Assembly (NCBI GenBank): GCA_021234155.1
Contig: JAJEKV010000323.1
Location: forward strand, 62,001 to 126,000
Source of the DNA: Isoetes taiwanensis
Lineage: Eukaryota > Streptophyta > Lycopodiopsida > Isoetales > Isoetaceae
Direction of reading: 5' to 3'
DNA: 64,000 bases
The position numbers and the translations under genes were made by a program. Position 1 is the first letter of the stretch; the number at the start of each line of letters is the position of its first letter. Below, piece after piece: positions 1-64,000 of the stretch. The notes below the pieces were generated by a model that searched no databases, was not told the DNA's origin, and worked only from the letters and a program-made list of their open reading frames with translations.

Positions 1-1070
1 AAGTCTCTGGTACTCTGGTTTTGCAAAATATCCATTGCATCATTCATAGATTAGTTTCTTTGTGTATTTAATGTCTTATTACTTGAACTTTATATTGTGC
101 CAGATATATGGCTTTAATCAGGTAGTCTACTCTTATCCATATTTATGCCGACTTGAAATTTGAAGGTTTGTTTCGTGCTCTAATATTTTTGATTTCATGG
201 AACGTCGGGGACATTGGGAGTTAAAGAAATCCTGTCTTGAATCAGAATCTCTAATAAGACAGAGAGGAAGCTGATGGAACTATTTAGAGCTATGATCACG
301 GTTGTAGTAGCTTGAAAAGTAGACGAATAGAGCTATGATCACGGCATCTACACATCTGTTTTATGTGGCTGGATGCATATGCAAATGCATGCAACAATGT
401 CCATTATTCTGTTGATGTCCAATTCTAGCAGTGGACAAAAGATAGATAGATGAGCAACTTGGCTTTAGAAAGATGTAATATGGTACATCTATTTTCAATG
501 TTTTCAATGTACACTCGCGTCTAAAACTAATTCTCTCTAATTTGTCTGTTGCTGGATTATTAAAAAATGAGGAGTAAATTTTAAGAGCAATAAATGGATT
601 AGGTAAGTGTACCTTTTGTTATCAGTTGCATGTCACCATCTGTCACCATCTCCATCCAGGTACTATCCTTTAGAGATTTAAATATACCATCCTAAGACCT
701 GGGAAGTTCCCAAAACATAGCATCCAGGATCTGCAATGTCATATTTGTTTATACTTCTGTAGTAGTTAAGATGCAAAATTGCTACTATATGCAGTAAGAG
801 TTAGCTAGCTTTTAAAGATATTGAAGGGCATAGATCTTAATAGACATTTTCCATTTATTTTTAATGAATACAAGACTTCACAATTATGACCTTGGGCATG
901 CTAAGAAGAAAAGCTACTGTATTGAATAGGAAAATAGACTTTATGGTATTACTGCATGTGCATGCTAGAGTTTGATTTGGAAAAGAGGCAATAACTAGCT
1001 ATTCAGATGTAACAAAAGGCAACATCGTCTACAAATGCAAGAAATTAACTTTAGCTCCTACAGTGAAACT
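1..1070. other. Non-coding stretch, possibly inside a Helitron
   Basis: No open reading frame, RNA gene or clear repeat is visible in this AT-rich DNA. A short phrase around 'agagctatgatcacgg' occurs twice near 285-345. Because a Helitron-type 3' terminus follows at 1077-1107 on the same strand, this DNA may be the interior of that element, but no 5' end could be fixed. Confidence 0.4.
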
Positions 1071-1076
1071 GTAGTC

Positions 1077-1107
1077 ATGCCCGGCAACGCCGGGCACCCG
1101 TTACTAG
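1077..1107 (+). mobile_element. Helitron 3' terminus (hairpin plus CTAG)
   Basis: An 8-bp stem with a 3-nt loop (TGCCCGGC-AAC-GCCGGGCA, 1078-1096) is followed a few bases later by CTAG (1104-1107) and a T. Plant Helitrons end in a GC-rich hairpin 8-12 nt before CTRR and insert between A and T, so this fits a Helitron 3' end on the plus strand. A near-identical end occurs in the opposite orientation at 17525-17553, which supports a family. The 5' end and any Rep/helicase gene are not seen. Confidence 0.6.
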
Positions 1108-1392
1108 TTTGACATTAATTTATGAATCTTATGGTATGTGTCTTGGTTTGTAAAACATTTTATGCGTTAAAGAGAACTTTTCTGCAATTTTCGAATATGA
1201 TAAGAAATGACCCTAGCTTAGACTGTACGTGTATAGTCCTAGGATTCCACTCAATAATGGGCTTTTCATTCAGTAATCCCCATGGATTAGGAGTAAACTT
1301 AGTGACCTTATATTCTAATGGAAGTAATTGACAGTTATACTAATCAAAATCGAAATTAATGAACATAAAAGTGATAATTAATTTGCCATAAC

Positions 1393-1443
1393 TCAAGAAA
1401 AGAAAAAGAAAAAGAAAAAGAAAAAGAAAAAGAAAAAGAAAAA
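1393..1443. repeat. (GAAAAA)n microsatellite
   Basis: About eight units of a 6-bp purine repeat lie directly before the LINE ORF1 remnant. It may mark the truncation or insertion junction of that element. Confidence 0.85.
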
Positions 1444-1462
1444 GCCTCCTACTCAAGAATCA

Positions 1463-2300
1463 TTGTTTGCACAGGAGGTCCCTCGTCCCACAAGTGCTCG
1501 GTCTAGCATACAACTCCATGGTCAGGGGCAAGCTAATTACAGTGTAATAATGGATTTTCCATCTTTTCTTTTTGGTCCCCAGCGGCCTCTTCATATTGGC
1601 ACAAGCAGGCCTGGTACATTTACCTTCCAAGATCGGGAGGATCTCCAAAGTGCTCTAGACCTGCAAGTTCAGTGTTTGCCGCCTACACTTCGTGACCAGG
1701 TACGACTCATTCATTCTGAAGGAGGAATGACGGCCACATCTATGATTGTGTCTATTGAGAGATGGACACACTTATTACAGTTAATACATGCCTTTGTTCC
1801 AGACCCTAAAGCCCAGTATGTGGGCACAAGTGATGCCTCAGTACAAACACTAGATACAGAATTACAGCCACAGAAGAAACATTGTGTTGAAGCAGAGGTG
1901 CAGTCATTGGAAAGGGAACATGTTGAGGTGGGGACCAGGAGTCACAGTGCCGAGCTAGCAGCCAGGAGCAGGCTGCCTCAGTATCTTCTATTAGTAGGAG
2001 CCTGAACTTGCGTATTATAGGGGTTTCAGAGGCAGATGATGATGCCCTTTCTGATATGGATGCTTGCATTTTTTCACTAATGTCATGCATGTGAAGGCTG
2101 GTGGAGTTGTCTCTGCTACTAGGGTGGGAGCGGCAAGACTTGATCGTCCTTGCCATCTTTTGGTTCGGTTTCAAGACACTCTTAGCCGCTTACATGTTCT
2201 TCAGCATGGAAACCATCTCAGAGGGACTAGTTTCTCAGTACAGGAGGACCTCTCCCCTCTTCAATTGTGTAACCTAAGGAGGAGCTCTGCAAGGTGAGGG
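1463..2300 (+). pseudogene. LINE (L1-type) ORF1 remnant, frameshifted
   Basis: The reading frame is open from 1463 to 2005, then continues in a second frame (NLRIIGVSEADDDAL near 2003-2045) and a third (VGAARLDRPCHLLVRF near 2125-2180, then LRGTSFSVQEDLS). This order, NLRIIG, then RVG..RPR/LLVRF, then LRGT..V.EDLS, is the RNA-binding region of L1-type ORF1 proteins (Transposase_22-like), which coat LINE RNA. At least two frameshifts break it. The endonuclease/RT ORF2 is missing; a LINE-like 3' tail follows at about 2530-2600, so the copy is internally deleted. Identification rests on motif recognition, not on a search. Confidence 0.65.
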
Positions 2301-2520
2301 CAGCCCGCCTGCAAAAGCAATGGGCAGTGTACAGGGGAGGCGCAGCAATTATTCTAGATCAATGGCCTTCCAATCCTTGGACTGGCTATGTCTAGATAAT
2401 TTTAGAAGCATAACTTTACCACTAGCATTAGCATTATCTTATCTTATTCTTGGTAGCCTTTTAATATTTGGTTATTGTGTTTGGTGATGGGGCCTAGTCC
2501 CCAAGTTTTAGATGGGTTGT

Positions 2521-2735
2521 TGCCCTTGCATGTGTCGTCCCATAACCCGTTGGGTTCCCGTGGACGTAAAACTTCATCTTATCTTATCTTATCTCTATTC
2601 AAAAAGGGCACACGCAGGCCCATACATAGGGTTCGGACATGGCTCGCCCTGCCGGGCTTGCCATGCACTTACCCTGGCCTTCTTTTGTCCCATGGCCATG
2701 TATGGTCTCTGTGGATGTTAAAATGAATCCATCTA
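2521..2735 (+). mobile_element. Two LINE-type 3' ends with short-repeat tails
   Basis: Two segments share the pattern GTCCCAT…..TTGGGTTCCCGTGGACGTAAAA (about 2538-2572, followed by an (ATCTT)n tail) and GTCCCATGG…GGTCTCTGTGGATGTTAAAA (about 2687-2722, followed by an ATCTATC-like tail). A third copy, with a (TATTC)n tail, lies at 56545-56600. A conserved 3' end plus variable simple-repeat tail is the hallmark of non-LTR retrotransposons. The first copy probably belongs to the ORF1 remnant just upstream. Confidence 0.5.
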
Positions 2736-3499
2736 TCTTTTGAGCATTGAAGCAAATCATTCCTTATAAAAAACAAATGACCTTCCAAGTTTGCAAGGCA
2801 ACATCTCGACCTAAACTCATTCCAACAGAGCAGAGGTGGTTTGTCAATGGCGAAATTAAGTTCCTTTTTATCTTTAACACAGACCACGAGGTCTATGGTA
2901 ATGAAAAAAAAGGAGCAGATATAACAGGATTGCAAATTAAACGGGAGTGTTGCATCACTCCCGTTTCAAAGATTCCCTTAAAAAAAACACCAAGATTGGA
3001 AAAATGTTCATTTTCAAAAGAAGCTTGGGATTTTAAGTGGAACAAAATATTATATCATGCATTTTGGGGCCCTTTAAAATGATAATCTCGCATTTGTAGG
3101 AAAGAGCACTTGAAAATGGCAGAATTCCAGACACTAATACACCAGGAATATAACCAGGAAGTCGAAAACATCAAAAATACGTAAAAATAATTTTTTTTTT
3201 TATTAATTTCTTTCAGTACAGTAAATATGGCAGTATTTTGTAGCCAATAATAAATAATATAGCAAAAGAAAACTCAGAGGTCTAAATCGAAGTCCTCAGT
3301 GTGTGGTTTGCTCGTCTCACCTTTTTCTATCTCTTCAGTTTGCTCCTTTGGCACAGTTTTATCTTTGCTGGTGTCAACAGTCTCTTCAGGAATAGTATCT
3401 AGAGCTACTTTTTTGAGCTTTGCAAAGGTAGCTTCATCTTCCAGAGAGCTTGTAAAAGGAGGCTGTATCTCAGAGGATGTCATCTTGGCAAAATCTGAT

Positions 3500-4470
3500 G
3501 ATGATTTAGCTCCTAACTCTTGATTTTCATCTGGTAGAGTTGGTAGAGCAGACAACCTCATCTTGATGAAGTCTACAGCCTCTTTATCAATGTCAACAGC
3601 AACACAATTACGGCCCTTTTTAAGTGCACATGCTATTGTTGTACCAGAGCCAGAGAAAGCATCAAGGACCCAATCTCCTGGACGTGAGAACATATCCAGA
3701 ATATGGTTGATTAGTTTCTGTGGCTTCTGATAATGATTTACAATTCTGCCTTGTGCACTTGGGTCCTGGAGCTTCTATAATACTGCTGGGAACTCTAGGA
3801 CATTAGAAAAATTCTGGCAGGTTGCAGTGTTGAAGTGCTCCATGGTACGCTTCCCGTCGAAACTCCAGTAAGCTACATGGAGATACTCAACCTTGCTCAG
3901 CAGCCTCGGTCCTCCACCATGGTAGTTAATATTAGTTTTGTACCTGCAAGATCGTATTCCAGAATAGTAAGTACGTATTCCAAAATACACCCTGACGGGT
4001 TACAATTGCAACCATAAAAAAAAACTTGAAAGAAAGAACACATGAACGGCACTTTTGATTCTAAGACTCACCAGACCATGTTTTCATAACCGGCTTGCAC
4101 AGGGGAACCGAAGTGGTTCTTGAAAGTAGCTTCCACAAGGCCGGCCTGCATGCTTGAATGGAACACAACAAGACGCCAGTGTTTTGCTGTGGTAACCTGC
4201 TTAATTCCATCGACGAAAGCATTGAATTCTGAGTTTTTGAAAGGCTGATCGTCGTAGCGGCTATCCTTCAGCTTGAAACCATATGGCAAGTCTGCTATGA
4301 CCAATGTAAAATCTTGTGGCTTTATACTGCCTGGCAACTTAGTGCAGTCCCCATGAACGATAGAATAAAAATTATTTTGATCGAACATAGAAAACCTCTC
4401 GTAGTCGGACGGCTCAGATCTACAACGCCTGTCCGCTAGGGTCCTCTCTCTTCTCGGGCTGTTCGTACCA
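3500..4470 (-). other. Beta-class DNA methyltransferase domain (motif IV then motif I)
   Basis: Seen in translation: FYSIVHGDC near 4370, VIADLPYGFKLKD (motif IV, DLPY in place of DPPY) near 4270-4310, then, after an intron at 3949-4071, KPQKLINHILDMFSRPGDW leading into VLDAFSGSGTT (motif I) near 3640-3690, and NCVAVDIDKEAVDFIKMRL (motif II, the SAM-binding acidic strand) just after. Motif IV ahead of motif I is the beta-class order typical of bacterial N4C/N6A enzymes (PF01555). The C-terminal about 90 residues are an acidic, low-complexity tail. An in-frame TAG (3775-3777) lies between motifs IV and I, so this copy should not make a full enzyme unless the stop is an assembly error. Confidence 0.75.
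3949..4071 (-). other. Phase-2 intron carrying two degenerate palindromes
   Basis: The donor GTGAGT follows 'ATG GTC TG' and the acceptor TTGCAG precedes 'G TAC AAA ACT', so the joined reading is …ENMVWYKTNINY…. Inside lie GTATTTTGGAATAC and CTATTCTGGAATAC, diverged copies of the palindrome arrayed at 4795-5036 and 7335-7587. Confidence 0.6.
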
Positions 4471-4794
4471 GGTGCATAAAACCTTGGCGGCAGGTCCTTG
4501 TTCTTCTTCTTGCTGTTAATGATTAAAGTCACTTCATGCAACACAAGCGGAAAACTTTAAAACAGGAAAACGACGTACCCAGCCCTCAAAATTTGGAGCG
4601 TATTGAATAATACGCTCGTCGGATGTAGCAATGGGATAGAGCTCTCTGCACCTCTCCCAGCTGTCCACGTTCAGCTGCTCCATCAAACACGTTTGGCACG
4701 TAATAACGTTTTTTTGGCTGGAAGTCAACGACAAGGAAACAAAATAAGACTTCGTTTCCGGAAAACGAAAACACCAAGAAGAGGAAACCAAATT

Positions 4795-5036
4795 GTATTC
4801 CGGAATACACATTTGACTCATGTGAAAGGCCAAAAGGTATTCCGGAATACACATCCGCTTACAAGCCGAAGCAAAAGTGTATTCCGGAATACACTTTTGC
4901 TTTACGTTGGAAGCAAAAGTGTATTCCGGAATACACTTTTGCTTCGGCTTGTAAGCGGATGTGTATTCTGGAATACACTCTAGACTACTCGCAGAATCCG
5001 TAGTGTGTTCTGGATCTCTACTGTATTCTGGAATAT
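4795..5036. repeat. Palindrome array 1 (GTATTCCGGAATAC, 42-bp spacing)
   Basis: Core 14-mers start at 4795, 4837, 4879, 4921 and 4963, each exactly 42 bp from the last; a sixth, weaker core is at 5023. Two central copies extend to GTGTATTCCGGAATACAC. The spacers either side of about 4907 are inverted copies of one another (CATCCGCTTACAAGCCGAAG on one side, its complement on the other), so 4839-4976 is one large near-palindrome. The array falls in an intron of the methyltransferase gene. Confidence 0.95.
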
Positions 5037-5589
5037 GCTTAGTGCTAAGGAAAGAAACCTAAAACGAAAGTTTACATCGTTTTACCATGCGAGTTCCTTG
5101 GACATTTCTTCTAGAGTTAATTCTTTGTCTACTACCTTCTGCAGTAGCCTTTCTAGTATGTCCATATTAGTAAAGCCCTGCATTTCTCTCCACACTGTTA
5201 TCGTCATTTCTTTTTTTGGGACATCAGAACCTTTTTTCTTTTCTGAGACCTTCCTTTTACTTTTCAATTCACCACACTCGAACATGGTAAATATCTCGTT
5301 TTGTAGGTCCCATATCTGCACAGTATTAAACGAGGTCAGTCGAGGGCAAGAAAGTTATTCCAGAATACAAAAGACACTTACTCTGCCATCTCTGAAGGCT
5401 AATTGAAACCAGTTGTCATGCGGTATGAGTGACTGCCGTTTGTTAGCCTCGTCGTGCATTTGAGGCAAACACTCCTCGCAAGCAGCTTCCTTGCTCTAAA
5501 GGAGTTTGGTTTCTTCAAGTCTTCTCCATATTTTTCTTTAAAAATCATGTACTCCCCCGTGCATGAACCGGATCTTGTCGACAAAGCTC

Positions 5590-5965
5590 ATTTTTAATTT
5601 GTATTCGTTGTCGCGATTGTGTGTGTTGGCAAGCGATTTTTTTGCTTCTTCGTCGGTGAGACCACGATGAGGCGCATTACGGGACGGAAAGATACCTGGG
5701 GTTATTTTTTTCCTTGTACAGCTGCCTTCTTGTATGATTTCCTCCCAAGACGTAGTGAGTGTAAGTGTCTGCTTTTTCTCTGTCATAGTCCTGGGGGGTG
5801 TTGCATTGCTCCCTGTCAACAAGGACAACTATTGGCGCCACATGAGCATTAGGATTGCTCCTAATTCTATCCTTCCGGGTTCCTTAAGTGGTCGGCATAT
5901 ATTTTACTGAACACAAGCGGCCTTTCACCAGCTTCATTCTTTGGAAGCAGCTTCATGCAAGTTAC
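5590..5965 (-). other. ParB/sulfiredoxin-like GGNH domain
   Basis: Minus-strand translation gives SNPNAHVAPIVVLVDREQC, then YVLGGNHTRRQL (about 5725-5755), then, one frame over, GLTDEEAKK…HNRDNEYKLKMSFVDK. An 'APIVVL' strand followed by a GGNHT helix start resembles the ParB N-terminal nuclease-like fold (PF02195), whose signature is G-(N/E)-x-R followed by an x-x-A helix. Such domains are fused to DNA methylases in phage and plasmid proteins. The assignment comes from motif memory and domain order. Single-base frameshifts flank the domain on both sides. Confidence 0.5.
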
Positions 5966-6350
5966 AGGAAGATAGATCACCCCTTGTACAAATTTTTCTG
6001 CATTTATTACCTCCATTCTTTCGGAGGTCTTATCAACTTTCTTTTCTTTTATTGCTACCCCGGGAGCTTTTCCTTTTCCCTTTTGTTTTTTTGTGCTTCC
6101 CTCGGGGATTTCAGCAACTTCAAGCTGCTGTACCTTCCGCTTCTTTGGTTCCTTAGCAGCTATAGTGTCTCTTGGCCTGCTAGGTTTCTTTGGCGGCACT
6201 GGGGGCTCTTCCTCTTCGAAATCTTGGTACCCTCCATCTGATGACCCCCCGGAATTACTAGGAGAAGGTGATGATCCTCCATCTGACTGCTCTGACTCAC
6301 TGACAGGAAAATCTTCGCTGGTACTAGTACAAACCTGTCTAATTAGTGAA

Positions 6351-6671
6351 GGGTAAAAGCATGTTAGGGTGTACCACTTTTGGAACCTGCAAAAGTACAT
6401 ACACTAGGTACTTCAGAACTGGGTACTTTCTCATTTTTATTTTCATTAAAACTAGTACAAAAGTCCAAAATAAAAGTCAAGGACGCATTAATATTCAAAG
6501 TTAAGATAAAGATAATGCTACTGGAGACCAAAATATATATAAAAGTTCTAGAGTGTACCTATTATTGAGATATTACACAAGTACCCAGTACCCAGTCCTG
6601 GGTACCTTTTTAGGTACTTTTTTGGTCACTAAATAATACTTTTTAAGGGACACCCTAACATGCTTTTACCC
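6351..6671. mobile_element. 321-bp MITE, family A, inserted in a coding exon
   Basis: Terminal inverted repeats of about 22 bp start GGGTAAAAGCATGTTAGG. The flanks carry a 4-bp target duplication, TGAA at 6347-6350 and 6672-6675. It is non-coding and AT-rich inside, with repeated GGTAC/AGTACC words. A second copy in the opposite orientation lies at 49311-49632 with its own 4-bp duplication (AGGG). It interrupts the methyltransferase gene: removing the element and one TGAA joins KRSLSS to LIRQVCTST in frame. Confidence 0.9.
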
Positions 6672-7080
6672 TGAAGACAAGCTGCGTTTAGTCCGGTAGT
6701 GTGAAAAGAAATTGTACAGTGTTTGTGGTTGCACACTGACAATTCTAAAGAAGGCGATGTCAACAACAATGAACCCTTGGAAGGTCTTGAAGGATAGCCT
6801 CCCCATCTGACCTCCTTGTCCGGCTACCTCTGAGACCTCTTTAATTGTCCCAAGGTTGACAAACTCTGTGTCGGCGTACCTTTTGCTTCCAGCACTTTTA
6901 CAGACGTACAGAAATGTCAATGTGCTGTACTTTCCGTCTGCACCCCTGGTAATGAACCACTGCGTTTGAAAGTTTTCATAAATGGTAGGCTCCTCCGTGT
7001 CACCAGTGCGCTTTTGAGGGTGTGGACGCTTAATCTTCAAAGTCTTTTTTGTTGCCCTTTTGCTGCCTTCTTCCCTGTTA

Positions 7081-7992
7081 CTGAAACATTGCAGACAACA
7101 ATGTTAAGACAGAAAATGAGACGAAAGCTATATTCCAGAATAGGATTTACTAATCATGTGCCCTAAAGGCTAGCAAAAGACAACAAAAAAAACACAAATA
7201 TTGTCTTTTTAACACAATTTTTCATGCCCTTAATGGGTAAATATGTGGAGTGTTCAAACTAAAAATTGGTCTGTTACAGCTAAAAAGTGGTGTTCAAGTG
7301 CAAAAAAACTAGTGTTTTCAAGAAGATAAGCAAAGTGTATTCCGGAATACACTTTGCCCTTCTGCCAGAAGGGCAAAGTGTATTCTGGAATACACTTTGC
7401 CCTTCGGCCGAAGGGCAATGTGTATTCCGGAATACACTTTCAATGTGTATTCCGGAATACACTTTGCTCTTCTCCTGAAGGGCAAAGTGTATTCCGGAAT
7501 ACACTTTGAACTTCGGCAGTGATCAAAGTGTATTCCAGAATACACTTTGCACTTCGTCAGAAGCTCAAAGTGTATTCTGGAATACACTTTGGCTTACAAA
7601 AGCAAAACATTAAACACACGAAAGACGTACTATGTACTTTAATTGCTTACCTGTCCATTATTTTCGCTATGTGAATCAGAATACAGCAAATCAATATAGA
7701 TCGGAAGGCGCTTGGGCTGGCGACTAAATCTCTGGAAGCGGAATACGCAACTGAGGCGCTGAATTTTCCTTTTTAAAGGTAGGCCACTGTCAGTTGCATT
7801 TTTCTATGTAATGCGGAATACGTCTTGTTTAAACACTCTGGCCAAGTGTATTCTGGAATAGCATCTGTGCACACAAACAGCAAACGCTGCACAAAAATTA
7901 GTATTCCGGAATAGCATTTGTATTCTCTAGTATCTTTAGTCCAATCGACTTGTGAGTTAGTAACAAGTCCACAATTTTTTGCAGTTGTTCAA
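7081..7992. promoter_or_regulatory. Divergent intergenic region between methyltransferase and transposase genes
   Basis: The two genes face away from each other here, so their promoters and any 5' exons should lie in this interval. It contains palindrome array 2 and further single diverged copies near 7127-7142, 7848-7860 and 7900-7912. A TTTTTTGCAG acceptor at 7975-7984 just ahead of ATGGTTAACC (7994) suggests that the transposase has an upstream non-coding or short exon. No TATA box could be assigned with confidence. Confidence 0.5.
7335..7587. repeat. Palindrome array 2, seven 18-bp units
   Basis: GTGTATTCCGGAATACAC or a one-base variant occurs at 7335, 7378, 7420, 7445, 7487, 7528 and 7570. 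Spacings are 43, 42, 25, 42, 41 and 42 bp. The spacers are themselves dyad-symmetric, for example TTGCCCTTCGGCCGAAGGGCAA-type palindromes at about 7395-7418, so palindromes alternate at two scales. It shares its unit with array 1 but not its spacers. Confidence 0.95.
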
Positions 7993-10900
7993 CATGGTTA
8001 ACCGCTTCGTGAACAAACTTCCACCACCATTTGTTTGCCCAAGTACCTCTACTTCAGATGGAACACAAGACGGAGATGCTTCTTCAACACCTACCTCGAC
8101 AAGGTCTTTGTTGCGTCTCGAAGACACTCCGAGTCCAGTAACTAGTAGACTGCCACCACCTTTCCAACCCTCTCCAAGTCCAGTAGGAAACCGGTTGCCA
8201 CCACCTTTCCAGCTCTCACCTGTTGCACGTAGCAATCTTCCACCACCATTTGTACCATCCCCCGACACTACAAATTCTCGACCTCAGAAAATAGTTCGAA
8301 ACAGACTACCTCAGCCGTTTGTAGTTTCTCCATCTTCACTTACACAAACAAGGAATACAGTACGTTCCGAAGACTGTGAGATTCACCACAGCTTCTCCCA
8401 CCACGATTTCACAACAAATGAAGACGACATTGCAACATTTACTCCTCTTCACACAACCGTAGTGACACATGGTTTTTTGCAGAATTTCAGTCTGCTATAA
8501 GAGACATGTTTGATCGAACTCCTTGTGAAGAAGCTACAACAACTTTCGCTGGCACATCATATGGTGGCCCATCTCCTTCATTCAACACTGCACCTCCGCC
8601 TTATCCGGGTACAGCTTCACGTGGTTTGTTCTCCTCTACAAGCACACCACTAAGGGTAGAGGAGGTCACCCCCAGAGTAGAACTCTCTTCAGAAGATGAA
8701 GACACCAACGAAGTGCAACGAGATTACACATTCTCTAGCCAATCCACCAAGAAATTCAAGGTGGATTTTAGTTTGAGAGCATGCTCCTCTGTAAGAAGAA
8801 GAAACCTTATGGACGAGCACAAAATGAGAAAACTTTTAAGAAGTAAATGGTGCTCATTGGGTTGCATCAACAAATTTAACATGGCTAAATTACGAGCAAT
8901 TAGAGACAACTACAGTTCAATGACATTGGCTGACCAGAATGCCTATTTGGCCTATCATGTACGACCAGACCGCAACACCTTCTTGCACTACATTAAGCGT
9001 CAAGAAGTTTGCCAGAAATGCTTCATGGTTGTCCACCGTTTAGGGTCCACCAGAATGTCTAGAATACATAAAAGACTGGACAAAAATCCAGCAATTGATG
9101 ATCATTGTGGACCAAGAAGAGTTGTAACCATGCATGCCCTTGCTGCTGTGTCATGGATGAAGAAATATTTTAGAGAAACATGTGAGAAGCTTCCTAATAG
9201 TAACATGTATCATTTAACTGATAACATCACCAAAAAAGATGTTTTTAATGAGTACAAAGAGACTTGCACTCAGCTTCAGCACATCTCTTACTCACACTTC
9301 ACCAGACTGTGGAAAAGTGAATTCGGTTTAGTGAAAATTCCCAGGAGACATAGAATGTCTGTTTGCTCAAGGTGTGCAGAATTAAAGAGTCAAAGAGAAA
9401 CTGCAAAGACAGAGGTCGAAAGAAGTAAGCTCATGTTCTCCAATCTCTCACTTGTTTTAAAGATAATGCTTTGACCTCATTTCTTCTACAGATATTGTGC
9501 AACAGAACCTTGCCAGACATCGTGAACAACAAGCAGCAGAGAGAAGAAAGCTTGCCAAACACAGAAAAAAAGCTCTTGAACGTCCACTGCAATATATGTC
9601 TGTTGTGATTGATGGAATGGACCAAAAAAAACTACTCTACCGCATTTCTTGAACATTCCTAAAGATGTGCCAGAGGAATGTTTTGTTAAGGTCCACCTTG
9701 TAGGAGCTATGGTCTTCAAAGGAAGTCTAAAGTGCAAAGTATTCTTGACGTATCCAAACTTGCATGGTGATCCGAACCTCACAATTACAATTCTTAACAA
9801 GGTCCTGTGCGAGCAAGAGCAATTACCACCAGTGCTTTACCTGCAACTTGACAATACTGCAAGGGAGAACAAGAACCAAACACTCTTTGCGTATTGTGCC
9901 ATGTTAGTGGAGCTAGGGATCTTTAGAAAAGTGAAGCTGGGTTTCTTACTTGTAGGCCACACTCATGATCAAATTGACCAAATGTTCAGTAGATTTTTCA
10001 GGCGCCTCTCGGAAGGAAGAAGGCTTTCTCTCTTCCTACTTTAGTTGAATTATTGAAGATTCTTACACTCCCACTCCGGTGATCGATCTTCTTAAAAGAG
10101 ACCGCTGATTTCGAGAGAGTTTATTTTCTCTCAACGTTCGCACGAGAGAACAAAGCTGTGAACAAATTGAATGATCTCACCTTTCAACATCACATCAAGT
10201 TCTACTTGAAGGATGGCCAGAGTTTCTTACAGGGCAAGAAGTATACCACAACTAAGGACTGGAGTCCACCAGAGGGATTACGCAGACACTTCCTTCGTAG
10301 AACGTGCTGAGCAACTTCCTCTCAAAAATCCTAAGGAGTCCAAGCAGAAGAAAAGTACCCCAGAGTCATCCTTAAAAGCCATTGAAAATGGAATTTCCTC
10401 AGGCTTTAAGTACTTCTTAGAAGAAGATCGGATGTGGTGGAGTAACTTCTTTCTCGAACAAAAAATTGTTGTGAAAAATATAGCTCTAAGACAGTTGCAA
10501 GAACCATTTCAATGGCCTAACACCTTCCATCAACCCCAGCACCAAACAGGTCCAAGCAATGCTACGTTAGCACCTGCAGTAGAAGAAGACGAGGATCGAG
10601 TCATGTACCTCGGACCAAGACGCAGGAATGAGCCTCAAGGTAATATCACAGAAATTACTAAGGGTATGCTAATTGCTCTTCCAACTGAGGAGGATGACAA
10701 AGGTCGACCTTTCGGATAGCAAAAAGTGCTTGACACGGGTCAAGGAGGAAGGCTTAGTCACTAAACTCAAGATTCATTGGCTTGCAACACATTTCGCTCA
10801 GAAAATGTTTTTGAAGGTAGATATGAGTTAGAAATGAGAAGCCAAGGAAAAGGGAGAAAGTCCAAGAAGGTGGGTTGTAGGGATGAGCTGATCCTTAATG

Positions 10901-11177
10901 ACGTGACTATATTATGCTATGATTTTAAATTGAAATCTGACAATCGTCTACACGCCAGAGGACTATCAATTTGCTTAAAAAAGCTTGTAATTACGAAGAA
11001 GAGGATGAAGAAGGTGGTGGCAATGCTTCACCATCTGTTGATAGTGATGAGGAAGATAACTCAAGCACTTCCTCTAGTGATAGTGAAAGAAGTGAAGGTG
11101 ATGAGGATGGCATAAATGAACAAGATGACGTCCTGGATCCCTCTCTCATCACTCCTCACACTTTTGTACATAACTGA
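7993..11177 (+). pseudogene. DDE/RNase H-like transposase gene 1 (LQLDN/GHTHD family), damaged
   Basis: Begins ATGGTTAACC at 7994. The N-terminus has five RLPPPF-type proline repeats (7996-8320). After a probable intron ending at about 8482 the frame continues from 8483 (FQSAIRDMFDR). CxxC pairs occur at VCQKC (about 9008) and VCSRC (about 9360). An intron, about 9424-9490, joins VER to NIVQQN in phase. The likely catalytic acidic residues are VIDGMD (about 9605), LQLDNTARENKN (about 9841) and GHTHDQIDQMF (about 9955). The C-terminal part (10213-11177) ends in an acidic Ser/Asp/Glu tail. Frameshifts occur in an A8 run at 9623-9630 and near 10015, 10080 and 10310. The domain looks like the RNase H-type core of uncharacterised eukaryotic transposase-like proteins (DUF7869-like). 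Its partner is the divergent methyltransferase gene. Confidence 0.7.
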
Positions 11178-12657
11178 GTCTTAGAAAAGATCAGAATTTT
11201 GCATGTGAATATGAAGATTCTATCTTCAAATTTTGAGAATACTACAGTTTCAGTTACGGACTTACTTCAATTTTTTGTTAAATATTTTATCCTCTTAAAT
11301 TAGAGATTCTCTCGTAAAATATACTTCAAGAACATTCTATTTGCTAAGAAAAGTGACACTTTGAAAATGTCAATTCTTTCGTTGCACAAAAAAATTAGTC
11401 ATTTTGGGGGGGGGGTCAAAATAGAATTTCATGCATCTTTTTTTTTTTTAACCTAGTTTTACCCCCTTTTGTAAAAAAAAGGGGAATCTTTGAGGAATAT
11501 TCCTTTCGCTCTCGTTTCGATGATTTGCTCCCGTTTAATACGCAATCCTGTTATATACCTATGGAGATGAGAAATGATAGACCACAAATTTACTCTAGAA
11601 AAAATCCATGCATAGTTCGCCTGTTCCATGCAACATCATATACAAACTCCAGATCATACTCCAATGAAGGACATCATGCAGGACTACGGTCTCAAAATTG
11701 TGAAAAGCATATGGTGTTAAATAAGATTTTGAATGGTTATCGAGCTGTATTGGTAGATATTTTCGTATGTTGCTGATGGTGGATGGGCTAGTTTGACCCA
11801 AAGAGATGCCTTTACGAAAGTTGCTTTTTTAGTTGTTAGAAAAATGTCACATGGAGATGCTAAAAAAGATAACACGGCCAATTGCTATTTAGATATTTTC
11901 ATTTTGGTGACGTGGTATATTCTATTTTAAGTATTTTGATTTAGGTTAAGTGTAACAGGGGCGGCATGATGGCGACATGGTTCTCTGACTGATGCGGATG
12001 TTGGGTCTTTGCGAGATGGTCCGTTGGCTTTTTTTTTTGCAGAGACGAAGCCAATCAAAGGGAGCGTTAGTGATGCAAGCATAAAGCGAATGCCAGAAAA
12101 AATGTTAAAATGGCGTCAGCAAGCACGTCATAAATATTTTAACTAAATAGATTGTTCTTCGGGCAGAAGATGAATATTGGATAAAAAATGTGGCTAAATA
12201 ATTCCCTCTCCACTGAAAGAGGAATTGAATCGGATTGGATTGGATTGAATTGAACTGATTTGAATAAAGGAGTTAGTAGCAAGAATGGCACATTTGATTT
12301 GAGGTTTTTATGTCTGAAAGATAACACACTACTTGACCTATTGTTTCTATGGTAATATAGTTTTTACTTTCTTCAAGAAAAACATATATTTTTACAAATG
12401 ACGTCCGTCAAAAAATAAAAACTATAAAAGACCATACCTATAGTGGCTTGATAACGGTTAATAGTTTAATTTAGTAGTTTTAATGTCATACCACATTGCC
12501 AGCATCCCCCTAGGACATATGACGACTCATACTCAGACACACACTATATATGATGAGACTCGCACTCACCCGCTTCATTCCCAGCACACACCACCCGTGA
12601 TGAGACTTGCACTCATCCACTTCTCCACCTGATGGTAATTATGAAGTTTGTTTTTTG
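11178..12657. other. Non-coding stretch
   Basis: AT-rich with homopolymer runs: G at about 11405-11415, T at about 11440-11449 and A at about 11474-11481. A GGATTGGATTGGATTGAATTGAA microsatellite-like run lies near 12232-12254. No coding signal was found. The right terminus of the transposase 1 element should be here or further left of the 12.66-kb element, but no convincing inverted repeat partner was found. Confidence 0.4.
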
Positions 12658-13160
12658 GGTGCCTTATGAGTAACCACTATTGATAACCACTAACAATGAC
12701 AATTAACCATGACAATTAACTCCATATTGAAACCCATGCTACAAACCACAACCATTGTATATCATACTTTGTGATAATAAAAAACTAGCATGAATAACCA
12801 CCACGGCATTTGAATTGGTGTAAAAAAACCACCTTATAAACTACAACTTCTCTAAGCCATGTGATAATAGAATGCCATATTTAAAGTGGTATTGAATAAT
12901 CATGCTACAAACCGGTGTTGATTTAATAAACCATAAAAAACCAACATGAAGATCATCGTTGATGCTAGAAACCATTCAATAAACTGATATTGGTTTTAGT
13001 AAACCACGATATAACAAAGAAGCAACATGAATAACCATACACTAGTTATGAAAATCACTATGTTGTGTGGTTTTTATTGATAATAAAAATTTTACCATAA
13101 AATATCACATTTATAGTGGTTTTTTGGTGGTTTATTATAGTGGTTAAATCTTTGGATGCC
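12658..13160. mobile_element. Possible MITE with imperfect inverted repeats, AACCAC-rich
   Basis: Left end GGTGCCTTATGAGTAACCAC and the complement of the right end GGCATCCAAAGATTTAACCAC align through TAACCACTAT…AACCAC. TTG flanks both ends (12655-12657 and 13161-13163), a possible 3-bp target duplication of PIF/Harbinger type. The interior repeats 'AAACCAC' and 'AAACC..' words many times. The repeats are imperfect, so this is a tentative call. Confidence 0.4.
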
Positions 13161-13172
13161 TTGTGCTAGGGA

Positions 13173-13739
13173 TCAGTAATTGCAGACGTTTATATCTAGA
13201 ACCTCAAGTATGTATAATGCCAAGTCATGCACAGATAGTGCTCTGAGAAGTTGTGGGAGCGTGGAATGGAATGCTAAGGTCAAAAAATGATTCCGGACTA
13301 TCTCAAAAGCAGGGCAACTCAGAAGAGTATGGCTTTCATCTTCACTAACCTGTAACTGGCAACAGGCACATAGTCTCGCTTCTCGCGGCAATTGCGGCCG
13401 CTCCCATCTACATGTCTCAATCCGTAGCCTGTGGGACCCCGTGCGAATTGATGCAATAGCTACAAGCTTGTTCCTGGACAATGAAGCAAGCAAATAAGCT
13501 TGGGGCCCTGGTGCCAAGGTGGGATTTATGTGTGCATGATAATGACCAGTTTTCACTTAGGCCAAAGTAACTACGTCCCATATCTTTTGAGAAAAACGAC
13601 CATTGAGATATTGTTGCAAAAGCTCAGGATCAGAATTGGCAAGCATCAGGCAGTGCTCTGGTTGCACAGCCCAACGGGCAAACCATGTAGTGCAATGCTC
13701 TTTCCAACATCGTTTCAAACACTGAGGAGATTCAGCCAT
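13173..13739 (-). pseudogene. LINE ORF2 C-terminal fragment
   Basis: Minus-strand frame reads RTGSHRLRIETCRW, then REARLCACCQL…EDESHTLLSCPAF. This is the C-terminal zinc knuckle of non-LTR retrotransposon ORF2 proteins (pattern LRIE..R…P.E.R.C..C…EDE.H.L..CP). One stop separates it from an in-frame upstream part (LNGRFSQKIWDVV, 13557-13739). No reverse transcriptase motifs are in range, so it is a truncated relic. Confidence 0.65.
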
Positions 13740-13749
13740 GGCAAGGCAA

Positions 13750-16281
13750 GAACAGGATACCTAACATCAAGGGGTGCCTATGATTTCGAAACAGGAGATA
13801 CCCAGGGGCTCGAACATACAACCTGGACCATACGATGGACAGATCTGACGATCGAGGTAGTTCAGGGTGTACCTCAATTAGAATATGTAGCATAATAACA
13901 CATAGAAAACATTAAATATAGCACAAACCCCATAATATACCAAAACAAAAAATTTCATTTTTTTTTTTTTTTGATACAAAATACGGGCAATAAAACGCGG
14001 CCACATAACATCATCTTCTAAAGTAAGGAATGAAAGAGGCCCAAAAAATAAATTGCCCAACCTACCTGTCTTAGTTTCAATATCTTCATAAAAGCTTATT
14101 GCATTACAATGATCTTTCACATATAGTTTGCAATGCTATCTTTTGCAGGTCTTCTAGTTTATTTAGCCATGGCTAAGTTCTGGAAGCAACTAAGCCTCTC
14201 CCATTCATCTCTTCTTTCATTAACTGTTGCCTGAATCCAAAAGCAACTCTAAATTCTGCCATACCAGATAAAATCAATTTGTGGCAAATTCAACACAATC
14301 TATCGGCGAACCATCAAAATCTATTTTCCAACAGTCTGCCCGGGTAAGGTAGGGGGCCCAACTCATCTGGGCATCCTCCGATATGCAAGCAGCTATCCAA
14401 CAAAAACTCTTAGTTGCCTTTGCATTTTTGGATTCCGAAATAATAAGGTCTTAAAAATATAAACAAAAAAAGCTCTCGAAAAGTTTATTAGGTTTAAAAG
14501 TATACATCAAGCTCTGTAGTGACTGTAACCTGTCGAGGACACAATCTCATGGAATCGCCCAATGAGACTACTCCTGGCTATATCTCCCCTGCCCGATGAA
14601 GTAGGTAGGGTTGCATCTCCCCTACCCAAAGTGCAGTGGCTTCCATAGGCGGCTAGAGGATCATGGCAACTCCTGTCACCCTGATCCGTACACGACTTTA
14701 CCCCCCAAAACAGAGCCGGAACAGCACCCGCTACTCTGAGAGTCCTAGGCGGCACCAGACCAGGAGGTGTCGAGCCCATGCCCAGTCCACTCGAAGGTAC
14801 CAGCCATAAGTCTAGCTACATCTTCTCCTCTATATTTCATCCACATACTCGTTTCATCTGGATCGTTGGTCCACGGAATATACTAGAGGATATTCCCTAT
14901 CCTCTAACCCTAGGCGTCAGCCCAAAAATCTTTATCCATGTCAGCCTATGATTTTGGAGCCATGGTTTGAAGTCATGATGCAGTCAACTAAAACAGATTT
15001 GCCTGCAGTGTTTTTACAACAAGAAAATAATTGGACTACAGGAATAAGAGCTTGAAAATACAAAAATGCTAAGATCTGCTTTGGATTTGTGGAGCTGCCA
15101 TGCATGAAAAACATGAAACGTCATAGGTTTCAAATCCCAGCCTTGATGACTTTCATTTAATGTCCCTCAACACAGGCATAATCTTTGCTCACATAACTTC
15201 CCTGGAAATCTAAATCTTCGATGAACTGAAATTAAGAAACAGGGCAAATTGAAATTAAATATGTGCTTGGAAGAAGCTTGCCAGAACGGCCTTGCATGGA
15301 AATGGAGAAGGGAAAATAAAATGAAAATAGAAGATGCAATCATGCATCTTCTCAAATGAACACAGAAATTGGCATGTCAGAATTGGGCAAGAAAATATCA
15401 ACAACATAAAAGGGGAAGAAAATACAGAGGAGGCCCATTCAGGGGAGGCCAAAAATGGTTCTAAGCACATTTGCTGGATGCAACAGGGGATTCAAATGGG
15501 GATGACCTGCAAAAAATCTGGGCAAGGAACAATCTCAACACAATCGTTCCTCAACAGCATCAAACGCACAAGTTCAGAAATTGGAATGTTTAGCTATGGC
15601 GGCAGAGAGGCGACCCATGAATCACTCCCATAACCAAGCACATCCATTGCTTGCAATAAAACTGTCAGAGCAAAACCTCGGCCAGCAAAACCTCGGCAGC
15701 AAAACCTCCATGCCAGCAAAGCCTCGGCAGCAGGAAAACCTCAGCCAACAAAATGAACCTCGACCTCCATGCCGCCATTCGTTCCTTGCGAAGAAAAGCC
15801 GATCGAGAAGCTTCTGGAAGACCTCAAACAAAATCAATAACCATGCAAAACTCAAACCCCATTTTCTGACCTCATCAAAGTACGGTTTTAGCATACAAAT
15901 ACTTCCCAAAACTATACAAAATCTATGTAATATCTGCTACTTTTAACAATTGTAGAAGATAATCTCAATAGTTCAGCATGCACAAAAAACCTCTATTTTT
16001 TTTATAAACGTTTTTTTTTCCCAAACAGAAAACTTGTAAAAACCATTTGCCAACAAAATAGGTTGCATATAGGAAGGATCCTTACACATTATCCCATACA
16101 CAAGTAGAACCGTTTTATTGATGCATGTTCAATTCCTTAAAAAAAGGATCGAAGTTCACTTTAAGCCCTGTATGTTAATGTCAATGAAAGATTTTCAGCA
16201 TTTGCACAGAGATTGTTTATATACAAAAATTCATAGAGAAATGATTAATCTTAAGGATATAATAACACAGATTATTTTTCA
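13750..16281. other. Non-coding stretch with one GC-richer block
   Basis: No supported gene. 14500-14960 is GC-richer than its surroundings and could be an old LTR or other repeat, but neither ends nor a partner copy were found. 'GGTTTCAAATCCCAGC' at about 15126 resembles a tRNA/SINE B box without a matching A box. Confidence 0.35.
15655..15770. repeat. Imperfect CCTCGGCAGCAAAA tandem repeat
   Basis: Five or six imperfect units of about 17-20 bp (CCTCGGCCAGCAAAA, CCTCGGCAGCAAAA, CCTCCATGCCAGCAAAG and so on) lie in tandem. Confidence 0.75.
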
Positions 16282-16615
16282 CAGTGTTGTATCCATACGG
16301 GTACGATAATTTCAAGTACTTAACGTACGGAATAAAAAATGCATTGTTCTTGTGTCAAATTTTGGTAGTTTTCAACACAGGTACGGTAAGTATTTTATAG
16401 GTATGGTACGCATTTTATAGGTATTTTATAGGTACTGTAAGTATTTTATAAGTATTTTATAGGTACGGTACGTATTTTATAGGTACGGTAACAACACCTT
16501 TTAACGTACTGTTTTTTTTTTTCGGGTACGTTAAAAACTCAGAGGTACGTTACGAGGTACGATACGTAAAATACTTACAGTACCGTACAGGTACGGTAAG
16601 TACGTAACAACACTG
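16282..16615. mobile_element. 334-bp hAT-type MITE
   Basis: Ends CAGTGTTGT…ACAACACTG form inverted repeats. Both sides carry the 8-bp target duplication ATTTTTCA (16274-16281 and 16616-16623). CAGTG-like ends with 8-bp duplications are characteristic of the hAT superfamily. The interior is made of GGTACGGTAAGTATTTTATAG-like units of about 22 bp in both orientations, so the element can fold back on itself. Confidence 0.85.
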
Positions 16616-16914
16616 ATTTTTCATTGATGCACCTCAAATCATATTTCAGCCATGGCATTACGTATCCAACTTGGCAGAACTATAATAGTGCAGATATTAA
16701 TACTTACTGCCATAGATGTGATTAGGCACCAAAAGCTAGACTTGGGCTTGTTACTCTAGTCAATTATTCTTCACAAATGTAGATCTAGAGTAGCAAAACA
16801 ATTCACAACTTAATGAGCTCAAAGCACTCTATTTCGCGTTGATTTTTTTTTTATTGGTTTTATATTTGCACTTATTCAATAAGTACTGACCCGATTATTG
16901 CTTATTGTTGACTA

Positions 16915-17375
16915 GACATTCTTCCCTTTTCCTCGAGGCATTTTTCCTTTCCTTTCCTCCCTTGTTTGTACTTTTGCCCTTTCCTCACCCTTTCTCTCTT
17001 CCTTTTTTCTCTTCTCTTTTCCTCCTTTCCTCCTCCACTTTTTCCCATGCCCCTTTTCCCTTCCCTTTCCTTCCCTTTCCCCTCCCCTTTTTTTTCTCTT
17101 TCACTTTTTTTTTCTTCCCTTCTCCCCTCCCATTTTTCTCTTCCTTATGTTCTCATGTCCTTTTTCCTTTCTTTTTTCTACCTTTTCCCACCCTTTTCTT
17201 CTTCCCTTTCTGAGTGTTCTTTTTTGCTCTCCCTCATCCCCCTTTTCTGTTCCCTTTCCCTTCTCCTTCTCTTTTCCCCTTCCCCCTCCCTTTTCTTTTT
17301 CTTAGTTTTCCCCCTCTTTTTCTTTTTTTTCCTCTCTTTTTTCCCTTCCTTTTTTACCTTTCACCCTTTGACTGT
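16915..17375. repeat. Polypyrimidine tract, first block
   Basis: About 460 bp almost wholly C and T on the plus strand, built from TTTCCC/CCTTTT words. It produces long spurious Phe/Ser/Pro/Leu frames. It resembles the larger block at 17580-19400 and may be the interior of a second, truncated copy of the same Helitron, because the DNA at about 17440-17525 resembles that element's 5' flank. Confidence 0.9.
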
Positions 17376-17524
17376 GGATTGAATGAATCGTATTGAAGCA
17401 ACGATCAAGATGAAATTTTGGTTAAAAACACCCACACATCAACTTCACCATTGGTCGATCAAATCCTCAATCGTCCGAGCTTAAGTTGATTCACGATGAA
17501 CATACAGTATAATTTTATATAATA

Positions 17525-19545
17525 CTAGTTAAGGTGCCCAGCGTTGCTGGGCATAGCTAAGAACTGTGAATGATATACTGGAACCTTTTCCTTTTGCCTT
17601 TGTCTACTATTTTTTTTTTTCTATTTTCCCTTTGCCCTTTTTCCTTTTTTACATTTTTCAATTTACCTTTTTCATTTTCCATTATTCCATTTCCCCTATT
17701 TCCCTTTTCTGTTTTCTGCTTTTCCATTTTCCCCTTCCCTTTTCTCCAATTTGTGGTGCCCTTTTTTCCTTTCCCTGTGCCCTTTCCCCCTCTCTTTTCC
17801 AATTTCCCTCTTCCCCTTTTCCTTGTGCCCTTTTTTCAGTTTTTCTTTCCCCTTTCCTTTCCCTTTTCCCTTTCCTTCTCCCAACCTTTTCTTTTTTCCC
17901 CTTTTTTCTTCCCTTTTCCTCCTTTGCCCAGCCCTTCCGTCTTCCCTTTTTTCTAGTGTCCTTTTTCTTTCCTTTCCCCCCTCCTTTTTTCTTTTCCATC
18001 TTTCTTTTTCCCCTTTTGCATGTCCATTTTTCCTTTAGTTTTTCCCCCTTCCTCACCCTTTCCCTCTTCCTTTTTTGCCATGTCCCTTTTCTCTTCTATT
18101 TTTTCATGCTTTTTGTTTTTCGCTCCTCTTTTCCCCTTTCTTCACCTTTTCCCTCCTTCCCCTCCTTTTCCTTCTCTTTTTCTTTTTCTATTTTGCTCTT
18201 CCTTTTTTGTCCACCTCCCCTTTCTATTTTCGCATTTTACCTCCCTTTTTTCCCTTTTGCCTTTTTCCATTTGCGTTTTGCATCTTTTTCACGTTTGCCT
18301 TTTCCATTTTCCCCTTCCTTGTTTTTCCCTTTTTCTATCTCCCTCTTCCCCTTTTTCCCCTCCCATTTTCACATTCCCTTTTTGTTTTTACTATATTTTA
18401 TTTTCCTTTTCTCCCATTCCACCCCCTTGGCTTCCCTTTCCCCTTTTCCCTTTTCCTTTTCCTTTTTCTTTCTTTTTTACCAATGGCCTTTTTCCCTTCC
18501 CTTTTCCTCCTCTCCCGATCCTTTCTCCCTTCTGCTTTTATTCATGCCCTTTTTTCCTTCAATTTCCCTCTCTTCCGCCTCCTTTTTCTTTCCTTTTTCC
18601 CTTTCTTTTTCTCATGACTTTTTTCCCTTCCCTTTATTTCTCTTTCCCCTTTTACAAAGCCATTTCTTCCTTCCCTTTGCCCACCCTTTCCCTCTTCCCT
18701 TTTTCTCGTAGTCTTTTTCTTTCTCTTTCCTCCGTCCTTTGTTCTTTTCTTTTTCCTTTTCCCCTTTCCTCCCTCCTTTCTCTCTTCCTTTTTTCTGCTT
18801 CTCTCCTTCTTTTCTCTTCCTCTTTTCCCCATGCCATTTTTCCCTTTTGCCCCTCCCCTCCCCCTTTTCCCTTCCCTTTTACTCCTGTCCTCACCCTTTC
18901 CCTCTTCTTCTTTTTGTACTGTCCCTTTTTCCTTTCTTTTCTCCCTTTCTTTTCCTTTCTCTTTTTCGTGCGTTTTTCCATTTCCTTTTCCCTTTTACTC
19001 GTGCCTTTTTTATCTCCACTTTGCCCTTTTCTCCTCCCTTTTTCTCCTTTCTCCACCTTTTTCCTCTTCCCCTTTCCCAGTGTTCCTTTTCGCTCCCTAC
19101 TCCTCCCCCTTTCTTTTTCCCTTTTTTTTTCCTTTTTCTTTCCTTTTCCCTTTTCCTTTTCCCTTCCCTCCTCTCTACCCTTTTCCTCACCCCCTTTTCA
19201 ACTTCCCTTTTACTCCTATCCTCATCCTTTCCATCTTCTCCTTTTTGTAGTGACCTTTTTTTCTTTATTTTCCCTTCCCTTTTTCGTGCACTTTTCCCTT
19301 TCCTTTTTCCCTTTCTTTCTTTCCCTTTTACTCGTGCCTTTTTGCCTTCCACTTTGCCTTTTTCTCCCCCCTTTTCCTTTTCCTTTTCTCTTTCCTCTTC
19401 AGACATTAGAGCATGGCCAATCATGGTGGTGGGAAGTCGTGTGATAAATCTCGGTCTTCGGATACAATTAGATGATCTCAACCATCCAAATTAGGGTTTT
19501 TTCTTCATGACATACGCTAAAACTTTATAATATAAGATAAAGATT
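17525..19545 (-). mobile_element. Candidate non-autonomous Helitron, minus strand
   Basis: On the minus strand, a hairpin (TGCCCAGC-AAC-GCTGGGCA, 17535-17553) is followed by CACCTTAA and CTAG (17525-17528) and a T, matching the 3' end at 1077-1107. A plausible 5' end is the minus-strand TCTTATATTATAAAG near 19530-19545, typical of plant Helitron 5' AT-rich starts. The end is not fixed to the base. The interior is nearly all polypurine on this strand. No Rep/helicase coding sequence is present. Confidence 0.5.
17580..19400. repeat. Polypyrimidine tract, main block (about 1.8 kb)
   Basis: Nearly continuous C/T on the plus strand, with degenerate units such as CTCACCCTTTCCCTCTTCC recurring near 18050, 18670, 18890 and 19215. 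The 474-aa and 381-aa plus-strand frames here are low-complexity artefacts. Long mirror-type homopurine-homopyrimidine DNA can adopt triplex (H-DNA) structure. Confidence 0.95.
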
Positions 19546-20514
19546 TATCGCATCCTATGATGGTGTTATTTCTTTTTCCCTTAAAAATGTATTATCTTTG
19601 ATGGAATAAATGCAAGTTTTGTAGACCTTTTGGGAACACTTTGATCCCTATTGGTCTATTGCAGGTAAACCTCATAGCATAGAGAGAAATAGGAGTGAGA
19701 ATGGGCACATTGAATTCTCGTCCTCTTTTAATCTACACTCAGGTTTTGGCATTCGTTGGTTGGCCTCCAATTTCATTTACTATTGCTATGTGCCTGAAGC
19801 AATAAATACATGAATAAGGAACAAAATAGCAAAATGATTGGCTATGTCCAGCTTCCTTGTTCCCAAAAATCCATCTCATGTTTACCCAATAATAGATAAC
19901 GATTTTGTCCATGTGGGATTGAAAGCAGCCACCCATTAGTATCCTCAAAGAGAGACTATCTTGCCACAAGAGCAATGCAAAGAAAAAGAGGGATGAGCCT
20001 AGATGTGTTCCCCAAAAACACTGCTAGGAATTCTTAAGGCTACTTTCTGATTTACACATAGCAGCGCCGTAGAATCAATTCCAAAACATATTGTCTGATT
20101 AAATAGCTGTGTTTCTCTCTTACCTGATATATCGAAAGAAAATGCTATTCTGCTGTTTGATAGACCTATATCTGAACAAAACATGCTATACTAAATGGTC
20201 CTTCATAGCTTTGGACAGGATATTACGTATATTTATACCCTTGATTGATATTAAGTTCTATAATACAGAACAAGCAAACTATAGACTGATGAAACCTGAA
20301 CAAACCCACATTCTAGAAGCATATTTCTCCATATGATTTCCAGATACTAGTCTGTAAAGCATCAACAAGCTTAGAGAATCACCCACAAAGTGGAAGAGCT
20401 GGTTGCTGTATCTTGCATCTTATTATCTGCAGCTCCAGTGAAGTATTCACCCTAAATGGGTGAAGAATTAAAACATAAAAAATCAAAACCTAAGCCAGAT
20501 GTGCTGAATTGGTT
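19546..20514. other. Non-coding stretch downstream of the 20.5-kb gene
   Basis: AT-rich DNA without a coding signal. It would hold the 3' UTR and polyadenylation region of the minus-strand gene ending at 20515. Confidence 0.45.
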
Positions 20515-22224
20515 CTAGAAGCGATGCTTCTTCGAAATATCCTGATTCCGTGTTTTATCATCTCTTGTTGAAACTTCAATTGTCATTGGGGGGGAACCAT
20601 TTTGAAGACCAGCTGAAGCATTGAGAATAGATAGATTTAGAACTGCTAAATAATACCAGATGAAATAATAACTATGGATAAATTTGTTAGCCATATAGGT
20701 AAGCATCTGAAAGACACTAAATCATTACAATGGCGATCTCGATCCAGCAAAATGGCCAAGTGTAGTGTGTCGGTTGGTTGCGATTGAACACACCTTAAGA
20801 GGCAAGAGAGTGCAAGCTGCAAGCTATCTATGTACATATATGTAAAAGAGACTCCAAGCTAGCTCTCTAAACACAGCATAGTTGGGCCGACCTTCTGACC
20901 TTGCTGACCTAAGGTTGGGAAGGTGAAACTTTTTCCGACTTTCCTATCTTTTTTCGAAAATTCAAAATTCAATTTTCTTGCAAAAACAGCTGCAATATAT
21001 CCAACTACTACTAAATGAACAAGAACAGATAGCAACTTATGTGTAGAAGACAAGTAAATAATACTAAAAGTTCTATGAACTCTATCTATTATCCCCAATT
21101 CAAAAAACCAGTTAACACAAACAAAAGTATACTGTACTTCAAATGGCAACAAAAAGTAGATGATGAAACTTTTTCATTTGAAATGCATTGAGAAATAAAT
21201 GAATGGAAGAATCAGATCTTCATTGATGAACAAGTAAACTGCAGTTATTATGGACTGCACTCAAGCAAACTTCCTTGCAATGGACTGAAGCAGACGCATA
21301 CCATTTGCATAGTGCAAACAAGCTCATTTCTTTACAGGCAAACAGAATAGCACAGCAGCCTTGGAATCTAGTCAATTCTTCTATTATATACCAATATCGA
21401 TCTCTTTGGAGGATTGCCATGCAGGAAAGAGCCAGTCCAGTCAAAGAATCACTTCTTTAAAAGTTATACCAAGGTTATGCCATATTACTACCACACAAAT
21501 GCTTGCATGTCCATACATACTGTTTGCATGACTACTTCCATGTAAATCTTAAGCAAGATATATACCTCGATGATGGGGGTGGTGCGTCCTCCAAGATGTC
21601 AATGCTAATGCCAAAGATAACAGACCAGCTGCAGCAATAGCAGGTCCAAACCATGATGGAATCTTATCTGGTAGAGGGTTCAGGAAATGGCGCACAATGC
21701 GTCCATTAAACTGCACAAACAAAACTGTAAGGATCCAGGGAATGGGAATAAAGTAAGCAAGATATTTTAATAGCCAAAATGACTTTGGTTAAGCCCACCA
21801 TTAATTTATTTCCTGATTTTAAAGCAAACTAGTAGAAGTCTCTTACCATATTCTCTGGTGTAGTATAGCCAAGCCTAGAAATGATGTGCTTCAGTTCGCC
21901 TTCTATTCTAGAAAGATTTTTGCTATAATCTGCATCAGATGTATTAAGGGCCCTTGCTTTCAACCGAGCAAAGACGATATCCAATTCTGTTAAAACTTGA
22001 TCCTTCACCTTGTCGAACTGTTTCGCCTTGGAAATATTTTCTAGGGTGTTTGACGAAGTAAATTCATCACCGTGATTGTGCATTGCAGCCACTCTACTTA
22101 TACTTTGGGGGCATATTGAAATTTTTGGGCTAAAGCAGGCAGAACTTACAGCACAGATCTTGAAGAACGGTTGAACACAAGGATAAGTGAACTTGAAGGA
22201 GGGAATATTTTGTAAAGCAGCCAT
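20515..22224 (-). CDS. Putative plastid-targeted single-pass membrane protein, three exons
   Basis: Exons at 22224-21847, 21710-21566 and 20612-20515 give 206 residues. The start ATGGCTGC is in the strong plant context ACATGGC. Exon 1 ends at GTAAGA in phase 0; exon 2 starts after TGCAG and ends in phase 1 at GTATAT; exon 3 starts after TTCAG, the phase matches, and it ends in TAG. Residues 1-45 are Ser-rich with few acidic residues, like a plastid transit peptide. Residues 55-125 are charged and helical (KVKDQVLTELDIVFARLKAR). One membrane segment (GPAIAAAGLLSLALALTSW) lies at about 148-166, followed by a polar tail ending DISKKHRF. I do not recognise the family. No lesions were seen, so this is the best intact host gene in the window. 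Confidence 0.65.
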
Positions 22225-22656
22225 GTATTCTCGACTTGAGACTGCGCAGCTGATACAGGTTTATACCTCCATGTTCGAAATGCATGTCAATTGCTCGGCC
22301 ATCGCATGACGACTTGAAAGCACCATAGAACATCTGTATTTCTATACACATTCCCCTAGAGATCACTTCATGCAAAGATCTTGAGAATATGTTAATTGCT
22401 CGGCCATCTCATTGCCAAGTGGGGTGTAGGAAACTTGTACAATCCCTGAAGATTAACTTGACGTAGCTGAGCATTCTCAAACCTGTTGTTGCCGGTCGCA
22501 TCCCCGACAAGAGCAAGTCTAAGAATGCTCTCACAATAGCAAGCCTAGTGTTTTAGTTGCGCCAGTACCATACCCTAGCAATGGTGAGGAAGGCAGCAAT
22601 GGTAGTGAGGAAGTTGGAATCTACTTACTTAAAAACTAGTAACAGTCTGGGCATTA

Positions 22657-23386
22657 GGCTGGGATCGCACTTAATGGTTAATAGAGAAAGATCAAATAGC
22701 ATAATGCCATGTGGCAAAATGCAAAGAAGTCGGTATCGCACTTACTATGCCAAACCGCCTGCTTTGTTTCGGCAGGCGCCCAAGTTGTGGCGGGCGAGAT
22801 TGCCCGCCCAAGTTCGGGCTGCTGCATACGTGGACAAATTTGGAGGGAATTGCAGTGGCGACTGGCTATGGTTTTTCCGTGGATCCCTAACCAAGGTTCC
22901 TGTTATGGAGTATTTTCTTGCCGGATCATGTGACACCTTTTCTTCAACCTGCATTTTCGGCATAATCAATCTCCAGAAACAGATTTGATCAAAGGATTTC
23001 CCCTGTATCGGTGAAGGAAATCTGTAAGATTGGGTGCATCAAGCAGAGGAAAATTGTGGAAAAGCTACTTGGAACAGACTTGCATGGCTCAACGGATTCT
23101 TGCTTTCAGCTATGGCGTCTTATTTGTTATGTGAAACATGAAGATCAGCAAGAAAAATGCCAGTGATGGCCACAGCATACAGAGCTCGAAGAAATGCAGG
23201 GAGTTCGATGGCGGCGTGCTTCGCGGGCGCCGTGGAGTTGTTTGATTCCAACGTGTACCGTTGATGTGGCATATTGTTCCCTATTTAGTGCGATATCAAT
23301 CCTCGGGCACCCACCTCCACCGAAACCGAAGCCTGCCCCAACAATTCCTAGCGAGTTCGGTCATTCCAGTAAGTGCGATCCCAGCC
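22657..23386. mobile_element. 730-bp PIF/Harbinger-like MITE
   Basis: Perfect 17-bp terminal inverted repeats, GGCTGGGATCGCACTTA at 22657-22673 and its complement at 23370-23386, are flanked by the TTA target duplication (22654-22656 and 23387-23389). A TTA duplication with GG-starting ends is typical of PIF/Harbinger. A partial internal copy of the end (GGTATCGCACTTAC) lies near 22734. There are two GC-rich hairpins at about 22755-22810. Frames running through the element are not supported as genes. Confidence 0.85.
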
Positions 23387-23389
23387 TTA

Positions 23390-26300
23390 GTTGGGGACTT
23401 GTAACAGTGGCCATGTTTGTATTGATATTCATTTCTACAAAAATACGCATGCCAAAGCTAGAGTATAGTATAGTATAAGAGGTCTATAGGACCTAAGGGG
23501 CTATTTCATCATGTAGGATCTCTTTGTAGACTATACTAGAAACGTATGCCCGGCGATATGTGTCTATGGTTCGATCAGCACTAAAGTAATATATCTCCTC
23601 TCCAGGGATAAGCAAGGCCACCTTCCTATTGATCTCAACCACAAAATGGTTCAAAGGTGATTACGATGTGTCTAGAAATGGTTCAAAGGTGATAATATAT
23701 TACGATGGAATCCCACTAAATGGGGTCTGCTCATTGCCCATCACGTCTCTTAGTGAATTATCCAAGGCCTCAAATAATCACTTGTGTATCATTGGTGCCT
23801 CGTCCCATACGATCAACCGACATGAATCGTGGAGGTGCATAATGCATTAGCATTAATAATGGTTATGTCAAATGGGTAGATGTATGGATTTGACATATGA
23901 AATGTAGATAAAATGTGTCTATCTATAGAATGGAGTGCTAATATGTGAATTGAGATCTCGCAATTATTAATAGCATTGATGTTCATAAAACATATGCATG
24001 CGTTTCTTCATATTGTTAAATAACAATTGACTTCGATTGAGATTGTGCATACATGTACATCTATGACAACCATATATAGTCTTTAATGCAAGGTTCCCGT
24101 TAGTTGATGCAAATGAATTTAACAAAATACTAAATAAGAATGGTCATTTCTAAACACCATTCTTGATGTGTAAAGGATGGAAATGCCAAATAAAAAATGA
24201 CATCAATGTGTGGCCAGATTTTGATTGTATATACACCATTGGTTCTAGTTGAACAAAAGATGAAGCCAATGGTTAACTTTTATAGAGGAAGAGGGCATAC
24301 ACAACACAATAATAAGATATGATGCCACGTACGCTAATGGGGAAATTAGTTTAATTGGATGGGGAAATGGCATAAAGCTATGAGGTGGTCCATGTGTTGA
24401 AGTTGTATGAGATGTTATTTCGACACATACCATTGTTGTAAATTCCCAACCTTAAAATATTGAATATATTTCTTATGAAGTCCATATAGAAACTAACGCT
24501 TCACATCCATCATGATTTATACTTATTGGATATATTATTTCTCCCCTAATTTGATTCTACATTTCATGCCTGGAGATTTCTTAGGGCAATCTATGAAATA
24601 GACCAAAAGGCTTCATCATAAATTGACATCTCAAAGGACAGAGCATCTTACCTTGCCTAACTTTAATGGGCCTCGCTGCATATAATAAATGGATGCCTCA
24701 CTTTTCATATAAAGGCCCATGACAAACCCTTCATAGCTTCTAAGTTAACTTCTAACATAACGAATTTTGTTAAATTGGTACTCATACTAAGGCATTATAT
24801 TCACACAAACACGTTATATTAACTTCAAACATACCCAATTTTGTTGATTTTGAGTTCACACTTTAGGCAATGCTCTCTATAAACTTTTTAACCTCAATTT
24901 TCAACAACTATCTTATGTCTGGTGTTAGGATTGATGGTGGGGGTAGGATGCTTCCTGCCATTAACGTAGCTGGGAAATTTTCAATATCAACCTATTGGGT
25001 TACTCTGCGGGTTACTCTGTCAGGTTTGACAGCATCAATTTTGAAGAGAACGTGGTGCTGGATATCGTTGTTTTTGTTCCATAGGCCTGAAGCAGGAAAT
25101 TACTTTATGAGACTTTGGACCAGCAAATTTGCTAACAAATTTATGAACATGAAGAATATAGTAAAAAACCTTAACTGTACATATTTTATCACAACAAACC
25201 AAGACTTTGAAACATGTGGAAACCAATCTTGCTCAAGGTACAACAATGTTGAATACAGCCAAAATGTGTTTTATACTATGCCGTCACATAAATATTCAAC
25301 ATGAGAATATATACTGGAGCATATAGGGATCTAAGATAACAATCTGATCGATGTATTAGGACTAACTCCACATTAAAGTGCATTCTGCAAGGGTTATACA
25401 TCTACTTTTACTGTGGTCGTAGGCACGTCTTAGTGTAAATTATCCCGTGTGCCCCAAAAGATCCTTCATGGACATCACATAACATACATTTGGCCTTAAT
25501 TCATGATATTCATCCATCTTCAACAACCAAGCCCAACCAAGCCTGCATGACAAACTGTTATGAGAGCCAGAAATACAACCACGTTTGATAAAACACCATA
25601 GCTGTGCATTAAAGCACTTTGTAGCTTCTCAAAGTTGTATAATAGCAACAATTTCGAGTTTCTAAAACTGACCTCATGTAGTCCAAATTATAGATGGTTC
25701 CTTCCTTCCTTCCTTATCGATCAACAAAATCATGGATGCTAAATGACAAATGCAAGCGGCAAATTGCTTCAAACAAAAAAGGAAGGCCGACATAAACATT
25801 TAGCATACTTATAACCTTAACTTAGACTTAGTATGCCGTACATGTATTGTGCCATCAAGTAATTGCACCATGGTTTAACATAATTTTCCCCCAATGTTTT
25901 AGCTCATCAAATGAACAGCTCATTACCTGCTTTGTTATCCCAAGAGCTCAAGCTACATCCTGTTATAACAGATCAAAGATCACAAAACTATTAGGCTCGT
26001 GCAGAATCATGTATACCTTTGATATCGCTGACATAACAATTTGTACAACCTAAAAAATTTTTAGAGACGTGGAATTTGAAGTAAAACCTGAAGTTCACAT
26101 GAATTATATTTTCAGAAATGAGCCAGAAGATTCAAACTTTTGGCATACATTTGTGCTTCCTTGTAAATTCTCTTATTTCTGCAACTTGTAGTTCAAGTAT
26201 GTGTTCAGCCCAAACCATTCGCAGATACGGATTTTATAAATGATGGTGAAGTGGTGGACATGGAGAATGACATGCCCAATAGTTTTGTAGGTTTGGAAAT

Positions 26301-27630
26301 GTCTGGAATGGAGGCGTCCTTTGATATGATAGATGCTACAATTGGATCATAATTCTAGATCAGACCCTAAGGGATGCAATTCCCACTTGATAAAACTGAT
26401 TGGTTGGAAAATGTATGTGAAGAATTGCCAGTTTTATATGCATTCTCAAAATGTACACGTTTCTCAGTCTTTATTTTGGAAGGACTGTAATCTGCTCCTT
26501 TTTTCTGCAGACTGTAGTCTTAAATAGTTTTCAGATGGAACTGGGCTCCTTGAAGAAATGTGGACTTTTGAAATATAAAAATAACTTGTTCAATCCTTAT
26601 GTTGTAGGACGCGTGTCTGGGTGGCATTCAACTCTATGCTGCCTATGGTATGATTCTTACTCAAGCTTCAAGTGAACAGTATTAGCAGAGAATCCCTTTA
26701 CAGATTTATAAGGATCTAAATTCATGGCCTATTAAGACCATGAAAATGAAATTTAAAAATCTCTGATATGTTAGCAAGATGTTTTGTCCACCATGTTAGA
26801 GCTGATTCTTCATATACACCTTCCAACAAACTGGCAACGCTTAATCAAGAAAATGTATAGTGAAGGTATATAAAAGAGAAATAGAGCAGCGAGTTCAACT
26901 GCTTAATGTTACAGTAAAGACACAGCTAGTATATTGGAAATTTTGACAAATTTTCATACTTTGAAACCATGATAGTACCTTTGGAAGAAAACATAGAGCC
27001 CTATTTCTTAGTGAGAAGAGATCCAACGAAAAACCTGTGTGTAACCTGCAATATAAACAGGACTGATTAGAAAGCTCTATTACGTGTGCCAAAGCGAAAA
27101 ACCACACTGCATTTTAAACATGTTTGAAAAGAAATTTATATTACATGTGTGTAACCTGCAACAGAGAGAAGAGATACTGCCCAGTTGCCCAGCAAAAAAT
27201 GTGTGTATATACTGCAATATAAACAGGCAAAATCATAAGGTAATGCCACTTTTAAATAGGATGGAACATCATAAACTCTGCTCTATTAGGAAGGAAGAAA
27301 AAAAAAACATGCCAGAAAACAGTTGTAACTTCAGCACCATTTGCTTGAAATTTAGCCTGCAAAATCCAATCACACTAATATGGACTAACCATGATCAGGG
27401 CGTTGTTCCTTTCTTCATGCAATCGCTTTGGTTAAGAGCCAAATATGACCGAGCAAGTTGAGCCAAATCTACATTTGATGATGGATGCCCTAATAATGGC
27501 TACAGCCTGAAAATTTGAAACAAATAGTAGTTCTCTAAGCCACATTCTTAGGTGGAACTACAACGAAAAAGGATTACTCAAATAGTTCAATATCAAACTT
27601 GAAGCCTTATTGAAACATACCGGTTGCATC
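23390..27630. other. Non-coding stretch
   Basis: AT-rich with no supported coding exon. A phrase of about 55 bp (AACTTCTAACATAACGAATT… and AACTTCAAACATACCCAATT…) is repeated near 24745 and 24815. Two partial copies of the 28.8-kb repeat phrase lie at 27015-27080 and 27160-27240. Part of this may be intron or downstream DNA of the minus-strand gene at 27.6-30.3 kb. Confidence 0.4.
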
Positions 27631-27639
27631 TTTTGACCT

Positions 27640-30300
27640 TGACATTTTGTTGAAATTAAAAACATGTGCCCTTCAACATGAAGCATAAATTCCACTGTGA
27701 TCACCTGAAAAACGTCATGCCACATATGGAATAGGTATTGCTGATATTAAAAACAGAGGATTAAAAAAGTAAGGAAGCACTCAGCACATATGAACACTTT
27801 GTGAGCAAATGGATTCGAAATTGGAGCATCAAATTTTGCCCATGAACAACCATAGATGGTGAATTTAATTTGCAACTAAATTTGAAATACACTAATGCTA
27901 CGAAAACACAATACCTGCATTTGAATAAGGGCACTACTTATGCTCTTCAGTTCAACACATACCAGTGGCTGCTCAACTTTCCAATGTATGTCACCAGTTA
28001 AGAAAATGCAACAGAATGTGGCAAGGAGCAAGATGAAAGAACAGGATTTGATTGGCAAATAGACTACCAATACAACATATAGTGCTTCAAAATGAAATAG
28101 GAAAAATAGAATAGAAAGAATGAAATGACCTCGATCTCAATTTTGCAATTCTCCACATCTAAGAGATGAACAAACTTGAAAGATCAGATATAACTGCAAA
28201 GTGGTGAAGAAAACTTACACAGAACTTGGCCATTTAGATAGCTTGCTTTCACATATACATCTGCCTTGAGTATTATTAGATGGCATGCCTTTGTTCTCAC
28301 TGCCTGTGGAACAAACGATGGATGAAAAGTAAAAAAGTGAAAGAAAATGATCTTCAATACTATTTTTACCAAGCTCAAAAGCAACAGAGCAGAAAAAATC
28401 GCCCATATCCTCATGGCTTCATCCGTTCAACAAACTAATAATCTAAGTAGCTTAGATGAAATCTAAACTTGTGAAAGTGTAAGTTCCATGGAATTTTTTA
28501 TGGACTGGAAAACTAATATGTATAAAACCAAAGCGGTTACATGATTGTTTGAATTGGAAATAACATGCAGAGAACTACATAAAATAATAGTAATTAGAAT
28601 CACTGAAGGGAACTGGCTCGTCTTTTTGTTTCCTAATACAAAAGGGAACTCTAAGCGAAAAGAACTCAAAGCGGACAGAAATCGAAAGGGAATTCTAAGC
28701 GAAGAGACCATGAAATTTGCGGGGCTTTTGTTTCAGCGCATTAATCGTCAAGGTCATTTTGATTGGATAACCGAATGCTATTTTACCTTGCGTAATCGGT
28801 GAAATCACCGGAAGAGATCCTGCCAGGTTGCCCAACAAAAACACGCGGTGTGTGTGACCTGCAATATAAACAGGACTAATGCTTAAGCTCTGTTCCTACC
28901 TGTAGCAAAGCAACAAACACTGGATAACTGAATACCTGAACCCAAATCCATAGCCATATCCTGCAAGGATTCATCCCCAAATTCCTGAAGTTTCATTGCC
29001 GGAATGCCTTTGAATGTCTCACGATCTACCGGATGGACTCATGGAAAAGGAAAAGTAACATATACAGGCGCCATAAATCGTAGGAGAATGGAGTGACCAT
29101 AAATCGTGGGAGAATGGAGTGAGAAGAAAACGATTTGCATGGGACGGAGCTCTGCGGATTCAAATTTCGCAATCAATGTCGTCGGCCAGCGTCCCGCGAG
29201 GGGAATCGCAAGATGAAAGGGAACGCTGCATGCGGTGTAAGATGCGGCGTTCGTTTGGCACGGTTTCCAACACCATCTCAAAATAAAAAAGAAGATTTGA
29301 TTGGCAAATAGACTACCAATACAACATATAGTGCTTCAAAATGAAATAGGAAAAATAGAATAGAAAGAATGAAATGACCTCGATCTCAATTTTGCAATTC
29401 TCCACATCTAAGAGATGAACAAACTTGAAAGATCAGATATAACTGCAAAGTGGTGAAGAAAACTTACACAGAACTTGGCCATTTAGATAGCTTGCTTTCA
29501 CATATACATCTGCCTTGAGTATTATTAGATGGCATGCCTTTGTTCTCACTGCCTGTGGAACAAACGATGGATGAAAAGTAAAAAAGTGAAAGAAAATGAT
29601 CTTCAATACTATTTTTACCAAGCTCAAAAGCAACAGAGCAGAAAAAATCGCCCATATCCTCATGGCTTCATCCGTTCAACAAACTAATAATCTAAGTAGC
29701 TTAGATGAAATCTAAACTTGTGAAAGTGTAAGTTCCATGGAATTTTTTATGGACTGGAAAACTAATATGTATAAAACCAAAGCGGTTACATGATTGTTTG
29801 AATTGGAAATAACATGCAGAGAACTACATAAAATAATAGTAATTAGAATCACTGAAGGGAACTGGCTCGTCTTTTTGTTTCCTAATACAAAAGGGAACTC
29901 TAAGCGAAAAGAACTCAAAGCGGACAGAAATCGAAAGGGAATTCTAAGCGAAGAGACCATGACTGAGCTGTTGCAGGGCTTTTGTTTCCAGGCAGACACT
30001 GTCAAGGTCATTTTGATTGGATAACTTCTGAATGCTATTTTACCTTGCGTAATCAGTGAAATCACCAGAAGAGATCCTGCCCAGTTGCCCAGCAAAAAAC
30101 CTGTGTGTGACCTGCAATATAAACAGGACTAATGCTTAAGCTCTGTTGCTACCTGTAGCAAAGCAACAAACACTGGATAACTGAATACCTGAACCCAAAT
30201 CCATAGCCATATCCTGCAAGGATTCATCCCCAAATTCCTGAAGTTTCATTGCCGGAATGCCTTTGAATGTCTCACGATCTACCGGATGGACTCATGGAAA
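27640..30300 (-). CDS. Candidate exons of an unidentified multi-exon gene, partly duplicated
   Basis: Minus-strand segments with protein-like reading and plausible splice sites. About 30285-30192 and its copy 29033-28940: ETFKGIPAMKLQEFGDESLQ-type reading, donor TCAG|GTATTC. About 28318-28216 (and its copy at 29567-29465): CCACAG acceptor, GT donor, AVRTKACHLIILKADVYVK. About 27965-27914: PLVCVELKSISSALIQMQ before GTATTG. About 27709-27630: VITVEFMLHVEGHMFLIS before GTATGT. The exon order is inferred and not every splice phase could be matched, so the model is incomplete. I do not recognise the product. The first part lies in a 1.25-kb tandem duplication, so one set of exons must be redundant. 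Confidence 0.3.
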
Positions 30301-30547
30301 AGGAAAAGTAACATATACAGGCGCCATAAATCGTAGGAGAATGGAGTGACCATAAATCGTGGGAGAATGGAGTGAGAAGAAAACGATTTGCATGGGACGG
30401 AGCTCTGCGGATTCAAATTTCGCAATCAATGCCGTCGGCCAGCGTCCCGCGAGGGGAATCGCAAGATGAAAGGGAACGCCGCATGCGGAAGATGCGGCGT
30501 TCGTTTGGCACGGTTTCCAACACCATCTCAAAATAAAAAAGAAGATT
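28045..30547. repeat. 1.25-kb tandem duplication
   Basis: 28045-29293 and 29294-30547 are near-identical at an offset of about 1249 bp, sharing GATTT at all three boundaries. Most of the unit is identical, but divergence clusters around 28706-28860 against 29955-30110, where the second copy has different bases and small indels. The unit includes candidate exons on the minus strand. Confidence 0.95.
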
Positions 30548-31775
30548 TAAGCACTCTGGCAAACCTCTTAGCTTTCAGCAATGATGCATTAGAAATGTAA
30601 ACATCCCACAACAAATTTACATGGCATGGTACGGATGATCATCAAAAAGAAAGATCAGAATACAAATAGTTAGAACATGCATCCTTGCCTTATTGTGAGT
30701 CTCGCTGACCCCATAATCTCCTTGAGTAACGAAAAATGCAATAAGCTTTAATAGAATAGAAATTGCACCGAAGTGTTCCTGCAAAGGACAAAAACAAAAA
30801 ATGCATCAAAACAAAGCTCAAGCATGTAAAAGATGCAAATGCAATTCAAAGATAAGCTCATTTCAAAGATAAGCTCCTTCATTTTATAGAGGATCTTGGA
30901 TGGACGGTTAGAAATGAATTCATGCAACACAAACAATACTTAAGTAGATAGAACACACCTCTGATTCAGCTCCTAACAAACTGGAATCTAATAATAGCAA
31001 AAGAAAAATGCAAGCAGGTGACGTTAAATCTCCTTTAAATCATCTCCTCTCATGCGCTTCAAAGAGAGATGAAGAACCTACAGTAAACAAACGAAAAAGT
31101 AGATCTGTTAGTTTCTGAAACATAAAACCGAAGCAAACAAAGAGTTAGGCAGAAAGAAAATACAAAAGGGCAAGAATATGATTGTGAACAGCCTGAATTT
31201 CCAACTCTGTTGCCAAGGGTATGCCAATATTTTATTAATAATGAGAAACAAATTTTTCTTCTGCAAAATAAAGATGTGCCACATTGTGTGGCAGTCCAAG
31301 AGGTATTCCCTCAAATTTCCACAACCTTGTAAAACTGCTCTTTTCGTCTTTAATAGTGAAAGCATTGCTGAGAGCTGCAACAGGAGAAAGTGTACCTTTG
31401 GTTTTCAAGAAATAGGCACTGAAATACGGCTTTTTCACGACCTTTCTCTACCAATGCTACCACTTTCTTGAAAAGAATGTACAACTCAATTTTAGCAATG
31501 TTGCTGGAGCTGAAGCTTTTGCTTACAAAGGCCCAATATTAGAGTGATCCTCCAGGCGCATACCATATCGACAGAACTAAGTGGAAGAAAGAAAGAGAGA
31601 TGTGCTTAAGGAAGAGAGAACATAACTTGAACTGAAGAAAATGCGCTAGAGTTTGATTTGTCCTGCACTTTGCAGAACCCACTTCAATAGAGCCTTTCAA
31701 ATGGAAGATTATATGCATAGCTAACCAGTTTGCTTGACAACAGTTCAAATGGTGAGAAAGAAAAGGCAGAGTTAC
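30548..31775. other. Presumed intronic or intergenic DNA downstream of the ABC1 kinase exon
   Basis: After the ABC1 kinase exon at 31776 the next exon should begin with the DFG motif. No such exon was found here on the minus strand. Short frames near 31235-31440 have splice-like ends but no recognisable motif. Confidence 0.35.
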
Positions 31776-32660
31776 CCAAATATGCCAACTTTCCATCCTG
31801 GGTATGCATTAAGTTTCCAGGATGAGGATCAGCGTGGTAAAACCCGTCTTGTAATATTTGCACCAAAGAACAATATGTTCCAACCTGGAATGATAGATTT
31901 GTAGATAATTGTCTTACAACTGAAATCTCTCAGCAATGCAACAAACAATGTCCTGTTTACCTGCACAAGATGTAAGTCTTTTTCTTCTTCCAGTTTTTGC
32001 CCCTGCAGATTGTTCAACTTATCTTCCAGTTTTTTAGCTTATAGTGTAAAAAACCTCAAGTAAAGCAAGTTAAACAATCATTAATAGCTATATATAGTAA
32101 TAAATGAGGACATTTGTAACCTATACCTCAATCCATTCCATAATGAGCACTTTCTTACTTGACAGATCTTTGTACATCTCCGGAACCTGATAGATCTTTG
32201 ACTCCAAAGCAAAACGTCTTTCTACTGAAGACTATCTGGCAAAATCACAAATCCGCACCTTGCAACTAAGCCCTGGGTATAATTATTAAGCATCTAAAAA
32301 GCTTGAACAGACATAGCAAAATGCTCTGGTTAGCCATGGTGCCTTCTGCGCCCAATCATCTGAATGAAATAGAAAAAGGAGAGACGTTAACGGAAAAATG
32401 ACCAAAATATTTCTTGCCATAAAAAATAGAGAGATGTACCACTCAAATTGAAACGCACTGCTCAGATTGTTGAAACTCAAATTTAGAAGAAAAAGCCTGG
32501 AACTTGAAGCTATGCTTGCGGAAACTTCACCTTCTAACATCCTCATACTCAAATCCATAGCTTACAACTCCATCGCTGTCAATGTTCATATCTGCAGATC
32601 CTCCATTCCATACCCATAAACCGAAAATGGCTACAACGACACCCCAAAACGAAGCTCACA
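31776..32660 (-). CDS. ABC1/UbiB (ADCK-like) kinase, partial gene
   Basis: Minus-strand exons in order: about 32655-32531 (hydrophobic FWGVVVAIFGLWVW then DSDGVVSYGFEYEDVR), 32217-32127 (RFALESKIYQVPEMYKDLS, then KKVLIMEWIE), 32002-31961 (GQKLEEEKDLHLVQ) and 31884-31776 (VGTYCSLVQILQ, DGFYHADPHPGNLMHT, DGKLAYL). MEWIEG and F(Y)HADPHPGN are the signatures of the ABC1 atypical kinase family, which acts on quinone and isoprenoid lipid metabolism in plastids and mitochondria. Phases match at MEWIE|GQKL and LVQ|VGT. The last exon ends one base into a codon, as expected before the DFG exon, which was not located. The gene is therefore incomplete here. Two of these exons are duplicated at 36145-36055 and 35930-35889. 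Confidence 0.75.
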
Positions 32661-34107
32661 AAGAAGAAAAATGACGAATCCCTCAGTGGTACGAATTTCT
32701 CACAGAAAAAATCAGGCCCGCATTCATGAGTATGGTCACAGTTAGTAGCTGCAGCTACAATTAAGTGTCAAGAAAATGAAGCAAAATGTCAGCACTTTGA
32801 TTCTTCATAATATATGCCTGAGAAGGCTCTTTTTAACTGCCATGCTCTTATCAGAGAAAGCTTGTTGAGAATTCCCCCCAGCTGGTATTTTATGAAAATA
32901 TTTCACCTCTAAGCTTCTTTTCTTCACATACTTGATTTTTGTTCTGATTTTGTGCTTCTTGTGCTTTTTTGAGCTTGTGCACACAGGGTCAAACATCAGT
33001 GATTGTGGAAATAAGCTTCTGAATTGGAATGCATCCACCTATATCTGTGCAACCGGACTGGTGTCACTTGTAAGAATGGCAGCCTCAAGGTTGAACGGCT
33101 TGAATTAAATGGCTTGCAGCTGGGATTGGGAAGCTAACAAATCTTACAACTCAAAGGGCAAACTTTGCTTCAAATTTTACAAAATATATAGAAGAAAGGA
33201 AGCTTACAGCATCCAGCAGCAAAACACTGCAATTATCACCAGTGTAATATGCAACCTGCATAAAAGTAATTTAAAATTAGGAAGGAAACTGAAGCTAAAA
33301 TTTGTAGAACATAGCAATTTAAAGCAATCATGCCAATCAGTAATCGCATACCATGGCTGACCTACAGGGGAGAGACAATGCTTAATTCAGAAAAATATAA
33401 TGAATTTTACAATCTCAAATATTTCGCTAAGAGTACCTTTCTTGCCCTCGTGAATATCTCAAGAATTTAAGAAACTTTACATTCCATTTGCTGAGTAACA
33501 CCTATATCTTACCTTATTAACAATGTGTCTACGGCCAAATGTAAAAATGAGTTAAGGTGTTCAATGAACATAGTCCCATTCTTTGCTAGAGTTATGGAAA
33601 GAGGGGGACTGCCAAATTAACTGGCAAAAGATAACTGGAGGTGTGCAGAGAAGTTTAGAAATAGATTTTCCACAAGATTTCCATCAGAATAATCATGATT
33701 GGCATATATGCAGATGCAGAATGGAGATCCAAAAGGAGTCAAGCAGCATCCAGCAGACCCTTACTGAGAACTCTCCTCTAAAATCATAAACAGGTTCGAT
33801 TGCTTGCTGGATCTTTCACAACGGTGGTGAAGCAGCATCCAGCAGACTCTTACTAAAAACTCTTATACAGTATACAACATTAATGCTGGAACTCTTTAAA
33901 AATGTCTGAAAACTCTTATAAAAACCTTGTATACAACAGCATGGATAGATCGTACAAAAAGAAGGAGTACTGGAACGTACCTGGAAAAATCTTGCCAGTG
34001 CAAAGCCTGCCTTACTTGGTGAGTAAAACGTAGGAGCCTAATGACATGAAGAATAAAACTTAATCAGATCTTCAAGATAGCAATGCGGCTTCTGTACTTT
34101 CTACCTT

Positions 34108-34413
34108 GAGAGCCAGAGATTTGTTTTCGAGAAGAGCCAGAGATTTGCTTTCCAGAAGCTCGAAATCCTGTCAAAATCTTGAAATATAACAGCATTGCAA
34201 TTGACTTTGGTAAGAAAAGCTTAGGATTCTTGGTGTCGTGCTAAGTTTCTTGGTGTCTTGCTGACCTATGATGATGCCGCCCAGCTGAAGAGCTCCACAG
34301 TTCCAGTGATGATCTGAACAAACGCAAGAGCCGGAGGCGCCAAACCGAGATTCGTAAGAAGAGAGCTGGTCCAAATTTCGTAGAAAGAAAGGGTTTTGAA
34401 AATTCGTCGTCAT
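34108..34413 (-). CDS. Possible 5' exons of the ABC1 kinase gene
   Basis: ATG at 34413 opens MTTNFQNPFFLRNLDQLSSY and runs to GGIIIG at a GT donor (about 34268). A second exon follows (about 34168-34108, after TTGACAG, ending CTCAAG|GTAGAA); its phase fits a continuation …GFRASGKQISGSSRKQ. The composition is Ser/Arg/Asn-rich, as in an organelle transit peptide. The link to the kinase exons 2 kb downstream is inference. A second copy lies at about 38354-38052 in the tandem duplication. Confidence 0.35.
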
Positions 34414-34902
34414 TGAATAGGGTCGGCTACGGCAACTTCAAAATATGAATTTAATGCTGGAAACCAAGATGCCGGGAGGGGGAACGCATGCGGGAAGGGA
34501 ACGCCACATGCGTCTACACTGCGGGGTTTCAGGCACGAAGTCCAACACCTTACCAAAATAAAAAAGAAGATTTGGAGTGAACCTCCTATTATTTTTGAGT
34601 AGCGCTCCTTGCCTTGAGGTGTCTTGGGGCGAAAGCATGTTGTAGTGGAACACCCTGGGTGTCCCCCCTGTCCCCCCCTAAAAATGTGGTGGGAGATATC
34701 AAATTTGTGGTGCGATTTTAAATGTTTGTTTGGCTCTTAGTGCATGTACTGCCCGGATTCAATCATTTCTTGAACTGCAACAACCCGATTCCCACGCCAC
34801 CCGTCCCATTCCAATTTCCTACGCCACCCGTCCCATTCCAATCTCCACCTAACCGATTCCTAAACCCACGACCCACCCGCGCCTTTCCTGAAGCACACGG
34901 CT

Positions 34903-35694
34903 ATGGCGCTTAATCCGGTTGTGGATCAATCCGGTTCATACTTTGAATCATTTAATTTGGAAGCAAATCTGCCTAAAATCCCAAACCGGAGCACAGGTAA
35001 GAGAAAGAGAACTCCAGAACAAGAACGTGATCATAAAAGATGCCAAAGGAAAAGAAAAAGGGAAGCTAAAGAAGAAGTAGCAAAAGTTGCATCAGCAGAG
35101 GGAGGATCCACCAGAACGGCCTCTACTAGGCGTCGGATGGTGTTGAAATTATTATCTTCATTTCATAGCACCACTAAAGGCTTGGCTGACAGTGATAAGA
35201 AAGAGGTTTTACGAGATTTTCTGGAAGATGACACAATGGACAGCGTACTTGGTGAAGAGCTGAAAGATTTGCAAGCCAAGAGCATTGTGGTCAGCAACCT
35301 CATGGCTTCCATTCCACTTGTGAAGAAGTCTAACAGCAATGACAGTTTAGCAGCCAAGAGTAGTTGCCTTGCTATGGCCGTAAAAGGAAGCATTAATACC
35401 GAAAGTGCTAATCCTGTCAGTGCTCGGGGTTTTGGTAAACTGCTGGGTGTTCATCCTAGGAATCTTACCAAAGCAAAATTGAAGAGGGAAGAGATAGATT
35501 GCAAAGGGGGGAAATGGGTTTTGTACAAAAGAGTTAGAAGAGCAGATGCAATTCCCAATTCTGTCATAGAACTTGTGCAGCAATTTTGGACCGAAAACAG
35601 TAGGGTCTCTCCAAATGCAAAGGATGTTAAGTTCAGAAGATTGGAACGAAATGTAAGAGAGGATCATGCCACTCACTATCTGGAAGAATCACAG
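34903..35694 (+). pseudogene. Transposase 2, 5' exon, copy 1 (open frame)
   Basis: ATG at 34903 (MALNPVVDQSGSYF) opens an uninterrupted frame. It contains a basic region (GKRKRTPEQERDHK), then RRMVLKLLSSFHSTTKGLAD, an RGFGKLLGVHPRNLTKAK helix-turn-helix-like part and VIELVQQFWTENSRVSPNAK, up to HYLEESQ at the donor CAG|GTTATT (35695). This is the DNA-binding N-terminus of HGKGEHDG-type transposase-like proteins. Copy 1 has the intact frame but is cut off by the duplication breakpoint, so the catalytic exons are only reachable across copy 2. Confidence 0.65.
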
Positions 35695-35888
35695 GTTATT
35701 TCATTTCTTCATCTTCACCACATTTTTTATTGTTAATGTGGTATGTGGTTAGTGATTGCTTGTGATATGTGGTTGGTGTGGTTAGTGATTGCTCGTGGTG
35801 TGTGGTGCCAACCTGGAATGATAGATTTGTAGATAATTGTCTTACAACTGGAATCTCTCAGCAATGCAACAAACAATGTCCTGTTTAC

Positions 35889-36650
35889 CTGCACAAGATG
35901 TAAGTCTTTTGCTTCTTCCAGTTTTTGCCCCTGCAGATTGTTCAACTTATCTTCCAGTTTTTTAGCTTATAGTGTAAAAAAACTCAAGTAAAGCAAGTTA
36001 AACAATCATTAATAGCTATATATAGTAATAAATGAGGACATTTGTAACCTATACCTCAATCCATTCCATAATGAGCACTTTCTTACTTGACAGATCTTTG
36101 TACATCTCCGGAACCTGATAGATCTTTGACTCCAAAGCAAAACGTCTTTCTACTGAAGACTATCTGGCAAAATCACAAATCCGCACCTTGCAACTAAGCC
36201 CTGGGTATAATTATTAAGCATCTAAAAAGCTTGAACAGACATAGAAAAATGCTCTGGTTAGCCATGGTGCCTTCTGCGCCCAATCATCTGAATGAAATAG
36301 AAAAAGAGACGTTAACGGAAAAATGACCAAAACGTTTCTTGCCATAAAAAAATAGAGAGATGTACCACTCAAATTGAAACGCACTGCTCAGATTGTTGAA
36401 ACTCAAATTTAGAAGAAAAAGCCTGGAACTTGAAGCTATGCTTGCGGAAACTTCACCTTCTAACATCCTCATGCTCAAATCCATAGCTTACAACTCCATC
36501 GCTGTCAATGTTCATATCTGCAGATCCTCCATTCCATACCCATAAACCGAAAATGGCTACAACGACACCCCAAAGCGAAGCTCACAAAGAAGAAAAATGA
36601 CGAATCCCTCAGTGGTACGAATTTCTCACAGAAAAAATCAGGCCCGCATT
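35889..36650 (-). pseudogene. Duplicated ABC1 kinase exons
   Basis: Exons at 36145-36055 (…PEMYKDLSSKKVLIMEWIE) and 35930-35889 (GQKLEEAKDLHLVQ) repeat those at 32217-32127 and 32002-31961, with one residue change (E to A). The hydrophobic upstream exon is also repeated at about 36600-36480. No HADPHPGN exon follows in this copy. A transcript would need to skip one set to stay correct; including both would repeat the MEWIEG segment. Confidence 0.7.
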
Positions 36651-38842
36651 CATGAGTATGGTCACAGTTAGTAGCTGCAGCTACAATTAAGTGTCAAGAA
36701 AATGAAGCAAAATGTCAGCACTTTGATTCTTCATAATATATGCCTGAGAAGGCTCTTTTTAACTGCCATGCTTTTATCAGAGAAAGCTTGTTGAGAATTC
36801 CCCCCAGCTGGTATTTTATGAAAATATTTCACCTCTAAGCTTCTTTTCTTCACATACTTGATTTTTGTTCTGATTTTGTGCTTCTTGTGCTTTTTGGAGC
36901 TTGTGCACAGGGTCAAACATCAGTGATTGTGGAAATAAGCTTCTGAATTGGAATGCATCCACCTATATCTGTGCAACTGGACTGGTGTCACTTGTAAGAA
37001 TGGCAGCCTCAAGGTTGAACGGCTTGAATTAAATGGCTTGTAGCTGGGGGGTTTTAACTCTGCCATTGGGAAGCTAACAAATCTTACAACTCAAAGGGCA
37101 AACTTTGCTTCAAATTTTACAAAATATATAGAAGAAAGGAAGCTTACAGCATCCAGCAGCAAAACACTGCAATTATCACCAGTGTAATATGCAACCTGCA
37201 TAAAAGTAATTTAAAATTAGGAAGGAAACTGAAGCTAAAATTTGTAGAACATAGCAATTTAAAGCAATCATGCCAATCAGTAATCGCATACCATGGCTGA
37301 CCTACAGGGGAGAGACAATGCTTAATTCAGAAAAATATAATGAATTTTACAATCTCAAATATTTCGCTAAGAGTACCTTTCTTGCCCTCGTGAATATCTC
37401 AAGAATTTAAGAAACTTTACATTCCATTTGCTGAGTAACACCTATATCTTACCTTATTAACAATGTGTCTACGGCCAAATGTAAAAATGAGTCAAGGTGT
37501 TCAATGAACATAGTCCCATTCTTTGCTAGAGTTATGGAAAGAGGGGGACTGCCAAATTAACTGGAAAAAGATAACTGGAGGTGTGCAGAGAAGTTTAGAA
37601 ATAGATTTTCCACAAGATTTCCATCAGAATAATCATGATTGGCATATATGCAGATGCAGAATGTGGAGATCCAAAAGGAGTCAAGCAGCATCCAGCAGAC
37701 CCTTACTGAGAACTCTCCTCTAAAATCATAAACAGGTTCGATTGCTTGCTGGATCTTTCACAACGGTGGTGAAGCAGCATCCAGCAGACTCTTACTGAAA
37801 ACTCTTATACAGTATACAACATTAATGCTGGAACTCTTATAAAATGTCTGAAAACTCTTATAAAAACCTTGTATACAACAGCATGGATAGATCGTTACAA
37901 AAAACAAGGAGGAGCGAACGCACGGAAAAATCTCGCCCGAAGGCAAAAGCCTTTACTTGGTGAGTAAAACGTAGGAGCCTAATGACATGAAGAATAAAAC
38001 TTAATCAGATCTTCAAGATAGCAATGCGGCTTCTGTACTTTCTACCTTGAGAGCCAGAGATTTGTTTTCGAGAAGAGCCAGAGATTTGCTTTCCAGAAGC
38101 TCGAAATCCTGTCGAAATCTTGAAATATAACAGCATTGCAATTGACTTTTGTAAGAAAAGCTTAGGATTCTTAGTGTCGTGCTAAGTTTCTTGGTGTCTT
38201 GCTGACCTATGATGATGCCGCCCAGCTGAAGAGCTCCACAGTTCCAGTGATGATCTGAACAAACGCAAGAGCCGGAGGCGCCAAACCGAGATTCGTAAGA
38301 AGAGAGCTGGTCCAAATTTCGTAGAAAGAAAGGGTTTTGGAAATTCGTCGTCATTGAATAGGGTCGGCTACGACAACTTCAAAATATGAATTTAATGCTG
38401 GAAACCAAGATGCCGGGAGGGGGAACGCATGCGGGAAGGGAACGCCACATGCGTCTGCACTGCGGGGTTCCAGGCACGAAGTCCAACACCTTACCAAAAT
38501 AAAAAAGAAGATTTGGAGTGAACCTCCTATTATTTTTGAGTAGCGCTCCTTGCCTTGAGGTGTCTTGGGGTGAAAGCATGTTGTAGTGGAACACCCTGGG
38601 TGTCCCCCCTGTCACCCCTAAAAATGTGGTGGGAGATATCAAATTTGTGGTGCGATTTTAAATGTTTGTTTGGCGCCTAGTGCATGTACTGCCCGGATTC
38701 AATCATTTCTTGAACTGCAACAACCCGATTCCCACGCCATCCGTCCCATTCCAATTTCCTACGCCACCCGTCCCATTCCAATCTCCACCTAACCGATTCC
38801 TAAACCCACGACCCAGCCGTGCCTTTCCTGAAGCACACGGCT

Positions 38843-41800
38843 ATGACGCTTAATCCAGTTGTGGATCAATCCGGTTCATACTTTGAATCATTTAATTTGG
38901 AAGCAAATCTGCCTAAAATCTCAAACCGGAGCACAGGTAAGAGAAAGAGAACTCCAGAACAAGAACGAGATCATAAAAGACGCCAAAGGAAAAGAAAAAG
39001 GGAAGCTAAAGAAGAAGTAGCAAAAGTTGCATCAGCAGAGGGAAACGGCCTCTACTAGGCGTCGGATGGTGTTGAAATTATTATCTTCATTTCATAGCAC
39101 CACTAAAGGCTTGGCTGACAGTGATAAGAAAGAGGTTTTACGAGATTTTCTGGAAGATGACACAATGGACAGCGTACTTGGTGAAGAGCTGAAAGATTTG
39201 CAAGCCAAGAGCATCGTGGTCAGCAACCTCAGGGCTTCCATTCAACTTCTGAAGAAGTCTAACAGCAATGACAGTTTAGTAGACAAGAGTAGTTGCCTTG
39301 CTATGGCCGTTAGAGGAAGCATTAATACCGAAAGTGCTAATCCTGTCAGTGCTCGGGGTTTTGGTAAACTGCTGGGTGTTCATCCTAGGAATCTTACCAA
39401 AGCAAAATTGAAGAGGGAAGAGATAGGCGCAAAGGGGAAATGGGTTTTGTACAAAAGAGTTAGAAGAGCAGATGCAATTCCCAATTACGTCATAGAACTT
39501 GTGCGACAATTTTGGACCCAAAACAAAGAGGGTCTCTCAAATGCAAAGGATGTTAAGTTCGGAAGATTGGAACGAAATGTAAGAGAGGATCATGCCACTC
39601 ACTATCTGGAAGAATCACAGGTTATTTTATTTCTTCATCTTCACCACATTTTTTATTGTTAATGTGGTATGTGGTATGTGGTTAGTGATTGCTTGTGATA
39701 TGTGGTTGGTGTGGTTAGTGATTGCTCGTGGTGTGTGGTGCCTATTAATGCTGTGATATATGATATGTGCTGCCTAGTGTGGTGAGGCACGTGGTGTAAA
39801 ATGCATGCTATAAATATATGCTTTGTGGTGCCTAGTGTGGTGAATAAAATGGTGTAAAAAAATACATCTTTGTAATATATGCTATGTGGTGCCTAGTGTG
39901 GTGAAAAATATGGTGAAAAATAAATGCTCTAAATATACGCTTTGTGGTGCCTAGTGTGGTGAATAATATGGTGTAAAATAAATGCTGTAATATATGTTGT
40001 GTGGTGCCTAGTGTGGTGAATAACATGGTGTAAAATAAATGTTGTAATATATTCTATGTGGTGCCTAGTGTGGTGAAAAATATAGTGTAAAATAAATTAT
40101 GTAATATATGCTATGTGGTGCCTAGTGTGGTGAAAAATATGGTGTGCAATAAATTATGTATTATATGCTTTGTGGTGCCTAGTGTGGTGAATAACGAGGT
40201 GTAAGATGAATGTCGTAATATATACTATGTGGTGCCTAGTGTGGTGAAAAATATGGTGTACAATAAATTATGTATTATATGCTTTTGTGGTGCCTAGTGT
40301 CTTTGAATAACGAGGTGTAAGATGAATGTCCGTAATATATGCTATGTGGTGCCTAGTGTGGTGGAAAATGTAGTGTGCAATAAATATGCTGATCACCTTG
40401 TTATCTTCCTTGCAGTTGCAATTGTTCAGGAAATTCAAGACGGAACATCCTAGTGTTATGATCAAACAGAGGATGTTTGAAAAGCTGAAACCATGGTTTG
40501 TTATAAAATTAAAGGACTTCAATAGTTCTTCTTTGTATATACCATGTTAGAATGCGAGATGCTAATAGATGGCTTCAATAGTATGAGAACTAAGCACCAA
40601 AAAGCTGCGGTGACTTGTCGACTTTTTGGTGTCGACATATATATGGTGAATGCAGTGCCCGAATACAAAATAAGTAGCACAAGAAAGTCGTGGCGGGGGA
40701 ATTTTATGTGAGAAAACTAGCTTCCAACCTTACCATAAGAGGGAATGCATTACGGGTGAGTGTAAAGAGTGTGGGATTAAGAAGTTCCCTATCCGCCCAC
40801 ATGAACAATCTAGTGATAGTGGCATGGTGAAGTGGGAATACCTAGACTATGAAAAAGCGATTCAGAGATGGCAGCAAGAAGTCTAAGCTCGTTCACCAAC
40901 ACAATGAAAGCGCAAGTCTTCCATCTGGTGAACAAAATGTTGGAGAAGCTTCCAAAATTTCCTTTACACAACTTCGGATATAAGTGGCGGGCGGGCAAGA
41001 TTACAAAGAACTCCTTGATAACTTGCACGGAGATGCTTACCTATCCGTGGTTGACCAGGCAGAGAATTATACTTTTAAGGAGCGAGAATGAAGTTCAGTC
41101 CATGCTTATTTGGGTCAACAACCAGCTAACTATATTTGTTCAAATAACCTATCGGGTTGATCCGAGAGAGCAGACACCATTGAGAAGGAAACACACTACT
41201 ATGTGTGGGATGATAGGGAACATGACACACTTTTTGTTCAACATTGTTTTATGAAACATTTTGAGTACTTAAAGCGAGAAAGGCAATGTCCCCAAACAAC
41301 ACTATGTATTTCAGGATGGTCTTTGCATCACAATTCAAAGCAACCCGGATCATTTTATTTTGTTGGAAGGTACGGTTGTGATGAGAGGTCAACATGATGT
41401 GGAACTTCTTTGGATCAAACCATGGAAAAGGTGAACATGATGGGAAGGGCGAGAATTGAAAAGATGGATCACGAGGTCTACGACTTAAATATCGACATTA
41501 AACTAGATAATGCCCATGATGTGGTGAAAATTGCAGAGAAACAATTTCAATGTGGTACATCCGAGTGGACTGAAAATGGAAGAAAAGTTCGGAGATACTT
41601 ACGGGAAATAAAACACGAGGATATCAAAGAGAAAAAAGGCTTGGGGTGCGAGAGACAATTCGAAACCCAGGCAAATTCATTGAGTCCATGGATTCAAAGA
41701 CGGAAATCCAACACGATTACATACCGTAAAAGCTATCATGTTTTTGCAGCAATTGTTTGGATGGAAAATGGGACATGTGTGAGAACAAATTGTATGTAGA

Positions 41801-42305
41801 TGAATGGAACCTTGTAGTCGTTGAACCATCCTCCAATGTTCATGCGGATGTGGAAGAGACCCGCAAGTCTACCAGGCCACTATACTCAACCTTGGCAAAT
41901 GTACTTGCGAGAAGCACTAGAGAAGGAGACGACTTTTTGATTCTTGCCGCAGCCAAAATGAATGAGGAGGATTCTGTATTTTGGATGTTGCTATGCACCA
42001 AGCCAAAATTTGAAGTTGAAAATGACTTCAGGCAGAACAAAAACTTGTTTATGAGAGGTGAAACCGTTGTGGAGGGCATTTACTATAGAAAGAAGCCTCG
42101 GTCAAAGGTGATGTATGAGTTGTTGACAAACGAGCCAAAGTCACTTGTATTCTCTACTCAAATTTGTGCTATTCGAGTTCCCATGCAGCAGATCAAGAAA
42201 GGTGCTCGAACTGTTTACAGGCTAGACTACGCAGATGAGGAAAAGATTCTAGAAAACTTGCCCGAGGTTTTATCTGATGAAGATAGCATGTCTGATGAAG
42301 AATAG
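38843..42305 (+). pseudogene. Transposase 2 (HGKGEHDG family), copy 2 with catalytic part, decayed
   Basis: The 5' exon (38843-39620) is broken by a 14-bp deletion near 39040 relative to copy 1. An intron, 39621-40415, filled by a minisatellite, joins LEESQ to LQLFRKFKTEHPSVMIKQ. Then come a frameshifted Cys-rich YHV-M-R-DANRW segment (about 40530-40580), a Cys motif (about 40735-40790), ENYTFKEQNEVQSM (about 41050-41105), a decayed DG..SQFKA region (about 41312-41340), WNFFGSNHGKGEHDG (about 41399-41443), LNIDIKLDNAHDVVK and a CFCSNC..GKWDMCE zinc-like motif (about 41735-41785). A 182-aa open frame (41757-42305) ends the protein. Frame changes at several of these points make it non-functional as read. 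The family is an eukaryotic DDE-like transposase. Confidence 0.65.
39660..40392. repeat. Minisatellite, unit about 57-60 bp, 11-12 copies
   Basis: The unit reads approximately CTATGTGGTGCCTAGTGTGG then TGAAAAATATGGTGTAAAAT and AAATTATGTAATATATG. GTGGTGA recurs near 39779, 39838, 39898, 39955, 40012, 40068, 40126, 40184 and 40244. The whole array lies inside the transposase 2 intron. Confidence 0.95.
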
Positions 42306-42489
42306 TTGAACACATTCTTACAGGTTAGAAATGATTCAGAAATTTTGAATATATGTTGTTGTGTCTTGTCTTGTTATCTTATAATATAAGAAACTCAATT
42401 CCATGCTCAATTGTATTTTGATGTCCCTTGTTTCAATGTAATATGTTTGCTTTTGATGTAATATGTAATTGTTTTTTGATGTCCCTGAT

Positions 42490-42560
42490 GTAACATGCGC
42501 CAGGTTCACCACATGTTTCACCACATGTGTGACCACATGTGTTTCACCACATGTTTCACT
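42490..42560. repeat. TTCACCACATG short repeats
   Basis: Four to five copies of TTCACCACATG or GACCACATG in tandem just beyond the transposase 2 stop. The word is the complement of the TGTGGTGAA core of the intron minisatellite at 39.7-40.4 kb. Similar words recur at 44700-44765, 45920-46010 and 46525-46605. Confidence 0.8.
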
Positions 42561-42769
42561 TTCTGTCTCTTCCCCCGAGACAGATAGATCCTTCTGAACA
42601 GCTTTTCCACTAAAATGCTTTCCTTTTCCTTAAATTCTCTCGGTCCCATCAATTCCTCTCATCATCCTTTGGCTGACAGCCGTACCCGAAAATCATTATG
42701 GGATAGCGAAAATTAATGACCTCGGGCAACCCAAAAGGCCCAAGATGCCATTCTTCTTGCTCCCGACCG

Positions 42770-42895
42770 AGTTTACAGTTTATTATAGCAGTTCCGGAGC
42801 AGCTTACAGTTTACAGCAGCAGGTCCTTGGGAAGCAGTTTACAGTTTACAGTTGGGTGGGAAGCAGTTTACAGTTACAGCTTACAGCAGCTACTT
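42770..42895. repeat. AGCAGTTTACAGTTTACAG tandem repeat
   Basis: Five or six imperfect units of CAGTTTACAG/CAGCTTACAG in about 120 bp. Confidence 0.8.
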
Positions 42896-42903
42896 CAGCG
42901 GAC

Positions 42904-44079
42904 ATGGCCAACTTCACCTCTTGGATGCTGCAAAACGATGGAGTGCCGGAATGGAACAATGTGACCAGAGAAGAAGAGCCCATATAGGCGTGCTGTCCCG
43001 ATTTTTAGCCATGCAGAATGGATGGACATCCTCAGGCAACAGAAATTTCTCTATTCACCGGATGAGAATATGACCATAGAAATGCTGAAAACTCTCACCA
43101 GGAGGATGAATTGTACACCGGACCTCCCAGACCTCTCAACTTACTCTGCTGCCACTGAAATTTTTACACACCAGCATCTTTGGCCCGTTCCTCACTATTG
43201 ACCAGGATCTGCAAAGGTTGAGACCTTTTCTGCTTAATGGCTACCAAGCCTTTACGCTAGACAGGTTCTGCTTTTGTTATGATAGGTTATTTACAGAGGA
43301 CCAATTCATTCACTTCAGGGATATGTTCTATCATCACAAGGGCTTGCAGGATGCACATGGAGAAGCTGCTATTCTGTTTGGTAACACTGCACCATTATGG
43401 TTTTTTGCTTTCCCTCCAGAATGGGATGAAATAGGCTGGCAAGCTGACCCGGTGGCCACTGATCTGGTGATCATAGAAGATGACAAGAAGGAGCTGGACC
43501 TAGATCTCTTTTTGATAGACCCACAGGAATGAAAGCAAGTGTATATAAAAAGTTTCGTTTCTCATGTAATCTGAAATCTAACCTTATGTAATCATTTTAT
43601 ATGTTTAATATAAATCTTCACTCTTCAATCTTCATTGTTTAATTGACAGGGTGAAAGTGACACACAGAAAAATTACATTAAGGATGAACAGAATGGGACA
43701 GAGAAACACATGATGAAACCCACCATTGGAAATCTGTCACATCAAATGCAAGGTCAATCATTCAAAAGTTGGCTGTGCAGGAAAGATTGGAGGGAAACCC
43801 TAAATCTAGTTTTGCATGCAGACATTGGCTTATCCCAATCCAGCTACGGCGGAAGAAAACAGAAGGAGAACACGAGCACAAACAATTTCGCCAGTTCAAA
43901 TGCAGTCGCATCTGGTAGGACCTATACTGGAGCAAATAAACCAGGAACAGAGGCGGATATTAGAGGAGCGGAGGACCCATGAATTCCGAGGTATTCTAGG
44001 CTTAAAACATAGGTTAATTCCTGATAGGCTTAAAGAATTAGAAGCCAAGGCAGTGATAGGCGGTTGCCTTTCTTTGTAG
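42904..44079 (+). CDS. Unidentified broken coding region
   Basis: Protein-like frames in order: MANFTSWMLQNDGVPEWNNV (42904), then a 104-aa frame at 43218-43532 (LNGYQAFTLDRFCFCYDRLF, then FPPEWDEIGWQ and an acidic end), then, after a TTGACAG acceptor (about 43648), ESDTQKNYIKDEQNG, and in another frame NPATAEENRRRTRAQ…INQEQRRILEERRTH…RLKELEAKAV (43816-44079), a probable coiled coil. No domain is recognised. It may be an accessory ORF of the neighbouring transposase element or an unrelated gene. The frame changes suggest decay or missed introns. Confidence 0.3.
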
Positions 44080-44099
44080 TAGAATGTGATTTCTATATT

Positions 44100-45300
44100 A
44101 CTAATGATGTTGTTTTACACGATGCGGTCGGGGAGACTTAGGCTGAGCTGGTGCGGCCGAAGCGGGGATCTAGGGGTGGCGTATGATTCTGAGGATGAGT
44201 TCGCACTCTCTCCATGCTTGAGGAAGAGGATATGTTCATCCAACTAAAGCAGGAAATGATCCATGCTTCAGCCATTAAAAAAGTGCTCAAAAGCCGGATG
44301 CATGGAGACACAACAACCCGAGACAATACTTTATGAATCAGTATCATAAGTGGGGAGCGTAAACGAGAAGCTCATGTTTTAGTGTTCTTTGGATTTCACC
44401 AACTATTCAGTGAGAAAAACTTGATCTCATCTTGAACATACTTGGAAGAAGAAGAGTTTCTGAGATCTCACAATGCGGGATCCGATTGAGGCCCGAATAG
44501 CGTATGTCATCATTAACCTCTTCAAAACAGCTATTATTATATCTCTAATGCATTTTGATAATACTAGAAGCTCGGGGTTATAGTTTTCCCGATTTTTTAC
44601 GCATACTTCATTTCATAAGAAGTATGAACTATTCTCTTGGATATGGTAGATTTCCATATGTATTTTTCTCCCTTTGAAATATAAAAACAACGTTTGCATC
44701 ACCACAGCTTCACCACAGTTTTTACCACATTTTTCACCACAGCTTTCACCACAGATTTCACCATAATCAGCCAGGGGCATTGACCATTTTTTGACCCGGT
44801 CAGAAAATGGAATGGCTCTCAGATTCCTGATAGTATCTTGACTGATTTTGGTGACAGCAATATATGGATCCCAAATTAGGTCCCTGAATTGATATGAGGC
44901 CAAAATTCATTAAGCTCTGCTTTGTGCAAAGATTCTTGCAAGGCCACTAACTTTTGCTTCAGTGGAATTACGTGTTTTTCTTTTCGGTTTCTTTTGAACT
45001 CTATTTCTTTTGAACCCGAGCCACCCATCTCATATTTTCCTATTTTTCTTTGGTTACCATATTTTGTTAGTGTGCGGATCATAGATTCTGCGCCTTCAAA
45101 TTCCTTGTTTGCATTTTATAATTAATGACAAAAAGTTCAACTAACTGAAAGAACAGTGGAAACTCAGAGAACAGTTAAAGCAAAAAAAATAGTCACAACA
45201 GCTGTAGAGAAGAGGAGTTCTGTCATTAATGAAAAAGCTTTACAAAAAATGGAGTCACAAAGACTATTGCAAAACAAGTTCTGTATTTAATTAAAAGTTT
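44100..45300. other. Non-coding stretch with CACCACAG repeats
   Basis: No supported gene. 44700-44765 has six CACCACA words in tandem (CTTCACCACAG, TTTACCACA, TTTCACCACAG). The remainder is AT-rich. Confidence 0.4.
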
Positions 45301-45455
45301 TTACAAAGAATAGTCACAAGGACTATTGCCAAAAAAATTGAAACCGGGGATTACAAAAAAACAAGGCTTGATCTTGGTGAGGGGGCCATCTTCAAATCTA
45401 TATGGAGGTCGTCCTCCATGGCATACATCTTCATTTCGGAGGAGTCGCCTCGTCA

Positions 45456-45704
45456 TCATAACCCCGCATGCACCCACTCGATCACCCCCGCGAAGCGGCT
45501 TAATAACTGTGCATCCATGATGAGCTTCTCCACCTCTGGTGAAGTGAACTTCGCTCTGACTGTAATTGTGTGGCCTCCAGAGGAAGACACGGATTCTCCG
45601 GAGGAAGACACGGATCCTCCGGAGGAAGACACAAATCGCGGCCGGGCAAGGAGGAGCGAGCACCATGGCCGGGATAGTATTCCTGCGCGGTGTAGTATGG
45701 CCAT
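45456..45704 (-). CDS. Hypothetical 82-aa protein with SSSGGSV repeats
   Basis: ATG at 45704 opens MAILHRAGILSRPWCSLLLA, an Arg/Leu/Ser-rich start compatible with an organelle presequence. Three 7-residue repeats (VSSSGGS, VSSSGES, VSSSGGH) follow, from a 21-bp tandem repeat at 45588-45640, and then TITVRAKFTSPEVEKLIMDA to the stop. No family recognised. The frame is in the right context but could be chance. Confidence 0.25.
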   Translation of the reverse strand: MAILHRAGILSRPWCSLLLARPRFVSSSGGSVSSSGESVSSSGGHTITVRAKFTSPEVEKLIMDAQLLSRFAGVIEWVHAGL

Positions 45705-45919
45705 GGCGGAAGTGAAGGAGATGGACGGAATGGGGAAGGAGTGAAGGAGATGGCGGAATAAACGATGGAGACGGAATGGACGGAATGAAGCTGCAGGGCA
45801 GAATTTTGGGAATAAAAGGGATGCAGAATCGTAGGCATGCATACGATTTTGGGAATGAGGCAGAAGAGGAAAGGGACGTTTGCATGCATACGATTGCACA
45901 CCTCGGGAGCCGAGCCACC

Positions 45920-46605
45920 CACCACATGTCACCACATGATTCATCATATGTACCATTTGCATCACCACAGTATAACCACAGTATTCACCACATGATTCAC
46001 CACATGCCACCTAGGCTCCAACATGCCAAGGTGGCTCCAACATGCCACGTGGGCTCCAACATGCCACGTAGCATGCCACCTACGCTCCAACATGCCACGT
46101 AGCATGCCACCTAGGCTCCAACATGCCACCTGGGCTCAAGCGTACCACGTGAGCTCCAACGTGCCATCTAGGCTCAAGCATGCCAAGGTGGCTCAAATAT
46201 GCCACCTAGGCTCCAACATGCCACCAAGGCTTCAACATGCCACGTAGCCTCAACATGCCAACTAGGCCCCAACATGCCTCGTAAGCTCTAGCATGCCACC
46301 TAGGCTCCAACGTGCCACCCTAGGCTCCAACATGCCGTGGGCTCCAACATGCCACCTAGCATGCCACCTAGGCTCCAACATGCCACCTAGGCTCAAGCCG
46401 TACCACGTGAGCTCCAACATGCCAAGTCGGCTCCAACGTGCCACCTAGGCTCAAGCATGCCAAGGTGGCTCAAACATGCCACCTAGGCTCCAACATGCCA
46501 CGTAGGCTCCAACATGCCACCACATGATTCACCACATGATTCACCATATGATTCACCACATGCACCATTTGCATCACCACATCTATCATGACATGTATCA
46601 CCACA
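45920..46605. repeat. Minisatellite of GGCTCCAACATGCCACCTA units
   Basis: More than 20 units of about 19 bp (GGCTCCAACATGCCACCTA, with CACGTA, AAGGTG and CAAGC variants) occupy 46012-46520. CACCACATGATT repeats flank both sides (45925-46010 and 46525-46600). The complementary word TGGCATGTTTGAGCC recurs at 57620-57730. Confidence 0.95.
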
Positions 46606-46879
46606 TTGTCATGAATCTTTGAATACATCAATTTCTTCTGGAGATTTGAACTCCACCAGAGTGTTGCTCTGGTCAGCCAGAAAAGTCTATTTTATACAAT
46701 AGTATACAACAATGTATATTAGAGTGTCAATGAAAGAATAGGTTACAAGAATAACCTCTTTGGTTACAATAATACAAACATGTGATTACAAGTAAAGATC
46801 TATTGATCTGTCAACCTCAGCTTCATTACTAGAGCAACTGTGCTTCACAACATCAATCATCATTCTGCGCGTGTCCAAC

Positions 46880-47480
46880 AGCTCGCCACTAGAAATTGGT
46901 ACACCCTGCAACAAACATATCAGGCCTCACATTGGATGAGTAATACCTTCAAATTTACGAACTCACCTTGCATTGGGATAGTATGTCCAAGTCTCGCAGA
47001 CATCGCAGCCACAACTTTCTTTACAAAGACACATATAGCGAGGACCACCACGACCCAGCAATGAGACCGAAAGTGGGGAACTTGTAATTTTCTTGTGGCG
47101 CAGCCTTTATGGTGCTTGGGAATTTTGTGTTTGCATCCTCAACAAAACTCATGACAAAGCTCTGAGCCCTTGTACATTTCTAGGTTGTCAAAATGGTACA
47201 CACACGGGTGACATTTAACCGGTGACCTCCAAGACCTACAATGACATACACGGCCCAGTCTTTGCCGATAACATCTTTCGAGAATGGTACATTCAAATTG
47301 CAAGTTGAGGGTTCAACGGTTTGTTCTTTGAAGCAAGTTCGTTCGACAAGTAATGTGTAAATGAGCGGATCCATGAAATGGAACCCTCGTTCCATGTCAT
47401 GCTTGATGCGTAATTGGTGCATACACACCGCCAAAGTCCAAGGTCCGGTAAAACAAGATGATTTAAGAAACAACGTAAGA
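46880..47480 (-). pseudogene. Unidentified decayed coding fragment
   Basis: Minus-strand frames read MERGFHFMDPLIYTLLVERT, NLNVPFSKDVIGKDWAVYVI (47180-47400) and, one frame over, RAQSFVMSFVEDANTKFPST, FPTFGLIAGSWW (about 47050-47170). The composition is protein-like but the parts are in different frames. No motif was recognised. Confidence 0.3.
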
Positions 47481-47828
47481 CTTCAAATCTGAGTTGTTTA
47501 TATTAAATTACTAATCTCATGAAGAAATGGACTATCCCATCCATCGAACCAATCCCTACTTTTCTCCAATATTCTCGATTGAATCTTGATCAAGCACAAG
47601 AGGCTCTATTTGTCCTTTAAACACTTCAAGTGGCAAGTGTTACGGTCGGATGTGCGCTCTTAACATGCAGAGCCCTCGTCTTTGGTGGTGTAAGTTTACA
47701 TTCAGCAAATGGAAGATCATTGAAAACCTTGAGGAACATTGAAATAGCCAAAATGAGCAATTGAAGTAAAACTTTGTTTATATTAAAAAGTCAAGAGAGG
47801 TTACATCATATACACAATAATACTATTT

Positions 47829-50110
47829 CTAGGCTTTAGTTTTATGTTTTTTCATCATATTAATACAAATTTGACTCTCAGTGTCAAACATATTCAGCAT
47901 TTTGTTGCTTTCGACATAACTTTGCACATTCCCTGCCTTTAGCAACCCCTGAAGCCAAACCTTTAGATCATTCATGAGGAAATTGCCATCTACTATGTCA
48001 GGGCTCCAGCTGTTTGGACAGATCATGGTGTTTGGCTCATTGAGGTACCCTTTGTATCTGCTGTCATCAATGAGAAGCACGTTCTCTTTTGTGAAACCTG
48101 GAAATTCGTCGTAGACCTTTTTGAGGTGCTTCAAAAAAATTGGTTTTCCACTGTTATATAAATTTGTGTTGGTACACTGATCCTGATTCCATATGAACTT
48201 GAATTTGTCCTTGTATTTCATCAATGCTCCCTTAACTATCATTCTCAAGTTTTGAGCCTGCAGGCTGGACCAAAGTGCTATATGAAAATTCTAACTGCAC
48301 CAATCTATGAACTCGGCCCAGCCTGGTCTAGTTACTACCCACTTGGTTCTATTAAGTGTGATCAACTTAACACCAACTTCTTTGGCAGTGGGTAGTAATT
48401 GACTCTTGTCATAGCTTCTACCCAAAACTCCATTGTAGTAAAAAACAAGCAGGATTGGGCTTAACCTTGTAGTCTTCTGCATGGACAGAGTTGGTGCGTG
48501 GTGGAAACTTCGCTGGCATTTCTTAGTCGGGGGGTGGAAACTTCGCTTCAAAGATCTTCTTCGCGGGGCTGGAAAACGCTTCAAAGATGTCTTGGAGGTG
48601 TCTTTTGCTTGGAATTCGCTCTTGCTTTTTCTCCGAGACACTTCCAAATTTGCAAAAATTTAACAGATTCTGTAACTATATGGGTCAAATTAAAAAGAAG
48701 ACAGACACAAAAGGTTGGAAGTTACCTTGTGACTTACATTCACCTAACGATATGTTCAGATCATAACCTGATGCATCTGCTGATTTGGCAGATTGGTGTG
48801 GAGCATGACTTAATGCATCTGCTGATCTGGTAGATTGTTGTCCAATTGGAGCTTGACTTGATGCACCTACTGATTTGTCCGAGTTCCTGTAATGTGATGC
48901 ATCTTCTAATTTGCCCGAGTTTCTATCTGTGTCTAATGCTTTTGAAGGGGTGTCTTGTCCCCCTACCTGACCACATTGTACCTCTATATCTACAAAGTAG
49001 GGATGAAGAAGTAAGCTACATATCCCAATTGCATCAAACAAGACTTGGTTACCTTTGAGGTTAGAAAATAATTCCCTTTTTGGTGTGCTATATGGACTCT
49101 CAAAGTCATTGCCACCAGTATGAACAGTTACACCTGAATTAGTAAACAGCACCATGCTCTGCAAACCTGGAATTGAATCACAATTGATTGTAACTATGCT
49201 TTGGTTTTTTTAACTATATAAGCTCCAAGCTTTTTTACTCTCTTTACGATGTTCCTGTTTATATATATCTAAAGTGCCCCCTAAAATGAGCGAGCGATCT
49301 CATCCCAGGGGGGTAAAAGCATGTTAGGGTGTCCCTTAAAAAGTATTATTTAGTGACTAAAAAGGTACCTAAAAAGGTAGCCAGGACTGGGTACTGGGTA
49401 CCTGTATAATATCTCAATATAAGGTATGTTTTAGAACTTTTTATATATATATTGATCTCCGATAGCATTATCTTTATCTTAACTTTGAATATTACCATGT
49501 CCTTGACTTTTATTTTGGATTTTTATATTAGTTTTAATGAAAAGAAAAATGAGAAAGTACCCAGTTCAGAAGTACCTAGTGTATGTACTTTTGCAGGTTC
49601 CAAAAGTGGTACACCCTAACATGCTTTTACCCAGGGGGCACTTTAGATACAATAAACAGGACAAGCAAAAGAGACTAAGCCAGCCAGGATGGAAGAGACT
49701 AAGCCAGGATGACAGAGACCTGAGTACAAGCATCGAGACTTCCCAAACTTTCTTTGACCCCTCTTTGGACAATGGAACTTAGCATGTAAACTAAGCTACC
49801 TATAAGTGCTCACCTATAAGTGCCTCAGTAGCTTGAAGTTGCTTTTGATCCTCCCTACTCACACCTAAGGCTTGTACCCATGCTGTAGAAAATTCATGAC
49901 AGCAATTCTCAATGCAACAGTGATTACAAATCCTGCAAAGTGAACGCAAATTTGTCAATGAGAATACAATTATACTAAGCACTTCAGGAATTTTGTTATG
50001 AAGTAAGAGGCTGAGCAGACATGGAAGATGGTATTGGTGACTGCATTCAGCAATCAAAGTTGGTAGTGGTTTCCCCATCCACTGGAGGATCTTGCCACAG
50101 AATGGACAGG
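47829..50110 (-). pseudogene. FCP1/NIF-like HAD phosphatase gene, probably inactive
   Basis: Minus-strand exons: about 50108-49990 (NPCPFCGKILQWMGKPLPTL, ECSHQYHLPCL, zinc-binding or RING-like), 49932-49814 (ICNHCCIENCCHEFSTAW, donor GTGAGC), about 49160-48735 (Ser/Asp-rich with DNA-level tandem repeats of about 48 bp at 48770-48905) and 48647-47829. The last carries SPILLVFYYNGVLGRSY, WVVTRPGWAEFIDWC, LWSSLQAQNLRM, FKFIWNQDQC and ENVLLIDDSRYK, the FCP1/NIF (HAD) fold. The nucleophile Asp of the usual LLVFDLNG motif is Tyr here. An in-frame TAG occurs at 48291-48293 after DWCS; downstream sequence resumes in the same frame. The family removes phosphate from protein Ser. This copy looks non-catalytic and broken. 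The CPFC exon's place in the same transcript is inference. Confidence 0.6.
49311..49632. mobile_element. 322-bp MITE, family A, second copy
   Basis: Same ends as the 6351-6671 element (GGGTAAAAGCATGTTAGG…) and nearly the same interior, in the opposite orientation. The target duplication is AGGG (49307-49310 and 49633-49636). It lies in a presumed intron of the FCP1-like gene. Confidence 0.92.
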
Positions 50111-52480
50111 GGTTAAAGCATGGTATAGTGGCTCAATATGTTAGTTTTGCAACATCAAATAATAGATCCAAAATAGTGGGAATTTTAGTCCAAAAATAGC
50201 TCCAAGAACTTCGACCAACTCGAATGGCGAGAATGACGGAAATTTGGGGGGAACTCGTTTGAAGCACCCAAGAGCTTAGCCTTTACCGCAGCATCTCCGA
50301 ACCGGATGTTCACACACACGAGGCGCCTCCATCAAGAACACGATTTGGGGCTTGCAATTGTGGCGCCAATTAAACAATATAAACAGGATTTTGAATTTTT
50401 CAAGGTCGAATTTGCACCGCATGTATTGACAGTGGTGTGTGACAGGGAAGCTACCATTTGAAGATTCGAAGTTATTGAGTAAGATTGGTTATGCACATAG
50501 ACTATTACAATTTTTTCTTTAGCCTTGGCATTCGATTTGCTTCACCCCTTTATTCTAGCTTTGGTGGAACCTTTTAAGTCCACTCTTTGGAGTCGGATTT
50601 GTGAAGACCTGAGAGAATTTTTTGGTTCCCAGATAAGATAAATTTTAGATATGAGCAGCAAAGCCATCTAACTGTAGCCAAGAATTTCATATTGAAACTT
50701 TTCAAAGGTTGAGCAATATGAAAGAAGTGGCTGCCATTTAGAATACATTTGTTTTGTTACGGAATTCTTATTAAAGAAAGCATTGTTGATTACAGCATTA
50801 TTAAAGTCTCAACGCATGTATATGTAAATGGCACCACCCCAAAACTGGGTCCACATGTTGTTTTTCAGTGTCTTTTTTGCTAAAAAACAACACCAAAAAA
50901 CTACGTGTTGTTTTTTGTCCGGATTTGCTAGAAATAACGTGTAGTTTTTAGTCAAACTTTTATACACGTGGTTTTTTTGTGTAAAAAGTCTACGCGTAGA
51001 ATTTTGTCAAGATTATCTACACGTAGAAAAGTAGCATGTGTTTCTACATGTTGTTTTCTAAATGTAGCTGTAGTTTTCAAGCGTTGCGTTCCAAAAAAAT
51101 AGACATGTGGTTCTTAATAAAATTTGAAAGTTCTACATGTTGTTTTTAACTGTTGTTTTGCAAAAAAAAAACAACACTAAAAAACCACGTAGAGAATTTT
51201 GTCCGACTTTGCTAAAAACTACGCATAGTTTTCTTAAACTATATCATTTCCATGTGTTGGCTTTCTCAAAAAATAATACGTGGTTTTAAGCAAAAAGATG
51301 TGGTTTTTCAAAAATAGCTATTGTTTTTAAGTATTGTCTTGCATAAAACCTACATTGGTCTTATAAAAACAAATGTTTTCTATGTGTTGTTAACATATTT
51401 TCTAAGTGGTTATAACACGTGGCTAATAGACATGTCTTAAAAATAAACGAGTTGAATATTTGAAAATAAGCATTGGTTTTTACCATAACATTTAATATCA
51501 TTTATTGCTTTCAAGCATTGTAACTTTTACACAATTTTCATCAGTTTTCAAATCCTTTTTCATCAATGTAAAGTTTACACAATTTTCATCATTTCTGAAT
51601 CCTTTTGCATCAGGTGCAAATTTGAGATCATATACAACCCATTTGTATGGGATTCTAGAAGGGAAAAAGTACAAGCGCAATTTTTTAGAAGCGTGCCACA
51701 AAGAATGAAGCGGGGTGCCAGCTTTTTGTGCAAAGAGCAAATTCATCATTCTCGTCCTCTAAAACGAGCTTACCTTTACCAACGTTTCATTTCTTTCTGG
51801 ACCTTGAAACTCGTTCATCATCATCATTTTCAAACCGATCATTATCAACAACAAAATCAACATCTTTGTCTTGGACATTTGATCTTCTGCAGGGGTTGTT
51901 CTCTGCCTCCAACTTCTAGTTAGGGTTGAACAATGCTATCTGCGCAGGGCATCCTCTATGGCAGCCAAAGAAGATGATTTTTGCCTCTACATTATGTTTG
52001 CCATCTTCCAGAAACAGAGGCTCCCCATATCCATAAAAAAAAAAAAAAGGAAATCTGAGCATGACGAAACCTGAGTGTCAGATCTTATGGTGAGGTTGTA
52101 AGTTCGGGCCCGCATGGCTATGACGGCATAAAGAGCTTCGCTTATCATTTTGCCTGCAGATTCAAAGCTGCTTCAGCCTTTTGTTGAGGTAATTCAGACC
52201 CCTGTCTGCCCTAAAATCTCATGCACAAAGCCTCCCACTACCAGAATCAAACCCAAAAAAGCTGAAATCCCCTTCTTGAAGCCATCTATCGAATATATGA
52301 AGATGATTCAAATCAGTAGCAGCCTCTACAAGTAAGATAAAACATTCACAGAAATCTTACACTGGCAGGGATCTTGGCAGCCTTCGTCTTCAAACACGAT
52401 GTCGGTTTTGCCAAAGCCTTCAAGCCGCTGCCGGATTTGCCATCGCCATAGCCAAGAAAGCTTCGACATGGAAAAACCTG
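50111..52480. other. Non-coding stretch with degenerate CACGTGGTTTTT repeats
   Basis: 50109-50132 carries GGGGTTAAAGCATGGTATAG, like the transposase 2 flank and MITE ends. 50860-51430 repeats words such as ACGTGTTGTTTTT, ACACGTGGTTTTT and CTACACGTAG in both orientations, possibly a decayed fold-back element. No gene is supported elsewhere. Confidence 0.4.
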
Positions 52481-52640
52481 CGCGCCAAGGCCGAGCAGGG
52501 AAAATCGAAGGCAGGATATGAGCTTTGCCATGGGAAAATTTGAGCGCCAAGGCCTGAGCAGGGCAAATCGAAGGCAGGATATGAGCTTTGCCATGGGAAA
52601 ATTTGAGCGCCAATGCCTGAAACAGGCAGAGTTAGGCGGC
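52450..52640. repeat. Tandem repeat of about 62 bp, 2.5-3 copies
   Basis: Units containing GAGCTTTGCCATGGGAAAAT, GAGCGCCAAGGCCTGAGCAG and AATCGAAGGCAGGATAT occur at about 52517 and 52579, with a diverged copy before them (52465-52516). Confidence 0.9.
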
Positions 52641-52825
52641 GACCAAGGCGGGAAAGTATCGACCAATCACATGAGAGGATAAGGATCGATATCTAAACCG
52701 TTCATTTCATGGCAATATCTGGACCGTCCATCTTGGCTAAAATAAACCTATACTAGAAGATTGATAATGAGTATGCTTTGAACAAAAAGGAGTAGATCGA
52801 GCATATATCACTTAATCTTCTAGTA

Positions 52826-54989
52826 TGGAACAAAATATTTTTACCCCGGTTATTGTGATTCCATCGCAAAAAATTCCATCCCGCGGAATCACCAGGTCGG
52901 AGACCTCGTTATCCGTACCAGAGCCCCCGTTATCCGTACCTGACAGGGTCGCTTTCAGATCATTTATACCTTCCGGGGGAATCACAACTTTGCTATTCCG
53001 TCAGATGGAATCACCAATTTACGATTCTTCGAGATGGAATCACTGCTCATGTATTCCACCGCATTTAATCACAACCAGATATTTATTCCGCGAGACGGAA
53101 TCACAATCGTGTTATCCGCCGCACGGAATCACAACCTTGCTATTCCGCCGGATGGAATCACTTAACGCCCGATTCGCGGAGATGGAATCACCACTTTACG
53201 GATCCCACCGCACGAGAATCACAACATTGCTATTCCGCCGGATGGAATCACAACCATGCGATTCTCGCGGTGGAATCACAAATGTAAGATTCTTCGAGAT
53301 GGAATCACCACTAATGCATTCCACCGACGGTATCAAACCGCGCGCTATTCCGTGGGCGGATGGTTCAATCAGTGCCAGGTTAAAAATGGTTGAGGATGGT
53401 TTAAGCTAAGCCTACGTTACTTGAAGATCATGAATGGTGCAAAAAAAAAAAAGATTGGCTATTCCATTTTTTTTGTGCATGTCCATTGTTATGCTATGCA
53501 CTGCCCAAAATTTTTCTGTTGGGGATTTGAACCCCTTGCCAATATCGGCAATGCCATGGGCTGCTTCAAAGCAAGAGCAAGAAATAAGCCCGTTTTAAAG
53601 CAAGAAATAGAATAGCTTACCATAAAATATTGCCGGCTCTAATCTTTGTTGGGTTTGTTGGGAATCCATGCACAGGGAGGCGGATTTCTGCCCCTGGTTG
53701 CCACTATACTGCCCTGTCCAGCAAATTGAACTGGCATTATTGCCATGGCCAGGGCTCTGTGGGCCAGAAATCCACAGTCTTTTTGCTCTTATGCGGTCAT
53801 GCGACCAGGTGTAGATCATCAGCGAGAAGGGAAACAACCTGCCAAGTGGGAACATCTTCTGCCATTTGGATATTTTATGGGATGGCTTGGATTACAGTAG
53901 GGAGGCTTGGAAACGATCACAAACTGTTGAAAAGTTGTGCAGTAGGGTCTAGATGCTATACCGGTGAAGAATAATGGCGATGGCGCAGGATCAGATGGGA
54001 AGCAAGAAAATGCTTAGAATCCCTGACCAGCACTTCTACATGCAAGCTTAACCGCCGAATAAAAACCTCAACGGATTTATTCTGGCTATAAGCATAGCTG
54101 TCCTGCTTCAAATCTCCTCTCCGCCATCGCTGCCCTGTACGGCATGATACACTGTCTTCCTTGCTTCAAACATCCTCCCGGCCATGGCCATGCTTGCAGC
54201 CTCTCTGCCATGCTTGCAGCTTCTCACACAATCGGCCATGCTTGTAAAACAACCTGGAAAAGAATCGGCCATGTTTGCAGCTTCTTTGCATGTGCAAATA
54301 CAATGAGCCTGTAAGCTGCATTAATCCTATCTCTCATGTTCCATCCAGCGCTCATTAAGCTTCATTATATCAAGAATTCTGTGAATCCATCCAGCGCTGC
54401 AACCAGCCTGTTCTAACCACAGAAAACAGGTTTGTTCTAACCCCAGCCTGTTACTTGCCATAGCCGCACCCGCCTTCTGCCTGGAAAACAAGAAAACAAG
54501 TGAAAAAATGGTAGCCAAATGCGTTTATTGCCGCTGTATGTGCTCCCCCAAGCACCGTTTCCAGGCGATTCCCCAAGCTCAAGGTCTTTTACCTTTCGCC
54601 CAACGCATTTCCTCAACTCCAGGCCCTCCTTACTTCCGCCATAGCCGCCGCCATAGGCGCAGCAGCTCCTAACGGACGTCAAAAAAATTTGAATTTTTAC
54701 TGGAATATTCTGGATGGTGATTTTGTCGCATGGAATAACAGGGAATAACAGAGCGGTGATTCCGTCCGGTGGTATTTGGCAGATGTGATTCCGCCGGAAG
54801 GTATAAAATGGACGGCCAGGATGGACCCTACAGACGGATGGCTGGGATCCATCAGAAGGTACACCTGACGTTGTCAGGTACGAATAACGAGGCCTCCGGA
54901 ACGGATCCCGTTCCCAGAGGGTCTGTGATTCTGCGGGAGGGAATATCTTGCGATGGAATCACAATAACCGGGGTAAAAATATTTTCACG
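52826..54989. mobile_element. 2.16-kb MULE-like element with long inverted repeats
   Basis: Both ends read (A)AATATTTTTACCCCGG followed by TTATTGTGATTCCATCGCAA in inverted orientation, and the similarity continues, with indels, for roughly 150-200 bp. The 9-bp target duplication CTTCTAGTA is at 52817-52825 and 54990-54998. Long inverted repeats with a 9-bp duplication are typical of Mutator-like elements. The interior has no transposase and could contain captured DNA (Pack-MULE style), including a CCATGCTTGCAGC repeat near 54180-54290. Non-autonomous. Confidence 0.8.
52865..53350. repeat. GGAATCAC array inside the MULE-like element
   Basis: About 13 copies of GGAATCAC(A/C), each preceded by a near-palindromic ATTCCGCCGGATGGAAT-like core, repeat about every 26-32 bp from 52977 to 53310. 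Fewer copies recur in inverse orientation at 54755-54960. Confidence 0.9.
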
Positions 54990-54999
54990 CTTCTAGTAG

Positions 55000-56530
55000 A
55001 TTTATTTAGCTTGGTGTTGTTAGAACCCCAAGTATTATGGACATGTCTTTGTCTTTGTCGAGGCATGAATATAGTGAAGGTGTTTTTCTAAATTCATTGG
55101 GCATTTCAAGATGAAATAATTTCTAATGCAGAGAGATAATTATTCCCCTCGCCATATAGATTGTGGGTGTATAGGGGAAGGGATTATATGTGTATGCCTG
55201 CAATTCTGATGACAATCTTTTTGGGACGATTGGCTTTTTAGTTGAATGGTATGGGTCCTTTAAGAGATTCTACAAAACTATGGGAAGAGAAACGTGGAAA
55301 AGACATGGGGTGCGTAGTCAAGGTGTTTATTTTAATTTACAAAGCGACGTAACAAAAATACACAAAACAATAACTGGAAGCCAATTTCATCCTCCACCTG
55401 CTTTGAAGCTGGCCGCTGGGTTAGATGGGTTCTTTCCTTCTCTAGATAAGTTCAATTCTAATATTATAAAACCCTAGCAAGGGTTTAACCAATACGAAAA
55501 GACAAGTGGACATGTAGTTTTCAAATAGCTTGCCATGTACTAGTAAAAGGTGCAAGAATGCGATTAAAGAACTATACATCCTAATCCAATAGCTAATGCC
55601 AACATATTTTCAACACATTGTGTGTGTGCACGTGTTGATTTAGTGATAAGGGAAGGTAGTGTCAAAAGTATTGGCAGTGTTCAGTGTTCAAACTTGAAAA
55701 TTCTTTCAAGTCGTTAAACTTAGTGTGCTTTTTATGGTTCTAAGACGTCATACGAATGTGCCATGGATATAGCCACATGATTCTTAACACTACAGTTAGC
55801 CAAAATACATATGTCACCAATGTTTAAACTATAACAAATTCCTACGAAAAGAAAAAGGGATGCAAGATGCTTCTTTTGCCATAATGTTTTGAATATGTTA
55901 GCCATATATAGTATCATGTCGCTAAAAAATTAATCCTCAGATAGACATTCAATCCACATCCAGGACCTATGTTAAAGGAGATTATGTTGATGGGAACAAT
56001 AATATCACATAGATTATCATCATGCCCTTTTGGAGGGAATTGTTTGCCTTAAATCGCTTCTTCGCCTTAAAGCCCTCGAATTTTTCTTTTGTCGAAAAGC
56101 CCCTTTTGTAAATCCCCTGTTCTGTTGCATTCTTGATCAATTCCATTCAATTTTCTGTCTTTTTGTTTCCCAGATGCATTCTTAACATTAAACAAGATTA
56201 TTCGGGAGGTTTGGAGACAGTTAGTTTGGCTGAATCGACCGGATCTTGGCATTCACAGGTTTAGGGTTCTTGAAAATCTTCGTCGATTTATCCCACAGGC
56301 AGATTTAGGTCTGGCGAGCCAAGATATATAAGGAATAACAAATTCCTTATTTATAATTATTGCGTGCAATATCCACGTGGGATTCGGTACCTCCACCGCC
56401 CGACACGCTCGGATGTACCACGTGGCATGGGGAGATTGGCTGGGGAGAAAAATAGGCTGAGGGCGGTAGATAGGAAATTTTTTTTTTTTGCCCCATGGAC
56501 CATGGCACATTTCCTAATTTTTTTTTTTTT
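55000..56530. other. Stretch without a supported gene
   Basis: One plus-strand frame (55190-55477, 95 aa, with FNLQSDVTKIHKTITGS) has unremarkable composition and no recognised motif, so it is not called as a gene. The rest is AT-rich. Confidence 0.35.
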
Positions 56531-56539
56531 GTACTAGCC

Positions 56540-56605
56540 CATTGTATGGGTCCCATGACCTATTGGTCTCCGTGGACGTTAAAAAAAACTATTCTATTCT
56601 ATTAA
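56540..56605 (+). mobile_element. LINE-type 3' end with (TATTC)n tail
   Basis: GGGTCCCATGACCTATTGG then TCTCCGTGGACGTTAAAA and ACTATTCTATTCTATT. It matches the 3' ends at 2538-2572 and 2687-2722. Confidence 0.5.
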
Positions 56606-56739
56606 TGGCCAAAACAAATGAATTTTTCGATTTCATTTTTGCAATGGGAATCTTTTTTCATGCTCTAAAAGATTCTGGAATCTTTTTTGTGAATGGGCAT
56701 TTTCAAGTTTGGCTTAAAAATGGCTCAAAAAGATGTGAT

Positions 56740-57800
56740 GTGGCATGTGAGAATAATGACATGATAAGGTAGGGGTGACATGGCAACTTGGCTTAGAATA
56801 TTTTTTCTAGTCAAAACCTCAAATGATGTGAACATGATGTGCGTGACATGTGGATGGTGATGTGGAGGTGCTAAAGATGATGTAGCAAGGTGATGTGTCA
56901 TCTTATGGATGTAACTTGAAGGCTTTTGACAAAAAATTTGAAGTATGATCATGGAGATAAGTGCATGACATGACATGGCAAGGAGGGTGACGTGTGTGAT
57001 GACTTGGCATTTCCAATGTGGTTTTCATGGGTCAATTTTGCTATAAATGCAAATCATTGGCATTTTCTAGGCAAGCTTGACTTTTGAATGTTTCCCTTAG
57101 GGTCTTTATGATTTTCTCTCTTCTTTGACTTTGAAGGAGGGAGTATTGACCTTTTGACCACATGCAAGACCAAGTCAAGTGAAGTTTAGGACTTTGAATG
57201 ATGTAGAGTTGGTGTGGTGAGCTCATGGCATGTGAATGACTTTTGAAAGTGTAGTTTTGACTAGGAAAAATCTTCAAGGCCAAATTTGACTTGGAAATGA
57301 GTTGTAGGCATGGAATTCAAGATCTCATGGGTATTTCATGGTGGTGGAAGGCATGGGAGGTATGGAATGGGAATCAAAGCGTACAATAATGCCAAGAACT
57401 CAAATGATCACATACCAAGAGATCTTCTAGGGGTCTTCATCCTTTTGCTTGATTCTCCTTTTGCCTCATTTGTGTGACCTGAGTCAATTGTCCTCACCTT
57501 GCTCTTCAAGCCTTCAATGAAGCATTCTTCTTGTGCCTTAAAATTCAGATCAAAGTGTGAGGATTACTCTTCAAAACATGTCTTGTTCTTCCATGCTGCC
57601 ATAACATGGCAGCACCCCCTGTGACATGTCCGAGCCTAGGGGCATGATTAAGTCAAGTGGCATATTTGAGCCCAGGTATGTGGCATGTTTGAGTGTATAT
57701 GGCATGTTTGAGCCAATGTAGCATCCTTGAGACTTGTGGCACCAACAAACAGCATGGAAAAGATGATGTGGCACTCCAAGTGGTGACATGGCATGCCAAG
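56740..57800. repeat. GATGTGGCATG-rich DNA and TGGCATGTTTGAG units
   Basis: Words such as GATGTGGCATGTGA and GTGACATGGCA recur through 56740-57060. 57620-57730 has several TGGCATGTTTGAG(CC) units of 18-25 bp, the complement of the minisatellite at 46.0-46.5 kb. No gene is supported. Confidence 0.6.
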
Positions 57801-57889
57801 TAAGCAAGGTCAAGTTTTAACTAGGCCAAAAATGAAAAGATGTTCATCTTTGGTCTTTTTATTGGGTGATGTTGGCAAATTTTGGGTGA

Positions 57890-59129
57890 CATGGCTAGAT
57901 CGGCACTGCTATCGGCTCCCCAAACTGACTAGAGCAACCAGGAGGATTCACTTGGGTTTAATGGTAGTTCCTTCACAGAATTCCCTAATCGGGTGCCATC
58001 TACGCCTCTGCTATGAAGCCATTCTTCGAGTTCATCAATATACAGACCAAATATGGTAGGTGACAAAGGGCAGCCTACCTATGGTGCTATATACCGGGCC
58101 TGATGCTCTAGTTCCCAACTTGATAATCACTTTCTCATACGATATTTCGTAAACCAATGCCCTAATGACTCTTGTCTTTGCTTAAAAAAGGTGCGCTTCT
58201 TACATCTGATCAAATCTTTATACCACTTTGGTTTAATTCTAATACCTTTTTGCAGCGCTGCCCGGGCTCTACGACAATCATGGTCCCATCAGCTATTACA
58301 ATGATGTCCTAGTTTTCTCTGCTTTGTATATCCAAAAATTTTACCTGCAGCATGGATCATAACTTCTGTTAACATGGCAGCATCCTTGCTTAGGAGCCCT
58401 GACCATTTGATCTGAGCGAGCCCATCTGACACGACTTGTTTTGAAAGCTACTCCTTTTGTATAATCCAGCTTTAGCTTAGGTTGGAAAACCCTGTCAATT
58501 TGCTATTTAATGGTAGTCCCTTCTAAGACTACTTTCAAATAGGCATGATTAGATTATGGTAACTTGGTACCTATTTCAAAGTCTGTGACTAGGTGCGAGT
58601 ATCTGAGGGGCATTGCATAGTCTACTGTACTTTCCCCCAAAGGGGTAAAACAAGTAGAGCCTCCCGAGTTTGGAAACCTCCTGATTCCATTCATGATGGA
58701 GAGAGCGCATATTGTACCCAATTCAAGCAGATAATCCCCCATTAGATTCTTAACCGCATCATTTAAAATTTTGAGAGAGCCTGGATCCACATATTCGGGC
58801 AAGCGGACATCTCCTGGCTGCTCAAATATGACGGATTGAGCCCCTTTGGTTCGTGCGTTAAAGTCTCCAACGATTAGTACTTCTCCCAATTCAATGAATT
58901 CCATGATATCTTTGCAAAGTGCATGTAATGGATTCCTCCTGTCTAGATCTTGCTGGTGGTATAGACTCATATTTAATGGTGCATAACAGCATAAAGCCAT
59001 GTGAATCACCTTATCCCGCATATTCACCCTTATCCACATATGCTGATTATGTTCTTGTACTCTCACAATTGAGATATAAGTCTGCGGCCTTATATAAACT
59101 GCCAACCCTCCGTTACAACCATCATTCAA
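57890..59129 (-). pseudogene. LINE with endonuclease domain and an RT fragment, internally deleted
   Basis: Minus-strand frame 59129-58554 is an APE-type endonuclease: GGLAVYIRPQT, LCCYAPLN, VLIVGDFNARTKG and STVDYAMPLRYSHLVTDFEI. After it come the usual linker (IRIKPKWYKDLIRCKKRTFF, about 58235-58175) and then, too soon, GCPLSPTIFGLYIDELEEWL (about 58060-58000), the RT motif that precedes the YADD box. The RT fingers are missing, so the element has an internal deletion as well as frame breaks. It would copy RNA into nicked DNA by target-primed reverse transcription if intact. Confidence 0.75.
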
Positions 59130-59448
59130 TTAAATTGGGATTATGTCTTAATTTTGGGATAAATTTTATATTGCACTTTTTTAGTAACTTTGTTAAATTC
59201 ACTGTTTTAGTAACTTTGTTGCCCTTAGACTAGAATAGACGTTAACATATAATCACACACGGGAATATAAACTCACACCTTAACTTCAAATTACAAAATC
59301 ATATATCATGGAACTCAAGTAGTACACAACTTTTATTAACTGTAGAAAAGATACATAGTAATTGTTTTTCATTTTTCCACTAGCATCCCCAAGGATATGA
59401 GAACCTTATTCCTTACATCCCGAGGTATTGTAACTCTCATTTGTTTTA

Positions 59449-62306
59449 CTAGGAATAGTTTTGGAGTCCACGCAGTACAATACTGGTTTCAATGTCTAGC
59501 CAAAGATCGGGATCACTTGGATTTCTCCTCCACCTCTTTGTCCAACAATCTGAATATCTTTCTTTATCGGTGACATTACTCAACCGATGTCTTTGGACAC
59601 CACCATTCCACAAGCACCTTATTGAAGTTAACATCACCTTCTTCTTTGCAAATATCCGAGATAGTCCATCCCAACCACTTTGGATAGGTCTCTAGATCTG
59701 CTTTGGTTTTACTACTACAAATTGGTTGCACTCCACGCGTCAATTAGAAGGTTCATAAGAATCCATGCCTAGATATTTTGGCCTATCCTTCTTAGGACCA
59801 ACATAGTGTTTATCGATTGAGGAGGAGCATATGCCTTCACAATGCTACTAATGGTACCATCATCTTCGCCGGCACCGGCTAATGTTTTCCACTTACTTTT
59901 AGGGAACCACCCTTCTTTCAGCTCTTCAGAGGATGTGTCTACCTCATCCAACAAGTTGATCACCTTCTTCCAATAATCTATCAATGCACGATTTGTGTCA
60001 TCTGAATTAGTTTGCCAATGCTTGATGTAGTCATTGATGCCATCCTTAGTCAATCCCAATTGCTTGACTCGCAGTTGGTTTTAGAGCTTTTGGTTGACCA
60101 GAGGTATCATAGGCTTGCCATTTGCATCCCTCAAGGCCAAATTTCTGCCCCACCTCTCCACTTCTCCTCTGAAGGTCTCATTTTCCATTGCATGATTGGA
60201 ATCCCTTCTCTCACCCAAAAGTGAATTGAAGAGGTCTAGAATGACCTTCCATGTCGAGAGCATAACCATCCACAAAACTCTTCCAATCAGGCACTTCTTC
60301 TATGATAGATCCTATAGGAGATGGATTTGTACATCCATGAAATATTTCCAATAGCCTGGGAAAGTTGGTAACTGTCTGCTGTCTCAATACATGACTATAT
60401 TTTCCAAACAATGCATCCACATCCTCATGAGTATGTCTAGGGCATTAGGAACCCCAAATTGACTCTTTCAAAAACACCCACAGCTGTTAAGTAGGATAGG
60501 AAAGAAAACATCCACCTGTTCTTATTTTGACCAGCACAATTATCTAGTTGCAAGAGGAACTTTCTGGGCAGATCTCGAGGTTTAGCACGAGATGTTGAAG
60601 CTCCAACATGTTCATTAGGTCCATTCCTCCTAAATCTTGCCTTGCTAAACTTTTCAATACTATTAGGGGTTCCATCCAACAATGCACTATGTAGTGCCTG
60701 GCGGCTATTTGTAGGATCCTGTAGAGGTGACCATTGTAACCCTTCTCATAGTTTCTTAAACACCTCATGATACTCCCAATGTGAAAATCTGGACCATCAC
60801 TCCACAACTCTAAACTGAAATGGCCATAATAGGTCTGAGACTGCCCATGCAATATTGCCCCAGTCATTGAAATCTGCAAAGGGTATGATCTTCCACATGA
60901 CTTAGGAATGTACTTGAATTGTGGAAGACAAGTCTTCTGTTGGTCCATTTTATCATGTATAATACATAGATAGTTATTAGGTTCCATTGCAGATAAGGTC
61001 CTCCACATCCAATAAGTTGATCTACATGATAGTTGATCTGTCATATGGTCCTTCATATGTTCCCTTATCTTTGCCCTTAGACTTGGTTGCACAGTCTTAT
61101 CTAGTGTCTCCTTCAGCTTGGCACATAAATTGCACTTGGCAAAGTTGTTTGAAGTTGCTATGGTCACATGCTTGAAATGCCTATTCCATAGCCTACTAAA
61201 ACTGGGCTGGGATATAGAGGCCACCCAAGTTTCAAGCAATGCATTTATTTCCTCTAATATGCTCTTACGGGTACAATGGGATGGCAATCTCTTTTCAACA
61301 ATAACTCTACCTGTTCATCCTTCTTACTCTTATGTGGCATGTTTTCGCATTGAAATCCACATATCTTTCAAATATTTCCTTTGCAGCTATAGTTCTTGAG
61401 GTAGGCCTTACCAGGCCAGTGTTCCCATGCAATGCAATTTTACTACCATTTTCATGTCTCTTTTGCCAGTTGTGCCAAGAAGAGGTTGGAATTCCATGTA
61501 TAGCCATCCATGCTTTTGAACATATCCACTTTCCATTCAATGGGAATCTTTTCTTCTTTGATCTTTCATCCTGAATTGCATAGCCAAATATGGTGTACAT
61601 GAAATTCCTCCTGCTATCACACTTATGTTCCCGATATGTAGCTCTTGCTACCACCATCTCTTCTATTGTGAACATTCTAATACAGGAGGCCCAACAACAT
61701 TCACTTCCTCTAACCTGCATCAGGGCTTCAGGAGAACAATCATAATCTGACTTACATCTTTTGGTGGGATAATGTTTGAAAGTTGGAAGTGGCCTCTTGC
61801 TACACCGCGGTGAACATTATTGACAATGGTTCTACATCTATAGGAAACGTGTAGTTCCCCTCCGGTTGAATCTTGTCCCTAGGCCATGCAACAATAGTTG
61901 GAACCTCTAGTTGCTTCACACAAGCTAGGCATTCTTGTTTGCCTGAACCCTTTTCCTTCCAATTGTCATATAATTTTGAGATTGCCACACCTAACCTGTC
62001 CTCCCCTAATCTTTCATCATTCACTGCATTGATAGGATCTGCTAGAACAATAATCCCTTCTCCTACTGCCTCTCTGTTGCATGCATGCGGGATCTTGACC
62101 TTTTGTTTTTCCAATCGACCCTAGTATAAAAAGTACAATTTCCTTTCTGTGGCATCATCCTTTTCATTTGAGGTCTTTTTCCTTTCCTTTGCCATCATCT
62201 TTGTCATCTTCATCCTTTTCATTTCTGGTCTTTTCCTTTCCTTTCCCATCATCTTTGTCATCTTCATTAGTTGGGGATTTTTCTTTGCCTTGATCACCAT
62301 CATCAT
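59449..62306 (-). pseudogene. DDE/RNase H-like transposase 3 (LQLDN/HTHED family), decayed
   Basis: Minus-strand pieces in order: a Lys/Asp repeat region (62290-62150); 62114-61800; 61720-61307 (WICSKAWMAIHGIPTSSWHN); 61287-60544 (CNLCAKLKETL, then IHDKMDQQKT); 60682-60437 (LLQLDNCAGQNKNRW, VNLGFLMP); 60430-60211 (HTHEDVDALFGKYSHVL); 60275-60081; 60059-59769; 59637-59449. D in HDKMDQ, D in LQLDN and HTHEDVD match the three acidic sites of transposase 1. A single extra base between FLMP and HTHED (near 60437) shifts the frame, and further breaks follow. It is a diverged relative of the gene at 7993-11177. Confidence 0.65.
62150..62280. repeat. Tandem repeat of about 57 bp encoding Lys/Asp
   Basis: Two units of TTTTCCTTTCCTTTGCCATC, ATCTTTGTCATCTTCATCC lie at about 62165 and 62222. 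On the minus strand they read as DDKDDGKGKEK-type repeats at the N-terminal side of transposase 3. Confidence 0.8.
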
Positions 62307-62359
62307 GGGGGCCTTGGGGATTTAGCACTTTTGCATGCCATTGACCTAAAATGAATAAA

Positions 62360-62765
62360 ACCTATAGTAAGTTAGCATATCCAAATAACATCTCCCTAAC
62401 ATGTTCTTAAATGAAAGTTAACCTTAATAATAACCTTAATAACCTATAATAACTTAATCTATAATAATAATAAGTTAACCTATAATATATTAACTTATAA
62501 TAACCTTAAATGTTGTAACCTTAAAAACAACTTTAAGGCTTTAGGTTAGCACTTTTAAGGTTAGAAGTTTTAAGGTTAAAACTTCTAACCTTCAATAAAT
62601 ATAACCTTAGCCTAAAACTTCTAAAACTTAAAACTTCTAAATTCAAATTCATAAATTTTTAAACTTATAACTTTATTTATGAACTTAAAAATATTAACCT
62701 TAACTAATAACCTTAACTTATAAACCTTAAAACTATTAACCTTAAATCTTATAACTTATATAACC
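62360..62765. repeat. Degenerate AACCTTA repeat
   Basis: About 400 bp made of AACCTTAA, AACTTATA and AACCTATA words. It resembles no plant telomere unit exactly (TTTAGGG) and is best read as low-complexity DNA. Confidence 0.75.
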
Positions 62766-62884
62766 CTTGCAATAAATGTTCGCGGCAGTTATTATGGCGC
62801 GGTACGAAATTTTTTAAGGCAGTTATTATTTCCAGTTTACAATCCCTTTCCAACTTTTCCAGCTTTTCTGTCTCTCTTTCGAAC

Positions 62885-63240
62885 TTCGACCTCTGGTGCG
62901 CTTTCGATCTATCTGCTCGCTTTCGAACTGCTTTCGCTTCAATCTCTGTGGCTTTCGCTTTCGCTTTCTGCTTTCGCTTTCGCTTTCGCTTTCTGCTTCC
63001 ACAATCTCTGTGGTTTTTCTCGGCGCTTCAATCTCTGTGCTTTTTTCTCGGCGCTTCAATCTCTGTGGTTTTTTCTGTGGTTCAATCTCTGTGGCTTCTA
63101 TCTGCATCAATCTCGACTCAATCTCGGCTTCTATATGCTTTAAACTCAAATTTTCGAGCTTTTCGGCTTCTACAATCATCTGCTTTAGGGTTTTCGGCTC
63201 AAAGGTGTTTTCGGCTCCAAGGTTTGTAGGATATATTACA
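62885..63240. repeat. (CTTTCG)n and CTTCAATCTCTGTGG repeats
   Basis: 62948-62998 is a (GCTTTC)n microsatellite. 62995-63110 repeats CTTCAATCTCTGTG(G) followed by TTTTTTCTCGGCG three or four times. It is CT-rich, and no gene is supported. Confidence 0.85.
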
Positions 63241-64000
63241 AGAATGTTACAGCAAGAATGTCTCTGGTTTTTTTGGCTTTTCGGCTCTGTACAATCTCTC
63301 TGACTTTGAATAACTTTGGTTTTTTGTGTTAAAGCTTCTCGGCTTCTAGCTGCTATTGCTTTTTCTCGGCTTCTTAAGGCTCAAATCAACTTTGGTTTTT
63401 GATCTTTTGGTTTCGGCTCGAAGTCAAAGGCTCAATTCTCGGGTACAGAACACAAATAGGTTAGTATCTCTCATTCTTTTAGTTATTTTACAGAAAGCAT
63501 GTTATTTACTTTTACATGCATCAGTATATTTACCACAGTTAATTTAATCAGTTAATCAGTTACATTGACATGAATCAGAATATCCTGCTCTATGATCTTG
63601 TTCTGTGATCTTGCCTATATGATCTGCTCTTATTCTATTTCACTAGCTATTCCTCTATCTGTTCTAATTAATGATCTAAAATAATGAAGTTATTCTATTT
63701 CACGAGCTCTTCCTCTATCTGTTCTAATTAAATAATGATCAGGCATAAGTAAATAATGATCATAGATAAGTAAATAATGATCATAGATCATATCTGCTCT
63801 ATGATCTTGCTCTATGATCTATGATATCATAGATCATAGATCTTCACTAGCTCTTCCTCTATCTGCTCTAAATAATGAACTAAAACAATGAACTAAACAA
63901 TGAACTAATACTGGCTTTATATTTTGAATTCTGCATTCTGCATTCTGCATTATGCATTTTGTTAGAATAATATGTTGGAATGGGAGAAATCGCGCTTGGC
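63241..64000. repeat. AT-rich end with ATGATC/GATCAT palindromes
   Basis: 63580-63850 is built from TATGATCTTGCTC, AATAATGATCATAG and AGCTCTTCCTCTATCTG units in tandem and inverted orientation. Direct repeats of GCTATTCCTCTATCTGTTCT are at about 63644, 63704 and 63852. No gene is supported. Confidence 0.7.

Follow-up and report, generated by a model that had tools for sequence, protein, structure and literature searches.

A quillwort DNA transposon family that pairs a DUF7869 transposase gene head to head with one for a putative ParB-type amino-methyltransferase

We find that the window, a 64-kb stretch of DNA from the quillwort Isoetes taiwanensis that was analysed as a whole, contains one transposon whose 25-bp inverted ends enclose two genes, one for a DUF7869 transposase and the other for a predicted ParB-type amino-methyltransferase. 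We conclude that this element belongs to a multi-copy family of terminal-inverted-repeat DNA transposons of the plant genome with two divergent genes. We tentatively propose, with a probability of about 0.35, that these elements have family-specific self-recognition, built from parS-like palindrome arrays and a ParB-methyltransferase captured from a phage or bacterial type: every family would pair one form of the GTAT-N6-ATAC site with one enzyme, which would amino-methylate the family's own copies (6mA or 4mC), so that these escape or steer host silencing and are licensed to transpose.

Element boundaries and gene pairing

The transposon occupies positions 2923–11552 and is bordered by ATAT duplications, an extent larger than the 3274–11177 given in an earlier note on this DNA (Table 1). 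The same note had assigned the two genes, arranged head to head, to one element, and both points are borne out in the window copy by the common inverted ends and the gene order. Fourteen copies were examined in the I. taiwanensis assembly (1658.30 Mb), and all eight with both ends found carry a 4-bp target duplication. Allowing up to three mismatches, the left terminal repeat is found at 661 genomic places (control, 0), and the bases preceding AACA vary among 100 listed terminal-repeat places. The window copy is dead: a TAG interrupts the reading frame of the last methyltransferase exon, and both genes carry frameshifts; comparison by eye with copy L002 also revealed a nested insertion within methyltransferase exon 2.

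Table 1 Features of the element in the window
Feature	Position	Strand	Remarks
Target-site duplication, left	2919–2922		ATAT; identical 4 bp adjoin the other end
Left terminal inverted repeat, AACAGGATTGCAAATTAAACGGGAG	2923–2947	+	Inverted-repeat pair
Putative ParB-type amino-methyltransferase gene	3271–7660	-	Degenerate copy; six exons in gene model
Methyltransferase last exon, AdoMet motif FSGSGTT	3274–3943	-	PF01555 E 9.4e-18, stop written X; in-frame TAG near 3775
Methyltransferase exon with DLPY motif	4072–4533	-	Upstream border approximate
Palindrome array, methyltransferase third intron	4793–5040		~42-bp steps
Exon 2 part, ParB/sulfiredoxin-like domain	5480–6341	-	Frameshifts; borders approximate; fold match in copy L011
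Exon 2 part, fast-evolving N-terminal domain	6676–7103	-	No Pfam match
Palindrome array, methyltransferase first intron (gene model)	7335–7587		Mostly 41–43-bp steps
Two single imperfect palindrome sites between both start codons	7847–7916		Single sites
DUF7869 transposase gene	7994–11177	+	Degenerate copy, frameshifts; end approximate
Frame with DUF7869 core (LQLDNT, GHTHDQID)	9613–10044	+	PF25273 E 1.4e-41
Right terminal inverted repeat	11528–11552	-	2 mismatches to left repeat
Target-site duplication, right	11553–11556		ATAT

Among listed methyltransferase–transposase pairs no more than 40 kb apart, 50 of 52 are head to head, and a head-to-head methyltransferase was also present at each of eight loci drawn at random from transposase loci lacking a listed partner. 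These counts reject a chance neighbourhood of the two genes. The assignment of both genes to one element, which would have to be given up if they rarely occurred together or if the ends excluded one of them, survived in this one genome on the listed pairs, the random loci and the shared ends. A contaminant origin is rejected by the introns and by copies on scaffolds of up to 44 Mb. The family also has a gene-less form: one such copy of 3,690 bp has both ends, the duplication AATT and 13 palindrome sites, some near each end, with no gene remnant detectable within it, and this end-plus-array type occurs at at least 40 places in the genome.

The two encoded proteins

The transposase had been recognized from its LQLDN and GHTHD motifs, and both lie within the match to the PF25273 (DUF7869) profile, which scores 142.7 bits against a curated cut-off of 26. 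In copy L013, the gene is contained in a single open frame of 987 codons. The core is under purifying selection in the copies compared (median dN/dS 0.131, with large dS), and acidic residues that may belong to a DDE/D core of RNase H fold are conserved in DGMDQ, QLDNT and THDQID. The structure model of the transposase (mean pLDDT 35) was too poor for a structure search, and its profile matched no solved structure. DUF7869 was not found in the 14 control genomes searched, and the name was not met in the literature searched.

The methyltransferase assignment likewise held. The N6_N4_Mtase profile (PF01555, cut-off 26.7) matches the last exon in the window at 65.4 bits and copy L011 at 65.5 bits, and DLPY precedes FSGSGTT, that is, motif IV comes before motif I in the permuted beta-class order. 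Exon borders were taken from the GT-AG introns of copies L006, L011 and L012, and a profile built from the DLPY exon and the last exon of other copies aligned with CcrM (E 2.6e-13). Motif IV departs from the canonical DPPY or SPPY: the window family has DLPY, whereas L012, L022, L023 and L034 have DIPY and L004 has DLSY. This departure from DPPY counts against self-marking. It also lends something to the alternative of a catalytically dead protein whose sole role is in DNA binding or chromatin. We consider that alternative quite unlikely, since FSGSGTT and D-x-P-Y are identical in six of six aligned copies from three families and the last exon is under strong purifying selection (median dN/dS 0.061, with large dS, in the copies compared).

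The ParB-type character claimed for the same protein stands by fold, with sequence profiles giving it weak backing. For the model of copy L011, ranks 1–11 were all ParB, Noc or ParB-like chains (Z 10.7–9.0), and block means of pLDDT were 64–88 over residues 231–380. Foldseek alone returned nothing at E 0.001, its best match being the ParB-like PadC at 0.007. Pfam ParB had no match in the window gene frames or in copy L011, and the exon 2 profile matched no ParB chain in the PDB; the ParB-side sequence profiles were phrog_723 (E 0.016) and TIGR03764 (E 0.085). For the N-terminal domain (model residues ~38–120), matches were confined to short segments of WD-type and other chains. We conclude from sequence and modelled fold that the protein is a permuted, beta-class N6/N4 amino-methyltransferase, its catalysis putative, joined to a ParB/sulfiredoxin-fold domain.

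Palindrome arrays and what they may bind

An 18-bp palindrome has 12 matches at up to three mismatches in the 64-kb window, against 0.00 expected. All lie within 4793–7587, in keeping with the earlier report that the palindrome is absent from the flanking DNA that was read. The placement in methyltransferase introns is upheld as well; in the gene model, the array reported from the shared upstream region lies in the first intron, just within that region, and only single imperfect sites lie between the start codons. Matched by a looser form, TATTCNNGAATA, the element holds 18 sites, and although ~70% of its length is coding, 18 of 18 lie outside coding sequence on an approximate exon list. Spacing is 41–43 bp in 80 of 119 intervals. 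The exact 18-mer occurs 2,585 times genome-wide (reversed control, 0), and palindrome sites are present in all 14 copies examined, with variant forms only in copy L006. A satellite unrelated to the element is rejected for the sample taken, in which four of five fetched palindromes, each standing alone among the matches listed, lay within ~700 bp of an element end and the fifth inside a methyltransferase gene. Subfamilies have palindrome forms of 14, 15 and 16 bp, which are odd for one rigid dimer and count against self-marking. The palindrome centre carries a CpG-decay signature, suggesting that many copies are probably silenced by the host; this too counts against that reading.

Two other sets of DUF7869 elements have a different palindrome of the same GTAT-N6-ATAC form, GTATGAATTCATAC in L022 and L023 and GTATAAATTTATAC in L033–L035. 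These palindromes lie upstream of the transposase and, where a methyltransferase is present, in its introns; none of 45 sites falls within a matched exon. A head-to-head methyltransferase is found in three of six loci of other DUF7869 families. L024 has a transposase, but no methyltransferase and no palindrome of at least 14 bp in 10 kb, and at L033 and L035, which do have palindromes, no methyltransferase was matched within 6 kb; element parts can therefore occur apart, although these loci are possibly truncated. The introns that hold arrays are the third and first in the window family and the second in other families, with the last also used in L034. Both the separated parts and the differing introns count against self-marking.

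That the palindrome sequence changes from family to family suggests an element that recognizes and marks its own copies. By analogy with VANDAL/VANC, we regard it as an even bet that a protein encoded by the element uses the arrays as cis sites particular to its family, for self-marking or anti-silencing, and we lean slightly towards the methyltransferase over the transposase as the predicted binder. The palindromes would be cognate sites bound by one dimer or by several in a row, and a 42-bp step, equal to four helix turns, would set the protein on one face of the helix. The methyltransferase would then mark the control DNA of its own element and leave the rest of the genome untouched, and marked copies would escape host silencing or gain a licence to transpose. 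N6-methyladenine would be the likelier product than N4-methylcytosine because motif IV begins with D.

Possible binding of the palindromes by the transposase also counts against self-marking by the methyltransferase. The palindromes could be internal or subterminal transposase sites used in synapsis, with the methyltransferase serving separately, for example, in modifying excised DNA. We judge this unlikely: it agrees with the sites kept near each end of the gene-less copy and with an N-terminal half of the transposase that diverges more between families than the core does (in L022, 39% over residues 58–485 versus 54%), but in full copies of the window family the arrays sit in methyltransferase introns, ~1.9 and 4.0 kb from the element ends. 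We give little credence to plain promoter or operator sites regulating both divergent genes, which would fit the sites in the shared upstream region and the first intron, but neither the large array in a later intron nor the array retained by the gene-less type at 40 or more places.

An equally improbable alternative is self-restraint, in which the enzyme would tag its own element for silencing or shut down rival copies. Its analogue is the bdelloid rotifer N4CMT, captured from bacteria, which deposits 4mC at active transposons according to the available part of PMC8885841; however, N4CMT is a host gene, whereas the quillwort gene is preserved across families by the element itself, as would be expected if the element gained from it.

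Relation to known systems

Bacterial and phage enzymes are among the nearest known systems, although they are prokaryotic, unlike the quillwort protein. In the available text of PMC5512222, ParB-methylases such as Bce_0392 of B. cereus likewise join an adenine methylase to a ParB domain, and CcrM-like beta-class methyltransferases share the profile match given above. Phage methyltransferase matches are distant (the best 20 of 1337 at 24–28% identity). Short patterns and tblastn, a weak test, gave no relative of either protein in viral contigs, and two short patterns, also a weak test, gave no methyltransferase relative in species genomes. Bdelloid N4CMT resembles the quillwort protein as a eukaryotic, permuted PF01555 amino-methyltransferase but, as far as the sources describe it, has a chromodomain instead of ParB (PMC8885841) and the N4C-type motif SPPY (PMC11065753).

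Mobile elements with a DNA methyltransferase gene have precedents in the available part of PMC5890265, where DIRS retrotransposons carry Dam-like adenine methylases and those of Symbiodinium and charophytes carry cytosine methyltransferases; these differ in being retroelements with other methyltransferase classes. Fungal DNA transposons with TET/JBP genes resemble our element in that their second gene encodes an enzyme that modifies bases (predicted in ours), but theirs is a dioxygenase acting on methylcytosine, in other transposase superfamilies (PMC12730594, as available). The gene frames scanned contain neither the reverse transcriptase domain expected of DIRS-type retroelements nor a TET/JBP gene. 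To our knowledge, the methyltransferase retroelements of the DIRS, Symbiodinium and charophyte kinds have no cognate site arrays. Among the titles and abstract openings of the matches listed, none reports a DNA transposon that carries an amino-methyltransferase of the ParB type or beta class, and a prior mention elsewhere is possible.

It is disputed whether plants have a dedicated enzyme that places amino-methylated bases (6mA, 4mC) in nuclear DNA, and what purpose such bases would serve. The multi-copy element described here brings together a candidate for the writer and candidates for its target sites, and the three cores of one palindrome are natural variants of specificity; the self-marking reading predicts marks at named sites and none elsewhere.

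A proposed functional parallel is VANC, the anti-silencing proteins of Arabidopsis VANDAL21 and VANDAL6. As the available parts of PMC5735166 and PMC10398659 describe them, these elements, too, encode a second protein, and VANDAL21 has tandem arrays of short motifs in introns and upstream regions, with a motif that differs between related families (PMC5735166). The quillwort element shares this pattern, its motif arrays lying in non-coding DNA and varying with the family. The same texts (PMC5735166, PMC10398659) do not describe VANC as a methyltransferase, and VANDALs are MuDR elements, whereas the quillwort element combines a predicted ParB-methyltransferase with a DUF7869 transposase, and has palindromic sites and target duplications of 4 bp. 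Its transposase and duplication thus set it apart from MuDR. The target duplication of MuDR is ~9 bp. If true, self-marking in the quillwort family would be a second, enzymatic kind of sequence-specific transposon self-recognition beside VANDAL/VANC.

Element ends and gene pairing

The earlier note had taken the two head-to-head genes of the window for parts of one element, and in this genome that reading is borne out: inverted ends enclose both genes (table below), and a 4-bp duplication flanks each of the eight copies in which both ends were located (GTTT, TCCT, ATGT, ATAT, TCTT, CTTA, ATAT and ATAT). These eight belong to 14 copies that we read, comprising the window and 13 loci chosen from match lists; the ends were located, at up to five substitutions, in all except L008–L013. 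Allowing up to three mismatches, we counted 661 places with the sequence of the left end, 308 of them on one strand and 353 on the opposite one, against 0 for the control, in the Isoetes taiwanensis assembly of 1,658,258,908 bases and 1,110 contigs, on which all genome-wide counts are based. The bases directly outside AACA differ among the 100 left-end places listed.

Features of the window copy and its surroundings
Feature	Window position	Strand	Details
Whole element	2923–11552		8,630 bp; ends are 25-bp inverted repeats with two mismatches
Target duplication	flanks 2923–11552		ATAT
Methyltransferase gene	about 7660 to 3271	minus	PF01555
Transposase gene	7994 to about 11177	plus	DUF7869
Nested insertion	about 6343–6673		short element; inverted ends of its own (GGGTAAAAGCATG...); TTCA duplication; by eye
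Palindrome adjoining left end	about 2940–2966		imperfect
AAAAAG hexamer run	about 1393–1445		left of the element, by eye

The pairing count used 150 scored methyltransferase-exon matches of 2,418 candidates and 150 scored transposase matches of 7,761. Among the matches listed, at least 52 methyltransferase–transposase pairs lie within 40 kb, where by our own arithmetic about 1 is expected by chance; 50 of the 52 are head to head, the arrangement that the earlier note had seen in the window, and 33 of those 50 are spaced by 4.9–6.6 kb. Of the 150 listed methyltransferase matches, 25 lie within 3 kb of an end from the list of 100, which is inverted as in the window in all 25. To avoid picking, we drew at random 8 of the 98 listed transposase matches for which the list gave no partner less than 40 kb away, and all eight have head-to-head methyltransferase sequence, which at one locus (L017) is part of exon 2 only. 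Locus L020 contains a second, more diverged transposase copy (5224–6998), located past the methyltransferase remnant and on the same strand; it may belong to a tandem or nested element.

We also read six more distant DUF7869 loci (L022–L024 at 10 kb, L033–L035 at 6 kb). L022, L023 and L034 carry a methyltransferase, with 43–66% identity per stretch except in the N-terminal part of L022. There the identity is 20% (127 aligned residues), compared with 49% in the ParB part; the N-terminal part is far less conserved between families. No methyltransferase was seen within the 10 kb read at L024 or the 6 kb read at L033 and L035. With three of six distant loci carrying the methyltransferase, we conclude that the gene pairing predates the window's family, yet is not universal in the loci viewed.

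The window copy is degenerate. Its methyltransferase, in which DLPY precedes FSGSGTT, has an in-frame TAG stop in the last exon, both genes contain frameshifts, and exon 2 is interrupted by the nested insertion (by eye against copy L002). A stretch of another locus (L025, 992–1312) is 69% identical to this nested element. The palindrome adjoining the left end, perfect over 28 bp in L007 (139) and L010 (157), is perhaps a transposase or hairpin feature. Better-preserved versions of each gene, in line with the earlier note's suggestion to look for intact copies, were found in different copies: the methyltransferase of L011 reads through 943 residues and five exons joined across GT–AG introns with no stop, in a reading that leaves out a very short first exon, and the transposase of L013 (G000:C1018:2449000-2458999) is one open frame of 987 codons. 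The methyltransferase match at L013 is part of exon 2 only within the 10 kb read, and this element may depend on other copies.

Median dN/dS among copies (pairwise NG86) was 0.245 for methyltransferase exon 2 (21 pairs), 0.043 for exon 3 (55 pairs), 0.197 for the DLPY exon (36 pairs) and 0.061 for the last exon (36 pairs), and 0.202 (15 pairs) and 0.131 (45 pairs) for the transposase halves; these values are rough because dS was inestimable in the pairs omitted and near saturation in many others. Broken copies enter by their best readable stretch only. Among very similar copies, some pairs had dN/dS values near 0.5 to 1.4, the range that dead copies should show.

Palindrome arrays within and between families

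In bases 900–5600 of the 14 oriented copies (window slice about 2900–8000), TGTATTCCGGAATACA at up to three mismatches has 183 sites, 72 of them exact, compared with a mean of 0.64 for 200 shuffled palindromes of equal half-site composition, the two highest of which (33 and 25 sites) are near-relatives of the true palindrome. All 14 copies have sites, L006 in variant forms only, and 80 of 119 spacings below 150 bp are 41–43 bp, that is, four turns of B-DNA. All 18 window sites lie outside coding sequence, in an element that is about 70% coding (exon borders approximate). The exact 18-mer occurs 2,585 times genome-wide and the backward-read pattern 0 times. Changes cluster at the central CpG, whose two columns hold 78, 31 of them C to T and 39 G to A, a signature of 5mC decay. 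Forms of 15 or 14 bp also occur in this family: TGTATTCCGAATACA in L014, and TGTATTCGAATACA in parts of L003, L005, L006, L016 and L018.

The distant loci L022 and L023 have no TGTATTCCGGAATACA site and carry GTATGAATTCATAC, both in intron 2 of the methyltransferase gene and in the region upstream of the transposase; some mixed forms occur, and each locus has one GTATAAATTTATAC. At L034, GTATAAATTTATAC is present 25 times: in the region upstream of the transposase, in two methyltransferase introns (the second and the last), and at one site beyond the last exon match; upstream of the transposase there are five in L033 and three in L035. None of the 45 sites across these five loci falls inside a matched exon, and L024 has no palindrome of at least 14 bp in the 10 kb read. 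The array-bearing introns differ between families. All three family palindromes have the form GTAT-N6-ATAC, with self-complementary cores TCCGGA, GAATTC and AAATTT. GGTATAAATTTATACC, the commonest of the three counted, has 7,218 exact genome matches (first places on contigs C2, C4 and C16), often in steps of about 30 bp among the places listed; GGTATGAATTCATACC has 13, and backward controls gave 0. L035 also contains long GC-rich palindromes at 321–396 and 2291 (AAATGGCGCAGGTGCGCCATTT and the like), unrelated to the three cores.

We read five stretches around palindromes standing alone in the genome listing. One (L027) lies within a methyltransferase gene; the others (L025, L026, L028 and L029) show an element end and no protein match at E 0.001, and DNA comparison detected a remnant of one methyltransferase exon in L025 and L028. 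The L029 type (end and adjoining array, 550 bp) occurs at no fewer than 40 places at 90–100% identity. One such copy, followed to both ends, is 3,690 bp long with the duplication AATT and 13 palindrome sites, which form two groups lying closer to the ends; its longest frame is 146 residues, and its best match to either gene has E 0.26. A second copy followed in this way (L032 with L037) yielded one end only. As moved gene-less copies retain the arrays, we conclude that the arrays act in cis, beyond a promoter role for the two genes.

The methyltransferase as candidate reader and its known relatives

A profile of the two catalytic methyltransferase exons (six copies, three families) aligned with CcrM over most of its length (E 2.6e-13) and with MboIIA, RsrI and DpnA over the AdoMet-binding part; the next matches were two N4-cytosine methyltransferases (E 0.002). 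We take CcrM, MboIIA, RsrI and DpnA to group as beta-class enzymes. The D in D[L/I]PY favours N6A over N4C as the probable modification. Bacterial N6A enzymes have DPPY, which a paper on rotifers sets against the motif of N4C enzymes (PMC8885841); another paper names the latter as SPPY (PMC11065753).

The predicted structure of L011 exon 2 has a mean pLDDT of 53, with residues 231–380 better (block means 64–88), and its closest structures are the N-domains of ParB and Noc (Z 10.7 to 9.0), followed by sulfiredoxins and KorB. Foldseek alone gave no match at E 0.001 (top, ParB-like PadC, 0.007). By sequence, ParB gave weak profile matches only, and a PDB profile search with exon 2 no ParB match. 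No domain was assigned to the N-terminal 120 residues or to the stretch after the ParB-like one.

An element-encoded protein would read the palindromes. This may be the transposase. We favour the methyltransferase as the putative reader because the arrays occupy its introns in all three families with placeable introns, because ParB-type proteins load at palindromic parS sites, and because the precedent of VANC, the anti-silencing proteins of Arabidopsis VANDAL elements, fits. Control DNA belonging to the element itself would be expected to carry a mark that counters host silencing or licenses transposition.

Two papers describe VANC as the element's second protein, which attaches to arrays of a motif lying in introns and upstream regions, and the bound motif varies between families (PMC5735166, PMC10398659); arrays in the same places, likewise varying by family, are found here. 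Among retroelements, DIRS carry Dam-like methyltransferases, and elements of Symbiodinium and charophytes carry cytosine-C5 enzymes, according to a paper that also mentions marine-virus DNA transposons bearing a cytosine methyltransferase (PMC5890265). Fungal DNA transposons with TET/JBP (PMC12730594) and bacterial ParB-methylases (PMC5512222) are known as well. Among the open-access papers listed, none reported a DNA transposon that combines a ParB-methyltransferase with matching arrays of sites. Element-borne modification enzymes and VANC-like site arrays are already known, and their combination and these proteins are undescribed in the literature accessible to us; the Isoetes taiwanensis element joins the two.
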